This document shows, in pieces, positions 1 through 64,000 of a stretch of DNA of 64,000 nt. The stretch is taken from the NCBI GenBank assembly GCA_025677825.1, contig JAIXMO010000009.1:310001-374000 (forward strand). The letters are read 5' to 3'. The position numbers and the translations under genes were made by a program. The DNA comes from Helicostylum pulchrum. Lineage: Eukaryota > Mucoromycota > Mucoromycetes > Mucorales > Mucoraceae. Every line of letters starts with the position of its first letter. The stretch's first letter is position 1. The notes beneath the pieces were generated by a model, which worked only from the letters and a program-made list of their open reading frames with translations, was not told the DNA's origin and searched no databases.

Positions 1-1330
1 TCAATTGATCCGTATTAGAAACACAAGTCACCAGATAGACCATCGAAATCACAACACCCACAGTTGCACTCCAAAAGAACCACAAGCGGTGTACACCGGC
101 CTTTCGTTGAAGTATATCACTCAAGGTACCGAAAACGGCACGGGATCCACAATTGGCTATACTAAACATGGATACATGCAAGTTACGTAAATGCTGAGCA
201 TCACTGACACTGATATCAGGAGGAGACAAGGTTGTTAACAATTGTCCGATGTTGGCTAAATAAACATAGCCTAGACCAAGTACAACTAATAATGAAAGTG
301 CCAATGAATAACCTACAGGGTCTAAAAAGAAGGCAATACCAGACACAGTTGGTTCTTCTTCTTCTTTTTGTAGCTGTTGCTGTTGTTGATGGTAGGCCAT
401 TTTTTTAATCAGTAAAACATTATCAGCGGAAGGAACAACATTTTTAGATAAAAGTGGTCTAGACTCTTCTTCTTCTTCTTCTTCTTCAAATCGAGTGGAT
501 GATGTACTAAAACTACTGATACTCTCAGCGTACCGATGTTGGTTCAAGTTTTGTGTAACAACTTCATCTTGAATCATCAAGTCAGTGGATAGATCCACCA
601 CTATTTCATCACGCTGTAAAGGACCCAACACAAATGAACCGAGAAATGAGATAACAGAAATAATACAACCAATAAACAGCAAGAAATCAAATGTGCTGTT
701 ATCTTGTTCGTCTGGCGCGGCCTTAAAGTACTTGTCGTTAATCTGAGAGAATACAAGTCCACTCATACCTAATGAAGCACTGGTAAGTCCCATACTCATA
801 CCTCGATGAGATTTAAAATTATGCGCCTACATAATTGTGTGTTATTAAAGTTTGATCTACTTTTTTTTTTGGGGGGCTAAATATTTTACCTGTGAATCAA
901 GGGAACAAATGTACGAAGCAGCACCAGCAAAACCAGTGCATGCCAAGTAGATTGAACATAACATATAATGACTTGATAGATATCCTGCATAAGTCTGGGC
1001 TAACAAGAATAGACCAGTAAAAGCAGAAAATGAAGCAATTCTCAAGGTGCTAATTATAGATATATAAATATTTTTGTTTTTTTTTGTACGTTAAAATATT
1101 ACTCACTTTTTAATGCCTAGGTTTTCCACTAGCCAGGCATTCAGTGGACCAGAAAATGAAACACCAACAAAAGTAGCTGTACTGACCATACTATTTTCAA
1201 TGCCATTCCAACCAAACTTGTCTGCTAACGAAGTACCATACGTAGGATAAACGTACTGAGGACCTGATACATTCGCAACTGCCAATGCAGCGATAAACGA
1301 TAAAATCAATGTCTTTTTATTTTCAATCAT
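1..1330 (-). CDS. MCH1-like major facilitator transporter (3' end off the window)
   Basis: Multi-exon minus-strand gene starting at the ATG at 1328-1330 and running off the left edge. Exons are about 1106-1330, 889-1045 and 1-830, joined by short GT-AG introns. The first exon gives a membrane segment followed by a glycine/proline-rich stretch with the motif GPQYVYPTYG, then several hydrophobic segments. A long acidic, polar loop (about 360-650) follows, with an EEEEEEE run and a Q-rich patch, and then more membrane segments including SRAVFGTLSD. This is the architecture of the nodulin-like/MCH1 branch of the major facilitator superfamily: two six-helix halves with a large cytoplasmic loop. 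The family is usually vacuolar or plasma-membrane; the substrate cannot be read from sequence. The exact family member is an inference. Confidence 0.8.
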
Positions 1331-1679
1331 TTTTTTTTTTGCCTAAAAGTGTGGGGAAAATACAAAAAAAAAAGAACGAAAAAAAGGGAAAATAAATGCC
1401 TTTTATATCAATAATTCAAAAACATTCTGCATGAAACGATTGGTGTATTTTATTTTTTATATAGAAAAAGCTATAAAGATCACCCGGCTGTTAAGTTTTT
1501 TTTTTCCCTTTTATTTCCCTTTAAAGTAAAAAAAAAAAAAAACTGACCCTGTTCACCCTTTCTCTCTCTCCTTACTAAAAATCATATGAACACACTTGAG
1601 AATTAAGAAAATCATTCCAGGCTATTTTTATTTGTTGTAATAAAAACACGAGAATGAATCAACTATAAAGAAAAAAAAC

Positions 1680-2147
1680 TTATTTTTGGGCCTTGAGAAC
1701 CTTCTTGACAATCTTTTGCTCTTCAATCAAGAAAGCACGGACAATACGGTTTCTGACACAGTGAGCACAACGAGAACCACCATAGGCACGAGAAACGTGC
1801 TTGTTGGTCTTGGAGACAGTAGCGAACTCACGAGGACGAAGGGCCTTGATCTATATTTTCATTACGTTAGTTTTTTCTTTTTGTTGTTGCTTTAATGTAA
1901 AACTTACACCAGCGAGAGCTTCTCCACAGTCACCACAACGAGGAGCCTTTACGGGCTTCTTTTCGTATTGGTAGACAAGCTTTCCACCTAATTTAATTTT
2001 ATAAGTCTAAAACATTCCATTTTCACACACAATTTAATTTTCTTTTTTTAAAAAAAAAGATTCTTTACCGGGAGTCTTGACAGCGCGAACACGGTTGGAA
2101 CGGGTGTTGTAAGAACAACGACGTCTATATGTAAGTCTCTGAGCCAT
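1680..2147 (-). CDS. RPL34: 60S ribosomal protein eL34
   Basis: Three exons on the minus strand, with introns at 1851-1907 and about 1990-2070, both GT-AG. The protein starts [20 protein letters not shown] and ends in a basic tail, KVLKAQK. It contains the [10 protein letters not shown] and [11 protein letters not shown] segments carrying the two CxxC pairs typical of eL34. Length (about 115 residues) matches the family. Component of the large cytosolic ribosomal subunit. The upstream T-tract (2200-2222) and pyrimidine-rich leader are usual for ribosomal protein promoters in this group. Confidence 0.96.
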
Positions 2148-2489
2148 TGCTGATAATTATCTATATTTTTTTTTTGTTGGTTTTGGTATATGTAAAAAGA
2201 GTTTTTTTTTTTTTTTTTTTTAGTCAATCCATCCTCGTATCAAGTTCGTTCAATATTGCTATTTTTTAAAAAAATAATCCATCCATACCTCCCAAATGCA
2301 GCAATAGAATGAAAGGGAAGATTCATCTTTTGTTTCCCCCTCCTCGACTGTAATTTCTTTGTTACGGACTTGGGACACCCATTAAACCTTTTTAAAAACA
2401 CTACAATTTGTATGTAAACTCTAACCAGTCCGGACCGGGTAATACTTTCTGTATCTCACTCCGATTATTTCGTGTGTGTAATGCAGTTT

Positions 2490-3074
2490 TTATTTATTAT
2501 TTGGTTTTAAAGTTGGCAAAGCTTGAGGTACTTCAGGAAACTGCAAAGTCTTTAATTTGGCTGTAGCTTCCTTGGTTTGAATCTTCTTTTGGTATTCTCT
2601 TTGGCGTAAATAAAAGTAATCTTTTTGAATGATAAATCGAATAGGTTGTTGCGTTGTAGGAGATGTAGGTGCAGACGTAGGTGCAGACGTAGGTGCAGAA
2701 GTAGGTTCCTCTTTCTTTTCCTCTTCTTCCTTTTTATCGTCCTTACCATCTTCTTCTGATTTCTTTGGTGCTCGCCATGATTTCCAAGCAGATCCAATAC
2801 TAGAGACTAGCTCTGTCACACTGTCGCTCTCTACCGGTCTATCATTTACCACTTGTTTTTTGGACTCTATTGCACTCTTTGGTTTTGGTCCGCCTACCTT
2901 TGTACAGAAATTGAAATCGCCAAGATGACTTCTGCAAATGTAGAACCAGTCTGTATTGCTGTTATCTGCAGAAGTTAAAACTACTCCTGTGAATTTATTA
3001 CATATAAAACAAGGTCTTTCCTGTGTTGTTAAACGAGCAATGTAAAGGTTTTGTAAACGCTGTATTGACGACAT
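2490..3074 (-). CDS. VFA1: Vps4-associated protein 1 (Vfa1)
   Basis: Intronless 194-residue protein. The N-terminus has an IARLTTQERPCFICNK zinc-binding segment followed by ADNSNTDWFYICRSHL, the Vfa1 signature (C-x2-C with C-x2-H). A long charged low-complexity middle with K/E blocks and an SAPTSAPTSAPTS repeat follows, then a basic C-terminal tail. In yeast Vfa1 binds the AAA ATPase Vps4 and stimulates endosomal ESCRT-III recycling. The ATG at 3072-3074 (MSSIQRLQ) is preferred over 3122, because the extra 16 residues are a phenylalanine/leucine run from a U-rich leader and the family begins just before the zinc-binding part. Confidence 0.85.
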   Translation of the reverse strand: MSSIQRLQNLYIARLTTQERPCFICNKFTGVVLTSADNSNTDWFYICRSHLGDFNFCTKVGGPKPKSAIESKKQVVNDRPVESDSVTELVSSIGSAWKSWRAPKKSEEDGKDDKKEEEEKKEEPTSAPTSAPTSAPTSPTTQQPIRFIIQKDYFYLRQREYQKKIQTKEATAKLKTLQFPEVPQALPTLKPNNK

Positions 3075-3267
3075 TATAAGAAGAATGAAAGAAAGCAAAA
3101 AAAAAAAGAATTTGTGTTTCAAAAAAACTTTTTTTTTTTTTGTAGTTGCACCATTATCATAGCACTGACCTTGTGATCTTATTTATTAAATAATTCCCTT
3201 TTTTTCTTCTTTTCCTTCTTTCTTCTCTTTTTTTTTTACTTTCTTGTTTTTTGTTTATTTTAAAAAA

Positions 3268-4257
3268 ATGAACAATAATAATAATAATTCAGATATGATT
3301 GATATGCAGGACAAGATAGGTTACGTCGATACAGGTCCGACACTGCAACCACATAACGCACCGTACCAACCCGTCGCTACTTCTACGTCGGCACACTTGA
3401 TAATTAAAGAACCTAAACCGCAAAGACAACTAAACATCCCCACCGAACCCAAAAAAAAGATAAACGGATACAACCATAACAAGCCAGAACCCGTTGAAGC
3501 ACTACCACCACAACCACAACCACAACCACAACCAGTTCGAACCGAAAAGAATGTAGAAAAACGAGTATCATACGAACCTACTGAAAGGAGCCCCCGATAC
3601 ACTAACCGTGAAGAGATAAAAGAAATGATGGTTCATAAATTATACGAATTAGCAGACATGTTAAAGTCATTAAATATAGACGAACCAACAACAACAACAA
3701 CATACGGTCCAAGACCAACTCCTTCAAAATCAGACCCACAACAACAAATAAAGAGGCGACCAAGTAAAGGAAAAAACCCTTCTCCTGAAAGTAATAGACA
3801 TGCGTATAATAAGAGTCTGGAATATAACGAACCAATTTATACGCATCGACCTTATTATTCCTATTACGATCATCCTCGACAACAACAACAACAACAACAA
3901 GAGGTAATTTATGATGACGAGTATTATGAAGAACCTTATACTGCTGCTGCTCCGTATTTTCGACCTCAGTCTTCTACATACGTACCACGACCTCGTAGAA
4001 AATCATATAGTAATCTAAGAGACGAAGACCAACAGCGACAGCAACAGCAGCAGCAGCAGCAGCATGCTAGACTGGGAAGAAAGACATCTCGAAATAATTT
4101 AGGTAGGCATGCAAGACCACCACCACCGCCACAGCAGCAGCCTCAGGTTACATATGACCCAAGGTATGATTCATATCAACAAGATAGGATACCACCACCT
4201 AGTAGATACCACCCATCTTATTATCATCAAGCTTATTCTCCAGATGATTACTATTAA
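3268..4257 (+). CDS. Disordered proline/glutamine-rich protein, unknown function
   Basis: Single-exon ORF of 329 residues from the ATG at 3268-3270; an upstream in-frame TTG at 3244 is not a plausible start. It has an asparagine run at the start, a QPQPQPQP repeat, several poly-Q tracts (around 3885-3900 and 4040-4063), a PPPPP stretch and many tyrosines near the C-terminus. One short helix-prone part (REEIKEMMVHKLYELADMLK, about residues 115-135) may be the only folded or interaction segment. No recognisable domain. The composition suggests a scaffold or condensate-type protein; this is inference only. Confidence 0.7.
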   Translation: MNNNNNNSDMIDMQDKIGYVDTGPTLQPHNAPYQPVATSTSAHLIIKEPKPQRQLNIPTEPKKKINGYNHNKPEPVEALPPQPQPQPQPVRTEKNVEKRVSYEPTERSPRYTNREEIKEMMVHKLYELADMLKSLNIDEPTTTTTYGPRPTPSKSDPQQQIKRRPSKGKNPSPESNRHAYNKSLEYNEPIYTHRPYYSYYDHPRQQQQQQQEVIYDDEYYEEPYTAAAPYFRPQSSTYVPRPRRKSYSNLRDEDQQRQQQQQQQQHARLGRKTSRNNLGRHARPPPPPQQQPQVTYDPRYDSYQQDRIPPPSRYHPSYYHQAYSPDDYY

Positions 4258-4332
4258 ATGCATTTTACAGTGTATTTTATTTATATACAAACATGAAATA
4301 AATAAATAAATAAAAAAAAAAAATTATTACTA

Positions 4333-7300
4333 TTATTGGTCTTCAAGAAACTCTTTTACACTATATATATAAAAAAATTGTAAGCCAAAAATTACATACG
4401 TATACAAATTTATGTGCGTGTATATACCTTGGTGCAACACTCTTGGTCTTTAACAAAGTTTCTTTCCACTCTTGTTCCGGACTGGACAAAAAGGTAATAG
4501 CGCCACCACCACCCACCGACACCTCTACGAGCCTTGTCTCCGCCTTTGTATTTGCAACCGCAGTTCTTATCACGACATTAAAATCTGCGCTTCCATTTAA
4601 AGAAAAGTACCCCAAACAGCCTGAATAAACACCGCGCGGTTTATGGTTTTCCAACTGATCTAGTAACTGTACCGATCTTAATTTAGGCGCGCCTGTCATG
4701 GACCCAGGCGGGAAACATTTTTGTATTGCCTCTACACTATTGACGCCAGGTTGAAGTGTACCGCGTACTGTAGACACTAAATGGTGCACCTTTTCGTACG
4801 TCTCAACGTGCATCAGTTTAGGTACACGTACTGTACTGGGTGTACATACTTGTGCTAAATCGTTACGAATAAGATCTACAATCTATTTTATACACAGTGT
4901 AAATAAATAAAAAAAAAACAACAGATAATAAATAATACTTGCCATTAAATTTTCGGCTCTTTCTTTTACATCTTGCCATAACTGTTGTTTACGTTCTTCG
5001 TCCAACTTGCTCATGGTTTCTTGACACAGTACACCGTAATCACAACCACCTTCCTCACACACACACTTCAGCACACGCGCTACGGTGCCTTTAATCGGTT
5101 TCATTTCAGCTACATGGTCCTTGTCGACCTTTAAAAACCGTTCGGGACTAGAAGACAGTAAACCCAAGTTATCAAACATCATCAACGCGGAAAACGGCGC
5201 AGGGTTGTTCTTTCTTAAATACCGTGTGTATAATCTCCACAGTGTAGGATCGCTATTCTTTGTTGAAATGTGTTTGGGCAGCGTTAATCGAAATCGGGTA
5301 GTCAAGCAAATCTCGTAGGCTTCTCCTTCGCGGATCATGTCGACGCACTGCTCAATGGTGTTCAAGTAGTCTTGGTGGTCTACGTCGGGTGTAAATACGT
5401 CGTTGGCAATAGCGACGTTGACAGAGGGCGTAGGCGTGGTACATGCGGACGACGCAGGTGTTAAACTGATGAATTCGTCAGCTAGTTTTCGTCGACGTAG
5501 GGTCTCTGCTGTACACAAGATGTTTCGCTCTTGTTGGTTGATCCATACCATCGCCTCTTGCAAGTGAGTAAACCCAACTTGGTTTAATACCTCGTTGCTG
5601 GGTTCGGATTTTTTCACTAGGCAACAAATATAGATTTTGCGTTCAACTTGATCAAATACCAAGAACCGATCCACAAACTGAAACGCAGCGTCTGGTTCTT
5701 CCACACATTTACAGCAGCCGACGGATCCGTGGTTTTGGCAATGACAGAGCTGCTGCTCAGGGGTTACGTAACCCTCTAAACTCTCTCGCTTCATCTCGTA
5801 CCCAAAGTACCCCATCAGTCCAGCCTGGAACTCTAGATCAGGTACGGTTTTAGAAGGACCTTCTACTCGCGTGCATTTGACATGCTGAGCGTCTGTCAAT
5901 AGACCGGATACATAGTCAAAGAAGGTTGTGCCTAGTGTAAGTTTGGTTTCTTGGTTTTGTCGGTTGATCATGGTCAGTTGTTTATGTAGTGTGGAGTATG
6001 TAAATCGAATAGCGGGGTCGGTGGAGAGAACAGACATGCGTGAGTAAGGTGAGGAACGTCGGCTGCTGTCTAACCAGCCAATGTAGTGGTCGCCTTGTGT
6101 AGATAGCAGCTCGTCGACGTAGGATTCAGGGTCTACCCAGCTAGGACAGCTAGATTTAATGTACAGTTCAAATTTAGTGCTGTTGTGTGTTGGATCTGAG
6201 TGGTTGAGTTTAGGTAGTGCTGCAGAGTAAGATAACAATGTAGTATTGAGAGGAGATGTTGAAAGTGGTCGATTCTATATACAACAAGAACAAAGTCAGC
6301 AATAATAACAAAAAAAAAGATAAAAAGTTACTTACGGTATTTGTCATCCAACGCCATGTCTCGACTTGGAAATTATGTATCATTTTAGCGCCGTGTTCTG
6401 TAGACACAGACTCCGGGTGAAACTGAACCCCCCAAATAGGCACACGTTTATGCTGAAAGGCCATGATGGTGACTTGATCAGTTTGGCTATCCGGGATGGT
6501 ATGGTCTAAGAAATGGTTACGTACTTCTTGAGTTTGTTCGTCTTGGCTGTCTTCCAAGAACCGAGCGTTTTTTAAAGCGTCCATATCCGCATCGTTTTCA
6601 TAACAAAATGCAGTAAGTAATAAATCCTCTGGTAACGCTATTAGCAGTAGCAGATTAGTTTGTTGGAGATTAGAAATACGATAAGCAAAAAAAAAAACTT
6701 ACAGTCTTTTTCTACAATAAGTGAGTGGTATCGAACAGCCCAAAATGGAGTGGGGCAGGTATGTAGTATATCTTTGTAGGTGGATTCACTAGTTTCTTTT
6801 ACATGCACTTTTGACATACGACCATGCATAATTCTAGGAGCATGAATTACCTATTATACATTTTAATAACCAAAAAAAAAAAAAAAAAGCAGTAATTTTT
6901 AAGTGTGTGTGTGTGTGTGTGTGTGTACCTTTCCGCCAAATATATGTCCAATGCCTTGATGGCCTAAACATACACCAAATATAGGACGATGGCATTCTAC
7001 TTGATCTGGATCCAATTGAGCTTGTAATAATTGTGTACAAATACCAAAATCCTGTAGAAACATAATTTAATCCTGTTGTACCTTTTTTGTTGTTGTTGGT
7101 GTACTTACGGAATTTCTTTCAGGTCTTCCAGGACCGGGAGAAATAATAACGTTGTCAAAATAAGGTAACACATCTTTTTTAAATGCTTCCCTACAGAGAA
7201 AAAGATAAATAAACAAAAAAAACAAAAACAAGTTTAAGAGTTTGTTTTTCTTTCTTTTTTTACCAAGTAAACTGGTCATTGCGAATGACAACTACTTGAG

Positions 7301-7382
7301 TTTGGGTAGGAAAAAGTTGTAGCAAGTTGAAGGTATAAGAGTCATAATTGTCAATAATAAGCGTTTTGATATGTTGTATCAT
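4333..7382 (-). CDS. ABZ1: Para-aminobenzoate (aminodeoxychorismate) synthase, fused PabA-PabB
   Basis: Multi-exon minus-strand gene. It begins MIQHIKTLIIDNYDSYTF at 7382 and ends, after a last 67-bp intron (4361-4427), with SVKEFLEDQ and the stop at 4333. The N-terminal half is a class I glutamine amidotransferase: IISPGPGRP, GVCLGHQG (catalytic Cys) and WGVQFHPESVSTEHG (catalytic His/Glu). The C-terminal half is the chorismate-binding domain: SSSPERFL, MKPIKGTVAR, IVDLIRNDL, GSMTGAPK and RGVYSGCLGY. Lysine in PIKGT is the residue that marks PabB-type enzymes over anthranilate synthase. The enzyme makes 4-amino-4-deoxychorismate from chorismate and glutamine, for folate synthesis. An insertion with paired cysteines (CHCQNHGSVGCCKCVEEPD) lies in the PabB N-lobe. 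The intron before IVDLIRNDL uses a GC donor. A (GT)12 microsatellite lies in the intron at 6903-6926. Confidence 0.93.
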
Positions 7383-7602
7383 ACTGAAAAAATAAAAGAG
7401 GGTAAAGAAAGCTTAAAAAAAAAAAAGATGGTCTTTTAAAAAAAAGATTTTGATGGGGGACGATTTAAACATGATTGGTGGAACAGTGTAAAAAACTTGT
7501 GCAATCAGCTTCCAGTCACAATTTCAGTTGTTTATTCAAGATATATCTCATCTCTCTTTTTTTTTATTTTTTATTTTTTTTTATTTCTTTTTCTTTTTCT
7601 TT

Positions 7603-9045
7603 TTAAGATGGAGGGACAGAATCATAACTCCAAATCCTTGCTCGATTATCACCAGATCCAGTTGCAAATAATGGTCTTCTACCAGGACTTGTAGCAACCG
7701 ATATCACTAAATAACAATTCAGTTGAATAAAAAAGAATATAAACATTGTGTGCTGTATAATAATTTTACCTGAATTCTTATGGCCTTGTAACATAAATTG
7801 TGTTTGACCGGTTCGAGGATCCCAGAATTGAACACTTCTATCCTTTGATCCAGACACGATCCAACGGTCATCGGGAGTGGTAGCTACTGAAAGTACAAAG
7901 TCCTTATGACCTGAAAATACCTGAATACAGGGATTCTTTGCTCTATCACCACCCAATTGCCACAACCTTAAAGTTTTATCCAAACTACCACTGATCAAGG
8001 TTTTACCATCTGGCATAAACGCAACGGAATAAACACTATCTTTATGTCCTTCTAATCTTTCCAACAGTGTACCATTAGCCGCATCCCAAACGCGTACGAT
8101 TTTATCTAAACTTCCAGCGGCTACGAGGCGACTATCGGGGGAGATGGCAATACTGGTAACGCCAGGATCACTTTGATCGACTTCGTTGATACGTAAAGTA
8201 TGTAAACATTTTGCGTCTAACCAATCCCAAATTCGAGTTGTACGATCTCCCGATCCCGAAACTAAAATACGGCCGTCACGACTAAACTCAAGTGAATAAA
8301 TATCTTGCTCGTGTCCAGATAAAACGCAACGAATACGTGTCTTTGCGATTTCCCAAATCTAAATAGGGTTTAATTAAAATTCTGCGTGCGCGTACACATA
8401 CAAAAAACTTACTCTAATTCTTCTATCTTCTGCACCTGTTGCTAAATATTTACCATCTGGACTAAAACTAACGGATCTGATATATAAATCTCCATCTCTG
8501 CCTGCACTTTCATCTTGAAGTACACTATTTACCACACAAAATAAATAAATAAATAATTTGTAACAAACAAACAAAACAAAAAAAATACTTTACGCTACAC
8601 GTGTAGAGGTCACGGTATCATAAATATAAGTGGCTTGATTACACCCAGCAGCTAAAAATCTACCGTCCATACTAAACTTGACACAACATACAACACTATC
8701 ATGATCTAATGTATGAACTAAATCGACCTTGAGGTATCTTGGTACTTTAGGATTGAATCTATGGTAAAAAAAAAGTTAACAGGAGATAATATAAGGAGAG
8801 AAAAAGAGATATATGAATATTACAATGCAAACCAATCTTGTCCCTCAACTTTCATATTAGCAGGAACGGATTCAGGATCCAGATCACTCAATCCGATAGG
8901 ATTGGAAGGTTGTGAAGGCAATGGTTTATTTAGTGATCTCACGTTATTATTGACGACTTGAACAGCAGCGGGAGGAGGACCAAAATGAGGAACGTTTATA
9001 AGTGGAGAGCCCGTAGAAATCAATGGTGGGGGTGGTGGAGGTGGC

Positions 9046-9078
<33 letters not shown>

Positions 9079-9533
9079 GGTTTCATCGTTTCGGGTACAG
9101 GTACGTTACTATATCCACCATGTTGCATTTGATCTAATTGTAATCTCAATCTAGAAATTTCTTCTTCATATCTATTTTTTTTTTTCTATATTAGTACACG
9201 TACAAATTTCTGTATGTTTAGAAGCTAACACGTAACTGTTTCTTTAATACTTGTTGAGTCCTTTCTAAATCCAATAAAGTTTGTTGAAATATATTCATTT
9301 CTTGTATTTGACTATTGACTATATATGACGTATATATATTTTTTGGTATCAATTTTTTTTATTTTTTATTTTTTGGATTTTTTCATACCTTTGTGTTCAT
9401 ATTCGTCTCTTTGGTTTTTAGTTAATTGAGCATCTTGACTAAGTTGATCGTATTCGACTTTAATAGCCTCTAATAACTCCAATAATCGTGTTTGGTTAGC
9501 TGGAACCATAGGTCGATGGTTATATACAGACAT
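7603..9533 (-). CDS. TUP1: Tup1-family WD40 transcriptional corepressor
   Basis: Multi-exon minus-strand gene from the ATG at 9531-9533 to the stop at 7603. The N-terminus ([20 protein letters not shown]) and following helix match the Tup1 tetramerisation domain that binds Ssn6/Cyc8. A low-complexity linker with poly-Q and poly-P (8995-9075) follows. The C-terminal half is a seven-bladed WD40 propeller with repeats such as [32 protein letters not shown] and [13 protein letters not shown]. It acts in the nucleus as a corepressor recruited by sequence-specific factors. Intron positions are approximate; two small exons between 9150 and 9360 were placed by frame only. Confidence 0.92.
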
Positions 9534-9678
9534 GATGTCGTCAATAAGAATAAAGAGGAAAAAAAAAGAAAAAAAAGGAGAAAAAAAAAAAAGGGTGTAT
9601 TTATTTGAGATTAAAACGTGGGAACACAAACAAAATAGTTAATTGGGGGAATAGTTGTTATTGTTGTTTGCCTATCGG

Positions 9679-10308
9679 TTATTCTAATTTATCCAAATGA
9701 TCCAGTCTTGTCAAGACAACATTTTTACTAGTCTCTTCAATTTCACCAGCTAAAAACACCTCATCCAAAATAGCATACACCTATTATTTTTCTCTTGTTA
9801 GTTTCACTTTTTTTTTAAGTAACCTCATCCCAGTTTTACCTTGTAGAAATTAAATACTAAATCTAATTCACAAACATTTCCAAAGAATGCATCCAATACC
9901 TCTACAAAAAAATGAATGGCTTCTAAATACGATAACTCGTTATCGTTAGCATCTACACAAACACAAAAGAAGAGTCCAGCATAACGACGATATACAATTT
10001 TATAATTTCGAAACTACATGAACAAATTAAAAACCAAGCAAGGGAGATTTTTTTAAAAAATATACCTCAACAAAGTTACTTTGATGCTTTTGATCTCTCG
10101 GTGCAATAAGTCGATGAACTTCTCCTTTAAGCTTTATTTTTTCTTCATCCTCATAAGGAACATACCACTTTGCTAATCTCGTTTTACCTTGACGATTTTG
10201 AACTAGAATAAATCTAAGCTACAAAAAGAAAAAAAAGTCTGAATTATAATGCATTTTTTTTAAAAAATACTTTTTTTGTTGCAGTGTACATTTATATATT
10301 AGTACCAT
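9679..10308 (-). CDS. APS2: AP-2 complex subunit sigma
   Basis: The spliced protein reads [20 protein letters not shown], then [20 protein letters not shown], then [20 protein letters not shown] and [12 protein letters not shown]. This is a near-textbook AP-2 sigma (about 142 residues; longin fold). It is part of the clathrin adaptor for endocytosis at the plasma membrane. Stop at 9679; introns around 9783-9840, 10017-10063 and 10220-10305. The only consistent 5' end is a first exon holding just the ATG (10306-10308), spliced to the exon that starts LRFIL at about 10219; the donor would be GTACTA, so the start is less certain than the rest. Confidence 0.9.
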
Positions 10309-10413
10309 TTAAAAAAAAAAAACGAGAGAGAGAGAAGAAAAAGAACAAGAAAAGTACATAGAAAAAAAAACATGTGTAATTTTAACAGTTTTAAACTACC
10401 GCAGGTGTATGCT

Positions 10414-12265
10414 TTATTTACGCTTTTGAACCATTACTTTCATACCATTCAACATGGGTAAAGTTAATGATACTTGATAAGTGATATCTTGTCCAGCAAC
10501 CAGGCTAAACTTGTATCTCTTGACAAGGAAAATAATTGCAACTAAAGCTTCTAATGTAGCCAAGTTTTGACCCAAGCATACTCTAGGTCCAGCATGAAAA
10601 GCTAAAATAAAATAAAATAAATTAGTTTTTTGTATTGTACAGAAATATGTAAGTTATACTTTACCAGGCCATTGTCCTTGAGATTCTCTCTTAAGATCAC
10701 CATTTTCTTTAATCCAACGCTCAGGTCTGAATACTTTAGCATCTGCACCCCACACGTTTTCACTACGACCTTGTGCATAAGGACACCACAAGATATAATC
10801 GCCTTTACGAATTCGAGTACCATCAGGCCAGATATCGTCATTTAAGGCATACTTTTGATTTAAAGGTACAGAAGGATAGAGTCTTAAAACTTCATAGAAT
10901 ACAGCATGAGCATATGTCATATCCTTGATCACTTCGTACAATGCAGAAGAATCGTGCATCACGTCGTCAGTAATATATTGGTTAATTTCATTCAATAACT
11001 TTTCTTCTACACGAGGGTGACAAAGCAACATATAGAATGTCCAAGAGAGTGCCTGAGCAGTGGTATCACGACCAGCAACGACAAAGTTTAAGACGGTATC
11101 ACGAAGTTCATCGTTATTTAAGAGTTCACCCTTTGCGTTACGAGCGTCCATAAAACGAGATAATAAATCTTTGTGTACTTCACCGTTGGCAATTTGAACA
11201 CGTCTCTTTTCAGTAACTTCTCTGGCAAAGGAATCAACGACGTTCAGGTTTTTGCTCATGCTTTGTTTCCAAGGCATAGTAATACTCATGATACGTTCGG
11301 TGATGGGCCAGATGGGGTTGACAAAACGTTGGAAAGTGGTCTTTTGGGCTTCATCAAATGCAGCAGCAAAAGGAACTTTTCCTTCTGTTGCTTGAGCGTG
11401 TAAGTGAACACCAAATCCTAATCTAAAATAATCATGAGTCAAAAAGAAGAAGAAAAAAAAATGGTTCGTTGTATGTAAACTTACAAAATAAAGGAATCAA
11501 GTGTAAACTTGAACATGACTTCATGGAAATCAACTACTTGATTTTCATCTGCGGCTTTATCCCAAATATGACTTGACATGAAATCAATTTCTTCTACGAA
11601 AACACTAAAATTCAGCGTAAGTACAAAAAAGTAATATTATAACAGATATTTTAAATAATTTACTCTGTGAATTGATCACGGAAATTCTTGACGTTAAATA
11701 TATGACTAGCAGTTTTACGTTGATACTTCCAATCTTCACCATTAGCATTGAAAATACCATTGCCAAACATATCTACCATGGAAGCATGGAATTCAGGTCC
11801 CTTGATATAATTCTCAAAATTATCTATTACAAAAAAATGTTACAAAAAAATGTTACATAAGGGTATTTTTTGATTGGTGCACGTATAAAACTTACGTTTC
11901 AATAAATGTTCTACATTTTTAGGGTCCAATGTAGCAACATGGCGAGGAATACCAAGAGCAGACATAGTGCTATATATTTAATCACAATTAGTGTGTGCTT
12001 GCTTTAACAATAATAAAAAATAATAAATATTTTACAGTGTCATTTCATCTAATTCATTAAATCCAGCCAATAAAAAATCATGCATTTGATCTTTATATTG
12101 AATCAAAAGTGGCAAGTTACCAACTAAAGGCCAACCAGATTGTGTCTTAATACCTTCACGTCTTTCATCAAATACAGCACGATCATTATAAATAGCACCT
12201 AATACAGCTACGCCTGCTAAAGCAGCACCGCCGATATATTGAAAAACTGGGTTACTTGTAGTCAT
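10414..12265 (-). CDS. Cytochrome P450 monooxygenase
   Basis: Multi-exon minus-strand gene from the ATG at 12263-12265 to the stop at 10414, about 510 residues. It starts with a hydrophobic membrane-anchor stretch, then a GWPLVGNLP proline-rich hinge. The I-helix is AGRDTTAQALSW, the K-helix ExxR motif is EVLR, the PERW segment is FRPERWI, and the heme loop is FHAGPRVCLGQN with the cysteine ligand. The AGRDTTA and PNxK-like features put it near the CYP86 clan (fatty acid/alkane hydroxylase relatives such as CYP52), but family assignment needs a search. ER membrane enzyme. The divergent neighbour is ATP1; the Fanzor transposon now separates them. Confidence 0.92.
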
Positions 12266-12877
12266 ATTTGTAAAAAAAAGAAGAGGAGAAAAGAGCGTTT
12301 TGTTTGATGAGTGAGAGAAAAAGAGAAAAAATAAAATGTTTTACAATGCCTTTATAGATTTTTTTTTATTGTATTACAGAAATGACATTGACACTATGGG
12401 GTCAGGAAATTATTTTATTTTCCCCTCCCCATTCAAAATAGGCACGCTAGTTAAGTATTTCACATGTATTGATCGTTGTGCACATTTAAGTATATTTTTT
12501 TTAAAGTGTGGGGGAGAGAAAAAAGTACCACATGTGATTTGCTTGGTTTTTCTTGGATCACTATCTAACTTGATATGTACATGTATACCCTCTTTTCGTA
12601 TACTTATTCTAGTTTACTAACATATACTTATTTACTCCATTTATTATTAGGCTTGTCTGCTATTAGAAAGGTTGTTGTACCACCCAGAGAAAAGACAATC
12701 TTTTTTTTTTTTTTTTTATAACCCCAAGCTTAATTATAGGGAAAAAATAATTTACTGTCACTGTACCACAGTCTTTCCAAAAAGGAGATGTATTTTGTCA
12801 AATCTTCTTTGACTTTAAAATGGTAACCTCCTCGAAATTTTTTGGCCTGCGAAAATAAAAAAAGAGTATATTTGATC
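12266..12877. other. Intergenic, P450 promoter side
   Basis: AT-rich sequence with poly-T tracts (for example 12700-12717) and no supportable gene. It lies between the P450 start codon and the left TIR of the Fanzor element. The last 20 bp or so before 12880 are the host DNA that a guide RNA reading out of the element would copy. Confidence 0.6.
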
Positions 12878-13097
12878 TACTTTATTTTCATAAGATATTG
12901 GAAAAATTTAAATGGAGTAAATTTAAATAGAGATATTGAGAAAAGTTAAATAAGAATTTGAGACAAGTTAAATAAGTTTTGTTGAAATACCAAAAGATGT
13001 TAACGTACAGTTTAAAAAAATTGTTAAAAAAAAAAACTTATCAAAAGTAAATAAGGGTTATCCAAATGTTATAAAGGATATAAGTTGAGATGACGGT
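12859..13097 (-). ncRNA. Predicted Fanzor guide RNA (fRNA/omegaRNA) region
   Basis: Placed by analogy only. Known TnpB and Fanzor guide RNAs come from the end of the nuclease gene and the adjoining transposon end, with the guide taken from flanking host DNA. Here the nuclease stop is at 13098 and the left TIR ends at 12880, so the scaffold would span roughly 12880-13100 on the minus strand and the guide would be the complement of about 12859-12879. Small inverted motifs are visible, such as GGTT-ATA-AACC just after the stop and CTTAT...ATAAG near 13040-13060. An 11-T run on this strand (13027-13037) could end a Pol III transcript early, which argues for caution. Confidence 0.3.
12880..13020 (+). 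repeat. Left terminal inverted repeat of the Fanzor element
   Basis: 141 bp whose reverse complement matches 17160-17295. Relative to the right copy it has A for G at position 5, an extra 3 nt after GGAGTA, an extra 2 nt in GTTAAATAAG, and two more substitutions near the inner end (GATGTTAACG against GATATTAGCG). The match stops at the A-run before TTGTT. Confidence 0.95.
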
Positions 13098-16000
13098 TTA
13101 TAACCTCCTAAAGGGCTCTAGGCGATTGTTGTTATTTTGAGCCATATGAAGAAAAATTGAACGGATATTCATACTGGCCATATGATCTCTATTCCACCGT
13201 GTATCACAAGTAGAGCATTTGAGTACAGGGTGGATTTTTGAGCCAGAGTTGTTTTTTTCATTCAAATTTGTTCTGGTTTGACATCTGGGGCATATTTGTG
13301 AAGTCAGATATTCGTTAACCATTACAACATAAGTCGGTGCTTTTTTGTTTCTTTCTCGAGCAAATTTAATTAAAGCTTCTTTAACGACTTTTGTACGAGC
13401 AGGTACATTTCCTCCCAAGTTACTGAACGTAGCAGCACCAAAAGCAATTACAATAGGTTTATTTGTTTCTTCTGGTCTATCTGCAGGCGCAGTCTGCTTC
13501 CACTTTTTGGTGCTGTTTTCGATTGTCATGTGATTGGTGGGATCATACTTTTTACTCTCCGTTAATAAACGTTTAGATATTTCTGATAGTGCTTGCTGTT
13601 TTTTTATATAGTTACGAAATTTAAGCTTGTTGAACCTTAAATTGCGGTCGTAATACAGAGTCGTATTAACAAAATTATTAAATATGTAACTTGCAGCAAC
13701 ATTAAACAGATTTAAAGAACTAGTCTTTAAGGACGGCGTAGCGGAAATAATAGCTCTTTCCTCGGCATCACCTCTATCAATCTTCCCTCGAGTAATTCTA
13801 GCTTTCTTAAAACCGGCAAGCTGATAATATTCATTGGTTGTGGTTCTTCTTATTCTATGCCTTTCTATATCACTACCATCAGCAGCAACAAACACATCTC
13901 TCAAACCTGGATCTACTCCCCATACAGTTGCAGAAGATAAGTCAACCTTTAAGGAAACATCGGACGGTGTAAGAGGTAAAGAGTAAGCAGGAACAGACCT
14001 ATCACAAATAAATTCGATACCAACACCATCAGTACGAAGTGCACCCGTAAATCCTTTTCTGTTATCAGGACTATTTAACTGGTCAAATGATTCAAATCCA
14101 ATCTTACTCATATCAAAAGCCTCCCAACACAACTGCGTCATACTTTTTGTTGGTATGTTGGTAATTCCATGATTTCTCACCAGTTTTGCCAGCGCCACTC
14201 GATTAATAGGAATATAACGCATTTTCGTACTATACAAAGGAATCATTGTAAATAAGCGTGCTCCTCTAGGATCGGTGTACTTTTCAGGTCGGAATGTATT
14301 GGTAGCAATAGAATCTCTTGTCTCTTCAACGAAGCGATCTAAGGAAGTCTTTTCTTCGGCAGAAAGATCTTGACGCGTTCTTCTTTGATCAGTATCACGA
14401 TTGGCTCGATTGGGCTTGTTTATATTTGTAAAGCTTCGAGTTACAAACTTCGGTTTACCAGCTCTAATATTGATAGCCTCTTGTACATGATGTTCTAAAG
14501 TTTTTTTGAAATTTTCTTGGAAGATACACTAGTCTTACTAACTCTTTTACTTTTCTATGTATAAAACCTCTATTCGCTTTCTTTTCAGGTACGTGTTCTT
14601 TAATAGAATCAACTTGTTCCATTCTTTGTAGGACATGATATAACCAAGGTAAGTATAGGTGAGGTCTAGCTCCAACATTAGCTGTAGTTAATGGCAATGG
14701 ACCCATCAAACGTGCGCTTTCAATTTTCAATCTGGTTATAATCGCCTTTTGAAGTTCAGTAAAATTCATAGATTCTTTGTAAGTAATATTAGTATTATTT
14801 GAAACACTATCAAATATTTTTTCAGCCAGTTCTCGTTTATGAGCCGTCGAGTAGGAAATGCGAAATTCAGAATTTGTTGAAGATAAACTTGTAAAGAAAT
14901 ATCTTAAAGACCTCTTATAATTATCGGCGACATAGTTATGAATTAGCGCTGAATAGCTCCTAATAACCTCAGTAACGGTAGTAGTAAATCCTTGAGAATG
15001 AAACCTTTCAGGAATATAAGTGTCGCCCAGCATCTCTTTAAAACGATTAAAACTTTCTGCTACATTCGGTAAAGCCTTAGTTCCTAGATTTATCGCAAGG
15101 GAAGCAAAGTCATAAAGAAACGTATGTGTCAACGAAGGAATTGGCATATCCTCACTTAAGAGTTCAAGAACAAAGAAATTTATAAACAAAGAAGTGGCGG
15201 AAGTTACATCTCTACAATGCGATACAGTTTTTTGAACGGCTGCACAAAACGAGGTATTGGCTTCTTCATTAGCTAGATTAATAGTATTTTTGAGACTTGT
15301 TTTAATAACAAAACGAGATTTTTTTGGCTTTCGCAAATGCTCTTCATGACGACGACAGTTTTTGTTGGCCATACTTGCATGTCCTGGTGTACCACAGTCC
15401 TTACAAGCTCTTTTCTTACTAGTAAGATACTTTGGTCCTACTTCTTTTAAAGCGGCAGCCTTAGCAGTAGCCCTTTCACTTTTTTTCTTCATTCTTTCGG
15501 ACATCACGCTCGAAACAGATTCAGCACCTTCAGAAAAGATAGAACCTTCTCTTGAAAAAAGTGCCACACCTTCAGCAAATATGTCAGTAACGCCTATTTT
15601 TTTTTTTTTTTTTGATTAATTTATGATACAGATATATATACTTATAATTTATCAATAAAAGGACACATACCAGTTGACGATGTTATTGACTGAGTCGTTT
15701 CAGGGCATGCTAGTACATTTAGTCTTTCGACATTAGAACCGCTTAGTTGAGAAAGAGAAACATATGAAGGCAAATGGGGAAGAGGAGGAGGAGGTGGTGG
15801 TGGCTCAAGAAGAGCGGATGTGCTTGACTCGCCTATAGACCATCTTACCGGTGGTCGCTGTCGGAACTCTGTCAATGCATCACCCTCGGTTTCTGAGTCT
15901 TGGTTAGATTTAATGGCTTGCTCAACGTACGAAGTATCTTTATCTGATAGTATAAGTAGAGTAAGATACTTGAAGTAATGGTTAATTTTATTAATGTTAA

Positions 16001-16167
16001 GTACCTTTGCCTTTTTTTTTGAATTTTTCGTACAGGTTCTTGGTTATCTTCTAAAGGATCTTCTTCAAATGGTTCTGTCATATATAGTTAGTAATTAGTA
16101 TTAATGGGTATCACATAAAAACCAATAAATTCTTAAACCTACCTTTTTTTCTCTTGGGTGGGGCCAT
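13098..16167 (-). CDS. Fanzor RNA-guided nuclease (TnpB/Cas12-related RuvC), frame interrupted
   Basis: Exons: 16143-16167, 16005-16074, 15671-15943 and 13098-15593, with GT-AG introns; intron 1 has an ACTAAC branch site. Exon 1 encodes MAPPKRKK, a basic nuclear localisation signal. Exon 3 is proline-rich. Exon 4 has a cysteine/histidine cluster (CKDCGTPGH...C..H, 15346-15405), a helical middle, then the nuclease domain. Nuclease residues: RuvC-I Asp in WGVDPGLRDV (13911-13913), Glu in VNEYLTSQICPRC, a CxxC...CxxC zinc ribbon (CPRC and CSTC), and RuvC-III Asp in NRDHMASMN. This order is the TnpB/Fanzor hallmark. The predicted full protein is near 890 residues, the Fanzor1 range. Two apparent +1 shifts occur in A-runs: 7 A at 14501-14507 and 9 A at 16012-16020. 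They mean pseudogenisation, assembly error or frameshifting. Expected role: RNA-guided DNA cleavage in the nucleus. Confidence 0.85.
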
Positions 16168-16515
16168 ACTTTTAAATAAAGAAAATAAAGAGGAGAAGAT
16201 CATCAAATTTACCTTGCATTTTATATTCGTTGTTGAGTTTAGAATGGTATTTTCTTGTAATATTAAGCTACAGATGTCTTAAGGGCTACCGCACTTACTT
16301 TTTGGAAGCTATTATAAACCAATGAAATATCATCTCTTAAGGATTGCCACATTTTTCGAACCACAATCGTTATCTAGATCCTTTAAACTAAGAAAGCTAA
16401 TAAGAAAGACAACGTGCATAGACGATGTCGTAATTAACGTTCCCGAGAACCTAATCATTGTTCCTGTTAGTTTACCTTTCTTATCATTGGCATATTGACT
16501 ATGCTTTACAATAAT

Positions 16516-17097
16516 CAACTTTAACCCTTATCGTTAATATCGAAGCGGATTTTAATCTTCATATCAGTCGTTCTCGAGGCTGGTCTAAGAAAAGAAAACC
16601 CACCAAATCTATTGTTCCTACCTCTCGAGGTACTTCCGTTACTGCCTTAGGGGCAATATCAGCTCAAGGAGTAATTGATATATCTCTTAGAAAAACCATT
16701 ACAATTGCAGATAATAAAAAAAGAAAAGTCGATGGGAGCGTTGTAACAACAACAGCTGGAATTGGAACTCTAACAGAGCATTATTTAAGTTACTTAAGAA
16801 AGGTGATGGATGTTTTAGATAAGAAAAATTTAAAGGGACATTATATCTTTATGGATAATGCTCTTATTCATAAGCCTGAAAAAGTAAGAAAACACATTGA
16901 AGATAGAGGATATAAATGCTTATATCTCCCAACTTATTCGCCTTTCTTAAACCCAATAGAAGAGTATTGGTCGAAAGTAAAATTTGGTGTAAAAGAGAAG
17001 CATTTGATAACGGAGAAACATTAACTCCTAGAATTTTGAAGGCATGCCCAGAAGTAACTCTTAAAGATTGTCAAGGTTGAATTAGACATTCTATATC
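16516..17097 (+). pseudogene. Tc1-like DDE transposase, decayed and 5'-truncated
   Basis: An open frame from 16516 to 17024 encodes the catalytic part of an IS630/Tc1 transposase: HISRSRGWSKK, AISAQGVIDI, then IFMDNALIHKP (second Asp, 16854-16856) and YSPFLNPIEEYWSKVK (Glu, 34 residues later: DD34E). The first catalytic Asp, expected immediately before E-A-x-F-N, is Ile (16539-16541). After 16990 the family C-terminus continues in another frame (AFDNGETLTPRILKACPEV) and is then cut by TGA at 17078-17080. No N-terminal helix-turn-helix domain is readable upstream between 16170 and 16515, and the open part has no ATG before 16806. The protein is therefore not functional; mobility would need a transposase from elsewhere. 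Confidence 0.88.
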
Positions 17098-17159
17098 ATT
17101 TTTTGATTCAATTTAATAAAAAAAAAATCCCCAAAAATAGTTTTGAACTTTTCCCGTAC

Positions 17160-17295
17160 TTTTTTTAAACTGTACGCTAATATCTTTTGGTATTTCAACA
17201 AAACTTATTTAACTTGTCTCAAATTCTTATAACTTTTCTCAATATCTCTATTTAATACTCCATTTAAATTTTTCCAATATCTTATGAAAACAAAG
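17160..17295 (-). repeat. Right terminal inverted repeat of the Fanzor element
   Basis: 136 bp, the reverse complement of the left TIR with a few changes. It is followed directly by TA (17296-17297) and then CAGTGCAGCACCCCCCGGGA, host DNA that itself resembles the end of another Tc1-type element. Confidence 0.95.
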
Positions 17296-17431
17296 TACAG
17301 TGCAGCACCCCCCGGGACGGACAGTCACTTTAAACCGCCATTTTTTTTATTTTTTTTTTGCACTACAAACGCTTCCCCCCCAGTTTTGTTTTGTTTTTTT
17401 TTACCTTTAACCCCTCTCCCCCATTTGTAAA

Positions 17432-19232
17432 ATGTTGAGAAACGCTACTCGTCTTGCACGCCCTACTTTGGCTGCTTTTGCCAAATCTACACCTGCTGTA
17501 AAGATCAAAAAATACATGAGAAAATAAAAATAAAATAATTAACCCTGTAATAATATTATTAGCGTCTTAACCTTGGTGCTACTTCTATTGCTTTAAGAAC
17601 TTATGCTTCTGCTAAACCTTCCACTTCTGAAGTTTCTTCCATTCTTGAACAACGTATTCTCGGTGCTAACTCCGAGGTCGATCTCCAAGAGACCGGTCGT
17701 GTCTTATCTATTGGTGATGGTATTGCTCGTGTTTACGGTTTGAAGAATTGTCAAGCTGAAGAGATGGTTGAATTCTCCAGTGGTCTCAAGGTAAAATAAT
17801 AATAATATAGCATATATTTTTTTTCTTTAGTGTATGTGTATGTATATGTATGTGTGTTAACATATTTTTTTTTAAAAAAAAGGGTATGGCTCTTAACTTG
17901 GAAGCTGATAATGTTGGTATTGTCGTTTTCGGTAATGATCGTTTGATCAAGGAAGGTGATACCGTTAAGCGTACTGGTGCTATTGTTGATGTCCCAATTG
18001 GTCCCGGTATTCTCGGTCGTGTCGTTGATGCTCTTGGTAACCCCATTGATGGTAAGGGTCCTCTTGAGACCGTTGGTCGCTCTCGTGTCCAAGTTAAGGC
18101 TCCTGGTATTTTACCTCGTCACTCCGTTAACGAGCCTATGCAAACTGGTATCAAGTCTGTTGATTCCATGGTTCCTATCGGTCGTGGTCAACGTGAGTTG
18201 ATTATTGGTGATCGTCAAACCGGTAAGACCGCTGTTGCTCTTGATACTATCTTGAACCAAAAGAACTGGAACAACGGTCCTGATGAAGCCAAGAAGTTGT
18301 ACTGTATTTACGTTGCTGTTGGTCAAAAGCGTTCTACTGTTGCTCAATTGGTCCGTACTCTTGAAGAGAACGATGCCATGAAGTATACTATTGTCGTTGC
18401 TGCCACTGCCTCTGAAGCTGCTCCTCTTCAATATCTTGCTCCTTTCTCCGGTGCTGCCTTTGGTGAATGGTTCCGTGATAACGGTCGTCACTCTTTGATC
18501 ATTTATGATGATTTGTCCAAGCAAGCTGTTGCTTACCGTCAAATGTCCCTTTTGCTCCGTCGTCCTCCTGGTCGTGAAGCTTACCCTGGTGATGTTTTCT
18601 ACCTCCATTCTCGTCTCTTAGAACGTGCTGCCAAGATGAACAAGGCCTTCGGTTACGGTTCCATGACCGCTCTTCCCATTATTGAAACTCAAGGTGGTGA
18701 TGTCTCTGCTTATATTCCCACTAACGTTATTTCCATTACTGATGGTCAAATTTTCTTGGAAGCTGAACTTTTCTTCAAGGGTATCCGTCCCGCAATTAAC
18801 GTCGGTCTTTCCGTCTCTCGTGTCGGTTCTGCTGCTCAAACCAAGGCTATGAAGCAAGTTGCTGGTTCCATGAAGCTTTTCTTGGCCCAATATCGTGAAG
18901 TTGCCGCTTTCGCTCAATTCGGTTCTGATTTGGATGCCTCCACTCAATTCTTGTTAAACCGTGGTGCTCGTCTCACTGAATTGCTCAAGCAACCTCAATA
19001 CTCTCCCTTGTCTATTCAAGCTCAAGTTCCTATCATCTTTGCCGGTGTTAACGGTTATCTTGATAAGATCCCCGTTGGTAACGTCGTTGACTGGGAAAAG
19101 GATTTCATTAGCCATTTCGCTACTCAACAAAAGGAAATCCTCGAGGAAATCCGTACTGAAGGTGTCATCTCCAAGCAACTCGAAGTTAAGCTCCGTGAAG
19201 TCTGTGATGCCCACTGTAAGACTTTCTATTAA
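17432..19232 (+). CDS. ATP1: Mitochondrial ATP synthase subunit alpha
   Basis: Three exons: 17432 to about 17500, 17562-17790 and 17882-19232. The N-terminus [19 protein letters not shown] is an arginine-rich mitochondrial targeting peptide. The body contains [20 protein letters not shown], the P-loop [28 protein letters not shown] and the alpha-subunit segment [11 protein letters not shown]. About 550 residues, as expected. Catalytic-core F1 subunit of oxidative phosphorylation. Codon use is strongly biased (GGT, CGT, GCT, AAG), typical of a highly expressed gene and clearly different from its neighbours. The Fanzor element ends 136 bp before the start codon, so the promoter was either split or lies in that short C/T-rich stretch. 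Confidence 0.97.
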
Positions 19233-19386
19233 AATGTAATTTTTCCTTTTTCTCGTATCTATTCTCCCCATTTAAAATAGCCTTTTTTTTTTACTCTTAT
19301 ATAAAAGATAAAAGAACAAACACAATTTGCACTTTTTTTTTCGTTATGTAATTCTGTTTATTTTCTATTTCTAAAAAAAAAAATGT

Positions 19387-19993
19387 TTATTCCAAGGAAC
19401 TTGTATCAAATGCTCTACACTTGTTTTTAAATACTTGTAAAGTACGTTCTCTAACAATTTCTTCAACAAATCTTTCATTGGAAATTGATTGACGCTTATT
19501 TTTAAAAGAGTTAATTTTTTTGCATTTTTTTTTTTTACTCCTTCTTTGTCTTACCACAGATTCTTGGGTGAAAATGCTGTTCTTTACTTCAAAATCGTCA
19601 GGATCTTCTTGTAATTTCTTACTCTTTTTTGCTAAATCCTCATCCATTAACTAACATTTAAAAAACTTTTTTGTTTAACTTTCTATGTCACTTTTTTTTT
19701 CTGTATTTTTTTTTTTTTTTTTTACCTTGAGACAGTAATCAATAGCTTCGTCACGTTTAGCATATGCTTCAGACATTTGCTTAAAGAATTCACTGCAACT
19801 ACCGTCAGCTTGTGTAGCAGCACCGTTAAGTCTATTGATAACATTGTCATCCACTCTACGTAAATCCTTCATAAAGTCTAAGTAATAATTATTTAGTTTT
19901 ATATCGTAGCGTTGTATTCGTTTCTATGTTTTTACCCTTGAAGAAGGAAAAGTTGAAACAAACGGAAGGACTGAGTTCTCTTTTGGTGGACAT
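19387..19993 (-). CDS. MIX23: MIX23 family mitochondrial intermembrane-space protein (Cid2/CCDC58)
   Basis: Three exons: 19936-19993, about 19727-19878 and 19387-19648. The protein starts MSTKRELSPSVCFNFSFFKD, then MKDLRRVDDNVINRLNGA, CSEFFKQMSEAYAKRDEAI and DYCLKLMDEDLAKK, and ends FVEEIVRERTLQVFKNKCRAF. The RxVDDxVxxxLN start, the CxxF...R..AI..C helix and the terminal RxxxVFxxxCR block are those of Cid2/CCDC58, now called MIX23, a conserved intermembrane-space protein with disulfide-forming cysteines. Placement of the cysteines agrees with the family. It lies tail to tail with ATP1 across about 150 bp. Confidence 0.85.
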
Positions 19994-20023
19994 GTTAAAG
20001 TTTAAAGGAAAAAGTGAAAAGGT

Positions 20024-20347
20024 ATGTTTTTTTATCGTCCCTCTTCTGTCAAGGGTAGAATATCGAAATACTTAAACAGCCGCGTAAAGCAGCAGTCAAG
20101 GAAATCTTTAGTGTGCGCGCACAACATTTCTCAAAAAAATAATAATTCATTTTTCGTTTTACTCATTAGAAAATCTTTCTTATCCACATTTCTTTTTTTA
20201 CAGAACAGCTGTAATGTATATCTTAGCAATGTCACGGATAAGAGTGACATTAATGATTTGACGTTCCTAAGTATCGACGTTTCTTTTTTCATAATTTTTC
20301 AAGGTCAATATTTCAGGCTCTTTTAAAGATAAGTATACACGTTGAGA
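20024..20347. other. Leader or intergenic DNA with a perfect 8-bp inverted repeat
   Basis: No convincing gene. At 20228-20251 AATGTCAC and GTGACATT flank an 8-nt spacer, a palindromic site or RNA hairpin about 100 bp before a small ORF. Confidence 0.4.
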
Positions 20348-20539
20348 ATGACGCTACGAAAAGCACAAGGCTTTATACATGTGAGCCCTGCCTTACGCCG
20401 GAGAAATTCGCTGGCTGCCTTGATGAACAATTGTTCGTCTCCAACCGGGAGAAGAAATTCTCGAGAACCCAGTCCCGTTCCCCTCTTTAACACCGTTATT
20501 ACCATTATTCTAAACACGAATGTAATCCTACTTCACTGA
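20348..20539 (+). CDS. Small basic protein, possible
   Basis: 63-residue ORF starting MTLRKAQGFIHVSPALRRRN. It contains two RRNS motifs (RRNSLAAL and RRNSREPSP), resembling basophilic kinase sites, and a hydrophobic end (FNTVITIILNTNVILL). Composition is less AT-rich than the surroundings, unlike random ORFs here. The opposite strand is also open (20323-20517), so composition alone may explain the frame. No homolog recognised. Confidence 0.35.
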   Translation: MTLRKAQGFIHVSPALRRRNSLAALMNNCSSPTGRRNSREPSPVPLFNTVITIILNTNVILLH

Positions 20540-20842
20540 ATAGAACAATACCCTCACAGTATAAAGAATAAAAAAACTTTTTTTTTTCCTCTTTGCATTG
20601 GTTACTTGGTTACCGTTTTAATTTAAGCCAAAAGAAACATATATTATAAACCAACAATAAGGAGAGGTTTGTTGTGCGTGTATACGTATATTATCTTGCC
20701 ATGTTGAACTAGTTTGACACTTTTTACTTGCATGCATTAACATAAAAAGCTCGTCACGAACGACATTTTTTTCAATTGCAATAAAAAAGTGTATGTTCCA
20801 AACCCCCTTTTTTAACAAAAAAAAATAATATATATATATGCA

Positions 20843-22296
20843 ATGAGCGCTATGGATATTTCAGAAGACCCTACTACATCTATTGTTTCAAACGCTGCCA
20901 GTAGTTCAGGACTTTCAATTTCAGTGTAAATGAGTACAATGTCTTTTTTTTTAAGAAAAAAACGTATACTAAAAACGCACACACAGACATCCTTTAGTTT
21001 TATTGAACATTTCTGACCACTATACTCGTACTAAATTACAAACACCAGCAGCTATTGATAATGGTAAATGACTCGTACTATATATATATACATATATGTA
21101 TTTATTTTAAAGACCTAAAATTGTCTGTAGGTAGAATGTATGGTGCCTTATTAGCATCTCAGTCAGGTCGTGATATCGATATTATTAACTCATTTGATCT
21201 TCCTTTATCTGTCAATGGTAAAGATAACGTACAACTCGACAAGAAATTTTTATTATATAAGTTGGAACAATGTAAGTAAATAAATAAAAATAAAAAAATA
21301 CGCGCAGCTAAAAAAATGGAATATATAGTAAAGCAAGTATTTCCTACATTGGATTTTATGGGTTGGTACTCACTTGGACCCAAACCTACAGAATCCGACC
21401 TTAAACTTCATGAACAAGTAAAGTATATGCACACATAAAAAAAGAGGGGAGGGGAACACAATGAATTAACACAATCAAAAAGTTTTTACAAGTGAATGAT
21501 TCAGCCTTATTTCTACAAATGGATCCTAATGCATTATCAGGTGGTGAACGAGAATTCCCTATTGATATTTACGAATCTATTATAGATATGGTGGATGAAC
21601 GTACCCGACTTGTTTTTATCAAATCAACATATAAGGTTGAGACGGGTGAGGCGGAATGTATTGCGGTAGATCATGTGGCTAAACCTAGTTCTTCCAGTCA
21701 TGACACTGGACTGGGAAACACGCGTAAAGTTTATATATATATTCGTTATTTATTTACATTTATAGACTTACCACACATATTTTTTTTCTTTAAATAATCA
21801 AGTGATTGCTCATTTGACCACACAAAGAAATGCCATTGCCATGTTAAATTCTAGAATCCAATTCCTTCAACAATATTTACAAGATACTAAATCTGGTGTT
21901 GTTCCGGTTGATCACGATATTATACGTCAAATTTCAAGTCTTTGTAGAAGATCACCTGTATTAGAAAAGAAGGCATTTGATGAACAATTCTCTACTGTAA
22001 GTAAAAAAATATACTATATTAAAACTGCATTTCTGATGCATTTTTATGTTTGTAGGAGTACAATGATGTGTTATTAGTGGCTTACCTTGCATCTATCACA
22101 AAAGGATTAAATACCGTGAATGACTTGGTTGATAAGTTTAATTTGGTGAATGGTGGAAATGGAACCAATCAAAACAAGCCCATTTCCGTTACTAGAAAAG
22201 GCAGAGTAAGTTCTTGTTTATCTTAAAAAAAAGAATGCATGTAATTAATCATAATGTTTGTATTCACAATAGCGTATCAACCCTTCAAGAAATTAA
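20843..22296 (+). CDS. CSN6: COP9 signalosome subunit 6 (MPN domain)
   Basis: Multi-exon gene from ATG at 20843 (MSAMDISEDPTTS; an ATG at 20838 stops at once) to TAA at 22294-22296. The MPN part reads VHPLVLLNISDHYTRTKLQ, GRMYGALLASQSGRDIDI and FPTLDFMGWYSLGPKPTESD. It lacks the JAMM metal ligands, as in CSN6 (non-catalytic MPN), which argues against the catalytic CSN5. The C-terminal half (HLTTQRNAIAMLNSRIQFLQ and LLVAYLASITKGLNTVNDL) matches the helical bundle that anchors it to CSN5. It is a component of the nuclear/cytosolic complex that removes Nedd8 from cullins. All introns are short. Confidence 0.92.
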
Positions 22297-22499
22297 AAAA
22301 AAGCTTAAAAAAAAGGAATAAACATGTATTCACACTTTTTCTGTTGTAAATAAGATTTTTTATTATCGTGAGCTTTTATACGTCCTCGGATATTTAAGAT
22401 GGTAAACCTTTTTAAACATAAAACAATCAATGTAAAGTGTTCTGTTTGTAACAGAATTCATTTAGTACTTTTCTTTTGTACCCTCTACTGGTATTAGGA

Positions 22500-22620
22500 A
22501 ATAATGACTTCCAGAATTCCACCTCCAGATCTTCATAAGACTGTTCCAATTCCATAAGGTCATTGGATTTGAGCTTCAAGGTTCCTTGCATGTCAACACT
22601 ATAGCGGTAAATTAAAAGTA
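22500..22620 (-). pseudogene. Fragment of a hypothetical gene also present at 25.7 kb
   Basis: The stretch ATTCCACCTCCAGATCTTCA and what follows is clearly related to 25745-25850 (TTCCACCCCAGATCTTCATT...). On the minus strand both encode a piece of the type (L/F)KSNDxxELxxL. The 22.5-kb copy has lost the frame within about 25 codons. It abuts the LINE remnant, so the LINE may have landed in or beside one of two copies. Confidence 0.5.
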
Positions 22621-22624
22621 TATT

Positions 22625-24300
22625 AGTACTAACGACTGTCTGATGAAATCATCTTGCTACAAGAAATCTAAACCCTCTACTGCGCTTAAGCCAGCTTGTC
22701 GGAACCGTGAGAGCACGGATCATGTAAAGCATGATTTCCCTCAACTCAAACGACGTAGAATTTCAATTCTCGATCAAGAACTTTTCACCAAAACGCTGCA
22801 ACCCAATACACGATTGATTACATTTACGCAGCTCAATCCCTTCACCACCTTACATCAAACAGTACAGTTACTCACATTTCCCCCAGCTGGTCTGACCACA
22901 ACATACTATCAATGAGCTATTGTGTAGAGCAACGACCTACTGGTCGTGGCAACTGGCGTTTCAACCCAATAGTATTAAAGAACGAGAACTTTTGTACGGA
23001 GCTTCATCCTAATCCTCATACTTGTGGTGATTTACAAACACAATGGGAGAAAGTTAAAAAGGTAACTAAAAAACTTGACATATCTATTAGCTGAAAAATA
23101 TATCATGGAAGAAAAAACAAACGAAGAAACTACAAAGTCAACGAAACTCTGTCCTACGAAACAACCCAACTTTAGCGGAACGAGAATCCACCTTACCACC
23201 CATCCAAAACGAAATCATCCAACTTCGACAAGACTTGGTCGACACTGCAAAATTACGCTCTGTACTATGGTAGCGGGAGAAAGACAAATTATCGACAGTA
23301 TATCTTAACCGCATCATTACAACCAGAGGGAAAAAACAAAACATTGAGGATCTGGTTCATCCCACCACTGGTAATATTTGCTCAAACGACGAGGATAAAC
23401 TTCAAGCAACCGCGATTTTTTACAAGGATTTATTTGTACCTGAATTGGTCGAAAATGATACGATCCAACAACTTGCCAAAACAATCACTTTTACGCAACA
23501 ACTGACTTCACCGCAACAACAATCACTGTCCCGACCATTCTCTTTTGATAGTATTCGGGAACAAGCACGACGATCTTCGAATCCAAGTAGCCCAGGACTA
23601 GATGATCTAAGTTATGGCATTATTTTATTTATATTTAATTTACCTTTGTACGGTGATCTAGTACATAAACTGTATAGCACTCCCCTTGAGAAAGGTATAT
23701 TTCCTCTGTTTGTGATGTGTCTCATACTACCCAAGAAAGGCAATCTCAACCTCTTCCAAAATTGGCGCCCATTTATCTAACCAATTGCGACGCAAAAATA
23801 TCCAACTACAAGACTTTTGAATTCTCGACTAATTCATGTTGTTAAATAACACACTAATCACGCCTCATCAAACTGGATTTCTTCCACATTATTTCATTGG
23901 CGTTATTCTCAAATCAATTGTCGATTACACCAAAATGTATGCTACATACCAGTGGCGCTACTACTTGATATTATGAAAGCTTATGATAGGGCTAATAGTC
24001 AATATTTACAAAAAGTCCTACTCCAATTTAAAATTCCTGAACATATTGTTACCTGCATTATTAACTTCTTTTTTCAAACTCAAGTTTGCATTATAACGTA
24101 AATGGTTTCATGTCAAATCCTGTTACCCAGAATCGCGGTCTTTGCCAAGGTGACCTCGACCTCAACTACACCTCTTTTCCGCTGAAAAATTCTCGTCTAT
24201 TCTGTATACTTTCCGATTCCCGAATTGTTTTGAATCAAATTTGCCACTGGCCTTTTTGTTTGGATCAATTCTCGAAGCTGTTTGCATACTTCAAAAAATA
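22625..24300 (+). mobile_element. Degenerate non-LTR retrotransposon (LINE) ORF2
   Basis: A broken reading frame with many stops and shifts. Order of recognisable pieces: DEIILLQE (endonuclease start, near 22640), SDHNxLS followed by RGNWRFNP (end of the endonuclease domain, about 22900-22965), SSPGLDDLSYGI (23590-23620), LPKKGNLNLFQNWRPFI (RT motif, 23730-23780), LLDIMKAYDRA (RT motif A with the catalytic Asp, about 23965-23995), KIPEHIVTCIINFF, and NGFMSNPVTQNRGLCQGD (motif B region, 24095-24150). These are in the order of an APE-type LINE with endonuclease followed by reverse transcriptase. The YxDD motif and beyond are not readable. No poly-A tail or target duplication was identified. Confidence 0.85.
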
Positions 24301-24949
24301 AAGCGTTATTTGCGTCCACTCAATTGCTCTTTATTTTTTAACTCAGCTTGTTCGATAACCAAATTAGGGGTTCCCTAAAAATCTTGATGAAGAGTGTTTT
24401 TTTTGCTTTGGCCAAAACTGAACAATACTCTTATTTTACGTGCTCACAATAAGAATGGACGGCGCTTTTTTTGACTCAATGAAAGGTTCTTTGGTTCCAA
24501 AATTTACACTAAATGTTGGTGAGACGTAAAGAGAAAAAGGAAGCAATTATGTTTGTAATGTTTTACTAATTTTGATTACAAGCTTACCTGTAGAGACCTG
24601 CTTCTAAATAAAGCCATATCCTTGACTGTTGCTGAGGCTATCTGTCTAGTGTAAAAGCATTCCGGTAGTAGTTGGTTGCTCAGTAAGGACATTCCCTGTA
24701 ATATTGATACTTTTCCCGCGATTATAATCGTAGTATCTGCAATCGCATAAGGATGTAGTTTTCTCCAACCGTATACGCTTTTAGCTGATAATTATGCATG
24801 TTATTGATATTTATATTGTTGCCGGTATTGACATTGTTGCCGGCATTATCATTGTTATTAATATTGTTATTGCTATTGATTGTTGATTATATTGGCATTC
24901 ACTCTGTGCAAGGCTTCTTGCTCGAGTTATTAGAAGTGTCGTACAAATT

Positions 24950-26143
24950 ATCAGGGACATACAATGGACTGTCGTCATTAATTGGCGGGTAAAACGAGCC
25001 GCAGATCCAAGTATTATAATCGATTTGTTGAGCTTCCTTACCCTTGCTTCGGGAAAAGCGAGAGTCATAACTTTTTCAATTCGTGTCCTCGAGAAGATGG
25101 AGTAATTTAAATACGTGAGACTATAAGAAACAGTATGATTAATAAAAAAAAAAAAAAAGTAACAAAAAGCACGTGAACTTCTTACCCTTAGGGAAAAAAG
25201 CTTTTGGAACCATTGAGAGGACTGTGCCGCAAATTCGGCAGGATTAAGAGGAATAGTCAAGTTTACAAATTCATCGACGCAATACAATCCATTATCAGCT
25301 AAATATAGTTTCAATACGACACATTGATTATCTAAAGAGGATTAACATTCGTTAGTGTTCACAGTAGTGTATACCATTTTCTTTAAATATAAATAAACAC
25401 TTACTACATATTTGTATCATGGGAACACAGAAGCGTGTATGATCGAAATTATTCGAATTCTTGATTAGATAATCCAGAATGTCCTTACTTTCAATAGCTA
25501 ATTTTAAGTGATCATCGTTGGTTTTTTTTTGGCAATCATGTACCTAGCAGCCTCCATATTCGTTAAATCGACAAGTTTTTCATCGTAAAAAAATATAATT
25601 CTACAGTCTATTTTAAAAAGGTTGTGCTCCGACATCGATTCGCCTCTATAATTTTCTTGTCAAAAGACACAAATAGCGACATATTTAACTTTACTTTACC
25701 ATTTACAGGCTATCCTCCCACTGTCAGGGAACAGTGGTTCAAGGGTTCCACCCCAGATCTTCATTAGACTGTCTAGTTCCGTAACGTTATTAGATTTAAA
25801 TCTTAAGGCTTCGGAATGGAAGCGGTACATATCAGTTATATATCGTATTTTATTCAGCAGATGTCAGAGGTACTTACACGTGAGCATAAGTCTTAAATAG
25901 TACTTCATTATAACCTCCCAAATTTTTTATTTCGAGTTTTCCCGCTAAGGCATATGCATCAACTAACTCAAGTTCCTTCAATTTACTATCTAACCTGTCC
26001 AAACAGTCAAACTTCTTGATTTTGGTTAACTTGGTTTCAAAGTTATAGTGTTTTTTTATAGTATCCCATTCATTCTGATTGAAATATTTCTTTTGCGAAT
26101 CATTTGTATTGTCAGATAAATCAATTATACTGTTAAGAGACAA
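24950..26143 (-). pseudogene. Hypothetical multi-exon gene remnant, lineage-specific family
   Basis: Several exon-like pieces can be read on the minus strand: SLNSIIDLSDNTNDSQKKYF to FKTYAHV (25874-26143), RFHSEALRFKSNNVTELDSL (near 25830), a piece ending FDHTRFCVPMIQIC (25400-25500), NQCVVLKLYLADNGLYCVDE (25200-25325), and ARVRKLNKSIIILGSAARFT (24980-25050). Good splice sites join some of them (for example GTAAGTG at 25404). But the acceptor before RFHSEAL is missing, and a 9-A run near 25530 shifts the frame between AARYMIAKK and DDHLKLAIESKD. This looks like a decaying member of an unrecognised protein family. Function unknown. Confidence 0.45.
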
Positions 26144-26272
26144 ACTTTAGGAAAAAACAACCCTGTAAGTTTTTTTTTTTTTTTTTTTTTGCTAGAAATA
26201 AGAATGTATTACAACCACCTTACCTAATCACATGTTTAGATTTAGAGTTGAGTTGGTGAAAATTATTAAGGA

Positions 26273-26370
26273 CAGTGAATCATCGAATCTTTGAATGCAT
26301 CTTGCGCTCATTTGTATTCCAATGAGCACGCCTGTTTCAGTATCAGAAACACCCCACATTCAAAATCTTT
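26273..26370 (+). rRNA. Dispersed 5.8S rRNA 3' end plus ITS2 fragment (rDNA relic)
   Basis: GTGAATCATCGAATCTTTGA is the diagnostic 5.8S rRNA sequence. It is followed by the GCATCTTGCGCTC...GAGCACGCCTGTTTCAGTATC segment and ACACCCCACATTCAA, which resembles the start of Mucorales ITS2. One base differs from the usual 5.8S (GAATGCATC for GAACGCATC). No 18S, full 5.8S or 28S surrounds it, so it is a non-functional fragment inserted among gene relics. Confidence 0.85.
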
Positions 26371-26689
26371 TTTTTAAGCGGAACTGAGTCGTACTTCGGC
26401 ATTATTTTTTATCTTCGTACCAACACTGGCGCCGTTAAAACACAGTTGATATCCCGATTCTATATAAGGAAATAAGCCTAATATTATCAGGGAAGGCAGG
26501 GACACTAACGTCTTCATAGCCATATGTCTACATAACGTTGGTATTCCATGATTCTTTGATACTGTTCCTTTCTATAGATCACTACGTCCTCTCTTTCATG
26601 ACCGTCGAAATAAATTACCTTACCTTTTAAATATGAGAGAAGTTATTAACTAAGAATGATCTGGTTTTTTTTTTCATTCTGGTGTAAAT

Positions 26690-26960
26690 GACTTACCCAC
26701 ACGTTTGAAGTGGAAACCCCATTGCATAAGCTTATTTCTAATGCATTCGATAGACAAAGGATTGGTAATGGCCCGCTACCATCAACTTCAACATTCAACG
26801 TATGGTTTTCAATAGCTGCAGGAAGGATCACAGTTCGAAGTTCGTTCTGTAAAGTAGGAATGTTTCTTTGGAACTTTGGTACTGATCGAAACCATTTAAG
26901 TAATTTTTCCTTGATATCGTTGTACGGCGAGATACTTGGGCCGTTCAAAACCAATTCCAT
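26690..26960 (-). CDS. Hypothetical exon, possible 5' end of the remnant at 25-26 kb
   Basis: An open exon starting MELVLNGPSISPYNDIKEKL at 26960 and ending at a good donor (GTAAGTCATTT, about 26696) after STSNVW. It may be the first exon of the family member whose later exons lie at 25.0-26.1 kb, with the rDNA fragment inside the intervening intron-like region. No domain recognised. Confidence 0.35.
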
Positions 26961-27430
26961 CTGATTGTTTTATGCTTAAAAGGGTTTGCCGTCGTGTTTT
27001 ATCAAAAAGAAAAAAAAAAGATAAAAGAGGGGGAAATCGGGGTTGAAATTCACTCCAAATAAACCACAGTGCTAAAATATTCAAACTTCAACTCACCTTT
27101 TTGAAAGAAGTAAAAGTGATATGCAAAAAAAAACTTGGGCAATTATTTTAATAATGCTCTTTAGACAGTTCCGTTTGATTATTTTATGTTAAAAAAGGTT
27201 TGCCGTCGCGTTTTATCAAAAAGAAAAAAAAGGATTGAAATCCCCACTTAGAGAGAAAACCCCTTTTTTAATATCGGCTAAACGTTTAAGAGAAAATCGT
27301 ACATATTTAAACTCAATAATGCCATATCACTGGCTGAAAGTCCAAATTTAAGGCTGGTCTTTTTCACACCACAGTGCTTGAATATTCAAACTTCGAACCG
27401 ATACTTTGAAAAAAGTAAAGGCGATAGGAA
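26956..27430. repeat. Two diverged copies of a direct repeat
   Basis: Copy 1 is about 26956-27130 and copy 2 about 27168-27430. Shared blocks in the same order: TTTGCCGTCGYGTTTTATCA (26985 and 27200), a following AAAAAGAAAAAAAA run, and CCACAGTGCT..AATATTCAAACTTC (27062 and 27370) with a GAAARAAGTAAARGYGATA tail. Copy 2 is longer by roughly 80 bp between the blocks. Confidence 0.7.
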
Positions 27431-27590
27431 TATGAATCGTTAATCTTTTTAATCGAAGGGCTATAAATATGTAAAAAGAAATCTTTTTTATTTCGTACGC
27501 ATTTTTTATATCCAAGCGGTATTTTACAAGAGTATATATTCTCAAAAATGACAGAAAAAAAAATTATACTGAATATGGTGAATTGTTTAA

Positions 27591-27824
27591 AGCACCTACC
27601 GCGGTATGTGTAAAAGGGGATAAAAGCCAAATTTGGACGTCAAATTTACACATTTTATCCACCACGGTAGATGTAAACAGAAGCCAAATTTACACATTAT
27701 TGTAAAAAAAGTGTATCTTCTGTGTATATTTGGACATGCTTTACACATGTGTAAAATTTTCAGACATACACTTAAACCTCAGACACATGTGTAACTTTAC
27801 ACCTATCACGGTACGGTAGGTGCT
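27591..27824. repeat. Short palindromic-ended element (MITE-like)
   Basis: 234 bp with inverted ends: AGCACCTACCGCGGTATGTG at the left and its near complement at the right (TGATAGGTGTAAA side, ...CGGTACGGTAGGTGCT). Inside, TTTACACAT-type words recur several times in both orientations, and GCCAAATTT occurs twice. It carries no ORF. No clear target-site duplication was found, so it may be an old insertion or a foldback repeat. Confidence 0.6.
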
Positions 27825-28199
27825 CTTTATGCAAACCCCCCCCCCCCCCGCACCAAAGTCACTTAAAACCACCACTCTCGTCATTTTATTTTGTATTATA
27901 GTAAATATTCACTTTTACTAACGTTTCTATTATCAATCATACCATCAAGTACAATAAACATATGCAAGTATATAATGTCTCCTTTGATAATGGTTATATC
28001 TGGACCGAATTTACTGTTTTACTAAATAAAAACGAGTCGAGCCTTGAAGTTTAACAATTACTTATGTTATCAAATTCGTTAGTAAAAATCTTAGTAAATT
28101 TATACAGTTTACTTACTCTAACTTGGGGGTATCAATTACGATAAGGTGTTCTTTTGGTAGTATACCAAGTCATAAAAAAAAACTTAAGAGTATTAACAG
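27825..28199. other. Intergenic, no gene seen
   Basis: Starts with a 13-C homopolymer (27837-27849), followed by GCACCAAAGTCACTTAAAAC, which resembles the sequence just right of the Fanzor element (CAGCACCCCCCGGGACGG, then AGTCACTTTAAACC). Otherwise AT-rich and empty. Confidence 0.5.
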
Positions 28200-28380
28200 C
28201 TTTTTTTTGTGACTTATACTACATCTTCTTTATTCCTTTTGGCTTTACGAACAAGTTATCGCGGACAGTGGCAGGAGGAGCGGGAACAGCAGTAAGCAAA
28301 GAAGCAGGAATACGATCTGTATTTTTTACGAATAGCAGCGACCTCCTGACTAACCTCTTTTAGTCTCTTTCTAATCGCTT
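28200..28380 (-). pseudogene. Short decayed coding fragment
   Basis: Minus strand reads RLKEVSQEVAAIRK and, after a one-base shift, TDRIPASLLTAVPAPPATVR. The G/C-richer composition and the continuity across one shift suggest a coding relic. No family recognised. Confidence 0.3.
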
Positions 28381-28677
28381 AAATATTACGACTTCAAGTA
28401 AGAAGCGTGTCAACCATTGCCGATTTTATTTAATCATTTTTGATTGCTGAGAATGATAATGATAGCCAATAAAATTATGCTTTTTTCATGTAATAACAAT
28501 AATAGTAATAAAAAGATAAAATTGCTAGTCTTTATGTGTATAATTAATTAGATTAAGATATATGTTTATTATAAATAAGAAAAAAATATATACAATTGGT
28601 ATAATAAACAGGTATATGTTGACTATCTATGCTGCAGACAAAGCTCAACAGAGGGGTATATAATCGAAAAAAAGAAT

Positions 28678-30260
28678 TTAGCCTTTCAAAGTAGCAGAGA
28701 TAGAGAAGAACATGACACTAAAACCCCAAATAAGAAGCAAACCAGCTGCAATGTCTAAAAACCAGTGAGGTCTTAATGATCTATCCATGTTCATATCATT
28801 TTCTGCGCACAAGTCATCACCACCATCTACGGTAGCGACATCATCATCAAAGCACAATCTTGAAGAAGAAGAAATGGAAGTTGTTTCCCATAACAAAGGC
28901 ACCTTTAAATCGTTTTCATCAGGAGTCAAAGTACTTGTGGTGGTTAAGCTAGGGAACATGATATTACTAGTAGGTTTACAAGTATCTTGGGAAGAAGTTT
29001 CCGAACCCATAGTCTTTTCATAACCTGCATTACGCGTACAGAGATAAGCACAAGAAGGTATGATGTTTGCTAACGTGGTTGCAGAAAATCCACCGACTAA
29101 TGCATAAACAGTACCAAGAGACCGAACGGCAATACCCAATGATAAGACGATAGTAAATACAAGTACAGTAACAGCATAGTGTTGCAATTTGGTAGGTTGC
29201 TTACAGTCTGTTTCAAAACCTAAAGACTTTTGGACTGCTTCACGCGTAGGAAAGATACCCATGGGGATGGTCAAGATCATACTAATAGAAAGGGCAAATC
29301 GACCAATATTGATGATTGGATCATCGGTAGCAAAGTTCATGAACAAGTTGGATTGGACGTTGTTACCAAAGCACATGTAACCGATACAAGCGAAAGAAAT
29401 GGAGATAATCCAACTGATACCGGTAGACATAATAGTAGTGTGTTTCCAGTTGGAGGTAGTTTGATCTTGCAAGGTTAGAAAGTTATTGAAAGCGACTTGG
29501 TGACAAGTGAAGGCAAATGCCATGATACCCAAAGCACCAAAGACATCACTGCCGACCCATTCAAGTTCAATAGGCTCTTGAGGAGTATAAGCGGGAGCAC
29601 GGATTAAGATGGTTAAAAGAATAATAGGTAAACAGAGAACGGATATAATTGACCAACGAGCTAATGAACCAATAGACCTCGACATATTTAACGGTAAAAT
29701 CTACATATAAAAAACGTGTTTAATTATTTATTTTTTTGTTTACTATTAAAAATAAAACTTACACAAAATATTCCTACAAATATTAAAACAAATGTACGAT
29801 CACCTAATATAGGAAATTGAGGAAGATACCTCATAAACAGCATTGGAAGACTATCGCCAAGCAAGATAAAGTAACTGACTGTACCACCACCAGCTTGCAC
29901 GCAAATCATGAAATTAACAAAATAAAACCCGGGTCTGCCCAACAAGTACTCTACCAGATTAGCGAATTTATAAATGCCAACTCTTCGACCAGCAACAATC
30001 AACATGTATAAACCAATTTGAGCTAACACGGCTACTACAATGGAAGCGATAATACCGGTAAAGAATCCAGCTCTGGCAATAGCAAATGGTAAGCCAATGA
30101 TACCAGCGCCCACAGTTGCATTGACTAAGTTAAAAGCGACTTCTAGTTTGGTGCGTGAGCCGTAACCTGGTCGGTCTGCTTGTAATAAATCTCTTTCGGA
30201 TTTGGTTAAAGTGTATGGTTTAAATGGTGGTGGTTGCATGGAACCGTATTTAATCGACAT
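28678..30260 (-). CDS. Vacuolar amino acid transporter of the AVT family
   Basis: Two exons, 29753-30260 and 28678-29696, joined across a GTAAGT...TAG intron to give GIFCILPLNMSRSIG. About 508 residues. A polar N-terminus is followed by VEVAFNLVNATVGAGIIGLP-like sequence (here LEVAFNLVNATVGAGIIGLP), the AAAP-family first helix, then about ten more membrane segments. A polar, acidic loop (CFDDDVATVDGGDDLCAEND) precedes the last helix. Best fit is the AVT5-7/SLC38 branch of the amino acid/auxin permease family, proton-coupled transport across the vacuolar membrane. The substrate is unknown. Confidence 0.88.
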
Positions 30261-32576
30261 TTTTGTTTGTGTATGTGTGCGTGTATAAAAAAGCAGTAAT
30301 TAAAAAATAATAATAATAATAAGAAAAAAAAAGAGAAAAAAAGGGTTTCTTATATACTTTTTTTTTTTTTTTTTTTATAAAATAAATAATATATAAGGGG
30401 TTAGTTGCCTTTTAAAGGATTATTTTTTTGCTGATCGCACAATCATAAGGGAAAGACGAAATGCCGTATGTAAAAAACGCATGCATATACAAAATAGAAA
30501 TTTCTTTTATCAGTTTTAAAAAAGGTTGTGCGATTTAATTAATTATATCATTTGCTATCTTTCTATCTCTTGCTTATTATAAAAACGTACAATAAAAAGG
30601 GAATTTCTTTTTTTAAAAAAAAAGCATAATAAATAATCTATAAAAGTAAAAAAAAGGAGTGAACCTATCAAATTATATAAAGATTTCGACAGAAGTGATT
30701 TAAATCTGTGAATAATATTGATTGGCTGAAATAGATTAGATTCTCTTCCCCCCCAAAAAAAAACCGCCCCTCTCCCCACCCACCCACCCCCCTCTATTCC
30801 TCTTTGAAGCAAAGATAGAAAACCAAGTTTAGGTGTATTTCGGTATAGTTTGTTCCGAACAGCAAAAAGCACATAATAAAAAATGACAGGTGATCAGCAA
30901 CATAATTCATTGGTAAATGTTTACTTATCACTATACACACGTGTCCCCTCTTTTACTCTATCAAAAAGCACGTTATTTTTTTTTATTTAGGCGTGTATAT
31001 TTAAAAAAAAATTCAAATGACATATCACAACTCTTTGCTCATTAATTGCTGTAATCCAGAGATACGTAAAAAAAAAAAAAATAACGAACTCGTAATAACC
31101 TCCTTCACTGTGACTTTTACTAGGGGAAAAAAGAAAAAAAAATTTCTAAAAATACGATTTGCATTAACGATTCTTGGCAGAGAACCTCACCTCCCTTCTT
31201 TTGTCAATCGTGCCAAAAAAAAAAAAGAATTATATTAAACTCGTGCCAAATACTTTTTTTATCTGTTGAGACATATGATAGCTATTTCTATCAAATGTAA
31301 TATTCTTATTTCTCTCTGCTGATAAAAAATGTTTTAATTAAAAAACTTCTCGTAAGGAGGAACGTAGAATGACGAATGAACGATAACTTTTTTTGAGAAT
31401 TCTAATATCGAATGGCGTACAGAAAAAAAAAAAAAGGTAAATCACTATGAGTAATAAAATACTATGGAAACATACAAAGTGTGTACCTGAATTATGTATA
31501 TACCCGGAGTTATAAAAAAAAGAGATGATACAGATCATCTACCTTTTTCCAACAAATTGCATGTTTTTTTTATATACAGATACAAATGTATTATTATCAT
31601 AAATTCAATTACAACTGGAATTTAGTTTGATATCTAACGCATACCTTTTTTGTTGAGTGATCATATTACTGTGATTTGTAGGTAATAATGACAAAAAGGT
31701 GTTATCAAAAGTACTATTACGTTACGTTAGATCATTTAAATCTAGTATTAGGCGATATTAAAGTTTCGTTTTTCTTTTTGCGTTACAACACTTTGAAATT
31801 GAATCTCATTTTATGTAGTAGTTTTCTTTTTGATCTGCGGCAAAAAGTTTCTATAACTACTAAAAGTTAAGCATAATGCGGAAAAAAAGTAATACTGGTA
31901 TGTGTGTGAGAGAAAACTTTTTTATTGTTTGTTGCAGTATTTACATGATTCAATTCATTATTTACAAGTAAAGAATAATTTCTATTGTCATAAAACCGTA
32001 ACGATATATACTTGGCTCCCTTTCCAATACGTCTCTCGTTTTATAAAAGAAGATACGGGACCGAAACCAAAACTTTTTGCGACGTTTCTTTAAAATACCT
32101 CTACCGTTTATAATACTATACCAATAACCCGTACGTATTACCCTTTTTTTTTAATTCATCTGAGCTTGAAGACCTTTTTGTTTGACAGAATTAATTGTTT
32201 GCCGGCATAAAAAGGTAGAATTAAGTAATTTATCCAATCATATTTTGCAAGTCTTTTTTTCTTCTTCTTCTTTTCTGTATCGTTAACTTTTGAAGTATGA
32301 AATGAAAAATATATATTCTAGTTACGATTGGTACCTTATAACCATGACAATGAAATAATGCGTGTACGTACCTTTTCAAGAAAAAAAGGAACAAATTGAG
32401 CTTAAAAACACTTAGGCCAATGAAACTAAGAGCATCGTCTTTATTGATGACATCAATTTACTTGAGTCCAAAAAAAAAAAAAAAAAAAACGCGTAAGCTC
32501 AGTCCAGCAGACAAAAAAAAAAAAGGTCCCTCTGTATTCTATTACACTTTTTATTTTTTACATAATATATTATACA
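30261..32576. other. Long intergenic region, no gene supported
   Basis: 2.3 kb of AT-rich sequence with many poly-A/T runs and only short random ORFs. A C-rich stretch on the plus strand (30750-30795, CCCCCCAAAA and CCCACCCACCC) is the only unusual composition. No tRNA, no domain-bearing ORF and no clear repeat were seen. Confidence 0.5.
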
Positions 32577-33554
32577 ATGAGTGGATTAAAGAAAGGAGAA
32601 GTTAATCTTGGTGTACGTATTTCAAAAAAAAAAAGACACTTTCTCTTCTACCTTATGATAAAAAAAAACTAACAGATAAATAGACTTCCATTATGGCAGT
32701 TGCTTATAAAGATGGTGTTATTCTTGGCGCCGATTCACGTACAACTACTGGTGCTTATATTGCCAACAGAGTTACTGATAAATTAACCAAGGTTCATGAT
32801 TCCATTTACTGTTGTCGATCTGGATCTGCTGCCGATACTCAAGCTGTTGCTGATATTGTTCATTATTATCTTCAAATGTATACGTAAGTTATATATAAAA
32901 ACCCCTTTAGTCCGTTTCTCCCCCAAACTGATAAATTCTCTACAATAGTGTTAATGAAAATGAAGCTCCTTCTGTTCGCACAGCCGCTGCTTTATTCCAA
33001 GAAATGTGTTATCAAAACAAGGATAATTTATCGGCAGGTATTATTGTTGCTGGTTGGGATAAGAAGGATGGTCCCTCTGTTTACAACGTACCTCTTGGTG
33101 GATCTTTACATAGAGCTCCTTTTGCTATTGGTGGTAAGTACTTGTTTTTAGACTTTTGTAGCGAATTACTTTTTTTTTTTGCTTACTTTTTTATTTTGTT
33201 AGGTTCTGGATCAACTTATATTTATGGTTATTGTGATGCTAAATATAAGGACGACATGACTCGTGAAGAATGTGAAGAATTTGTAAAGAACTGTAAGTGC
33301 TTTTTTTTTCTCTTCAAGTTGAAAGTATACTTTTAATTAAAGCAATCTATTCTATTATAGCTTTGGCATTAGCAATGTCTCGTGATGGTTCTTCAGGTGG
33401 TGTTATTCGTATGGCCGTTATCACAAAGGACGGTGTTGAGAGATTGTTTGTTCCCGGAAACAAGTTGCCTGGTAATAATTTTTTTTCTTTAGTAACTATC
33501 GTCTATCTAATATACTAACTTTTTTTTCTTTTTATAGTTCATTGGGAAGGATAA
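32577..33554 (+). CDS. PRE3: 20S proteasome subunit beta-1 (caspase-like)
   Basis: Five exons from ATG at 32577 to TAA at 33552-33554. A short propeptide, [12 protein letters not shown], is followed by [20 protein letters not shown]; the Gly-Thr junction is the autoprocessing site, so Thr is the N-terminal nucleophile. Active-site partners are Asp17 and Lys33 (DKLTKVHD). [22 protein letters not shown] and [12 protein letters not shown] match Pre3/PSMB6 rather than the beta-2 or beta-5 subunits. About 215 residues. The first intron falls exactly between the Gly and the catalytic Thr codon. Confidence 0.95.
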
Positions 33555-33748
33555 AGAATATATAAAATCAAATATATAAAACAAATAAATAAAAAACTGA
33601 AAAAAATGTAAAGTAAAAAAAAAAGGGTATTGTGTGACAATCATAGATTTTGGCATGAAAAAAGACGAGTTTTATATATAAAAAAAATAATTTAAACAAC
33701 TAAATACAATGGGATAAAAAAAAGAAGAGATATTATTTTTCTTTTTTT

Positions 33749-34767
33749 TTAGATAGGAGTAGCAGCTAATAAATCAGCATAACGAATAACCATACGTTGC
33801 ATATCGTTAGAACGCATAGCACTTGTTTCTAAAACCTCGGCATGGTTAGCAAAAGTCTTTTCGGTATCTTCTTCAGTGTCGACCTTATCAGTCAAACCCA
33901 ACTCTCTCATGACTTCCAACTTGGCGTCCTTTCCTCTAGCTCTAACAACGTCGTTGGTGATTAAACTAATACCCAAAACCTTGATACCGGCATGACGAGC
34001 AACGACAACCTCAGGTACGGTAGACATACCAACAGCATCAGCACCAATGGTTGCCAAGTAACGAGCCTCAACACGGGTTTCGAAACTAGGTCCGGTAACC
34101 ATAGCATAAACACCTTCACGGATATCGTTGGGGCTAATACCAACTTCAAAGGCAGCCTTGAAAGCTAGTTTACGGAGGGCGTAGGTATAGGCGTCAGAGA
34201 CAGCAGGGAAACGAGGACCAAAGAACTCAATGTTGGCGCCCATTAACGCATTGTTACCAACCATACCGGGAAGAGACAAATGATCGTTAATGATCATCAA
34301 GTCTCCAACCTTGTGTTCGGACTTGAGTCCACCACAGGCGTTGGTGACAATAAGTGACTTGATACCCATTAAAGCCATAACACGAACAGGTAAAGTACAT
34401 TGTAACATGGTGTGACCTTCGTAGCAATGGAAACGACCTACCATGAAGACAGTAGGTGTACGTGATTCACCCAAGTGACCAAATACAAGTTTACCGGCAT
34501 GACCAACAACTTTTTTTTTAAATAAAAAAAAGATTAGCAAAACTTTTTGGTTAAAAAATTTTTTTTTTTTTTACCTGTACTGGCAACGAAACCAGGAATA
34601 TCCTTATATAAAAATTCTACCTTTGTGGACTGATCAATGGTATCAACTAAACCACCTAAACCAGAACCACAAATAACACCAAGGTCAACTTGTTGAAACT
34701 CTTGAGGCAACTTTGATCTAAGGAATTCAGCACTGCTCTTGTAAGTTTCTTCGGTAATAATAGTCAT
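33749..34767 (-). CDS. PNP1: Purine nucleoside phosphorylase
   Basis: Two exons (about 34576-34767 and 33749-34512). Motifs: GVICGSGLGGLVDTI (phosphate loop), GRFHCYEGH (phosphate and ribose binding), IVTNACGGL, MVTGPSFETRVE and ISLITNDVV (purine-binding Asn). About 300 residues; a trimeric class I PNP. It cleaves inosine/guanosine with phosphate in purine salvage (yeast Pnp1). Cytosolic. Codon bias is moderate to high. Convergent with PRE3, about 190 bp between the stops. Confidence 0.95.
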
Positions 34768-35521
34768 TATTAAATAATATAAAAAAATAAAATGAAATGA
34801 AAAGGGAAAAAGGGGTTGAAAAAAAAACTACAAGGTTTTTATTTGACTGGATTTGCGGTAGATGAATTGCGGGTACTTTTTTTCATAACTATAGAAAACC
34901 AACTTTCTGTAAGTGTGCCGTGGGAAGAGCAAGGTGAAAAAAAAATGTTAGTCTCACATGATAGGCACTATGCTCCTACACTATAGATAACGTTATAACA
35001 GAGTGTATATTCTCTATCTTTTTTTTTTTTAGGAGGCACTACTAATTCACCCTTTACCATCCAGCTTCTTCCCGTTCTAATTATTCAAAATTGTTTAATT
35101 TGTTTAAAACTCAAAAGTCAATTTTTCTATTTTTCTATACTTCCACACCACTTTTGTGTTATTTGAAGGTTATTTTAAACATGTGACAGAAAGTAAAAAA
35201 AAAGAAAGAGAAAACTTAGTTTTTTTAAGCCTATCCCTTTTTTACCTTTTGATACTGTTTTACTATAGTGAAATTCGGTAATAAGAAACTTTTTTTTTTT
35301 TTAAAAAAAAAAAGAGAGAAAGAGTTTGCTGGTGCAAGAGAGAGAAACATGGCAAAAAAAAAAGCGTATTTACTTCCTTGGATCAGTCCAATCAATTCTC
35401 GCCATGTTTAATTACTAAAAACAACTCAGCAGGAAGTTAAAAAAAACTATTTGGAAGCATTCTTTTTATTTTATTTTCTTCTTCATCTTCAACACATTCC
35501 TTTTAACACAAAAACTTAAAA
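34768..35521. other. Divergent promoter region of PNP and RAMP4, no gene
   Basis: About 750 bp of AT-rich DNA with poly-A and poly-T runs. No gene or repeat recognised. Confidence 0.5.
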
Positions 35522-35912
35522 ATGGTATAAACGCTTGTTCTGTTTTATTTTTTAATTTTTTGCTAAGCAATTCTTGATATTTTAGGCTTCTACACCTACA
35601 CTCCGTCAAAAGAACCAACTCTACAAGAATAGATCTGAGAAGGGTACTGTCGCTGTTAAAGCCAGTGAGGTATTATATCAAGCAGTCTTTTATATATGTG
35701 TGCATATGTAACTAAAATATGTATATGTGATATATAGAAAACAAAGGTAGTTAAAAAGACAAACTATTCTTATTGGGCAATCGGTATTTTGGGTTTCGCG
35801 TTATTTGGTGGAGGTAACTTGTTAACTTTATTATAATTAATGCTTTTTTTTACTTAACATTTTTATTTATTTATAATTAGCTCTTCTTCAACTTATTGAT
35901 CTCATTCTTTAA
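35522..35912 (+). CDS. Stress-associated ER protein (RAMP4/SERP1, Ysy6-like)
   Basis: Four exons. Exon 1 is the ATG alone (35522-35524), followed by a GTATAA...TTTAG intron. The protein then reads ASTPTLRQKNQLYKNRSEKG, KTKVVKKTNYSYWAIGILGF and ends ALLQLIDLIL. About 64 residues: basic cytosolic part with the RxxN/RxEKGxV motif, then one C-terminal membrane helix, the tail-anchored RAMP4 layout. It associates with the Sec61 translocon and helps membrane proteins during ER stress. Easily missed by gene callers because of the tiny exons. Confidence 0.88.
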
Positions 35913-36571
35913 AAAAAAACCCCCCCTTTCATGCACATTTAATTTTACGCTATATAGCAATTTAAAATAATACCAATAAAAAAAATATATTTTTATAAAA
36001 ATCAGTTCTTTTTGTCCTACCGTATCTGTGTCTTTCTATTTTAAGTTTCTATTATAAGAAAAATGCCTATAAACGAATTGTCCGGACGCTTATCGCTTTT
36101 TGTAGTAATTATTTTATACCTGCTAAAATGTCATTAAGCTCTAATTAACTTTCATTATACAGCGGCACCTTTTTATGGCGAAGTAAAAAAAGCACGCTCG
36201 AGTATTACATTCCCAGGAACTAGGATTTTAGTGGCTAAGTTCTGCCACGTAGCAATGTAAGCCCAAGTACACGAAATAATAAACATTGCAGTTTTAATAA
36301 CTATACACGTCTTGGTGTTCTTCTTCTTTTTTTAAAAGGAAAAAGAAAAAACGTATAAATGGAGTTTTACTTTGAGAAGGGGAAAAAGCACTATCGGTAA
36401 TCCTTATAAACCTGGAGACAAGTCCGTAAAATAAAAATTACTTTATTTGGAGAGTGTGATACGGAGATACTACAAGTTATAAATATAAAGGTATAAAACT
36501 TGCCAAAAAGTCTTTCTTCTTTCTTATTTTTTTATCTTTTTTTAAACTAAATACATATACTGCAATTAAAA
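35913..36571. other. Intergenic, no gene seen
   Basis: AT-rich, no coding or RNA gene recognised. A stretch around 36100-36270 has normal base composition but no open frame. Confidence 0.45.
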
Positions 36572-36781
36572 ATGGGAACTGTTCAGTGGCTTTATTCTTC
36601 CGGTCAAAACTGGCTAAGCTTGGATACACAGGCTCAATCACAAATTGAAAAACTTTGGAGCAATGATCAAGCTAATTGGGTTATTAGCGACTCTTTCTCT
36701 GGTCCTGTCTACGTAGATACCACTCAAATGATTTTACTGTACGAAGGCTATTCATATACTATTGCTCGTTGTCGTGTCTAA
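36572..36781 (+). CDS. Single WWE-domain small protein
   Basis: Intronless 69-residue protein, MGTVQWLYSSGQNWLSLDTQ onward. The pattern W..S.G..W..x.. followed by QIEKLWxxxQ, then YVDTTQMILLYEGYSYTIAR, fits a WWE domain, a fold that binds poly- or iso-ADP-ribose and usually sits in ubiquitin ligases or PARPs. Here it fills the whole protein. Start codon has a good AAAAATG context after a TTTTTAAACTAAATAC leader. Family call is by pattern only. Confidence 0.6.
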   Translation: MGTVQWLYSSGQNWLSLDTQAQSQIEKLWSNDQANWVISDSFSGPVYVDTTQMILLYEGYSYTIARCRV

Positions 36782-38574
36782 AAAAAATCTCTCTATAGTT
36801 ATTACTAAATTAAGTACTTTATATCCCTCGCCACTCCTTTTTTTTTATGTATTACCCTATCTCTTTTTTTTTCTTTTTTTCTTGTTCGCTTTATAATAAT
36901 TCTTATTTGTACGCCTTATATACCTAAATAAAATTCTGTTTTATTTATATACTTATGGATCTACCATTAATTGTTGTTACCTAAATGTAAAAATCAAATA
37001 TTACAACCTTAGGGTCTTTAAAAAAATTCTACGCATGATAGTGGCGTATTACAATGTTCTTGAAGAATTCTTAATGCATACCACAATTTTCTGCAGCACA
37101 CGAAAAAAGCGGGTAATGCCCGTTTGAAAACAGCTTGGTTTATAAGTATACATCGATATTCGCCGTACACGATAGATACGGTTTTTTTTTGTCAGAAGCA
37201 AAATATGTCAAACCTCTCTCTCTCGCTCAGTCAGACTATTTTTATTTTTTCTACTAAAAGAGGTAAGAGGGAAGAGGTCTGGGCGCTCAATCTAGTACCA
37301 ATCAAAAAAAAGTAATTTTACAAAATAGTGTACACACACACACAAATCACAATATTATTATTTTTTTAAAAAAAGAGGGCGATGACAAATGGCTCTGTAT
37401 CCATTGATGTCATTTCTACGAAGGGGGGGGGGGGAGGAAAAGTCGTAGCCTTTTCCTTTAACGTATTATAAAAGAGCCATATATCACAATATCAAAATAA
37501 AAAACATCACTATTTAGCCTAAAATATTCAATTTAACCCGATTGCAAGCTAGGACCAATAAAGTGGATATGTATATCGTCATACGAGAAAATTCTTACTG
37601 GTCCAATAAAGAGTTTAAATTATAAATCTCATTCATTTTTTCCTTCTCTTTCTGCTGCGGTCCATTATCGATGTAATAGTTTCGAAATCGGAGCCGTAAA
37701 AAAAAACTCTTCTCCTTTTCAGTGACACATGCTCTCAGCTGAACACTTACTACTGCAAAAAAGGGAAGGGCATAATAATTAATATGGGATTCTACCTTTT
37801 TATTTATTGTAAACATGTATGTAAGAAAGAAAAAATTAGATAATCGTACTATTTTCTTTTTTCAGGGACAATTCCTCCCTTTCAGATCTATAAGACCTTT
37901 TTTTTTATAACGTTTCACATTGTTAGCCAGCTGATGATAAATGCCCAATATGACCAACATAGGAAGCAAAGTTTCTTTTTTTCCAGCAGGTACGTGTGAT
38001 TGGATTCAAATAAACTTAGTTTTGTTTGTACTCGCTAAAGTACTTCATATAGAGAAAATGCTTACCCCAATCGTCTCACGTACATCCTCCATTACCATTT
38101 AATAGACGGACTTAAAAAAACCCAAGTGTCTTTTTTGTCCTACAATACACTTTTTTTATCAGTTGAGCACCGTTTATTAAACTAGTACATGTGCAAGTTT
38201 TTTTTTGTTTTGTTTTGCATAGTAGTTTTTTAATCAGAAGGTTACAAGTCCGGAAACAGGTATACCAGCCTCTATTAGTGGCTATTATGCGAACGAACAT
38301 CTAATTGTTTTTGGACAATTAAGTTTGTCACACTATTAGATAATAAAGAGCTTACGATTTAAAGGCTTTGTTCCAAATCGAGTCGGGTACGAACAGTTTT
38401 CTTTAACGGGCTTTATCTTGTATTTAGAATAGAGCACTTTCAGCCCTAGTTCTTTAAGAAAACAAGGCTTTTCGTTCGATAATTTGGGATTGCATGCGAA
38501 TCTCCTCCGGTACAATTGAAAAACACAAATATATGTTCTGCAATTGCGAAAATAATGATATATATTCATGTTTA
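36782..38574. other. Long intergenic region, no gene supported
   Basis: 1.8 kb of AT-rich DNA with a 12-G run at 37423-37434 and only short ORFs with no domain. The minus ORF 38336-38569 has no recognisable feature and overlaps the 3' flank of the SET gene. No tRNA found. Confidence 0.5.
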
Positions 38575-39936
38575 TTATGCGTTCTCTAAATAAGACAAGA
38601 CAACAGGGTGTTGCATAAGTTTATCTCTCAACGTCGATAAACTTTGAACTGTTGTTTCCAACGTAACTCGTTCTTCCAATCGATATATGTTTGCTTGTTT
38701 CCATAACCCGGTTTCAATATTCTCCTGTACCAAAGTAGTATTTAAATGAAGATGGTATTCCAAAGCATCTAGTAAAAGCATAGTGACTCTCAACTGAATC
38801 ACAGGAAATATATCCATTTCTTTTACGGCTGCTTCCAATTCAATCAACGAAGGAATATTTTTTCCCAACAATTGAAATGTAATACTATCATCATCCTCGA
38901 TTATAAATTCAATATCTTCTTCAAGTGAAACAAGATACATAACCCTGATCGACTCATCCGTCCATCCACACTGCGCCAACGGATCTTCTTTTTTATTCAA
39001 TGGATGCGGCACCAACGTTAAATTTGGCTTGACGGATAATTGTTTCAACCACTGAACCTTTGGTAAATTGTAACCTTGTTCCATAGGGCTAAAGAAGGGG
39101 AGCAAAGGTAACATAAAAAGAGAGGGCTCAGTATTATTCTCGATACAGAACCCATGCAAAAACAGCAATTCTTGGTTGGGCTTTGATCCGTAAGAGAGTA
39201 ATAATTCATCGTTTGCATTTACAGTAACGTTAGGGTACGTGATCAAGTCAATACCTCCGTTATTTAACTGCCAACGAATATTAGGACTCTCCGAAGAATG
39301 GTTGGCGAAATCAACAAAGGGGATCAAAGCCTTATCCGATACCTCTTTTTCTTGCTCATCACCTCCAATTCCTACAACTCTAGACCAAAATATACAGTCT
39401 GCCCATAAATACATTTCAAATTGCATATCGCATATCCAATCTTCTTGTAAACTGGTAATCGATTCAAATTCACGTTGCAAGCTATTTATTTTGGATCGCA
39501 CCGAGTTTTCTAAACTGGTGTCAGCTACACACTCGGGTTTAAATAGTACGTGGTTCTCTTGAAAGAAAGATACGGTGGGAAGGATATCGATATATGGGGT
39601 CCAGTAAGTTGTTGTATCAAAGAATTTACAGTAAATTAAAAACAAACAAAGTACAAGACGTTCGTTGTCTATACTTTCTGCAATAGACTGGATATCTTTT
39701 GCAGTGTTGTATTTACGGGAGAGGTAGGAGAATATAGGCTTGGAAAATTGAGGAAACTGCTGTAAAGCTTTGCGTGAAGTCAAAAGTAAGTTTTGAGGAA
39801 TAGAAACAACAACAGTCGATTCAGGCGTGTCCTTTGAAGCAAATAAACCGTAGCCGGCATAAGGTGTTTGGTCTACGGAAGCTGTTGACTTGATTCCGTT
39901 TTCTTTGGACCAGTTTATAAAGTTCGAAATATTCAT
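38575..39936 (-). CDS. SET-domain lysine methyltransferase (SETD3/Rkm-type)
   Basis: Intronless, 453 residues. The N-terminus TPYAGYGLFASKDTPESTVV is the start of the SET domain. A long insert (iSET) follows, then DFANHSSESPNIRW and YGSKPNQELLFLHGF, which carry the SAM- and active-site residues (NH and Y). A helical C-terminal substrate-binding domain follows (LEAAVKEMDIFPVIQLRVTM). This is the class of Rubisco-methyltransferase-like enzymes, including yeast Rkm1-4/Set7 that methylate ribosomal proteins. The exact substrate cannot be told. Confidence 0.9.
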   Translation of the reverse strand: MNISNFINWSKENGIKSTASVDQTPYAGYGLFASKDTPESTVVVSIPQNLLLTSRKALQQFPQFSKPIFSYLSRKYNTAKDIQSIAESIDNERLVLCLFLIYCKFFDTTTYWTPYIDILPTVSFFQENHVLFKPECVADTSLENSVRSKINSLQREFESITSLQEDWICDMQFEMYLWADCIFWSRVVGIGGDEQEKEVSDKALIPFVDFANHSSESPNIRWQLNNGGIDLITYPNVTVNANDELLLSYGSKPNQELLFLHGFCIENNTEPSLFMLPLLPFFSPMEQGYNLPKVQWLKQLSVKPNLTLVPHPLNKKEDPLAQCGWTDESIRVMYLVSLEEDIEFIIEDDDSITFQLLGKNIPSLIELEAAVKEMDIFPVIQLRVTMLLLDALEYHLHLNTTLVQENIETGLWKQANIYRLEERVTLETTVQSLSTLRDKLMQHPVVLSYLENA

Positions 39937-40292
39937 TTTTTTAAAAAAATTAATTCCCCATGATAGTTGAAATAAAATATCTTTTTGTTTAGGAATAAAA
40001 AAAAAACAGTCGCGTTTTTTTTTTACTAGGTTAATTGTAACACAAAAAAAAAAGGTTCAAAGAAGCATTGATTTAAAAAATCTTGAAGACATACTATGAA
40101 AGTCCAGGGGGGTGCCATTAACGAACATTAGAAATTATTGACAGCCTCGATATTATGTCATAAAAAATCACAAAAAAAAAGTGAGCAATTTATGCTTAAT
40201 AGCGATTTTCCCCGCAATTTCAAAATTGCACATAAAAAAAAACTTTTTTTTTTTACACATGCATATTTTTATTACCTTTTCACCATTGAACA
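39937..40292. other. Divergent promoter region, no gene
   Basis: 356 bp of AT-rich DNA between the SET gene and the DUF4396 gene, with poly-A/T tracts only. Confidence 0.5.
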
Positions 40293-40984
40293 ATGTTAAG
40301 TATCCTTCATGCTAAAAAACCTTTAGCAAGCAAACATGTGTTTAGCCTAGTCAAGAATACAATGGTTTATCGTAACTCTTCTACTTGTCAAAAGTCTAAA
40401 GAGGACAAGACACCGATCATAAGCACCAAATTTTGGTCGGACCCTGTTACCTGGCAAAGAACAAGAATTAACACTCTTCGGTAGATAATATAAACAGTTT
40501 TTTTTAAAAAAAATATGTATTAACTAATGATACCTAAAAAGATGTTTGCTAGGTTGTACTGTTGGCGATTTTTCAACAATGTGGTATTTACAATTAAACC
40601 ATCCTGATTTATCACCTATTATCACAACTGCTGCAGCTATGGTATGTGCTAACCGATAAATTATATACATATTATGAAACTCATGCATGTGTTTAGACTG
40701 CGGGTATATCTACATCTTTAGCTTTAGAAACAGTGTTATTAAGAAGATCAATGAAGGTGCCTTACCCCGCAGCGTTCAAGACGGCTATGGGTATGAGTTT
40801 TGTTTCCATGTTGGTAATGGAACTATCAGAAAACATGATGGACTGGCATCTTATGGGCGGACAAGTATTATTTCATGATCCTAAATTTTGGATCGCAGCA
40901 GCTGTAAGTGCTGGTGTTGGGTTTGTGGTTCCCTTACCTTATAATTATTGGAGATTAAGAGCGCTTGGAAAGTCTTGTCATTAA
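40293..40984 (+). CDS. DUF4396-family membrane protein
   Basis: Three exons: 40293 to about 40482, 40541 to about 40639, and 40698-40984. A mitochondrial-like N-terminus (MLSILHAKKPLASKHVFSL) is followed by CLLGCTVGDFSTMW, the DUF4396 signature. The next exon reads GISTSLALETVLLRRSMKVP, FVSMLVMELSENMMDW and ends in a hydrophobic helix with VVPLPYNYWRL. The acceptor after AAAAAG (40540) is chosen because it restores the CLLGCTVGD motif. Four membrane helices are likely. Function of the family is unknown; distribution in bacteria and fungi suggests an organellar role (inference). Confidence 0.8.
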
Positions 40985-41246
40985 TTATAAAAAAAGTCTA
41001 GATATAAAAAAATGCAATTGATAATAAAAAAATGCCTATTAAACTTTAACAATGTCTTGTCCGTGCGGAAAGGGGTTTTTTATTTTTTATTTTTACACCC
41101 ATGATAACTTGGTTTCAGCAAACCCCCCCCCCCCAAAAAACTATTATGTTGATCTTCCTAAAATAGTGTCAAAAAGCAAGTCTTGCGGAAATAAATAGAT
41201 TTTTTTTTACAGCCGTCTTTTTGTTTTTTTTTCTTTGTTAATAAAA

Positions 41247-42505
41247 ATGAGTAACAAGAAAGCGAATAATATATTGGAAACATGGGGAAACGAATCCACC
41301 ATGAACCTGAATGCAATCATTTATCAAAATATCTTATCCTCTCCTTATTTCAGATCCTTATTGTAAGTAGTCTTCTTTAGGTAAACCAAAAAAAGCAAAA
41401 AAAAAAAAAAAAAACATCGCGTATGTTTCTTTCTTTTTCAAATATATAAACAATTATTCCTTTCTAGTAATAAGAAGACTTTTCATGAAATCGTTGACGA
41501 GATCTATAATGAAGGTAAATTCTATGCGTGCTATTTCGACAATACAGTGAAAAACTCACTCATTTATTATTATTAGTTTACGTATTGTGTAAGTTTAAAA
41601 CAGTCTAGTATATATTTGTATAAAAAACTAAAAAAAAAAAAAATGTAGCACCTTTTGTTAAAGGCACTCAGCCTTCTACTGCTTACTGTTGTCTCTTTAA
41701 AATGTGGACACTTCGACTTACTATCAAACAAATCGAAAATATGATTGATCATGTTGATTCTCCGTATGTACATACAATATTTTACTTTTTTTTAAAAAAA
41801 ACGCAACAACTAAAACAAATTACATAGATATATTCGCGCTATTGGATTTTTATACTTGCGTTATGTATGTGCTCCAGCTAAACTTTGGGATTGGTTTCAA
41901 TACTACTTGGATGATGAAGAAGAAATTACAATCTCTAGTGGACCTAAACCAATTAAAGTTACTATCGGTAAGTTCTGTCGTATGTTGATCACCGAGTTAA
42001 AGTTTCAAGGAACCATGCTTCCTCGTATTCCTGTACCTATCGCCAGAGAATTAGAAAAGAAATTGGATGATTATGATCGAGAAAAGAGAAGCAAGTCTGG
42101 GTAAGTTAACATTACCAAGATTTTTTTTTGTCGAATTAACACAGTGTATATAGTGGTGGACGTAAAGATAGAGACAAGGATGACTATCGCAGTCATGGTG
42201 GGCTTAAAGACAGAGACGGAGATGATTATCGTAGTCATAGTAGAAGTAAATCAAGAAGTTCATATAGATCTAGAAGTCCTATCAGAAGAAGATCGAGAAG
42301 TCCAATTAGAAGAGGTAGATCAAGAAGTCCGGATAGAAGACGACGATCAAAGAGTCCAAGAAGAAGAAGTGGAGGTATAAGAGACGAATTGGACGACTAT
42401 GAACGTAAAAGTAGTCGTCATAGAAGAAGAAGCGTCAGTCCTGATTACAGAAGAAGTGATCGTTATCGCTCAAGTTCCAGATCAAGAGAAAGCAGGCGCG
42501 ATTAA
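41247..42505 (+). CDS. PRP38: Pre-mRNA splicing factor PRP38 (PRPF38B-type with RS tail)
   Basis: Five or six exons from ATG at 41247. WGNESTMNLNAIIYQNILSS, then FHEIVDEIYNE, AYCCLFKMWTLRLT, YIRAIGFLYLRYVCAP and KLWDWFQYYLDDEEE are the PRP38 domain. The long C-terminal tail is arginine/serine-rich with many RSRSP repeats (SPIRRRSRSPIRRGRSRSP). PRP38 is part of the U4/U6-U5 tri-snRNP and is needed to activate the spliceosome. Having the RS tail places it nearer metazoan PRPF38B than yeast Prp38. Stop at 42503-42505. Confidence 0.93.
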
Positions 42506-42975
42506 AAAAAAAGGGAGAGAGGGGGATTACGAGCTTTATATTAGTAAATAACGTGTTACAATATGCCTTTTTTTTTCTTTCGTATCTAGTTTTTTTTTTT
42601 ATTGAAGGTTGCCTCTTATTCATATATCACTTTCACTCCCATTAGAAATCTAGTACGTATATATTGTAAACAGTGGTCTATTTTTTAATTTCCCCTTTTG
42701 AAAATAAAAAAAAAACCTTTTTTTTTTACAAGATTCTGGGACATACCATTATCCAACATTATCGCGACGTTACAACGTGCGGGAATCTTGATACACTGTC
42801 AATTTGCACCGTATACAAGTAAGTGTCTTTTACGTAATGTGTACATCCTTTTCAACGAAATCGTGCGTCACACTTTTTAAACAGTACGACCGTGTAACTT
42901 GACTGTGTGTCAGAATTTTCAACCAAAAAAAATAGTTTCTTTTTTTTTCCGTTAGTGCTTTTCTGGAAAAAAATA
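42506..42975. other. Intergenic, no gene seen
   Basis: AT-rich region with poly-A/T runs; the start of the F-box ORF is preceded by in-frame sequence from a GTG at 42907 that is not a likely start. Confidence 0.45.
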
Positions 42976-44754
42976 ATGGATAAACTACCAAGAGAAGTGT
43001 TAGTTTTAATCAACTCGTACTTGGACGTACCTACTAGAATATCTTATATACGGGTTTGTAAATACGTGTATAGCGTAGTTAATCAGGCACTATGCCAACA
43101 CTTGACACTTACCTCACCAGATCAATTCGATAAAGTATTTGTCGCATTCAAACAGCAAAAAGAAAAGCGACATCAAGTATCAAGCCTTCAACTTTTTGGT
43201 TGTGATCTTGACGTCTTTACGCTACTTTCATTGCCGGACTTATTTCCCAATTTAAAACGGCTTGTATTAGATTCAACTATAGTAAATAGTCTTTGTTATC
43301 ACAGAAGTTTACGACAATTCGAAAAACTCAAAAATCTTGAACGACTTGATATTATTATCAGGAATGGATTTAATTTTACTGTGGCTTTATTTTCGTCTAC
43401 GACACTTGCAAAGCTGACTTATCTTAAGATAAAAGGTATCGAAAATATGGCCGAGTCAATACGTACAGTAGTCGATAACATCGCAAAAATTCCTGCCCTT
43501 ACAACATTAGAACTAGAAGATTTTCTTATCGGTTTAGATGATTTAGAACTGATTGATAATGGACTCAAAAACTTGACAAAATTAGTTTTGAAAAAAGTAC
43601 ATTTTATAAATAAGCCAAGTATCCGTATCATAACAAGAGGAGAAACGGTTATTCTGATGGATAGAGATGGTAAAGAATGTACTATTCAGCCTAATTCAGT
43701 TCTAAGATCGTTTTATATGAGTAAATTACAAATACAGAATTCACCTGGTTCAGGGGCCCTAAAAAAAAAATTAGATAGCTTGATTCAATACGTTACTCTA
43801 AAGTACTCTAGCCTGGACTCTCTTACTTTAGAAGCTACATATTTAGATGGTGGTAGAATATATCCAGTACATTCATTCCAACAAAATATATTAGATTTAA
43901 TATCACGTATGTCCAACTTGACACATTACGCAATACAACTGGAACCACTATCAGATAGCGTCACACACGCAATCGAACAAAACGAGAATATGAAATTGAA
44001 ATCGATTGATGTACGTGTAGATGGAAGAGCGATCGAGATACAATTTACCAACATGATCAAACCTTGCTATACCAATACAATAGAAAGTCTTCGTATAAAA
44101 GATATAGCTAATCAATTTCGACCTAATTTTCACTACACCGATTACATGATCTATCATATTACCCAGTTCAAACATCTTACGAAATTGGAATTGGATACTA
44201 CAGAGATGTGTGGACACGATTATGGATTCTTGGTCAATATTATACAAAAGATGCCGAATTTAAATACGCTTGCTCTTGGAAAATTCACATGCGATCCTAT
44301 AATTTATCCTACATTTAATATAAATGCCATTGCAAGATCAAATATAAAGAATCTAAAGTTAGGATTAGTAGTACGTAGAAAAGGAACTCGAAGTCTTATC
44401 AATGACATATTTAAATTCTGTATTAAATCATGCCCGTACTTGGTTGATTTTGAAGTAATAGGAAAATTGCATTGTAACTGGGGAAACATCAACTTGGATT
44501 TTAGAAATAATTTACATATTCAATCGCTTAAAGTCGATATAAAGGGCTGTTTATTTTATACTTTCAATGCGCTCTCGTTTGGTTCTGATGTACTGGAGCC
44601 CTATTCTCAATACAAGGTACCATTAAGTTACTCTATTCCATACTTGGACCCTTCTTTACCAACACCACCTGATTTAAAGGGTTATTTTTTTGTTAACATA
44701 CTATCTGATAAATATATATCCTTTAGTTTAGCAGAACCTAAAATAAAAATTTAA
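42976..44754 (+). CDS. F-box / leucine-rich repeat protein
   Basis: Intronless, 592 residues from the ATG at 42976. The N-terminus MDKLPREVLVLINSYLDVPT and ISYIRVCKYVYSVVNQALCQ is an F-box. The rest is a run of irregular leucine-rich repeats (LTYLKIKG, LTTLELEDF, LTKLELDT, NLNTLALGKF). The F-box binds Skp1 in an SCF ubiquitin ligase and the repeats choose the target. Target unknown. Mucoralean genomes have many such genes. A decayed copy follows at 44814. Confidence 0.85.
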   Translation: MDKLPREVLVLINSYLDVPTRISYIRVCKYVYSVVNQALCQHLTLTSPDQFDKVFVAFKQQKEKRHQVSSLQLFGCDLDVFTLLSLPDLFPNLKRLVLDSTIVNSLCYHRSLRQFEKLKNLERLDIIIRNGFNFTVALFSSTTLAKLTYLKIKGIENMAESIRTVVDNIAKIPALTTLELEDFLIGLDDLELIDNGLKNLTKLVLKKVHFINKPSIRIITRGETVILMDRDGKECTIQPNSVLRSFYMSKLQIQNSPGSGALKKKLDSLIQYVTLKYSSLDSLTLEATYLDGGRIYPVHSFQQNILDLISRMSNLTHYAIQLEPLSDSVTHAIEQNENMKLKSIDVRVDGRAIEIQFTNMIKPCYTNTIESLRIKDIANQFRPNFHYTDYMIYHITQFKHLTKLELDTTEMCGHDYGFLVNIIQKMPNLNTLALGKFTCDPIIYPTFNINAIARSNIKNLKLGLVVRRKGTRSLINDIFKFCIKSCPYLVDFEVIGKLHCNWGNINLDFRNNLHIQSLKVDIKGCLFYTFNALSFGSDVLEPYSQYKVPLSYSIPYLDPSLPTPPDLKGYFFVNILSDKYISFSLAEPKIKI

Positions 44755-44813
44755 GGAATACTTTTTTTTTTCTTTCTTTCGTTTTCTTTCAATTCTTTTT
44801 TTTTTAAAAAAAA

Positions 44814-46526
44814 ATGGAATGCCTATCAAAAGAAACATTTCTAACCATTATATCTCACCTGGATTCGCAACAAAAGATTAAATGTGCTCTAGTTTGTAAA
44901 CAATGGGGACAATGGATTCGAAACACGATTTTATATCAAGACATGAACACATTTCAATGAAATGTTTCTTGACGCCATAGAACTATTTGTAGACAATAAA
45001 AATTATAGTAAACAAGTACAAAAGTAGCGAATGTATAACTACCAACCCGATACATATTGTATGCTGTCATTACCCGAAGTCTTTGTTAATTTAAAAAAGT
45101 TAATTTGGATCTCTGATATTCCATCAGATGTAGAGTTTCCTCGAAAACCAATTTACATTCAACAATTTCAAAACTGGAATGCACTTGAAGACATTTCTTG
45201 TTCTTCCAAAGATTATGATCATATAGCTCTATATTTACTTAAATCATCAGTTTTACCTCGCTTGACACCACTTGAAATGCAAACCGTTAGAAATTATATT
45301 GAAATAGAACCCCCCAACACTTTATAACCAAAACTTATTTACAAGTTTAAAAAACGCTCCCGCATCTATATCTAATTTGAATATGATACATGAAAATGCT
45401 CCCGACTTAAAAACAATATCTCTGCAAACTTTTTTTATTGAAAATTTGGATACGCCTAATGCATCCACTACATCATCAAAACTTGTTCGTTTTTCAATTC
45501 ATCTTCGATTCCGAGAATTCAAAGATACGGAAGAAAAAAATATGACCAAAACGATCAGGACTCTTTTATCGTACGTGAGAAAAAAATATCCTGTTTTTCA
45601 ACAAATATCTATCAGATTTGATAACGAACAGAGAGATATACGTATATCTATACCTGCTATAGGGCCGTTAGAAAGCGATACCCTCCGTACGATTCGAAAG
45701 CTTCCTTCTCTTACCAGATACAGCATAAGATTTCGTTCAATTACCGATATGATTATGGAAGCAATGGACGAGACATCAATAAAACTTGAAGGAATCAAAA
45801 TATGGTTATTAGAATTGGATGCACGTAGACAATTCAACTTTTTATTATATTCTAAACAGATCAATTCTATATCTGAACTTACAATCATCGATACAATTCA
45901 TTACGGACGCGCTATATCGAATAATCTACTTATCTTTAACTTGGTCACAAATCTAAGCCGTCTTACAGTACGCAACCTTTATACTCAATCTGGAAGCACA
46001 ACTTATAGCTACAAATTTTTGATACAAATCATCTACCAACTTAGCAATTTTGAAACTCTTTCGATACGCGACATTTACGATGACTCAGAGGAGTTCCCGG
46101 TAACACCAAACACATACCCACCAAAGAAGTCTAAATTAAACCACTTAGTCCTACACATGACCGGTACATACCACAGCAGTTCCTATACCAACGACCTGTT
46201 CAAATTTATATTTCAATCATGTCCCGCCTTAAAAACGTTTGAGCTGAACGGAAAACTTGTATTTGATCGCTTTGCTTGTCTTTCATTGAAAGCTTTCGCA
46301 GAATAAACTATTAAAGAGTGTGGGCATTTCGTAGGCAGATGTGGCATACTATACACGCGATAAAAAGAAACCTAACGTACCTTGTATTATGTATAGAGAT
46401 ATTGGCGAGGAGCTAAAACTATGTGTCGGACAAAGAGTAAAAGAAACGTTTTTCATTGAATTGTTATGTGATACATATATTATCTCTAGGTTAAAACCTG
46501 CCAGCGCCAATAATCTGTCAAATTGA
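44814..46526 (+). pseudogene. Broken tandem copy of the F-box/LRR gene
   Basis: Begins MECLSKETFLTIISHLDSQQ with a readable F-box, then stops at TGA near 44958 (after DMNTFQ). The frame changes: 45031-45327 (LPEVFVNLKKLIWISDIP), then 45377-46306 (repeats such as LSRLTVRNLYT), then a last piece (46341-46526). At least three frame breaks. Order and motifs match the intact upstream gene, so this is a tandem duplicate that lost function. Confidence 0.8.
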
Positions 46527-46920
46527 ATTATTTATTACTGTCGTTCCACTGCCAATTTAACGATTTAGTGAAAAAACTGAGGAACGCAAAAAAATATTTT
46601 TGTGCTTTTATTAAATTCGCAGATTCTAATAAAATAAAATCGCTTGAACGAGTACGAGAATCTCAAAGGGCTTTATATTTATCATAGATAATACTAAAAG
46701 TCTAGACCAAACTAGATACCACATACAATGTCCCTGCTGGGCCTGATACTGTAGTGAGGGGATAATTATAATATACTTGTCCAGCAATAAAAAAATATTG
46801 TGCGTATTCCAAGTAACAATATAATGTAGTTTTCTGATACATCACCAGTTTGTATTTTACTTTTATTTTAAAACAATCAACTTTTTTTTTTTCCTAAAAG
46901 AGATAAACAATGTATTTGTT
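46527..46920. other. Intergenic, no gene seen
   Basis: AT-rich, contains only weak ORFs; the 3' end of the CAF-1 gene lies just to the right. Confidence 0.4.
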
Positions 46921-49262
46921 TTATGGATCCACAGTAGGAGAAGCTATACGCAGGTACCAATTATATTCCTAAATTCATTTTTGATTAGATTAGCATTTCT
47001 TTTTTTTAAAAATAATAATAATTGCTTACCTTATTTGCTCCTCTCACTTCTTGCACTGCAACATCATGTATCATAGCTTGTAATTGTGCCGTAGTATATT
47101 CACTAAATACCTTTGTCGATTTGAGTACGATAACAAGCCCCATCATAGTTTTACTTTTATTATCTAAAATAATCTATAAATATTGTTAAGTATATCCACC
47201 CCCTCCCCCTTTTTTTTTTAAAAAAAAAGCTTACATTGATAAACTCTTCCTTATTTGAAGAAACAATCTTGTCGATTTCCCTTTGAAATAATGGTGGTTT
47301 GATTTTATTGGGTTCGAAACATATAGTCAGTGGAGTTGATTTGGATTCATCGTCTCTTACGGCTGCGTCGTTCACTGTATCCTCCGACTCGATAATTTCA
47401 TCAAAAGGTGAATACCCGGATGGACTAACATCAACAACCCAATGTATTTTAAAATCAGATAGTGGATGATTATCTGGTTCTTCTACTGATTCAAATGACG
47501 GGCCAAGAATAACTGATTTCATAGGAAAATGCTTGCTTCCGGATATTGGCCATTTGGCAGGTCTACTAACAATACGAGGCCGTGCTCTAGGTTTCTTTTT
47601 ATCAGGTGTGTCTTCGTCTTCTGAAAGGTATCCTTCAGGTACGACCCATATTATTTCTTCTTCGTCATCATCATCCTAATTCCCATTTATAATTAATATC
47701 AAACATATTGCAAATACCTAAAGTAAAAAAAATTACCCTAATCATTTCTTCTTCATCTGCCGTATCAGGTAACATATCTTCTTCCTCTTCGTCATCTGGT
47801 TCGTCATCTGGTTCGAGTGTATGTATATCATCTCCATCTACATCATAATCCCACTCGGCCTCACTATCATAATCATAATCCAAAACACTCGTATCCTTTG
47901 CAAAGGGCCTTCTTCCACGCACGGTTTTACTCTGCTTAGACCAAGTACCATAATAAGCAGGTCGGACATCCTCGTTAAACAAAATCAATTTCATCTTTAA
48001 CGACCGTATATCCTTGTACACGGTTGACTCATAAAAATTATTCCGTTCTCCACTGCCGGCAGTTGTTGTACTTGCTAACCAAGCCTTTCGCATATCTACG
48101 TTTACATTTTTCCCTCTCTTTTTTTTGGTCGTATCGGATAATTCGTTTAAAAACCTTTGACGTAAATCAATCGAGTTATTTAAGCCGACGTAAAATAACG
48201 TATCGAAACTAGAGCATAATCGTCCGCGCGGTTTTCTTTCAACTATATTGACGTGTGGGGTTTGTTCAAATAGTTTGAATAGTTGAGGTGGTGGGTCAGT
48301 TGGATCGCCTAGGGTTCCGGTATCGTTTAATAATAAGTTGAGTCTTTCTTCGGCACGTAAGTTTTGAAATGCGTCTGTTAATTGTCTTGAAAACTTTTGT
48401 TGTGGTTTTTTTAGTTTAATAAAAAGTTTATACTTTTTTTTTTAAAAAAAAAAAAATCTTACTAGTTTTCTGTCGTCTCTTCTCTTTGATGTTACTTGTC
48501 TGACTTCAGAAGGAAATTTACTCGTATCGTATGCTTGCCATCTATAAATTGATAATCTCTAATACTAGGTCAGTACCAAAAAAAAAAGGGGGGGGGGACT
48601 TGTTGCTTTTTACTTACTTTAGGTATAGATGTTGGAGACCCCGTTAATAATAAAACAACGTCTGCTAATCCATCTCTTTCTTCATATGCTGTCACTTTAA
48701 TGATCTGTCGAATTGCGTTTAAAAAAGAATCGCGAGCTATCAAGATTTAGTTATCAAATACAAAATAAACGGGGGGGGGTTGTTACCTTCTTGATTACTG
48801 TCAAAAGGAGTTAGCATATCGTTGATATGGTGAGCTAGTATGTCGAGAGATTGATCGCTATAAGGCAAAAAAAAAAAAAAGTAAGTACGTATATCAGATA
48901 AAGTGTGTTGTCGTTTTTTATTACCTTTCATGAGCTAATAGAGCAATTAGATGGTAGAAAGGTTGGGGTATATCGGTAGCATTGACGCTAGTATGTTCTA
49001 ATTCAAATTCTTGCCTCCAGTCTCTGAATTTTATAATTGCTATATTCTTTATTATTTACTTTGTACTTTTTTAAAAAGTAGATAATGGTATATTTTACCT
49101 TGGCTTACTTGACGGTGATTTTCTGTAAAAAGTCTTTGCTCATGAAAAACTACCTTTCCATCTTTAATAAATTGATTCTATATTATTGAGGGGGATTTTT
49201 TTTTTTTTTTAGTATTTAACTTTTTTCTTTTTACCTAATTAAAAAGGGGTACCTTTAACTTT
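46921..49262 (-). CDS. CAC1: Chromatin assembly factor 1 subunit A (Cac1/CHAF1A)
   Basis: Multi-exon minus-strand gene; stop at 46921, 5' end uncertain near 49262. The middle exon reads KLILFNEDVRPAYYGTWSKQ and RRPFAKDTSVLDYDYDSEAE, the conserved CAF-1 p150 block, followed by a long acidic stretch (DDEPDDEEEED) that binds histones H3-H4. The C-terminal exons give TTAQLQAMIHDVAVQEVRGA and EYNWYLRIASPTVD, the winged-helix end. N-terminal exons (FELEHTSVNATDIPQPFYHL) are lower in identity. Nuclear; deposits H3-H4 behind replication forks. It shares a short promoter with the STRIP gene on the other strand. Start codon not resolved: candidate ATGs in 49280-49400 need a spliced frame. Confidence 0.87.
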
Positions 49263-49539
49263 TTACTTGAAACAAATGCTATTTTGTTATTTAGCAACAG
49301 TAAGAAAAATGTGTATTTAATAGATATAGTGTATATACATTACAATGATCAACAAGCGTTTCCATTTGTTTTCTTTTGGGTTGTAATAAGAGAAAAAGGA
49401 AAAATAAAGCTTATTAGAAATTCTAGTCACGCGTACAGCATTTTCTCCTTTTTTATATTTTATTTTTGATAAAGTATCTTGAATTCTCTCCCCTTCTCTC
49501 TCTTTCTTTTTTTTCTTTTCTTTCTGTTTATAGCTCATC

Positions 49540-52500
49540 ATGTCGCAACAAGTCGAGTACCAAGATCCCATACTAACGCCTGGAAACCTGAGAAAAATAG
49601 TACAAAACTTACCTGGAAAAGCCAAGGTAAAAAAAAAAAAAAAGTATACACAAAAAAAGCAGGAAGACTTACTTTATCGCATAGGATCAACATACAGAGT
49701 ATGAATATCACTGTGACGCAGATACGTTTGAAAATGAAATCAACGAATTTTTCAAGTATACAGAAGTGACAGTTCAATTACAAGAATATCGTAAATTATA
49801 CGAAAAGAAATACAATGGAGGAACAATGCGTCGCCAAGATATCGTGTTGTTATTGGATCAGCTGGAACTCTCGGACCAAGAATCCAGATTGAAAGCGAGT
49901 AAGTTGCTGGTGTATATTGCGCTGGGTAGTTTTACAATGAACAAGAAAGAATCAAATCAAGATCGTATACAGAAATTAATGGAGAATGCCAATTTGTTAA
50001 TTGAATGTGGTGCATTTAATATCTTTTATCAAAAGTTACAACAATCACTAGATAGGTTAGTTAGTTTATCACTATAGCGAGAAATACTAATAGGAACAAA
50101 AAAAATTAGTTGGATTGAATTAGATTTATACTTGGGTTTATTGTATGTTTTATTGGAATCTCAACGAGACCAATACCCGTCAAAATCAAGCAAGAAATTT
50201 AAACTCGATCTTGTTACCTTGGAACCTAATCTAACTGGGTTCTTGCTCTCATTGGTGGCAAAGTTGCGGGAAAAACTGAATACTTCTTTTCCTGTCAAGA
50301 AGGTAGTAAAAATACACGTAAATATATATATGAATAACCTTTCCTCCCCTTTCTCGTAGGTTATATTATTACTTTGGAAATCATTATTATTTATGTCTGG
50401 TGGTTTAGAAGGCATCAAGGAATCTAATCTGATCTACAAAAAATCATTTGGCTTATCCACTAACCCAAACATTATTTCTAAAAGTACACCGCAAGATTTA
50501 CACTTGTTTCAAACACAAATAACAGATAAATACCCAGGTTATATAGCACCAGGATTTCCAATCGATATTAGTTCACCATTAACCCTTCATGCATCCTCCG
50601 CACTCTCTCAAGCTATGGGTTATAGAAATGCTACTAACCAAATTGAACTATTGTACCAAACTTTATTTCCACCAAAGTCATCATCGGTTAATGGCACCAG
50701 TGTGTTTTTGGCTAACAAGAAGTCTAATCATCAGGTACAGCAATATTTCATGTATCCCTCGCATGTATCACCTACGTTTGCTCTACCGTTAACTCATCAG
50801 GGTTCTAGTGTACCGGAAAGTATTAAGGAAGCGGGCCAGGTGTTTGAGAAGCACATGCATACTTCATTATCAAACTATCAAATCATCCAAGAAAGGTCAA
50901 AGGGTATTCAAAAATGGAAGTTAATTGAAGAAACCAAAGATGATCATTACAAGATCGAGTTACAGGATGATGACAGTATTGATTTACTTGAAAAAATATA
51001 TGCACGTATTTTTGGTTATTTTTACTTACCTATTGTTGTTTGTTATTAATTGTTTATATATTAGGCAAATATAATACCTGATTTTCAAAACATTATAATT
51101 GTATTATTAAAGTTATTGTTAACCTCTGTCAATACGTCAAATAATAATCAAGACGATGTTAAGGAAAAAATAAATACACCAGAGAATATTACTTTGGAGC
51201 ATTTGGAAGAAGTGGATTTTATAAGAAATCGTGAGGTTTATTCAAAGGCTATTTCCGGTATTTTACTACTATTGTTAAAATGGACAAAATCATCTCGTAA
51301 GTAGGTAGTAAAAAAAAAAGAAAGACAGCTTTAAATAAAGAAAAAGAGAGAGAGAGAGAAAGACTTAATGAAAATATATATAGATGTGCTCAAGTTCGAA
51401 TATATTTCTCAATTGCTGGTTGACTCTGGTTGTTTATTATTAATTCTAAAGATTATTGGACTGCAAGAGATTACAGATTTAGTCAAGGCACAAACAGATG
51501 TACCTTACTATAGTTTCTTTGACTACAATATTAATCGTGACCCGAATTCTATTGAATCATTACCTACTTCTGTCACAAACCGAAGAAATATGTTTTGGGC
51601 TATTAATTATTTAAGGGTACTTCAAATGTTGACAAAGCATAAGATACATCGAGTGATGTTACTCGCTCAATATAAATCTTCGGTAACAACTTTTTAAAAA
51701 AGCGTAAAAAAAAAACTTATATTTACTTTCTTAAAAAAGGCTATTTTAAAACGAATGTTAAAGATATCACATCCTGTTTTAGAGTTATATACACTAAAGT
51801 TATTAAAAAGTCAAGTACCTTATCTAGGAAGAAAATGGAGATCACGTAAAGAAGTAAAAAAACAAAAATGTTGTTAGCATATCAACTAATTATATATATT
51901 CATATAGAGAATATGAGAATAATATCTGCCATTTACTTGAACTGTTATACAGTCTTAAAAGATGATTGGATATCTAAAATAAATTTCGATGAAGATCTTG
52001 AAGAAGGAAAGGTAAGAAAAAGAAAATAAAGTAAAAAAAGTTAAATCTATTAAAATCCTGTAAAAAAAAAACTAGATGCAAGAGCACAACTTACGAATTC
52101 TCACCTGTACTTACAATGGAGAAAGATACATGCCATCTCTACTTCCTCTTCACGACGAAGTGAATACAGAAAAGGGGTGTACACCTACAGGACCCGGCTT
52201 TAGTGGTTTCGATCGATACGACATTAATAACCTAAGCGACGACGAAGAAGAATTAGATCAGGTGTTTTTAAAAGATTATAAAGTTTGGCTTGAATCAGAA
52301 AAGTTTTACAATGGCACAGAGGAAGAGATAGTGACAGATACACAAGTGGATACACCTGCCGCCATAAGTACACCTTACCCTTTTCATACTCCTGATACCA
52401 TCTCGCATCAACAATTAACACAGGAAATTAACAAATTATACCTGCAGCAATTGGATCAACAGTTTCAGTCTACAGTGTCAACGGATACATGGGAATCACC

Positions 52501-52777
52501 GCCAACACCGAGCAAGTTATTAACACCACTGACTACTAGTAGGTACCAGGCTGAACAACGCACAGATGATGAAGAGTATGTACAAGATGCCGAAGATTTG
52601 ATGTATCAGTTAATGCAAGTAGAAGATACGACATTAAAAAAATGGAATGATCTTCAACCGGCTGAAACGAAATACCGATACATTTTATTTGATGATGAAC
52701 TGTACTATTCACCTGATATTGCCGCTACTACAAGTGAAGATGATGATAATAGTCAATATTCTGGGACCCGAGGTTAA
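49540..52777 (+). CDS. STRIPAK subunit STRIP1/2 (Far11-like)
   Basis: About ten exons, roughly 850 residues. Begins MSQQVEYQDPILTPGNLRKI; contains DADTFENEINEFFKYTEVTV (N1221 domain start), LLDQLELSDQESRLKASKLL, HVSPTFALPLTHQGS, WAINYLRVLQMLTKHKIHRV and a C-terminal acidic tail. This matches STRIP1/Far11, the scaffold of the STRIPAK phosphatase-kinase complex that controls cell polarity, septation and, in fungi, fruiting and hyphal fusion. Long AT-rich introns are absent; exons are separated by 50-90 bp introns. Confidence 0.85.
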
Positions 52778-53599
52778 AAATGTTTTTTTTACTACGTACA
52801 CTCCTTATTTAAGAAAGTATTTTTTTAATGTAACGCACACAGTAAAAAATAAATAAAGAATAAATAGGACAGAACTCGTGATTATAATACAATTGAAGCA
52901 AGAGGCACACACAACCTTTTATTATGTCCGGGTTCTTTTTAATGTACAACGAGTAAAAAAGATAGGTTAGCTACATTTCTATTTTTATATATATAAAAAG
53001 GGCTAATGCACAAACAATAATGTAAAGACCATCATTATTTTACTAGGGGAATACAAAAAAAAAAGAGGTATTATTTTCAAGTGAAGAGTAAAAAGAAAAA
53101 AAAAGGGGGGGAGGGTGGGTGAGTCAACGAAAAAGAGGGAGTTTGTAAAGAAATAACTGAACGGTTTCAAATGTATGTGTGTGTAGTTAGCTATATCGGA
53201 GCAGGATAAAAAAAGTATACATGATTTATCTTTTTATGCATTACTATTCCCTCATATTATAACTTATATTTTGATCTGTGTACAAATCAAAAACTATAGT
53301 CTTTTTTTTTTTTTTTTTTTACAAAGTAGAAAGAAAAACACAAAGTCTAATGGGTATAATAAGTTAAAAATTGGACTTGATAAGGAGATTATAGTGCCTT
53401 GTATGGAATTTAATATGATATAGATGATTTAAAGCTGTCTATCTGTCTGTCCTACAATTAGAACACGTGTGACCTCATCTACTATCAAATAAAAGAATAC
53501 CCTGCAACTGTGGTAGTTCATTATTTTGTATTCTCCGCCTTCCCGGCTGTTACTGTATTAATTAGTAACGACACCCTATTTCTGTTCGGTGAAAAATGC

Positions 53600-53641
<42 letters not shown>

Positions 53642-53891
53642 GTATGTATAAATATATGTGTTTAATTTTTTCCCCTTCTTTTTTTTTTTTTTTCTCTTTT
53701 TCCCCTTTTCTCTTTTTTCTTTTTCTCTCTCTCTCTCTTTTTTTTTTTTTTTTTATATCCAACCTACTTTTTTATCTTTTTTCTATAGCTGCTACTTTTT
53801 ACTTTTTCGATATATAATTATACGACAACATTAACAAAAAAGAAGCAAAAAAAAAAAAGAAAAAAAAAGATAGACATATAAAACATAGAAA
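52778..53891. other. Intergenic region with TG/CG microsatellite
   Basis: 1.1 kb without a gene. A (TG)n tract interrupted by CGCGCGCG lies at 53599-53643, followed by long C/T-rich tracts before the casein kinase start. Confidence 0.6.
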
Positions 53892-55665
53892 ATGACTGCT
53901 CATCATCCGCCATTGCATAAAAACAATAGTACAGTTTCTTCTACTTCTCAATCATCTACCAACATTGTAGGTGTTCACTATAGAGTTGGAAAAAAACTAG
54001 GAGAAGGAAGTTTTGGTGTTCTTTATGAAGGTAAGTTTTATTATTATTATTGAATTGTATAAAAATAGTCAATAACACAAGAAATTTATATTTAGGGCTC
54101 AACTTGTTAAATAATCAATCTGTAGCAATTAAATTTGAACCTAGAAAATCAGACGCACCACAATTAAGAGACGAGTATAGAACTTATAAAGTGCTTGCCG
54201 GTTTACGTAACGTAATATTCTTGTTTAATTACTTGTAAAAAAATACTAAAAAAAAAAAATTGTGTGTATTTTGTCGGACATACAGCCGGTGTTCCGAGTG
54301 CTTATTACTTTGGTCAAGAAGGATTACACAATATTCTTGTCATTGATTTACTCGGCCCGAGTCTAGAGGATTTATTTGACATGTGTGGAAGAAAGCATTC
54401 AATCAAGACAGTAGCCATGTTGGCAAAACAAATGGTATATATGATCCTATACTACTACTTTATTGTTTATCTAATTTTTTTGTCAAAAGATCAACCGTGT
54501 AGAAAGTGTTCATGAAAGAAATTTAATTTATAGAGATATTAAACCTGATAATTTCTTAATTGGTCGTCCTGGAACAAAGTATGCTAATATGGTCTTTATG
54601 ATTGATTATGGTATGGCAAAGTTATATCGTGATCCAAAAACAAAACAACATATTCCTTACCGAGAACGTAAAAGCTTGTCGGGAACTGCAAGATACATGA
54701 GTATCAATACCCATTTAGGAAGAGGTACGTTTTTTTTTTTTTTTTTTTTTTTTTTTTTGTTGCTCTTTAAGCGTAAACGAACAATCCCTTTATATATACA
54801 TATTTCTATTTATTTGATGACTTTATGCTATTATAATTGTTCTTTTTATTGCGCTTTTTTACTGCAAAAAAAGATACTTTTTTATTACCTGGCAACTCCG
54901 ATTTAATACTTTTTTTTTTTTACTCTCAGAGCAATCAAGAAGAGATGATTTAGAATCTTTGGGTCATGTATTTATGTACTTTTTACGAGGTTCATTGCCT
55001 TGGCAAGGACTCAAGGCTGCCACAAATAAGCAAAAATATGAACGCATTGGCGAAAAGAAACAAACCACTCCAGTGAAGGAATTATGTGACGGATTCCCAG
55101 GTAAAAATAATAATGATAATGTCTTTTTTAACCAAATATACTGACTTTTTCTTTTTAAAAAAATGCAGAAGAATTTGGCATTTACCTACAATACGTACGT
55201 AAATTAGGATTTGAGGAATCGCCTGATTACGACTTTTTAAGAGAGCTCTTTAATAAAGTGTTGCGTCGTATGGGCGATTCAGACGATGGTATATACGATT
55301 GGATGTTACTTAATGGAAAGGGAACCGAGACGCGTGAAAGTAGACGTCAAGCTCGTGAAGAACAATCTAAACTTACACTTCAACCTACAAGTTACGCTCG
55401 TCGATCTAATCATACACCTAATTCCGTGAAACGCCACGCTTCTCACCCCAATAATAATTCTAATACGGTTACGCCACCTTTACCAACTATGCCTTCTACA
55501 CCTACTGCTGTCAGAAATACATCAAATGATGCTTACAAGAAAATGCCTGATGCTCATAATCACGGTAACTTAGATCAACCTTCTTATGAACAAAATCAAA
55601 AGGAGGAACATCGCGGTGGGTTCTGGCATACCTTAATGTCTTTAATGACTTGCGGTACTCACTAG
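53892..55665 (+). CDS. Casein kinase I (Yck-type)
   Basis: Six exons from the ATG at 53892. Kinase motifs: [14 protein letters not shown] (glycine loop), VAIKFEPR (Lys), [12 protein letters not shown] (catalytic loop with the CK1-typical Y for H), [11 protein letters not shown] (DFG replaced by DYG), and [14 protein letters not shown]. These are CK1 hallmarks. The tail is polar (Q/N/P-rich, residues 330-480) and ends [15 protein letters not shown]. Yeast Yck1/2 end in a di-cysteine for palmitoylation; here one Cys lies four residues from the end. Acts at the plasma membrane or in endocytosis in relatives. Confidence 0.94.
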
Positions 55666-56814
55666 AAGATCAAAAAACCCATTTTTTTTTTAATAGATTA
55701 TGCTAAATACATCAAAATACCAACCATACCTTTTTTTCTTTCTTACTTCTTCTTCCCTTGACAGCCTCTTTTTTTCTTACAAACAAACAAACAAAAAAAA
55801 AACCTCTTTTTTTATTTCCTATACTATAATACAAATTACAACTCTTACTGCCCCCCCCAAAAAAAAAAAAAACTGTACCTTTTTTGTTATTGTTTTTATT
55901 TATATATAAACGGAAAAAAAAAAAGAAAGAAAAACATTGAGTATTTATAGTTAAAAGAGTTGTATTTTTTTGGGCTTGATATCTAAAGCCGCGTCATATT
56001 TTACCTTACCACGACACAATTAACCATGTATAGCACCCGTAGTACCTATTGTACTTTGCAAGTCGAATGGGATCATCTTTTTTTTTTCTCTTGCAGACAA
56101 TAGGAAATACGCTTGGTTGACGCCGCTCCAAATTGGTAAAAAATGACAGAAAAGAAAGTACAAATCATCTTTTTTTTTGAGCAGATAAAATCATCAGATT
56201 TAAACATCAAATTAAAAAAAGATGTGTGCTATCCCCTTTTTAATTCATTCTTTGCAAGTTTTAATCAGTACAAAAAAGACACGTACAAAAAAAAAAAAAA
56301 CTGATTTGTTTTTACGCCCATAGTAGGAGATCTACTTGTTTATTAATGAGCTCACGATGATGAACTCACGATGATGATCGATCTTTTTAAACCGGATATT
56401 TAAAAAGAAAAGGCAAAAGATCAGCAAAAAAATAAAAATACAAAAACGTTTCCTGTATATAATTTACTTTATACCTTTTAATGTATTAATCATATGCATT
56501 TATAAGATTTAAATGAAACAATAGATCTTCAGCAGTAAGTAATAGAAACGTAAAAACTTCAAAAGGAGTTTAGCACGTTTTCTATAGTTCTTTTGTTATG
56601 TGTTGCAAAAAGATTTTTTTTTTACCTCGTGCATTCAAGGTTTTTCGTTTTGGGGATTTTTTTTTTATGGTGACACCTTAACTCATATTAAAACCCCCTT
56701 CTTTTTTTTTTTTTCACGCTGTTATTCAAAATAAAATAAAAATAAAATAGATTTTCATTTTCTTCTTTATCTCTCTTTTTTTTTTATATAGTATATATAT
56801 ATTATTTTAGTAGT
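55666..56814. other. Intergenic, no gene seen
   Basis: 1.15 kb, AT-rich. A short direct repeat, GAT/GAACTCACGATGATGA, occurs twice at 56347-56378. No other feature recognised. Confidence 0.5.
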
Positions 56815-59247
56815 ATGGGCCTCTTAAAATTAAAAAGTATTTACAAGAAAAAGAGTAAAAAAGAAGTACATACACCTGCTTTACCAAGTAAACCGGAGCC
56901 ACTATCTTTAGAGCTTAATTTACACAGTTCAATTGACACGCCAGTCACTTCACCTCTCTCAAGCGACATCAACAATACCGTACCTGCAGGTTCAGGAAGC
57001 TTATTTGATGATATTTTTGCAGAGTTGGGTACTACTAAACCTACAAAACCTAAAGAGACAGGTATAACTTTGATTTTTTTTTTATATGCTTTTTTTTTAA
57101 TACTAATATAAAAAAATAAACATTCAGTTTTGGATAATGATTTTTCATTGGCGCTTGCCCTCTCACAACAACTTGAAATAGACCAAGATAGCACGACAAG
57201 GATGACGGGCACTACTAAAATAGGAAATAAGCCGCCGCCCAAGATTGAAAAGAAAGCGAACGATGTCAAACCGCCTACTTTCCTTTTAGGAGGTGATAGC
57301 ATTTACAGTAATTATTTGAGAGGTCTCTCTGCTCTTGATACCAGTGAGCCACCGTCTTCTTCTTCATTATCTACATCCATGTTTGATTCCATCTTAAATA
57401 AAAGTACTACTACTGCCACCAGCGGATTCATTAGTCCACCCGTCACGTCTCCCACTACTACTACTACACCCTCAAACCATGTTACGCAGGTTGTACTGGA
57501 CTCGGATATTTCGGACTCTGACGATTCCAAACTTTCAGACGACAGCGATGAAGAATCCAATATGCAACGTAGCCGACAACGGATGACAAAAGGTGTTCGA
57601 CCGATTATGGAAAGACGTACACAGGATAATAGAGTCTTGGTGCAACGCAGAGTTGATAACTGGTCCAATCGCGTAGACCCTGAACAAAACACTGCTGAAT
57701 TAAATGAATCCATGATTGAACGCATGAAGGATAGGCATCGTAATCAAGTGAAAATGGCCGCATTACGTAATCAGCAACAGTATCAGGATGAATATAATTA
57801 TCCTCAACATATGGTTCCACAATCGTATGTACCCCCGGCTATGATGGCTTTACCTCCAAATGGTGTATTACAACACCCAGGTTTATTAATGGATCCTGTA
57901 CAAATGTATTATCCTCCTCCTGTTGCTGCACCACCGCTTAATAATAACGATGAGAATATCCATCAGATGCAGCCACAACCCATAAAACCATCCGTCCCTG
58001 TACCTGCTGCCTTTTTACCTAACCCTACCCATGCTTCATTAGCTATTCCTCATCCCCCTAAAGAAGAAGAAGAAGAAGTCGTTGTTGTTGAAAACCAACA
58101 ACGTCAATCACTAAAACCCACACCACAACGTAAATCTTATTTTGGACCCCAACCACCAATCAATCCCTCCATGCCACAATCTAATAATCAAAGTCGCATA
58201 AGTGGTAGTACAACTAATATTAGCTCTGCACGATTATCTTCGACTTCCTCCTCCGCAAGTGGTGGTAAGCATAATTCTTCTACAGCTACCTTGGAACGTA
58301 TTGAAGATGAAGAAGAGGAAGAGGAAGAACGACTTGCTGACTCTCCTGTACCAATGGATACACCCTCTCCTGTACTGGAAGAACGTAGAATCTTTGACGA
58401 TACTGTTGCAGCTGAAGAAGCAGACGCAGAAAATAGTGGTGATGAAGACGAAAGAGGTTCAGCTGCTTCAGCTTCTCCACGCAGAAAGAGGTCCAGTAGA
58501 AAGTTACGTCAAAGCCAACACGAAGCAGTTGCAGCCGAAACTACAACAACTCCTCCACCAGCTACTGTTGAAGATTCAAGCTACACAAACCATACTGTTA
58601 GAGCTTCAAGGTCCACACCAAACTTTAAGAAGGGGAAAAAAAAGAGCACGAGTCGTAATAGCAGCCGTCGTAACTCTCAAGACATGACGGGATCTACACC
58701 TTCTGAATCCGTCACACCTCCTCCTTTACCTCATAATTCACCTTACATCAGCTACCAAGCCGAAGAAAATTTATATCATGTACCTAGATCAAGCAGTCAG
58801 CACCAATTACATCAGCAACAGCTTCAATACCATCAAAACCAACAGCATCGTCAATCCTTAAGACACATGAAGAGTGAGCCCGAATTGCCTAGAAGGACGC
58901 CAAGTGCCAACTCGCATCAGGCACAGCAACAGAAATTGTATCAGCAACAGAAACAGTTAAATATGGAGTGGGAGCGCATGCAGTCGTATCAACGTGAGCA
59001 GCTGTTAAAACAACAACATCAGCAACAGCCACCATTTGTGCCAATGTATCCAATGTATTATAAATCGCATGGTGTGATCGATAAACAATACGCGCAACCA
59101 CCGTATACACAACCTCCTTATACACAACAGCAGTACACACAACCACAGTATACACAACCACCGTACGATCCTTATCAAGGACCTGCTTATAATGTCAGTA
59201 GTCATAGTAAAAACAAACCAAATTATTATCAACAATCCTCTAGATAA
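56815..59247 (+). CDS. Large disordered protein, unknown function
   Basis: Two exons, 56815-57060 and 57127-59247 (intron GTATAA...TTCAG), about 788 residues. The N-terminus MGLLKLKSIYKKKSKKEVHT has a Gly2 and many lysines; a myristoylation or membrane-tethering role is possible. Then S/T-rich, acidic (EEEEEEER) and Q-rich segments, and a C-terminal repeat of TQPPY/TQQQY/TQPQY (59092-59165). A helical, charged part (MERRTQDNRVLVQRRVDNWS) is the only folded-looking segment. No domain recognised. The repeats and the QQ/HQ tracts suggest a scaffold for cell polarity or mRNA granules (inference). Confidence 0.75.
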
Positions 59248-59309
59248 ATTATTATTAGAATTTTTTTTTTAAAAAAAAATAAAACGTTTTATTTTATTTT
59301 ATTTTATTT

Positions 59310-61408
59310 TTATGCGGGACATTGTTCTTGTTGTTTCCAATAATCCTCTTGTGATTTTTTCTGCCAAATATCTGCATAAATAGCTTGTACTCTATCCCAG
59401 TATTCTTCATCATCTTCGTCGTCGTCTGATTGTGGGTATGTATAGGATGCTCTCAATGTGCTACTGGTTAAATTAGTGCTACTTTGTTTGTTTTGATTGG
59501 TATTATGATTGTTTAGTGTGGTACTAGTGCTAATTGTGACAGTTGGTGTACTGGTAGGTAGGCTACTGATGGTATGTTGGATTGACGTAGCATCACTCAT
59601 AGGTGTTGTGCTACTACCAGAGCTATATGCGGTACTACTACTCGATATAATATCACTTGTTGGGTTACTACTGTTGTTTGTCATACTTTTTTCGTCATTA
59701 CCAGAGACTCGACTAGACACTAACTCAGAACTAATAGATGCATCCCATATGCTTGTCCCGAATGAAGAGCTAGGGGTTGCAGTAAGACCTATATATATAT
59801 ATATATATATGTACATATAAAAAAGGGGAGTTAGTTTTAATTCACTTGTATAAGGAGGATATTTACCAAAGGTAGTAGTTGTAGTAACAAGTTTTGCGCC
59901 GAGATCTGTAAGATAAATATAAGAAGTGAAGGTGTTGGTAACGTTTGTTACACTGGTAATGTTAATAGTGTTGGTAAGTTGTTGGGTTGAATAGTAGGTG
60001 ATGTCGATTGTTTTGGTCTCCAAAAGTTGTACGATGTGTGTGACAAAGATGGTTTCCTTTTTTGATTCGGCTAAAGTTGTTGTTGTTGTTGTTGTTGTTT
60101 TGGTATAGCCCGGTTTGATAGTAAAAGTAGCACTTGCAGTCGTAGTTAGTTTTGTTGTTGCTTTTGTTGTGCTGGTGGAGTAGTTTGAAAGGGGGTAGCA
60201 TAGGTGGTTGCGCTGACAAGAAGGATCCCCAGCGTCTCTATAATCTAAAATATCTGTACCATTGACCGGGTTTGCCCATTGGTAAGTTCTGCCGATGATT
60301 TGACCCGCAAAGTTACCCTTACTGCCATCTAGAATCATGGCTACACAAATTAAAATATTAGGTGCGACCATCTAAAAGCATTCCTGAATTTACCTTGTGG
60401 AGCCATGGTAAGACCAGCAAAGATATAAGAAGTATCACGCAGTATGGTAAATAACCCACGGGTATATTCAGCAGTGGAAGGAATCTTTATGTTTCCCTTT
60501 ACAGGATAGAAATGAAATATAGCACGACATGGTTGTAAACCAGCAGTGATATAATCAGTTGTCAAATAAATCATATAGTTCTCCCATACAGGTATCTATA
60601 AGTTGAAATATTTTACTAGATTTGTTTTTTTATATATGTAGATAGGAGGATCTATTTTTACTTACACTAAATATAATAATTGAATCATTGGGGTAAGCGC
60701 TATGAACAGGACCAGTCCAGGGACTTTTATTAAATAGGATAATGCCGGCATCTGATTGATGATCCTTAAATTGAGTACAAGTTTGATAAAGACAAGGACC
60801 AAATTCTATTTTATCATAATTTTGGTTTGCACGCTCTGATACTTTTGATAATTCACCTTTAGCATTTAATTGAAGTGTGATGGGTAATAATAATAAAGCT
60901 TTTTCGATTGAATCTAATTCATTTAATATATTTTTAAAAGGTACGGGTCCATAATGACCAGTAGTATCTGATGTACAATGTCCCGATTTTTGTATAACGC
61001 TTAAAGGACTTTGTGGTGGTACATGTATATTACCATTTACTATAATATTTATAGGCATACCACTGGTAGCATCTACAATTAATCCCATTTTATCTAATGG
61101 GCTTAATGTATTGTCGTTGCAATCAATTGGGTTTTTTATATTGACACCGTAGTTAGGTGCTATCAATTGATCCTTTACAGCCAATGGTCCTGATATTGAA
61201 TGTGTACCAGAACCTGTTACAAATCCTTGAGTGAACATACCATTAAAGTGATTAAACTATTTAATTGTTTTTAGGAGTTATACAAACTGAAAATATTAAG
61301 GTTTTTTATATATACCCAATTCATAATCGTTTGGCTAGTATTTGTGAGGCAACTTTGGCGTGTTCGACGTATAAGTAATAGTAAAACAAGGTAGTATAGT
61401 AGTTTCAT
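59310..61408 (-). CDS. Secreted protein with choice-of-anchor A-like domain
   Basis: About five exons from the ATG at 61406-61408 to the stop at 59310. Starts with a signal peptide (MKLLYYLVLLLLIRRTRQSC). The next exon reads FNHFNGMFTQGFVTGSGTHS then ISGPLAVKDQLIAPNYGVNI, the pattern of the choice-of-anchor A domain found in secreted and cell-surface proteins of bacteria and fungi. The C-terminal third is Ser/Thr-rich (TTTTTTT, SSSTAYSSGSSTTP) and ends in an acidic-aromatic tail (DDDEDDEEYWDRVQAIYADI). Probably extracellular or wall-associated, heavily O-glycosylated. No GPI signal seen at the end. Two short AT-rich introns, one with a (TA)n tract at 59794-59810. Confidence 0.65.
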
Positions 61409-61637
61409 AACGTCAAAAAAAAAGGTAAAGAATAAAGGTAAAAAAAAAAAGAGATGTCAAATCAAAAAAGCTAAATGAGTTATTTCGGTTTTAACTAAAC
61501 ATAAAAGGGGACAAATAAAAACATGTGCAGTGGCAATCCCTTTGTTCCTTAACCTGGTTGGAGAATTTTCCCCTTTTCTGTGCAATAAAAAGACGGAGTA
61601 TATATATTTATCATTTTCTCTGATCTCTCTTACTCTT

Positions 61638-61641
<4 letters not shown>

Positions 61642-61718
<77 letters not shown>
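61642..61718. repeat. (TC)n microsatellite in the chitin synthase leader
   Basis: About 38 uninterrupted TC units on the plus strand, ending 46 bp before the chitin synthase ATG. Such pyrimidine tracts are common in fungal promoters near transcription starts. Confidence 0.95.
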
Positions 61719-61720
<2 letters not shown>

Positions 61721-61764
61721 ACTCACACGCACACACTTTTTTTTTTCTTTTTTTCTTTTTCAAG

Positions 61765-64000
61765 ATGGGTAAAATAAAGAATAAAACGTTGAATGACATT
61801 TGTAAAAATAGTGTCATTACAGAAGATAGTGTTGTCCAACAACTAAAGAGTCGTTATGAGTCGAACGTTTTTTATACTCGGATAAGTGATGGTGTATTAG
61901 TTTCATTAGCCAACAATTTCTCTTGTCAAGATTCGTTTGATTATGTTACTGAATATAAAAATACATCATTAGCAACAAATACAATTCTTCCAACACATTT
62001 ATTTCAAATGATTAATCAAGTTTATTTACATTTGAGAAGAACCGGGATAGATCAATCTATCTTATTGAGGTGATTTTTTTTTTTTTCCTTTTATATGTAA
62101 AAACTTTCTAAATATAAAAAAAAAAAATTACAGTGGTGACACAGGCAGTGGAAAGTCAGAAACCAATAATATGATCATCTCGCATCTTATTTCTCTTGGT
62201 AAAAAAGAAAGTAAAGTGACCACACAAATATTACATCTTCAAACCATTTTAAACGCATTTGGACACTGCAATAATCAATCAAAGTTTGGAAAATATATGG
62301 AGCTACAATTTAATGAAAGAGGAAGAATGACTGGATGTAAAATACTAAACTATTTGTTGGATAAAAAAAGAGTTTTAATGGCTAGAAATAGTTTCAATAT
62401 ATTTAATATCGTCAATAATCCTAACCAAACTGAAGAATACGAATCATTAAAAGTTTCTTTAAGACATTTAGGTCTTGGTAAAAGATATCATACAAGAATC
62501 ACTCAACTTGTAACAACTTTAACTCAGCTTTTGCAATTACAATTTATCGATGATACAACTATGCAACAAGAAAGTGCCTACGTAAAAAATATCGAGTTAT
62601 TGGAACTAATCGCTGACGGTTTAGGCGTAGATACAAGATCACTAGAAAATGTATTAACTTATAAAACTCAATTGATTAAAAAAGATGTCACCACTTTAAT
62701 TTTAAATGCTGAACAAGCTTCAACTCAACGCGATGATTTAATAGTTACTTTATATTCACTTTTATTCAACTGGTTAATCGAACATATCAATCAAAAGTTA
62801 TGTAACGAAACAATTCATAATTTTATCGGAATCTTGGATTTACCCGCTACAGAAATTCAACAACAACAGCAACATAATTTTGATAAATTTTGTTTAAACT
62901 ATACAAATGAAAGGGTTCAAAACTATATACAAAAATACTTGTTTGAAACTATTAATTCAGAATATCAACTTGATGGATTTAATTTAGATGTTACCAGTTA
63001 CAATAATTCATGTATTGATTTATTTGATCAACCAAGAAATGGATTTATAGACATCATCAATAGCTTCTCAAAAAAGGCAAGCAGGGTATCTGATAACACA
63101 ATGCTGGAAACAACTTTCAAGTATCAAAATGGAAACGAGTCATTTCAATTAAAAAAAGCCGATACTGGATCAAGTTATTTTATGATTCAACATTTTAACG
63201 GTTATCAATCTTATCAGCCCAATGGATTTATTGAATCCAATAAAGACCCTTTAAATGTAGACTTTATCTCTTTATTTAAAGGTAGTTCTGATATTGCAGC
63301 CTCTTCCAATACATTTATCGCGAATCTATTTGCAGACAAGAGCATTACAACTGAATTACACCCTAAATTCAATGACTCTATATTAAACGCTCAACAATTA
63401 AATAAACCTAACCGTTCTCCTTCTATGCGAAGATCAAAATCAACCAAAAAGAATAGAAATTCAACCACCAACGAATCGCCAGAAAAGAATAGCAAAAAAA
63501 TAGTACCTGTTGTTTTATCTCAACTACGATCTTCATTAGACGAATTATTCGCTACACTAGATGAAACCATGCCTTGGTTTGTATTTTGTTTAAAGGCTGC
63601 AAAATCAAACAATTCAATCACTTTTGATTCAAACCTAGTTCGATCTCAACTCGAATCATTTAATCTTATTTCAATCGCTTCAAGTTTAAAAATTGGTTCA
63701 TTTGCAAATATCTTTTTACATACGGAATTTGTCGATCGCTACCGTGATATTTTATCTTCTATCAACATTGATCCTGATAGATTACCAAAGGATAAATGTC
63801 AAGCCGTTATAGATATATTAGGTTGGTCAACAACTATGGATGCTGCTTTAGGTCATTCAAAGGTAGAAATTACTAATCCCTTTAAATATTAGTCCTATTT
63901 TTAACTCCTTATTAAACAAACAAAAAAAAAAAAAAAATAGATATTTTTATCTGATACTGCCTGGAGGCATTTAGAAGATACTTTACGTGCAGTAGAAAAA
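61765..64000 (+). CDS. Chitin synthase with myosin-like motor domain (partial)
   Basis: Starts MGKIKNKTLNDICKNSVITE at 61765 and runs off the right edge. The first exon ends LLRRTGIDQSILL-type sequence and the next begins with the P-loop GDTGSGKSET (about 62137-62165), the motor domain of class V/VII chitin synthases rather than a conventional myosin (GESGAGKT). Then TQILHLQTILNAFGHCNNQS and FGKYMELQFNERGR (motor core), LVTLYSLLFNWLIEHINQKL, and PWFVFCLKAAKSNNS near the end of the motor. An intron joins GHSK (63862) to IFLSDTAWRHLEDTLRAVEK (63940), the family motif after the motor. The catalytic chitin synthase part lies beyond the window. Function: wall chitin synthesis at growth tips. Confidence 0.92.

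Follow-up and report, generated by a model that had tools for sequence, protein, structure and literature searches.

The window, a 64,000-nucleotide stretch of DNA covering positions 310001-374000 of contig C158 in a 32.2-Mb assembly of 168 contigs, contains a 4.4-kb element at 12880-17295 with a TA dinucleotide on either side. We read this element, with a probability of close to nine in ten, as a decayed, non-autonomous transposon of the Tc1/mariner type that carries a Fanzor1 gene and whose insertion site is a TA upstream of the gene ATP1, in what is probably a fungal genome. Terminal inverted repeats (TIRs) and a TA target site, both Tc1/mariner features, are present, the minus strand encodes a Fanzor nuclease domain and the plus strand a Tc1-type DDE domain. 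An earlier, sequence-only reading had described a Fanzor-bearing, TA-bounded element of Tc1 type, and in this it was right. It had also called the transposon complete. That description does not hold, since only a remnant of the transposase is left and the Fanzor frame has two breaks. C2, C46, C100, C103, C115, C130 and C132 below denote other contigs of the same assembly.

Element boundaries and host locus

The left TIR (12880-13020, plus strand, 141 bp) lies on the 3' side of the Fanzor gene and holds imperfect 22-bp direct repeats. The right TIR (17160-17295, minus strand, 136 bp) is an inverted copy of it. Aligned with each other, the two differ at three substituted bases and by gaps of 3 and 2 bases, which confirms the lengths and the differences first read from the sequence. 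The arms pair in register over stretches of 71 nt (97%), 42 nt (98%) and 26 nt (100%), which places the pairing far beyond chance. The flanking TA dinucleotides lie at 12878-12879 on the left and 17296-17297 on the right.

Searching the genome with the TIR returned three places, namely both ends of this element and one piece on C46; no TIR copy reached beyond the boundaries given here. In a pattern search of the genome that allowed up to three mismatches, the 22-base TIR tip occurred only at the two ends of the window element, each time mismatch-free apart from an allowed ambiguous base (reversed control, one match). On C46 the sequence passes from the left TIR into a TA and then into unrelated DNA, as judged from the end of the BLAST match and by eye. 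That copy thus also begins at a TA, with a different flank, and because its homology is lost at the same TA the left boundary is independently supported. The claim that TA bounds the element on both sides stands. A pattern for an empty site with the flanks joined had no match in the genome, as expected with one assembly.

To the right of the element lies a gene for the mitochondrial ATP synthase alpha subunit (ATP1), whose putative start codon lies ~134 bp downstream of the right TA. The best-scoring chains at this gene include 2hld, which we take to be the yeast protein. The adjoining ATP1 exon has an open frame of 473 aa, so indel errors are not rampant locally. Elsewhere in the window, 26216-26345 matched 5.8S rRNA with a score of 42.7 against the Rfam gathering score of 42; this is low for a working gene, and the match is possibly a degenerate piece of rDNA.

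A Fanzor1 gene and a truncated transposase

The minus-strand ORF at 13098-14528 matched the Cas12f1-like_TNB profile (PF07282) at 1e-10, above the curated cut-off, which upholds the earlier assignment of a TnpB/Fanzor nuclease domain. A match to guided_TnpB (8e-7) fell under that model's cut-off. We built a profile from five Fanzor pieces of the same genome, the C2 copy supplying one. It matched Guillardia theta Fanzor1 (PDB 9cer) at 5.8e-7, across the stretch with TDG and DPG and that with the Glu and zinc finger; at E <=10 its two further matches were a histone (1.3) and, at 0.46, a Spizellomyces punctatus Fanzor. The single Fanzor sequence had no match among PDB chains at 1e-3. A structure prediction for the C-terminal piece had a mean pLDDT of 34 and was set aside.

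Excerpts of PMC3627910 give the Fanzor1 signature as D-X(125,275)-[TS][TS]-X-X-C4 zinc finger-X(5,50)-RD, and excerpts of PMC10711439 name, as marks of Fanzors, a DPG in RuvC1 and an alternative Glu six residues ahead of the zinc finger, with a TDG motif as a mark of Fanzor1. DPG, TDG, the alternative Glu, a C4 zinc finger and RD are all found in the translated ORF. The signature reads WGVDPG ... YLTSQICPRC ... CSTCDTRWNRD, the third Asp sitting in WNRD; the alternative Glu lies in NEYLTSQIC, with six residues between the E and the C of the zinc finger; and the TDG motif (WED) reads GALRTDGVGIEF. Judged by these sequence marks, the minus-strand gene is a Fanzor1.

We predict four exons for this gene, all on the minus strand, between which GT-AG introns can be drawn. 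Predicted exon 1 (16143-16167) would encode MAPPKRKK, which is NLS-like, from a putative start codon. It is followed by intron 1 (16075-16142, 68 nt), with a TACTAAC-like branch site seen by eye, exon 2 (16005-16074), intron 2 (15944-16004, 61 nt), exon 3 (15671-15943, 273 nt) and intron 3 (15594-15670, 77 nt). Predicted exon 4 (13098-15593) holds the N-terminal region, TDG, the RuvC motif DPG, the alternative Glu, the C4 zinc finger and RD. The N-terminal part of the protein was compared among local loci.

In the window copy the coding frame is not intact. It is broken at two places, and at both of them C2 and C46 read alike whereas the window carries one net extra base each time. The exon 2 break shifts the frame in or beside the run at 16012-16020 (an A-run on the minus strand, where an adjoining base also differs), and exon 4 is broken at a run of seven Ts at 14501-14507 of the plus strand, an A-run on the minus strand. 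Outside both breaks, Fanzor pieces of 475 aa and 362 aa are open and the active-site residues are kept. An intron at the exon 4 break was considered and rejected, since protein similarity runs on across both sides of it and the frame is continuous in C2 and C46. As the exon 4 break lies in a homopolymer and the exon 2 break in or beside one, both may be assembly errors. The spliced Fanzor gene of the sequence-only reading thus survives in its nuclease domain and its drawable introns, and not in its reading frame. Compared pairwise with the window, C46 gave dN/dS values of 0.54 over 353 codons and 0.40 over 130 codons, and C2 gave 0.67 over 360 codons and 0.62 over 404 codons; these values are consistent with past constraint plus decay.

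The plus strand carries the remnant of a Tc1-type transposase (16542-17104), a DDE domain that starts just past the first catalytic Asp and retains the D and E of a D-34-E motif. The 34 residues between D and E were counted by eye; this spacing is a hallmark of the Tc1 type. The ORF at 16515-17024 matched DDE_3 at 6.8e-21, an IS630 NCBIfam model at 4.6e-19 (under that model's cut-off) and Sleeping Beauty at 1.7e-4. The frame changes near 16990-17010, and a stop follows in the later frame at 17078-17080. There are at least 132 matches to this transposase in the genome, and among the matches listed is a cousin on C103 at 63%, with 463 residues in two open pieces flanking one stop. The window element aligns to this cousin only from residue 253 onward; against window 15900-16700 its residues 1-252 reached E 7.5 at best, which is not a credible match. 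About 250 N-terminal residues, with the DNA-binding domain and the first catalytic Asp among them, were not detected in the element, so that the Tc1-like transposase of the sequence-only reading reduces to a 3' remnant with its end out of frame.

The truncation is probably old. In ungapped alignments read by eye, the first catalytic Asp (residue 252 of the C103 cousin) is replaced by Ile in all three copies of the element, and since the N-terminal loss is common to them it probably predates their separation. At the position of the lost Asp, C46 has ctgcag before gt, which resembles a splice acceptor, so an upstream exon may once have held the lost part. The copies also differ at the 3' end: the window and C2 run on there in a different frame, C46 does not, and one codon is a stop in the window and Trp in both C2 and C46.

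The guide RNA of the Fanzor can be placed by analogy only. According to excerpts of PMC10711439, published Fanzor1 RNAs extend ~15 nt beyond the target duplication; by that analogy, drawn also from PMC10432273, the guide would be the 15-nt stretch just outside the left TA, minus-strand positions 12877-12863. Five stretches near the 3' end of the Fanzor, folded as RNA, had no unusual fold (z-scores -0.17 to 0.77), and the placing of the guide region to the base, as in the sequence-only reading, was not confirmed. In the genome, the 16-mer formed by TA and the next 14 nt matched itself and one site with one mismatch, and the reversed control gave two matches.

Other copies and rival explanations

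Our searches, whose copy number is a lower bound, found three copies of the element (window, C2 and C46), all damaged. The C2 copy has stops and frame changes, and the C46 copy a stop and a rearrangement. In C2, the Fanzor and the transposase remnant stay collinear for 3.9 kb; in C46 the collinearity covers the remnant and the 5' part of the Fanzor. The C2 copy also holds an insertion of ~420 bp (L053 1254-1674) with GTTTG at both sides, which begins with TG, ends with CA and by eye looks like a solo LTR. On C46 (L052), the left part of the Fanzor copy is inverted and sits between 499-bp perfect inverted repeats (1848-2346 and 3110-3608), which contain open frames for another protein and abut the left TIR of that copy.

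The copies differ from the window at the right end. The window right TIR was found in neither: the C2 match to the window stops at 17155, five bases short of the right TIR, and the C46 BLAST match at 17106, beyond which a forced alignment gave 74% identity. The right ends of C2 and C46 are themselves alike (93% over 45 bases), and this stretch was found nowhere else in the genome. The right TIR of the window may then be a later copy of the left one. In a stronger version, the element would have been non-autonomous from birth, the Fanzor having replaced the N-terminal half of the transposase and the right TIR having been copied from the left. The different right end of C2 and C46, and a C2 match that stops within five bases of the TIR, point to such copying, and we nevertheless hold this version to be improbable. 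If it were true, a Fanzor-made break near one end of the element, repaired from the other end, could renew TIRs without a transposase of the element's own.

Other Fanzors in the genome bear on whether the two genes form one unit. The TNB zinc-finger profile listed 18 genome matches, the window Fanzor included, 17 of them above the cut-off; the other 17 are putative Fanzors. We scanned 21 stretches of 3-6 kb (L004, L006-L021, L065 and L073-L075, with L004 and L073 being one locus), representing 20 other Fanzor-type loci, and none matched this transposase type at E 1e-3. This, together with the opposite orientation of Fanzor and transposase, would suit two nested insertions, a Fanzor element within a Tc1 remnant, better than a single composite. 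The collinearity seen in C2 and C46 speaks for a single unit, as do the lack of a long inverted repeat around the Fanzor alone and the Fanzor 3' end in C46, which is contiguous with the left TIR; nesting is accordingly a poor prospect. Two further possible Fanzor-Tc1 pairs were rejected as parallels. On C115 the two genes are separated by a Tc1-like TIR tip, which was identified by eye from its likeness to the C103 element and whose right partner was not found. On C130 the repeat arms enclose the transposase and leave the Fanzor fragment outside. Both pairs look like neighbours, not composites. Pattern scans of viral contigs (16 matches) and of genome contigs (47 matches) yielded no relative by tblastn. 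Near-alike copies at C132:132324-132848 and C100:97054-97584 (L074 and L075) belong to another Fanzor1-like family, 34% identical to the window Fanzor over the aligned part. On C158 itself, outside the window, three TNB zinc-finger matches with internal stops (409488, 424436 and 469748) lie up to ~147 kb from the element.

Could the Fanzor be whole? If both extra bases were assembly errors, the element would hold a functional RNA-guided system moved in trans. The breaks do lie in or beside single-base runs, and the 475-aa and 362-aa pieces outside them are open with their active-site residues. The transposase is truncated regardless, however, the C2 and C46 copies carry stops or rearrangements of their own, and the neighbouring ATP1 exon is open throughout its 473 aa; we consider an intact Fanzor unlikely. 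Domestication of the Fanzor by the host, the transposon relics being incidental, seems very improbable indeed: the dN/dS ratios of 0.40-0.67 might hint at it, but a gene under maintenance should show lower ones, the values seen may go back to selection in the past, and all three copies found are damaged.

Returning to a decayed, non-autonomous Tc1/mariner-type transposon, we infer the following history. The DNA-binding half of the transposase would have been lost before the three known copies separated, and the element would have been moved by a transposase supplied in trans. The RNA serving an intact Fanzor would have come from the 3' end of its gene, comprising the left TIR and ~15 nt of flank, and the RNA-guided cut of the re-joined empty site would have favoured re-copying of the element. 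Our searches turned up no intact transposase flanked by these TIRs, so mobilisation in trans is putative; within three mismatches, the TIR tip is confined to this element. In the window copy the RNA-guided system is probably dead.

Comparison with known Fanzor elements

These findings add a Fanzor1 family carried by a Tc1 element with ends placed to the base, in a genome where the TNB profile has 17 further matches. The truncated transposase common to the three copies fits a view of Fanzor elements as passengers of foreign transposases. Since no copy found looks functional, the element alone makes no open question testable.

A Fanzor1 inside a Tc1/mariner element is of a kind known since 2013, and the window element is a further, decaying example. 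The comparison that follows is by topic, not by sequence, and draws on excerpts of the papers cited. Bao and Jurka (2013; PMC3627910) described Fanzor1 in mariner elements with or without a transposase, at TA target sites, and their section 7 and Figure 3 legend mention intact or degenerate transposases in such elements. Their PGv-1, PUl-1, PUl-4 and HMa-1 resemble the window element in combining Fanzor1 with a mariner-type transposase, or in having Fanzor1 alone between mariner TIRs; in their TA target sites; and in the degenerate coding sequences marked in Figure 3. They differ in host, being viral or from Pythium or Hydra where the window element is probably fungal, and in their TIRs, which in the window element measure 136-141 bp. 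Guillardia theta Fanzor1 (PDB 9cer), which our profile matched over the TDG/DPG and Glu/zinc-finger regions, is a distant relative for whose locus PMC10432273 reports no clear transposase association. A fungal case is Spu-1 of Spizellomyces punctatus, with its Fanzor SpuFz1 (PMC3627910, PMC10432273), likewise a Fanzor1 element with TIRs and TA. The activity of SpuFz1 has been demonstrated, and a transposase has not been found between the repeats of its element (Saito 2023; PMC10432273). Spu-1 is ~2.1 kb long, with a single ORF, TIRs of 30-33 bp, many copies and a demonstrated guide RNA, whereas the window element, whose profile match to SpuFz1 has an E of 0.46, is 4.4 kb long, with predicted introns, three copies found, a guide RNA predicted by analogy and both genes broken.
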